Shown: piece by piece, positions 1-9,714 of the stretch
Numbering within the stretch: the stretch's first letter is position 1
Layout of the letters: each line of letters opens with the position of its first letter
NCBI GenBank assembly: GCA_020061125.1
Contig: JAGUYV010000209.1
Location: 1-9,714 of the forward strand
Reading direction: 5' to 3'
Length of the DNA: 9,714 nt
Source: a bacterium
GTDB lineage: Bacteria > UBP15 > UBA6099 > DSWB01
The notes under the pieces: generated by a model
What the model was told of the DNA's origin: nothing
The model's database searches: none
The model's input: the letters and a program-made list of their open reading frames with translations, nothing else
Made by a program: the position numbers and the translations under genes

Positions 1-618
1 GCCGCCCGCGGCCAGCGCCACGGTGAACAGCGCCGCATGCCGCAGGGTCCACGCCGTGATCAGCCCCCCGGACCAGAACACGGCCACGGAACATGCGTTC
101 AGAACCAGGAAATACGCTACGATATTGGCGCGGAAGGTGAGCTTGGGCATGTCCTGGTTCGAGAAAAAGAGAATCACGGGCGGTCCGCTCATGCCCGCGC
201 CCGCATTGAAGAACCCGCTCAAGAACCCCACGAGCACGGAGGCGGCGCGCTCGTTGCGGATGGCGCGCCGCCACCCGGACATGAGGAGCAGCGCGAACAC
301 GGTGATGAGCAAACCGATAACGGCCTTGAGCAGGGGCGCGGGCAGCGAAGTCAGAAGTTCGCGCCCCGGCCACAGCCCGCACGCCCCTGCCGCCATCATG
401 GGCCAGATGCGCCGCAACTGCACGAACCGCCACGCTTCGATGATCACGAGCAGATTGATGGCCAGCGCCAGAAACAGCATGATCGGCACCACATCCCGCG
501 GGGCCATGAACAGCACCATGATGGAAACGAAAACGATGGCGGAGCCGAACCCGGTCAGGCCCTGGGTCAGGCCCGCAAAGAACGCCGCGGCAAGGCCTGC
601 GGCAATAGTAGCGCTCAT
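1..618 (-). CDS. TauE/SafE family sulfite/anion exporter (partial, C-terminus off window)
   Basis: Reading from the ATG at 618, the frame stays open to the window edge and gives 206 residues; family members are usually about 250, so only the last helices are missing. The protein is strongly hydrophobic with repeated membrane spans. It carries the two glycine-rich family signatures: GLTQGLTGFG at residues 16-25, and a second copy at about 131-147 (GFLSGFFNAGAGMSGPP), reflecting the internal duplication of TauE/SafE (DUF81). Members are inner-membrane permeases proposed to export sulfite, sulfoacetate or other organosulfur anions, or to import related compounds; the substrate cannot be read here. 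An AGGGAG ribosome binding site lies 7 bases before the ATG. The gene has its own promoter in the 91-base gap after the propeller gene, so it is probably transcribed separately. Family call is firm; substrate unknown. Confidence 0.9.
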   Translation of the reverse strand, partial: MSATIAAGLAAAFFAGLTQGLTGFGSAIVFVSIMVLFMAPRDVVPIMLFLALAINLLVIIEAWRFVQLRRIWPMMAAGACGLWPGRELLTSLPAPLLKAVIGLLITVFALLLMSGWRRAIRNERAASVLVGFLSGFFNAGAGMSGPPVILFFSNQDMPKLTFRANIVAYFLVLNACSVAVFWSGGLITAWTLRHAALFTVALAAGG

Positions 619-662
619 GGCGCGGCTCCCTTGCGCGGCGCACTGGCCGAGAATTGCACTAA

Positions 663-691
663 TTGATAATCACATGCCTGAAGCATGTCAA
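663..691 (-). promoter_or_regulatory. Sigma70-type promoter of the TauE/SafE gene with inverted repeat
   Basis: On the minus strand a perfect -35 box TTGACA (686-691) is followed after 17 bases by TATCAA (663-668), a 4/6 match to the -10 consensus. Transcription would start near 656, leaving a leader of about 38 bases. The spacer and the end of the -35 box hold the inverted repeat ACATGC-N5-GCATGT (672-688), well placed to be a repressor or activator operator. Promoter from consensus match; operator role is inference. Confidence 0.6.
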
Positions 692-709
692 TTTCCGGTC
701 TTGCTCAAG

Positions 710-2293
710 TCAGCGCTTCCAATGCGGCTCGACTTCAAGACAGCCGTTGGCCGAAGATGTGAAAAGCCTGTCGTGTGATGCGCTGTAAAAAATATGCCGC
801 ACCTTGCGGCCGACGAAAACCCGGTCTTTAATTTTGCGAGTGCGCGGATCTATGACGAAAACATTGCCTGAAAGATATCCGGCCGCATACAGGAGATTGC
901 GCCGGGGGTCGAACGCGAGGTCGCGTACACCAGGCTCCAACCCGATACGCCCGGAGTATTTCCTGGCACGGGTGTCGAACGCATACACGGCGCCGTGCAT
1001 GGGCATGCCCGCGAACATGGTGTGCGAACGCACATCCACAGCCAGGCCGTTGCCCACGCCCATGCCCATGAGAAAATTGAATGCGCCGATTTTGATCCCG
1101 CGAGACTGTAGATCCGGCCTGGGCGCGGCGAACACACTGCCCGTGGGCGCTCCGTTTACAGAGTACAGGATTTCCGATCCGCGATCATAGAGCGTCATTC
1201 CGTGAGTCATGGGGAATTCGCCGTTCTGGAGAACCGAGCGCACGGATCTGTTTCTCCAGTTGTATACCCAGATGCGGGGCTGCAGGCGGTTGATGCGGCC
1301 CTGTCTCTTGTGCTCCGCGGCCTGCCGCGCCACCACATCCGGCACAATGGTATGTTCCGCGATCTGCCCCTCAATCACTCCCCACGATGTATCGTGGTGT
1401 GCCTCGTTGGTGGTGGGCGTAAGCAGCACCTCGCCGCGCTTCAAATCCATGCCAAAGAAAAGCGGGGTATAGTGAACGAGGCGGATTTCGCGGGAAATCA
1501 CATCCCTGGCATCGTCAATTTCCAGAAGGCCGCGCTTCATGGGCGAGGCCACGAAGCAAACGCCTTCGCCGGGCGCGCACTCGCCGCGGAACGCGGAATA
1601 GAGATAGTACACCTTTTGAATTTTTTTGGATTCCAAATCAACTTTGATAAGCGGCAGGGGCGTTTCCAGGTCCTGATACGCCAGACCACAGTAAAGGGAC
1701 CGCCCGTCCGAGGACGGGAAAACCGTCCTGGGATCCTGTGAGATCTCGCGCAGCGGCGGCGCACCATGCGGCTCGGCCTTGACGATGCGCTTTCGCCAGT
1801 CCGTATCACATAGAGAAAAAATGGGAGTGATGCGCGAGTCCCGCATCATGCGCGCGCACTGGTCGCCCTCAAACGAATACTGGCGGATGATGCTCAACGC
1901 AACCAGCACAGGGAATGCAAGCACGGCGGCGATGAGCGCTTTTTTTTGAAGTAGCCCCCTGCCGCCGCGCGCCGTGCTGCGCCAGTGCCATAGCGCGAGC
2001 GCAATGAATGAAATTACTATCAGCCACTTGTACTGCAGCCACAAGGATGCCAGGAATGGCCGCACGGGGATCAACGCCATGGCCAGCACACAATAGGCGG
2101 CGGCGCGCGCCCAGGCTCTGGTCCGCAATCTCCGCCACAAGACAACCACCGCAAAAACAGCAAGGCTCACGGCGATCATGGCGAGGATGCCAGAGGTCAC
2201 AAAGTGAACAAAGAACGCGGGTTTGCCGCCGTACACATCCGTGGCTGCAAGCGCGGTCTGCAAGAATGGAGTCGTGGACAGAGAAGAAGTCAT
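710..2293 (-). CDS. Membrane-anchored YVTN/beta-propeller repeat protein
   Basis: This is a 527-residue protein with no family name that I recognise over its full length. The N-terminal 140 residues hold about four hydrophobic segments (roughly 27-52, 64-84, 88-104 and 118-136). The remainder is soluble and beta-rich. Near the C-terminus three units of about 42 residues are visible, aligned at RSHTMFAG (422), RRNLLYAAG (464) and SHDRLFTSS (506). Each resembles the YVTN/NHL propeller blade, with a pattern like GNVFVIDPRTRKI. Such propellers usually act as extracytoplasmic binding or scaffold domains. Cysteines at 146, 162, 202, 239 and 246 could form disulfides if exported. It is the last gene of the operon, after the cupin. 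The ATG at 2293 lacks a clear ribosome site. A GTG at 2329 adds 12 residues and overlaps the cupin stop as GTGA, so a coupled start there is a real alternative. Function unknown. Confidence 0.75.
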   Translation of the reverse strand: MTSSLSTTPFLQTALAATDVYGGKPAFFVHFVTSGILAMIAVSLAVFAVVVLWRRLRTRAWARAAAYCVLAMALIPVRPFLASLWLQYKWLIVISFIALALWHWRSTARGGRGLLQKKALIAAVLAFPVLVALSIIRQYSFEGDQCARMMRDSRITPIFSLCDTDWRKRIVKAEPHGAPPLREISQDPRTVFPSSDGRSLYCGLAYQDLETPLPLIKVDLESKKIQKVYYLYSAFRGECAPGEGVCFVASPMKRGLLEIDDARDVISREIRLVHYTPLFFGMDLKRGEVLLTPTTNEAHHDTSWGVIEGQIAEHTIVPDVVARQAAEHKRQGRINRLQPRIWVYNWRNRSVRSVLQNGEFPMTHGMTLYDRGSEILYSVNGAPTGSVFAAPRPDLQSRGIKIGAFNFLMGMGVGNGLAVDVRSHTMFAGMPMHGAVYAFDTRARKYSGRIGLEPGVRDLAFDPRRNLLYAAGYLSGNVFVIDPRTRKIKDRVFVGRKVRHIFYSASHDRLFTSSANGCLEVEPHWKR

Positions 2294-2325
2294 ATTAATT
2301 GTGTGGTGATGGGCATGCGCGATTT

Positions 2326-2724
2326 TCACACCACCGCGCAAGGCTCCCAATCCGGATTCGCGGGGTCGAAGCGCAGATCGCTGAAACACAGGGCGAACAG
2401 GGTCTTGTCTCCGATGTTCTTGAACCCGTGAGCCACGCCGGGGCTGATCTTGTACAGGAACAAGTCCCCCGGCTGCACAACGCATTCCGCGGATTCGCCG
2501 GTTTTCGGGTTGTGGGCGGCCATGCGGCACGGGCCGCCCATGATGAACACGAATTCGGTCTGCCGCCTGTGAATATGGTTGCCGCGCACAACACCCGGTT
2601 CCAGGCTCACGATATGCACATTGTCAAGCGCATGCTTTTCCAGAAGTTCATATGGAATGGGATGCGTGTTCCACCCGCGCGCATCGCGGTATGCGTCCAG
2701 CTCTATAGTTTCAAACCCCTGCAT
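2326..2724 (-). CDS. Cupin-domain protein, sugar isomerase/epimerase-like
   Basis: This 132-residue single-domain cupin matches the first cupin motif exactly: G44-x5-H50-x-H52-x4-E57-x6-G64. The second motif is P95-G96-V-A-H99-x3-N103. H50, H52, E57 and H99 would bind the metal. The sequence around RGNHIHRRQTEF and the PGVAHGFKNIGD stretch resemble small cupins of sugar-nucleotide and polysaccharide pathways (WxcM/FdtA-like ketoisomerases, capsule proteins). I infer a sugar-related enzyme or binding protein; the exact reaction cannot be assigned. It has no signal peptide or membrane segment, so it should be cytoplasmic. It starts 13 bases after the GH172-like gene stops, and its TGA overlaps a possible GTG start of the propeller gene, so all three are very likely cotranscribed. 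A generic cupin binding protein is the main alternative. Confidence 0.8.
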   Translation of the reverse strand: MQGFETIELDAYRDARGWNTHPIPYELLEKHALDNVHIVSLEPGVVRGNHIHRRQTEFVFIMGGPCRMAAHNPKTGESAECVVQPGDLFLYKISPGVAHGFKNIGDKTLFALCFSDLRFDPANPDWEPCAVV

Positions 2725-2737
2725 GGCGGCGCAGCGC

Positions 2738-3805
2738 TCACTTTCTTTTGGACATGAGGTCCACGAAGACCTTGCCCCAGCCGTAACCCCTGTCGAGCGC
2801 TTCGGCTGCGATGCGGCGGCCCAGGCGCTCTATCGGCGGATCCCGGGGCAGGCGCTCATCCGGGTTGGGAAGCCCGGCGTGGGGCTTGTGCGGTTCGAGC
2901 TGGTACCAGTACGCCACGCTGTCGTAATGGCATCCGGAGGCGTCGTTGGTCCCGCCATGCTCCATGGTCACGCGGATGCTCTTTTCGAACGGGATGGGGT
3001 CCTGGATGTGGAACCGGTACGCAGAGATGCGCGCGCGCGCCCAGTCCTTGACTGTGAGTCCATGGAACGGGGCGCTGAATGTTCCCTTGTTGAAATACCA
3101 TCCCGCATTGAAATAATCCTCGGTGCCGGTGCCGTGCACGGCGGGAGGGTGCCCCTCACCGTCCACATAAATCATTTCGTCGCCTTCAAGGAACCACAGG
3201 GAAAACGGCACACGGCCCTGCATGCTCATCACGCAGCCGGCGTAATGGCCCCGGCCCTCGGCTTCGAGCAGGGTGTAATTCTCTCCGGGCCGTGTTTCGT
3301 CATGCCGCCACAGGGCATGGAAGTATGCAGTATCCTTTTCAAGTTTGTCCAGTTTGTGATATGTAATGTTGTAGTAAAATGCGTAGATTTTTTTGTTTCC
3401 CTGATTTTCAATCTCGATGCGCGCGCTTTTGGCGAAAGGCATGGGCAGGTAACAATAGTAGCCGCCGGAAGACATGCCCATGGGCAGGGCCGTGTAATGC
3501 TTGTACTGGCCGAAGCCCACGCCGAAGAAATCGCCGAGCGGGGCTTCCACGCTCGGGGACGCCTCGTTGTCCCAGAACATGCGGATGACGCATGTGCGGC
3601 GCACATAGGTGTCTGGCGAAGCCACGGTCACCCAGATGCGGCTGATCTGGCCCGGCCCGTCCACATCGCAGATCACGGCCTTGTCGCCGGGTTCGATGCT
3701 CACGAAGTCTTCGTTGCCGCCCGTGCGGTCGTAGCTGCTCTCCTGCGCGGTTTTGAATTTCTGCAGTCTGATGAGATTGTCCAGCATGGAGGGGCCTGTC
3801 ATCAT
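2738..3805 (-). CDS. DUF2961 / GH172-family glycoside hydrolase-like protein
   Basis: This 355-residue protein has the hallmarks of DUF2961, now classed as glycoside hydrolase family 172. They include the N-terminal SSYDRTGGNEDF segment (23-34), GPGQISRIW (50-58), EGDE (207-210) and HGTGTEDYFNAGW (224-236). Characterised GH172 members act on fructofuranose or D-arabinofuranose glycosides (alpha-D-fructofuranosidase/difructose anhydride enzymes and exo-D-arabinofuranosidases) using a pair of glutamates. E229 with E207 or E210 are the natural candidates here, an assignment by position only. Length is typical of a single-domain family member. No signal peptide is visible, which suggests a cytoplasmic enzyme acting on imported oligosaccharides. 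The first ATG (3805) is preceded by GGGAG 12 bases upstream; a second ATG follows at once and a third lies at codon 7. It leads the operon with the cupin and propeller genes. Family firm, substrate unknown. Confidence 0.9.
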   Translation of the reverse strand: MMTGPSMLDNLIRLQKFKTAQESSYDRTGGNEDFVSIEPGDKAVICDVDGPGQISRIWVTVASPDTYVRRTCVIRMFWDNEASPSVEAPLGDFFGVGFGQYKHYTALPMGMSSGGYYCYLPMPFAKSARIEIENQGNKKIYAFYYNITYHKLDKLEKDTAYFHALWRHDETRPGENYTLLEAEGRGHYAGCVMSMQGRVPFSLWFLEGDEMIYVDGEGHPPAVHGTGTEDYFNAGWYFNKGTFSAPFHGLTVKDWARARISAYRFHIQDPIPFEKSIRVTMEHGGTNDASGCHYDSVAYWYQLEPHKPHAGLPNPDERLPRDPPIERLGRRIAAEALDRGYGWGKVFVDLMSKRK

Positions 3806-3847
3806 GGCGCGCTCACGCTCCCGTAGTGCATGAAATGTGCTGCGCCC

Positions 3848-3853
3848 ATTATA
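3848..3853 (-). promoter_or_regulatory. Consensus -10 box (TATAAT) upstream of the GH172-cupin-propeller operon
   Basis: The 66-base gap after the cytochrome gene holds a perfect TATAAT on the minus strand, in the context GCTATAATGGG. It would start transcription near 3841, giving a leader of about 36 bases before the ATG at 3805. No good -35 hexamer is found 16-18 bases upstream, so an activator may be needed, or the match may be chance. The operon may also receive read-through from the cytochrome gene, since no clear terminator separates them. Confidence 0.4.
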
Positions 3854-3871
3854 GCATAAACAGCGGAGCGC

Positions 3872-5947
3872 TTATTGAACCTGCACGGAAGCGCGGGAAA
3901 GCTCGGTGGCCGGGAAGGGCGGAGCGTCCGGCCCGTACACCCAGGCGTTGATGCGCTGGTTGTAACGGCGGTACATGCACCGCGCGGTGATGGTCACGGG
4001 TTTCCGGACATCGCCGGGCAGGGGAATGCGGTAAGAAAAATCGAGCTTGCCGCCGGGCGGAATAATGGCCTTGTCGCGCACGCCGCGCGCGTCCCAGAAC
4101 CGGTGTTTTTCCACGGGATTGCCGGCTGCGTCCACGGGCACGCCCCCCAGCAGGGTGCAGCCGTCCGGCGTCTGGCCCGGCCCTTGGGGCGGGCAGTTTC
4201 TGAACAGCGTTTCGCCGCGCGCGTCCCTGGCCGTGACTTCCACCCAAGACTCCATGAGGTCGAGCGGGCTTGCCGGGAAATTGTGCACGAGCGTCATATT
4301 CTCGAGGGTAACTCTGGCCTTGACGCTTCGGCCCGCGGGGGCGGCGCTCACGGACACGCGCACCGTGCCCGGCTTGTCCAGGAATTTCCGGTAAGCGTCG
4401 TATTTGTTGTGCAGGGACAGGCGCAGGTACCAGACTTCGAAGCGCGGCACGGGCAGCTTGCCCTGGAGCCACAGCTCCGTACCCCTGTCGAAATCCGCGA
4501 TATCCTCCGCGGGCGCAAAGCCCGCAGGGGCCAGGCGCGCCATGGCCTGGTTGATGCCCCAGAATCGGTGGTCGGGGCGCGCGTGAATGGGCGAGGAATG
4601 CGTGGTCAGCGGCATGTGGCAGTCCGTGCATGAAAGACCGGCCTGTTTTTCGAGCAGTTTCCACGGCGTGTATGTGTCGCCCAGGATCAGCTTGTGTCCG
4701 TCCGTGAAGCGATGGGGCATGTTCACGCGGTGGCAGGAGCCGCACCACTGTCCGCGCGGGATGGCGGAGCGGTAATAGTCGCGGCGGTGGCGCGTGAGGT
4801 CCCAAATGGTGAAGCGCCAGGCCGTGTCCCTGTCGTGAGGCCGTTTGTCAACCAGAGGGGGCGGGTGGCCCGGCATGAGCCTTCCGCGCGCGTTGCCGTT
4901 GCCCGCCTCGGGATCCGTGTGCGCGATGGCGTGGCAGAACTGGCATGAAACGCCCTCGGCGCGAAGGCGGTCCGCAAGGGGATCTCCGGGCCGGTCCACG
5001 ATTCCGTATATCGAAGCCAGGGGATTGTGGCAGTTGGTGCAGAAGGTTGTGGCTTCCCACCCGAACCGCTCCGCGAATTCTTCGAGGATTTTCCGGTATG
5101 GCGGGGTCATGGCGGCCATGCTGTGCGAGGACGCGCGCCACTGCTCGTAGATGTCCGGGTGGCAGCGCGGGTCTCCGCATGATTCGGAATCCTGGACGAA
5201 CGGCTCCGGGTCGCGGATGGGTTGACGAAGGCGCGCGTCGGATTTGATGACGAAGTCATAGCCCTTGCGGAGTTCCTCGGCCGGATATTTCAGGCGCCTG
5301 TTTTCCTTGTAAGTGTTGATTGCGCCCGCAGCCAGAGGCAGACCAGCGAGAGCGATGAAAGCTGCGGCGAAAAGGGTCTTCATGCGCGCGGGGTCTGTTA
5401 GTCCCCGGTTGCGCCGCACCGCGCGCATGGCAAAAGGCAGCCAGAGCAGATACGCCACGGTTCCGGCTATGTGCGCCCAGTAGAAAAAATTGCTGCGCAG
5501 TGTTTGCGCGTAAGCCAGGCCGAAGGCCATGGGGCCTGCAATGTATATGCCCGTGCCCGCGAGAACCGTGAAAATCAGGGAGGGCGTCCAGAATTTTCTA
5601 TGCGCGCGCGCTGTGAGCGCGGCCCATGCGATCAGGCTCAAAGCGAACACGGGTTTAAACGGGATCTCGGCGCGGGGCAGGGCGATCATGAGGAGCAGGG
5701 GCAGGGGCCAGAGCAGGGGACGCCGCCCGCCCGCTTCGCGCAAGTATGCGTGCAGGCTCATGCCCGCGAACACGATGTCAAGAAAACCGATGACAACATG
5801 CCATTGAAGAAGGTAATAGCGCGCGAAATCGCGCGTCTCCCGCACGAACAGCAACGCGCCGGTCGCCAGGCAGAACCCGGACGCGGCAACGAAGCCCGCG
5901 AAATACCAGGTGTTGGGGAAGTTCCATTTGTGATCGGAATCCGTCAT
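3872..5947 (-). CDS. Membrane-anchored pentaheme cytochrome c (seven-TM domain fused to cytochrome c554-like domain)
   Basis: This 691-residue protein has three parts. Residues 1-211 contain about seven hydrophobic helices (roughly 14-35, 44-66, 78-90, 97-113, 122-145, 153-175 and 190-210). Histidines H50, H66 and H159 lie in or at the ends of these, and could bind heme b or act at a quinone site. Residues 250-460 carry five heme-c motifs: CGDPRCH (257-263, a CX4CH type), CTNCH (303), CQFCH (335), CGSCH (402) and CTDCH (440). The run HPDIYEQWRASSHS after the first motif is typical of cytochrome c554-like multihemes. Residues 500-690 form a beta-rich domain with HNFPASPLDLMESWVEV, seen after hemes in other multiheme cytochromes. 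An odd number of helices places the hemes in the periplasm. It probably passes electrons between the membrane pool and a periplasmic partner; direction and partner are unknown. No maturation or reductase gene is adjacent. Confidence 0.85.
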   Translation of the reverse strand: MTDSDHKWNFPNTWYFAGFVAASGFCLATGALLFVRETRDFARYYLLQWHVVIGFLDIVFAGMSLHAYLREAGGRRPLLWPLPLLLMIALPRAEIPFKPVFALSLIAWAALTARAHRKFWTPSLIFTVLAGTGIYIAGPMAFGLAYAQTLRSNFFYWAHIAGTVAYLLWLPFAMRAVRRNRGLTDPARMKTLFAAAFIALAGLPLAAGAINTYKENRRLKYPAEELRKGYDFVIKSDARLRQPIRDPEPFVQDSESCGDPRCHPDIYEQWRASSHSMAAMTPPYRKILEEFAERFGWEATTFCTNCHNPLASIYGIVDRPGDPLADRLRAEGVSCQFCHAIAHTDPEAGNGNARGRLMPGHPPPLVDKRPHDRDTAWRFTIWDLTRHRRDYYRSAIPRGQWCGSCHRVNMPHRFTDGHKLILGDTYTPWKLLEKQAGLSCTDCHMPLTTHSSPIHARPDHRFWGINQAMARLAPAGFAPAEDIADFDRGTELWLQGKLPVPRFEVWYLRLSLHNKYDAYRKFLDKPGTVRVSVSAAPAGRSVKARVTLENMTLVHNFPASPLDLMESWVEVTARDARGETLFRNCPPQGPGQTPDGCTLLGGVPVDAAGNPVEKHRFWDARGVRDKAIIPPGGKLDFSYRIPLPGDVRKPVTITARCMYRRYNQRINAWVYGPDAPPFPATELSRASVQVQ

Positions 5948-5950
5948 GTC

Positions 5951-5975
5951 TCACCGCGGGGCTGCGCCCCGGTGA
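5951..5975 (-). promoter_or_regulatory. Leader hairpin over the ribosome binding site of the cytochrome gene
   Basis: On the minus strand the arm TCACCGGGGC (5966-5975) pairs with GCCCC and GGTGA (5951-5962, split by a 2-base bulge) around a 3-base loop. The 3' arm includes GGTGA, the only ribosome-binding-like sequence before the ATG at 5947. The predicted transcription start lies near 5974, so the mRNA would begin almost at the foot of this hairpin. That suggests translation control by masking of the ribosome site. It has no U-tract, so it is not a convincing terminator. Confidence 0.45.
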
Positions 5976-5979
5976 TCAC

Positions 5980-6009
5980 ATGATAGATACAATCGGGCCG
6001 GACTGTCAA
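5980..6009 (-). promoter_or_regulatory. Sigma70-type promoter of the cytochrome gene
   Basis: On the minus strand a perfect -35 TTGACA (6004-6009) is followed after 18 bases by TATCAT (5980-5985), a 5/6 match to the -10 consensus. It lies in the 78-base gap between the alcohol dehydrogenase stop and the cytochrome ATG, so the cytochrome is likely its own transcription unit. Confidence 0.6.
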
Positions 6010-6025
6010 AGCCCCGCGGGGGTTG

Positions 6026-7201
6026 TCAGAACGCCTGTTCGAGAATTCGCAGAGCGTCCGCGGCCGTGACATGCTCTGGGTTGTAGGTGAGCGCGCCATC
6101 GTTGATCGAGGCTTTTGCGATGGCTTCGAGTTTGTCCCTTGTCACGCCCGCGTCCGAGAGTTTGAGGGGCAGCCCGCAGAGCTTGTTGAGTTTTGCGGTC
6201 AGATCGCGCACGGCCTGGATGGCCGCCTGCGCGCGCTGCGCGTCGCCGCCCTGGGCCGGAACGCTGCACAGGTGTGGGGCGAGTTCAGCGATGACCCCGG
6301 CGCGCATATCCAGGTTGTTCTCCATGCCGAATGGCAGGAGAATGGCGTTGGCCACGCCGTGTGGCACATGGCAGATGCCGCCGGTGGCGTGGGCGAGCGC
6401 ATGCACCACACCCACCATGGAATTGGAAAACGCCATGCCGGCCGCGAGCGCGCCGTTGGCCATGTCCAGGCGCGCATTCTCGTCCTTGCCGTTTTCCACG
6501 CATTTTATCAGGCTGCGCATGATGAGCCGGATGGCGGTGAGGGCCAGGGAGTCTGAAATGGGATTTTTCTGAAGGCAGTAATAGGCCTCGATGGCGTGGG
6601 TAAGGGCGTCCATGCCGGTGGCGGCTGTGATTTTGGGCGGGCAGGTAAGGGTCATGCGCGGGTCAATGAAAGCGGCCGTGGGGCACAGGCGCGGGGAGGT
6701 GAAAGCCATTTTCACCCCTGCTTCCGTGTTGTTAATCACGGCCACAAGCGTGACCTCGGACCCTGTGCCTGCTGTGGTGGGGGCCACGAACAGGGGGCGC
6801 GTGGGCTTTGTGAGCCGGTCCGCGCCGCGGAACTTCATGAGGTCGTCGGTGTCCTCGGAGATCACGATGTTGGCGGCCTTGGCTGTATCAATGCACGAGC
6901 CGCCGCCAACGGCCACGAAGCAGTCGCAGTTGTGCTCGCGGTAGAGCTGCGCCACCCGATTCACCGTGGTGTGGGCGGAGTCGGGCGGGGTTTCGTCGTA
7001 GATGCACCCGATGTCGCATCCCGAGCCGTCGAATGCGTTTTCGAGAATGCTGATCAGCCCTGCGCCCTTGACCCCGGCGTCGGTGACCACCATGGCGCGC
7101 GTCACGCCCGCGGACCGCATTTCATAGGGCAGGCTGGACAGGGCCAGCGCGCCGCTGATGATTTTGACCGGGCAGTAGAATTCGAACAGGCTGGTATTCA
7201 T
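6026..7201 (-). CDS. Iron-containing (group III) alcohol dehydrogenase
   Basis: This 391-residue protein is full length for the Fe-ADH family, which interconverts alcohols and aldehydes or ketones with NAD(P)(H). The nucleotide-binding GGGSCIDTAK lies at 99-108 and the family block PTTAGTGSEVT at 141-151. Metal ligands by motif are D198 and H202 (GMDALTHAIEAY), H267 and H281. The D-H spacing of 4 and the H-H spacing of 14 equal those of lactaldehyde reductase FucO. All key residues are present, so it should be active; the substrate is open. It follows the SCP2-like gene by 43 bases, probably cotranscribed, with a G-rich stretch (GGGGG) about 11 bases before its ATG. No signal peptide, so cytoplasmic. 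Close alternatives are butanol, 1,3-propanediol or lactaldehyde dehydrogenases of the same family. Confidence 0.92.
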   Translation of the reverse strand: MNTSLFEFYCPVKIISGALALSSLPYEMRSAGVTRAMVVTDAGVKGAGLISILENAFDGSGCDIGCIYDETPPDSAHTTVNRVAQLYREHNCDCFVAVGGGSCIDTAKAANIVISEDTDDLMKFRGADRLTKPTRPLFVAPTTAGTGSEVTLVAVINNTEAGVKMAFTSPRLCPTAAFIDPRMTLTCPPKITAATGMDALTHAIEAYYCLQKNPISDSLALTAIRLIMRSLIKCVENGKDENARLDMANGALAAGMAFSNSMVGVVHALAHATGGICHVPHGVANAILLPFGMENNLDMRAGVIAELAPHLCSVPAQGGDAQRAQAAIQAVRDLTAKLNKLCGLPLKLSDAGVTRDKLEAIAKASINDGALTYNPEHVTAADALRILEQAF

Positions 7202-7244
7202 GGCCGAAGAAACCCCCAGACGCGCGCCGTGCGCGCGGATTGTG

Positions 7245-7772
7245 TTATTTCGCCGCGTTGAAAATCAGGCCCACGGGCAATTCGAGCATGGCTCCCGTTT
7301 TCAGAAGCTGTTCCTTGAACCCCATTTGGGGGGGGCGCTTGAACAGCGGCCCGTGCATGAAGCCGGGCATGAGATACGCCACCACGATGTCCATGGCGCG
7401 CACCATCTGCATGGCGTGCACCAGGTCGCCATGGATGGCGGTGCGGCACTGGATGGCCGCGGTGTGCGCCCCGATCTGGCCGGTGAACACCAGAAGGGCC
7501 GAATCAATGTTTTTGAAATAAATCGCCACATCCGGATCTTTGACGCCGCTGCCTATGTAGCGGACCTCGGCCCCGGTGTACTCGAAGGTGGCCGCGGGGC
7601 CGTCCGGCAGAATGCCCAGGGTGAAGCGCCGGCCAGGATTCCAGGCCGCCAGCTCGGCTTTCATTTCCGGGCACCGGCGGCTCAATTTCCGGAACATCAC
7701 GCCAACGGCCGCCAGCGAAATCTCCACGATTTTCTTCTTGACCTTGTAATCTAGAAGGAACAGCTTCTCCAT
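7245..7772 (-). CDS. SCP2-like sterol-carrier-fold protein
   Basis: This 175-residue protein resembles the SCP2 sterol-carrier fold. A beta-rich N-terminal half (RFTLGILPDGPAATFEYTG and DPDVAIYFKNIDSALLVFTG) is followed by a helical segment typical of the lipid-binding domain (AIQCRTAIHGDLVHAMQMVRAMDIVVAYLMP). SCP2-like domains bind fatty acyl or other hydrophobic ligands, often beside lipid-metabolism genes. I chose the ATG at 7772 because AGGGAG lies 10 bases upstream; a GTG at 7778 would add two residues but sits only 4 bases from it. There is no signal peptide, so it is probably cytoplasmic. It is the first gene before the iron alcohol dehydrogenase and may supply or protect a hydrophobic substrate or product. 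The fold call rests on pattern recognition and is moderate; the specific ligand is unknown. Confidence 0.6.
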   Translation of the reverse strand: MEKLFLLDYKVKKKIVEISLAAVGVMFRKLSRRCPEMKAELAAWNPGRRFTLGILPDGPAATFEYTGAEVRYIGSGVKDPDVAIYFKNIDSALLVFTGQIGAHTAAIQCRTAIHGDLVHAMQMVRAMDIVVAYLMPGFMHGPLFKRPPQMGFKEQLLKTGAMLELPVGLIFNAAK

Positions 7773-7886
7773 AATCACACCGCTCCCTGTTGCAATGAGG
7801 GGTCACGATTCTGTATTGTTTCATAATATGCAAAAGCAACATCGCTGCACAAGTGAAAAAAGAAAAGCGCCCGGGGAGGCTCTATC
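7773..7886. promoter_or_regulatory. Divergent intergenic region, SCP2/ADH operon versus thioesterase gene
   Basis: These 114 bases separate two divergent units. For the minus operon, TATTAT (7823-7828) preceded after 18 bases by TTGTGC (7847-7852) is a possible promoter with a leader of about 45 bases. For the plus gene, TTGCAA (7790-7795), 18 bases, TATTGT (7814-7819), or a lone CATAAT (7822-7827), are weak candidates. The two promoters would overlap, so they may compete or share a regulator. A strong GGGGAGG site lies 7 bases before the thioesterase ATG. Confidence 0.3.
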
Positions 7887-8342
7887 ATGATTGACGATAA
7901 ATACAAACCAATGATTCCGCAAATTGAAGGCGCGATATCCATTCTCAAGAGCATGGGGGTCGCCATAACCGCCATGCGGGACGGATATGCGAAGATCATG
8001 ATGCCCATCGAGCCGAACCGCAGCCACATCAATACCGTGTACGCGGGTTCTCTGTTTTCGCTGGCGGAATTTTCGGGAGGCGTAATTTTCTTCGCAGCGT
8101 TCGATCACACCCGGTATTATCCCATTGCCAAGGCCATGAGCATTCAGTACCGCAAGCCCGCCACAGGCGATGTGAGCCTGGAGGTTTCGCTCACGCGTGA
8201 GCAGGCCGCAGCCATATCCGCGGCAGCCGACGAAAAGGGCAAGGCGGATTTTTCGATGGATTTGGAGATCAAAAATGAAGATGGCGCCGTGGCATGCACA
8301 GCGCAGGGCGTGTGGCAAATCCGGAAATGGCCCGGAAAATAA
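7887..8342 (+). CDS. Hotdog-fold thioesterase-like protein (YiiD_C/DUF4442/PaaI type)
   Basis: This 151-residue protein looks like a small hotdog-fold acyl-CoA thioesterase. The core is NRSHINTVYAGSLFSLAEF at about 44-62, matching the N-H-x-x-T-x-x-A-G-S/A-L-x-x-L-A-E active-site helix of the YiiD C-terminal, DUF4442 and PaaI families. AMSIQYRKPATGDV at 83-96 is the usual second strand, and the C-terminal IKNEDGAVACTAQGVWQIRK is the last strand. N49 and E61 are candidate catalytic residues, by family pattern only. Family members hydrolyse acyl-CoA or acyl-ACP thioesters. The gene stands alone on the plus strand, divergent from the SCP2/Fe-ADH pair, and ends just before a hairpin terminator. 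GGGGAGG sits 7 bases before the ATG, giving a strong ribosome site. Substrate unknown. Confidence 0.75.
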   Translation: MIDDKYKPMIPQIEGAISILKSMGVAITAMRDGYAKIMMPIEPNRSHINTVYAGSLFSLAEFSGGVIFFAAFDHTRYYPIAKAMSIQYRKPATGDVSLEVSLTREQAAAISAAADEKGKADFSMDLEIKNEDGAVACTAQGVWQIRKWPGK

Positions 8343-8346
8343 CGGA

Positions 8347-8372
8347 CCGGCCCCGGATAGCGCCGGGGCCGG
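8347..8372. terminator. Bidirectional hairpin terminator between convergent genes
   Basis: CCGGCCCCGG (8347-8356) and CCGGGGCCGG (8363-8372) form a perfect 10-bp stem with a 6-base loop. It sits four bases after the thioesterase stop and about 12 bases from the stop of the convergent acidic-protein gene. The plus strand has only a short A/T stretch (GGGAAAATT) and no long U-run, so it may rely on stem strength or Rho. It probably serves both genes. Confidence 0.7.
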
Positions 8373-8384
8373 GAAAATTGCCTG

Positions 8385-8966
8385 TTACTCGTTTTCGAAC
8401 GCCGTGACCATGTACCACAGGTTGTCAAACATGAGCAGGGCCATGGTGAGATCTTCGGCGTCGGCTTTGACGCGGATGCCCGCGCAGGCCTGCAACTCCT
8501 GCTCGATGCCCGCGTTCACCAGGGAATCGTAGGAAGCGGCGATGGTGCCGACCATGAGGCCGTGCTCGGCGAGTATTTCAAACATGTCGTCGCAATCCAC
8601 ATTTTCCGGCTCGCTCCATACACACTTCTTGATGGGTTCCTCACCGAAATAATCCGCGCCCGCGCCCTCTTCGAGCATGCCGCTGTCTTCCAGAGTCATG
8701 TCAATCATGTCGTCAATGGTCATGCCCGCGGCATTGGCCATTTCATACAGTTCGTCCTCGCCGCCCGCTTCCGAAGCCAGGGCGATGCGCATGACATAGC
8801 GCAGGGGCAGCACATCCATCAGCCCCGCGGGGCTGGCCTTCATGATGTCGCAGATTTCATTGCCGAACGCTGTGATGGTTTGTGGTTCATCCTCCGCAAG
8901 AGCGCGGCCAGGTGCAAAAACAGCAGCACAAAACAGCAAGGCCGCCGCCATAAGGACTCTTTTCAT
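8385..8966 (-). CDS. Secreted, highly acidic protein of unknown function
   Basis: I do not recognise this 193-residue protein. The ATG at 8966 is preferred over an upstream in-frame start at 9017 because it is preceded by GGGAGG 9 bases upstream and opens a clean signal peptide. This has a basic start (MKR), a hydrophobic core to about residue 18, and a likely cleavage site after ALA at 22-24. The mature part of about 169 residues has roughly 37 Asp/Glu against 7 Lys/Arg, so it is strongly anionic. It also has many methionines (about 13) and four cysteines (39, 115, 125 and 161) that could form two disulfides. Helix-rich stretches such as GMTIDDMIDMTLEDSGML dominate. An acidic, methionine-rich periplasmic protein could bind cations or a partner protein; this is inference. 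It faces the thioesterase gene tail to tail and has its own promoter. Confidence 0.75.
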   Translation of the reverse strand: MKRVLMAAALLFCAAVFAPGRALAEDEPQTITAFGNEICDIMKASPAGLMDVLPLRYVMRIALASEAGGEDELYEMANAAGMTIDDMIDMTLEDSGMLEEGAGADYFGEEPIKKCVWSEPENVDCDDMFEILAEHGLMVGTIAASYDSLVNAGIEQELQACAGIRVKADAEDLTMALLMFDNLWYMVTAFENE

Positions 8967-9066
8967 GTTGTGTTTCCTCCCGGAAATGAATGATGTGACC
9001 GCGCAATGCACGGACATTAGGATTCATTGGCCGCGTATCTTGTCAGCCGAGACCCTTTCAACTCAA

Positions 9067-9096
9067 ATTATAAACCGCCCCGCGGAGCGCTGACAC
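9067..9096 (-). promoter_or_regulatory. Promoter of the acidic secreted protein gene
   Basis: On the minus strand a perfect -10 TATAAT (9067-9072) is preceded after 18 bases by GTGTCA (9091-9096), a 4/6 match to the -35 consensus. The start would lie near 9060, leaving a leader of about 94 bases before the ATG at 8966. Confidence 0.5.
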
Positions 9097-9165
9097 CATG
9101 GCTGTAAAAATAACTCCGTGACTTTGCTCACAGCCGGCACACATTGCCTGGCGCGATGGCGCGTG

Positions 9166-9195
9166 TTGTGCCGCATCGGGCGCGTATGGTATACT
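9166..9195 (+). promoter_or_regulatory. Candidate promoter of the CHASE2 gene
   Basis: TATACT (9190-9195), a 5/6 match to the -10 consensus, follows TTGTGC (9166-9171, 3/6 to -35) after 18 bases. It would give a long leader of about 135 bases before the proposed TTG start, including the small hairpin at 9301-9319. Moderate to low support. Confidence 0.35.
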
Positions 9196-9337
9196 GCGGG
9201 TCAAGCGATGGGGTTGAAGCGCCCGGCAGCCGCACTATCCGGGTCTGGGCTGAAATCTTCCGTTTCAGCATCCGCTCCATACATGCTTTTTTGCTAATTT
9301 CCGCCAGCCTGCTTGGCGGCACGAAAGACACCGTGTT

Positions 9338-9714
9338 TTGAAGCAAACCGAGCGCTTACGCACCCTTTTCTTTATTGCAATTCTGTGCGCATGCGCGGCA
9401 TTGTGGACAAGCTCGTGCAAGCGACCGCCGAAAAAGCCCCCCGCACCCCCTGCGGACAATTCGGATGCCGCGGATCAGCCGGAGCTGGCGTCCCCCGACG
9501 ATGTGGCGATTTGCGTGTGGGACGACGCCTCTCTGGTCGAATTGGATCAGCCCTGGCCTCTTCCTTATGACTGGCAGGCGCTGCTGTTCCGGAATCTGCA
9601 TGCAGCCGGCGCCGTGGTGATTGCGCCGCTGTTCTCGCTGGACAGCCCGGGCGCGGATCCCGAAGGGGGCGAGCGCCTCGCGGGTGTGATCGGCGCGCTC
9701 GCCCACGCCGCGGC
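9338..9714 (+). CDS. CHASE2-domain sensor protein (partial, N-terminal part)
   Basis: The frame is open from 9254 to the window edge. The first plausible start is TTG at 9338, giving 125 residues in view. It begins with a basic n-region (KQTERLRT), a hydrophobic core (LFFIAILCACAALW) and TSSC at 24-27, like a lipoprotein box with Cys27, then a Pro/Lys/Ala-rich linker (28-53). Residues 54-100 match the start of a CHASE2 domain: DVAICVWDDASLVELDQPWPLP, then LLFRNLHAAGAVVIAPLFSLD. CHASE2 domains are extracytoplasmic sensors fused to adenylate cyclase, kinase or diguanylate cyclase modules; which output domain follows lies outside the window. No ATG or GTG lies in frame upstream, so the TTG start is by elimination and has only a weak ribosome site (GAAAGA). 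A lipid anchor rather than a first transmembrane helix would be unusual for a CHASE2 signalling protein. Confidence 0.6.
   Translation, partial: MKQTERLRTLFFIAILCACAALWTSSCKRPPKKPPAPPADNSDAADQPELASPDDVAICVWDDASLVELDQPWPLPYDWQALLFRNLHAAGAVVIAPLFSLDSPGADPEGGERLAGVIGALAHAA

Follow-up and report, generated by a model that had tools for sequence, protein, structure and literature searches.

The joining of a b-type membrane domain and a periplasmic multiheme cytochrome c in a single chain is known from CbcL of Geobacter sulfurreducens, an inner-membrane quinone oxidoreductase that oxidises quinol and comprises six helices, two hemes b, nine hemes c and much disorder (PMC9129911). A second point of reference is the PHC family of pentaheme cytochromes, which is related to the archaeal nanowire AvECN; one heme of the PHC family is pentacoordinate, and hemes I, III, IV and V align with the four hemes of AvECN (PMC11976967). 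Proteins of this family, such as ExtKL, Gsu2801 and cytochrome c552 of T. tepidum (PDB 5ze8), are soluble and secreted.

The gene analysed here lies on the minus strand at 3872..5947 of a stretch of 9,714 nucleotides (the window), and all features of the gene described below are on that strand. Its open reading frame, uninterrupted by stops, encodes 691 residues followed by the stop codon. Like CbcL, the protein combines a b-type membrane domain, putative in this case, with a periplasmic multiheme cytochrome c in one chain. Unlike CbcL, with its six helices, two hemes b and nine hemes c, it has seven predicted helices, one histidine pair and five PHC-type hemes c followed by an Ig-like domain. 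Most likely the protein works like CbcL, yet by its heme numbers it is not a CbcL, and its cytochrome module belongs to another family. With the PHC proteins it shares the five hemes, the conserved distal histidines and the Ig-like C-terminal domain, within which one of the distal histidines is located; it differs from them in that its N-terminus is a polytopic membrane domain where they have a signal peptide, and in that the first heme motif is of the CX4CH type. The quinol dehydrogenases NapC, NirT, CymA and NrfH do the job proposed for this protein, passing electrons from quinol to periplasmic heme c, but these have one helix and hemes c only, whereas the membrane domain considered here is polytopic; no NapC match was obtained for the protein, and its seven helices do not agree with the single N-terminal helix that characterizes NapC/NirT. 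No description of a family with this exact domain order was found in the literature covered, which included few of the subscription journals.

The membrane domain occupies residues 13-216 (5300..5911), as judged from an AF2 model of residues 1-226 (mean pLDDT 75) and from alignment. The original prediction had counted about seven hydrophobic helices, and the model contains seven long helices, at residues 13-35, 41-71, 81-89, 97-115, 117-141, 153-180 and 186-220, of which helices 3 and 4 (81-115) form an insert that is absent from most relatives in the alignment. The membrane histidines to which attention had been drawn, H50, H66 and H159, are all present at these positions, and two of the three are conserved. 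H50 in helix 2 (5798..5800) and H159 in helix 6, which corresponds to the fourth core helix (5471..5473), are the sole invariant membrane histidines among 31 aligned fused proteins (31/31 each), and their invariance was found again in a separate MAFFT alignment (18/18) and in an alignment of 19 sequences. H66 is not conserved across the 31 proteins and was rejected as a heme ligand. The membrane helices are otherwise very divergent (13-23 percent identity). H50 and H159 thus provide the invariant histidines, paired on two membrane helices, that are expected of a bis-His membrane cytochrome b. Because these two residues are invariant in 31 proteins from several phyla, the protein is best read as a multiheme cytochrome c to which a membrane redox domain is fused, and the domain very probably holds an electron-carrying heme, putatively heme b. 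Basic residues (K/R) are richer in the alternate loops 2, 4 and 6, so that a topology with the N-terminus inside is favoured. With this topology, H50 and H159 lie close to where their helices begin to run inward from the periplasm, and both are predicted to be near the periplasmic helix ends, adjoining the cytochrome.

A second histidine pair, at TM2 +18 and TM4 +14 counted from the invariant histidines, is situated near the predicted cytoplasmic face. Both of its members are present in 12 of the 31 fused proteins, both are absent from 13, and six proteins are mixed (Fisher p about 0.001, ignoring kinship). This is the behaviour that would be expected for ligands of a second, inner heme; the domain is therefore probably mono- or di-heme b, the family having forms of both kinds. 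The window protein has neither histidine of the second pair and probably carries one heme b rather than two. Both histidines occur in its nearest relatives (L063, L005, L060 and L061), so that loss of the pair in the lineage of the window protein is the simpler reading.

Like the di-heme b subunits, namely hydrogenase cytochrome b (HyaC) and cytochrome b561/DUF4405, the membrane domain is a helical bundle with histidine ligands, which are putative here. Unlike those proteins, the window family has its invariant and its optional ligands on the same two helices, and no significant sequence match links the two groups. Curated cytochrome b families gave no significant match to the membrane domain, and the di-heme relatives gave sub-threshold matches to the heme-b Pfam families DUF4405, Ni_hydr_CYTB and Ferric_reduct. 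The profile of the domain matched nothing significantly among PDB sequences, and it had no match in one Geobacteraceae genome, for which the presence of CbcL is not established. Nor did the domain turn out to be a known non-redox transporter devoid of conserved histidines: a search of known transporter families returned no significant match, and one weak match was taken as chance. In structural comparisons, Foldseek found no match to the membrane model under E 0.001. VIA-align matched the domain model to the cytochrome b561 Dcytb (Z 10.5) and to the hydrogenase cytochrome b 4gd3 (Z 8.7), with designed bundles and rhodopsins at similar Z values; 4gd3 was also the top structural match of the full-length AF2 model (Z 9.3), a poor model (pLDDT 49) that is unfit for placing hemes. 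The fold comparison with heme-b proteins is therefore suggestive, not decisive.

The five heme-c motifs that had been predicted were recovered by motif reading. The first, CGDPRCH (residues 257-263, 5159..5179), is of the CX4CH type and not CXXCH, and it is followed by CTNCH (residues 303-307, 5027..5041), CQFCH (residues 335-339, 4931..4945), CGSCH (residues 402-406, 4730..4744) and CTDCH (residues 440-444, 4616..4630). The motifs have the spacing of the PHC family together with homology to c552, as a profile search matched 5ze8 with E 1.9e-9. The window protein also matched Pfam Cytochrome_C554 above the cut-off of that family, and the ExtKL model matched 13 of 18 members. Both the cytochrome part and the beta part fall within the known pentaheme family that includes PHC, ExtKL and T. 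tepidum c552.

Outside the heme motifs, four putative distal ligands for the five hemes are conserved in fused and soluble members alike. H275 (5123..5125) is found in 29/29 fused and 10/12 soluble proteins, and H460 (4568..4570) in 29/29 and 12/12; H387 (4787..4789) is present in 29/29 fused proteins, and 11/12 soluble proteins have a histidine one column off. The fourth, H555, belongs to the HNFPASPLDLMESWVEV signature (4235..4285) and is invariant (29/29 fused, 12/12 soluble). Because H555 is the opening residue of this beta signature, the signature probably forms a loop that supplies a heme ligand; in T. tepidum c552, the sequence HAMPTG occupies the same position. Four conserved distal histidines for five hemes fit the pentacoordinate heme reported for the PHC family, and heme 2 is the candidate for the five-coordinate heme, because it is hemes I, III, IV and V that align with AvECN. 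The original prediction had described the beta-rich region carrying the signature as separate. Both region and signature are there, at residues about 500-691 (3875..4450, from secondary structure and structural alignment to 5ze8), but an independent domain was rejected: residues 493-691 align to the C-terminal part of 5ze8 (modest Z of 6.4, 127 residues, rmsd 4.5), and this match and the conserved histidine identify the region as the Ig-like part of the PHC family. The fused protein, having a polytopic membrane domain in place of the signal peptide of a soluble secreted protein, is a membrane-fused branch related to the PHC family and is not an ExtKL.

The whole domain order, common to the 31 aligned proteins, recurs in Acidobacteriota, Poribacteria, Calditrichota, Fidelibacterota and Bacteroidota, including Saprospiraceae, in a scan of named genomes; this recurrence and the above-cut-off match to Cytochrome_C554 indicate that the architecture is not due to chance. 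Profile searches located fused members in 19 of 386 sampled genomes, distributed over many families, and the genome of the window contains a second copy with the same layout (L002, contig C159). Among genomes of the same order, soluble relatives only were seen. When the membrane-domain profile alone was searched against the 386 genomes, 14 of the 15 places matched were pentaheme fusions; the stand-alone match, in G020 (E 3e-5), is a polytopic transporter-like ORF without heme motifs and was taken as chance. In a tree of 50 cytochrome regions, a branch with support 100/98 has all 31 fused proteins on the same side, although the exact place of the window protein and L002, which have long branches, is less sure. 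A single soluble member, L066, is nested among the fused clade and has probably lost its membrane domain secondarily. In this protein (L066, 1396-3561), a lipoprotein-like signal replaces the membrane domain. The family is thus widespread, and it has no Pfam or NCBIfam model of its own.

Some members show further peculiarities. A first heme motif with the unusual spacing CX5CH occurs in two different genomes, in L002 and in the gene at 11795-13615 of L088. At 9733-13615 of L088, a single genome carries two distinct fused pentaheme cytochromes with a head-to-tail overlap, and their counterparts in the genome of the window are on separate contigs. The genome of the window also encodes a lipoprotein-like hexaheme relative with an extra N-terminal heme motif (L003, contig C41), located between genes for thioredoxin-domain (YyaL-like) and rubrerythrin-like proteins, neighbours that were named by eye only.

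The original prediction had noted that the window offers no associated reductase, oxidase or cytochrome maturation gene. The other genes of the window encode an iron alcohol dehydrogenase, an SCP2-like protein, a DUF2961 protein, a cupin, a TM-propeller protein, a TauE-like permease and a thioesterase, and none in the 9,714 nucleotides is a dedicated redox partner of the fused cytochrome. The genome outside the window yields four matches to PF01578 (cytochrome c assembly), so heme attachment should be no problem for the host, and two matches to COX1 (terminal oxidase subunit I). The TM-propeller gene (710-2530, minus strand) encodes membrane helices followed by a YVTN-like beta-propeller, and similar genes are found near the fused cytochromes at both loci of genome G294 (L088, 13615-15294; L089, 4776-5999). 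It was rejected as a partner, since the family is multi-copy in these genomes, with many copies in the genome of the window and in its order. Upstream of the fused gene is a promoter-like site, TTGACA-18-TATCAT (5980..6009), which agrees with the consensus at 11 of 12 positions; this is a consensus match only, in a region that holds three such sites against 0.9 expected. A stable leader hairpin (5951-5975, minus strand) is predicted over the ribosome site and the start codon of the cytochrome gene (z -2.9).

Among relatives, the fused gene repeatedly has FG-GAP/UnbV_ASPIC (CRTAC1-like) genes next to it or nearby (L030, L034, L036, L038, L044, L086 and L087), or one gene further on (L032), and the genomes G035, G213 and G045 hold 7 to 21 UnbV_ASPIC genes each. 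No UnbV_ASPIC gene was detected in the genome of the window or in G294 by a search in which positive genomes served as the control. The link is therefore lineage-bound, and it was set aside as a functional clue for the window protein.

It is fairly likely that the membrane-anchored pentaheme cytochrome is a single-chain quinol:cytochrome c oxidoreductase. Quinol would bind to the membrane domain on its periplasmic side and be oxidised there, and the electron would pass to the putative heme b, which H50 and H159 would coordinate close to the periplasmic face. From there it would presumably run along the bis-His hemes c in the periplasmic module, and finally to a partner in the envelope or to a substrate at the heme that seems to have no distal ligand and may be an open site. 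The proposal that one polypeptide unites membrane redox chemistry with periplasmic electron transfer is supported in the present case by the invariant histidine pair; as a principle, it was already known from CbcL (PMC9129911). A bolder version, which we regard as rather doubtful, is that of a one-polypeptide quinol-dependent periplasmic reductase, with heme b on the periplasmic side only, four hemes that act as a wire and a catalytic heme c that is five-coordinate, which arose when di-heme-b ancestors lost the inner heme site.

The sequence itself does not settle which way the electrons run, and the pentaheme module might instead take them from a periplasmic or extracellular donor and deliver them through heme b to quinone. 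T. tepidum c552, the relative with a solved structure, has been suggested to act in sulfur metabolism (PMC11976967), and the terminal oxidases of the genome could use the resulting quinol. Such reverse flow is nevertheless unlikely, given that CbcL, the characterised single-chain analogue, oxidises quinol (PMC9129911) and that no donor enzyme is encoded nearby. The heme seemingly without a distal histidine would also suit a sensor of redox state or of gas, or an assembly platform, with no respiratory role, in which binding of a ligand at the open heme is relayed by the membrane domain together with the TPR-like part of relatives; many relatives do have long TPR-like C-terminal extensions and stand beside FG-GAP/UnbV_ASPIC genes. 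However, the window protein lacks the extension and has no such neighbour, no UnbV_ASPIC gene was detected in its genome and no signalling output domain is present, all of which make this role improbable. Still less is to be said for a membrane domain that is a mere anchor with structural histidines. The lack of a significant match to curated cytochrome b families would agree with an anchor, but exactly two invariant histidines in such divergent helices, and a second pair that covaries, are hard to explain in that way, and the soluble relative L066 uses a lipoprotein-like signal instead; an anchor is thus highly improbable.

Periplasmic and extracellular respiration begins with links from quinol to cytochrome c, of which most that are known come from a few model genera. 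The window protein belongs to an unnamed, widespread family in which a probable b-type membrane domain is joined to a pentaheme module related to a nanowire, and which is likely to carry electrons from quinols in the membrane to the cell envelope. For annotators the family provides a recognisable signature, and its one-heme and two-heme forms are a natural series in which biochemists can test the role of the second heme b. If the periplasmic reductase reading were true, an enzyme that moves charge would have become electroneutral when the inner heme was lost.
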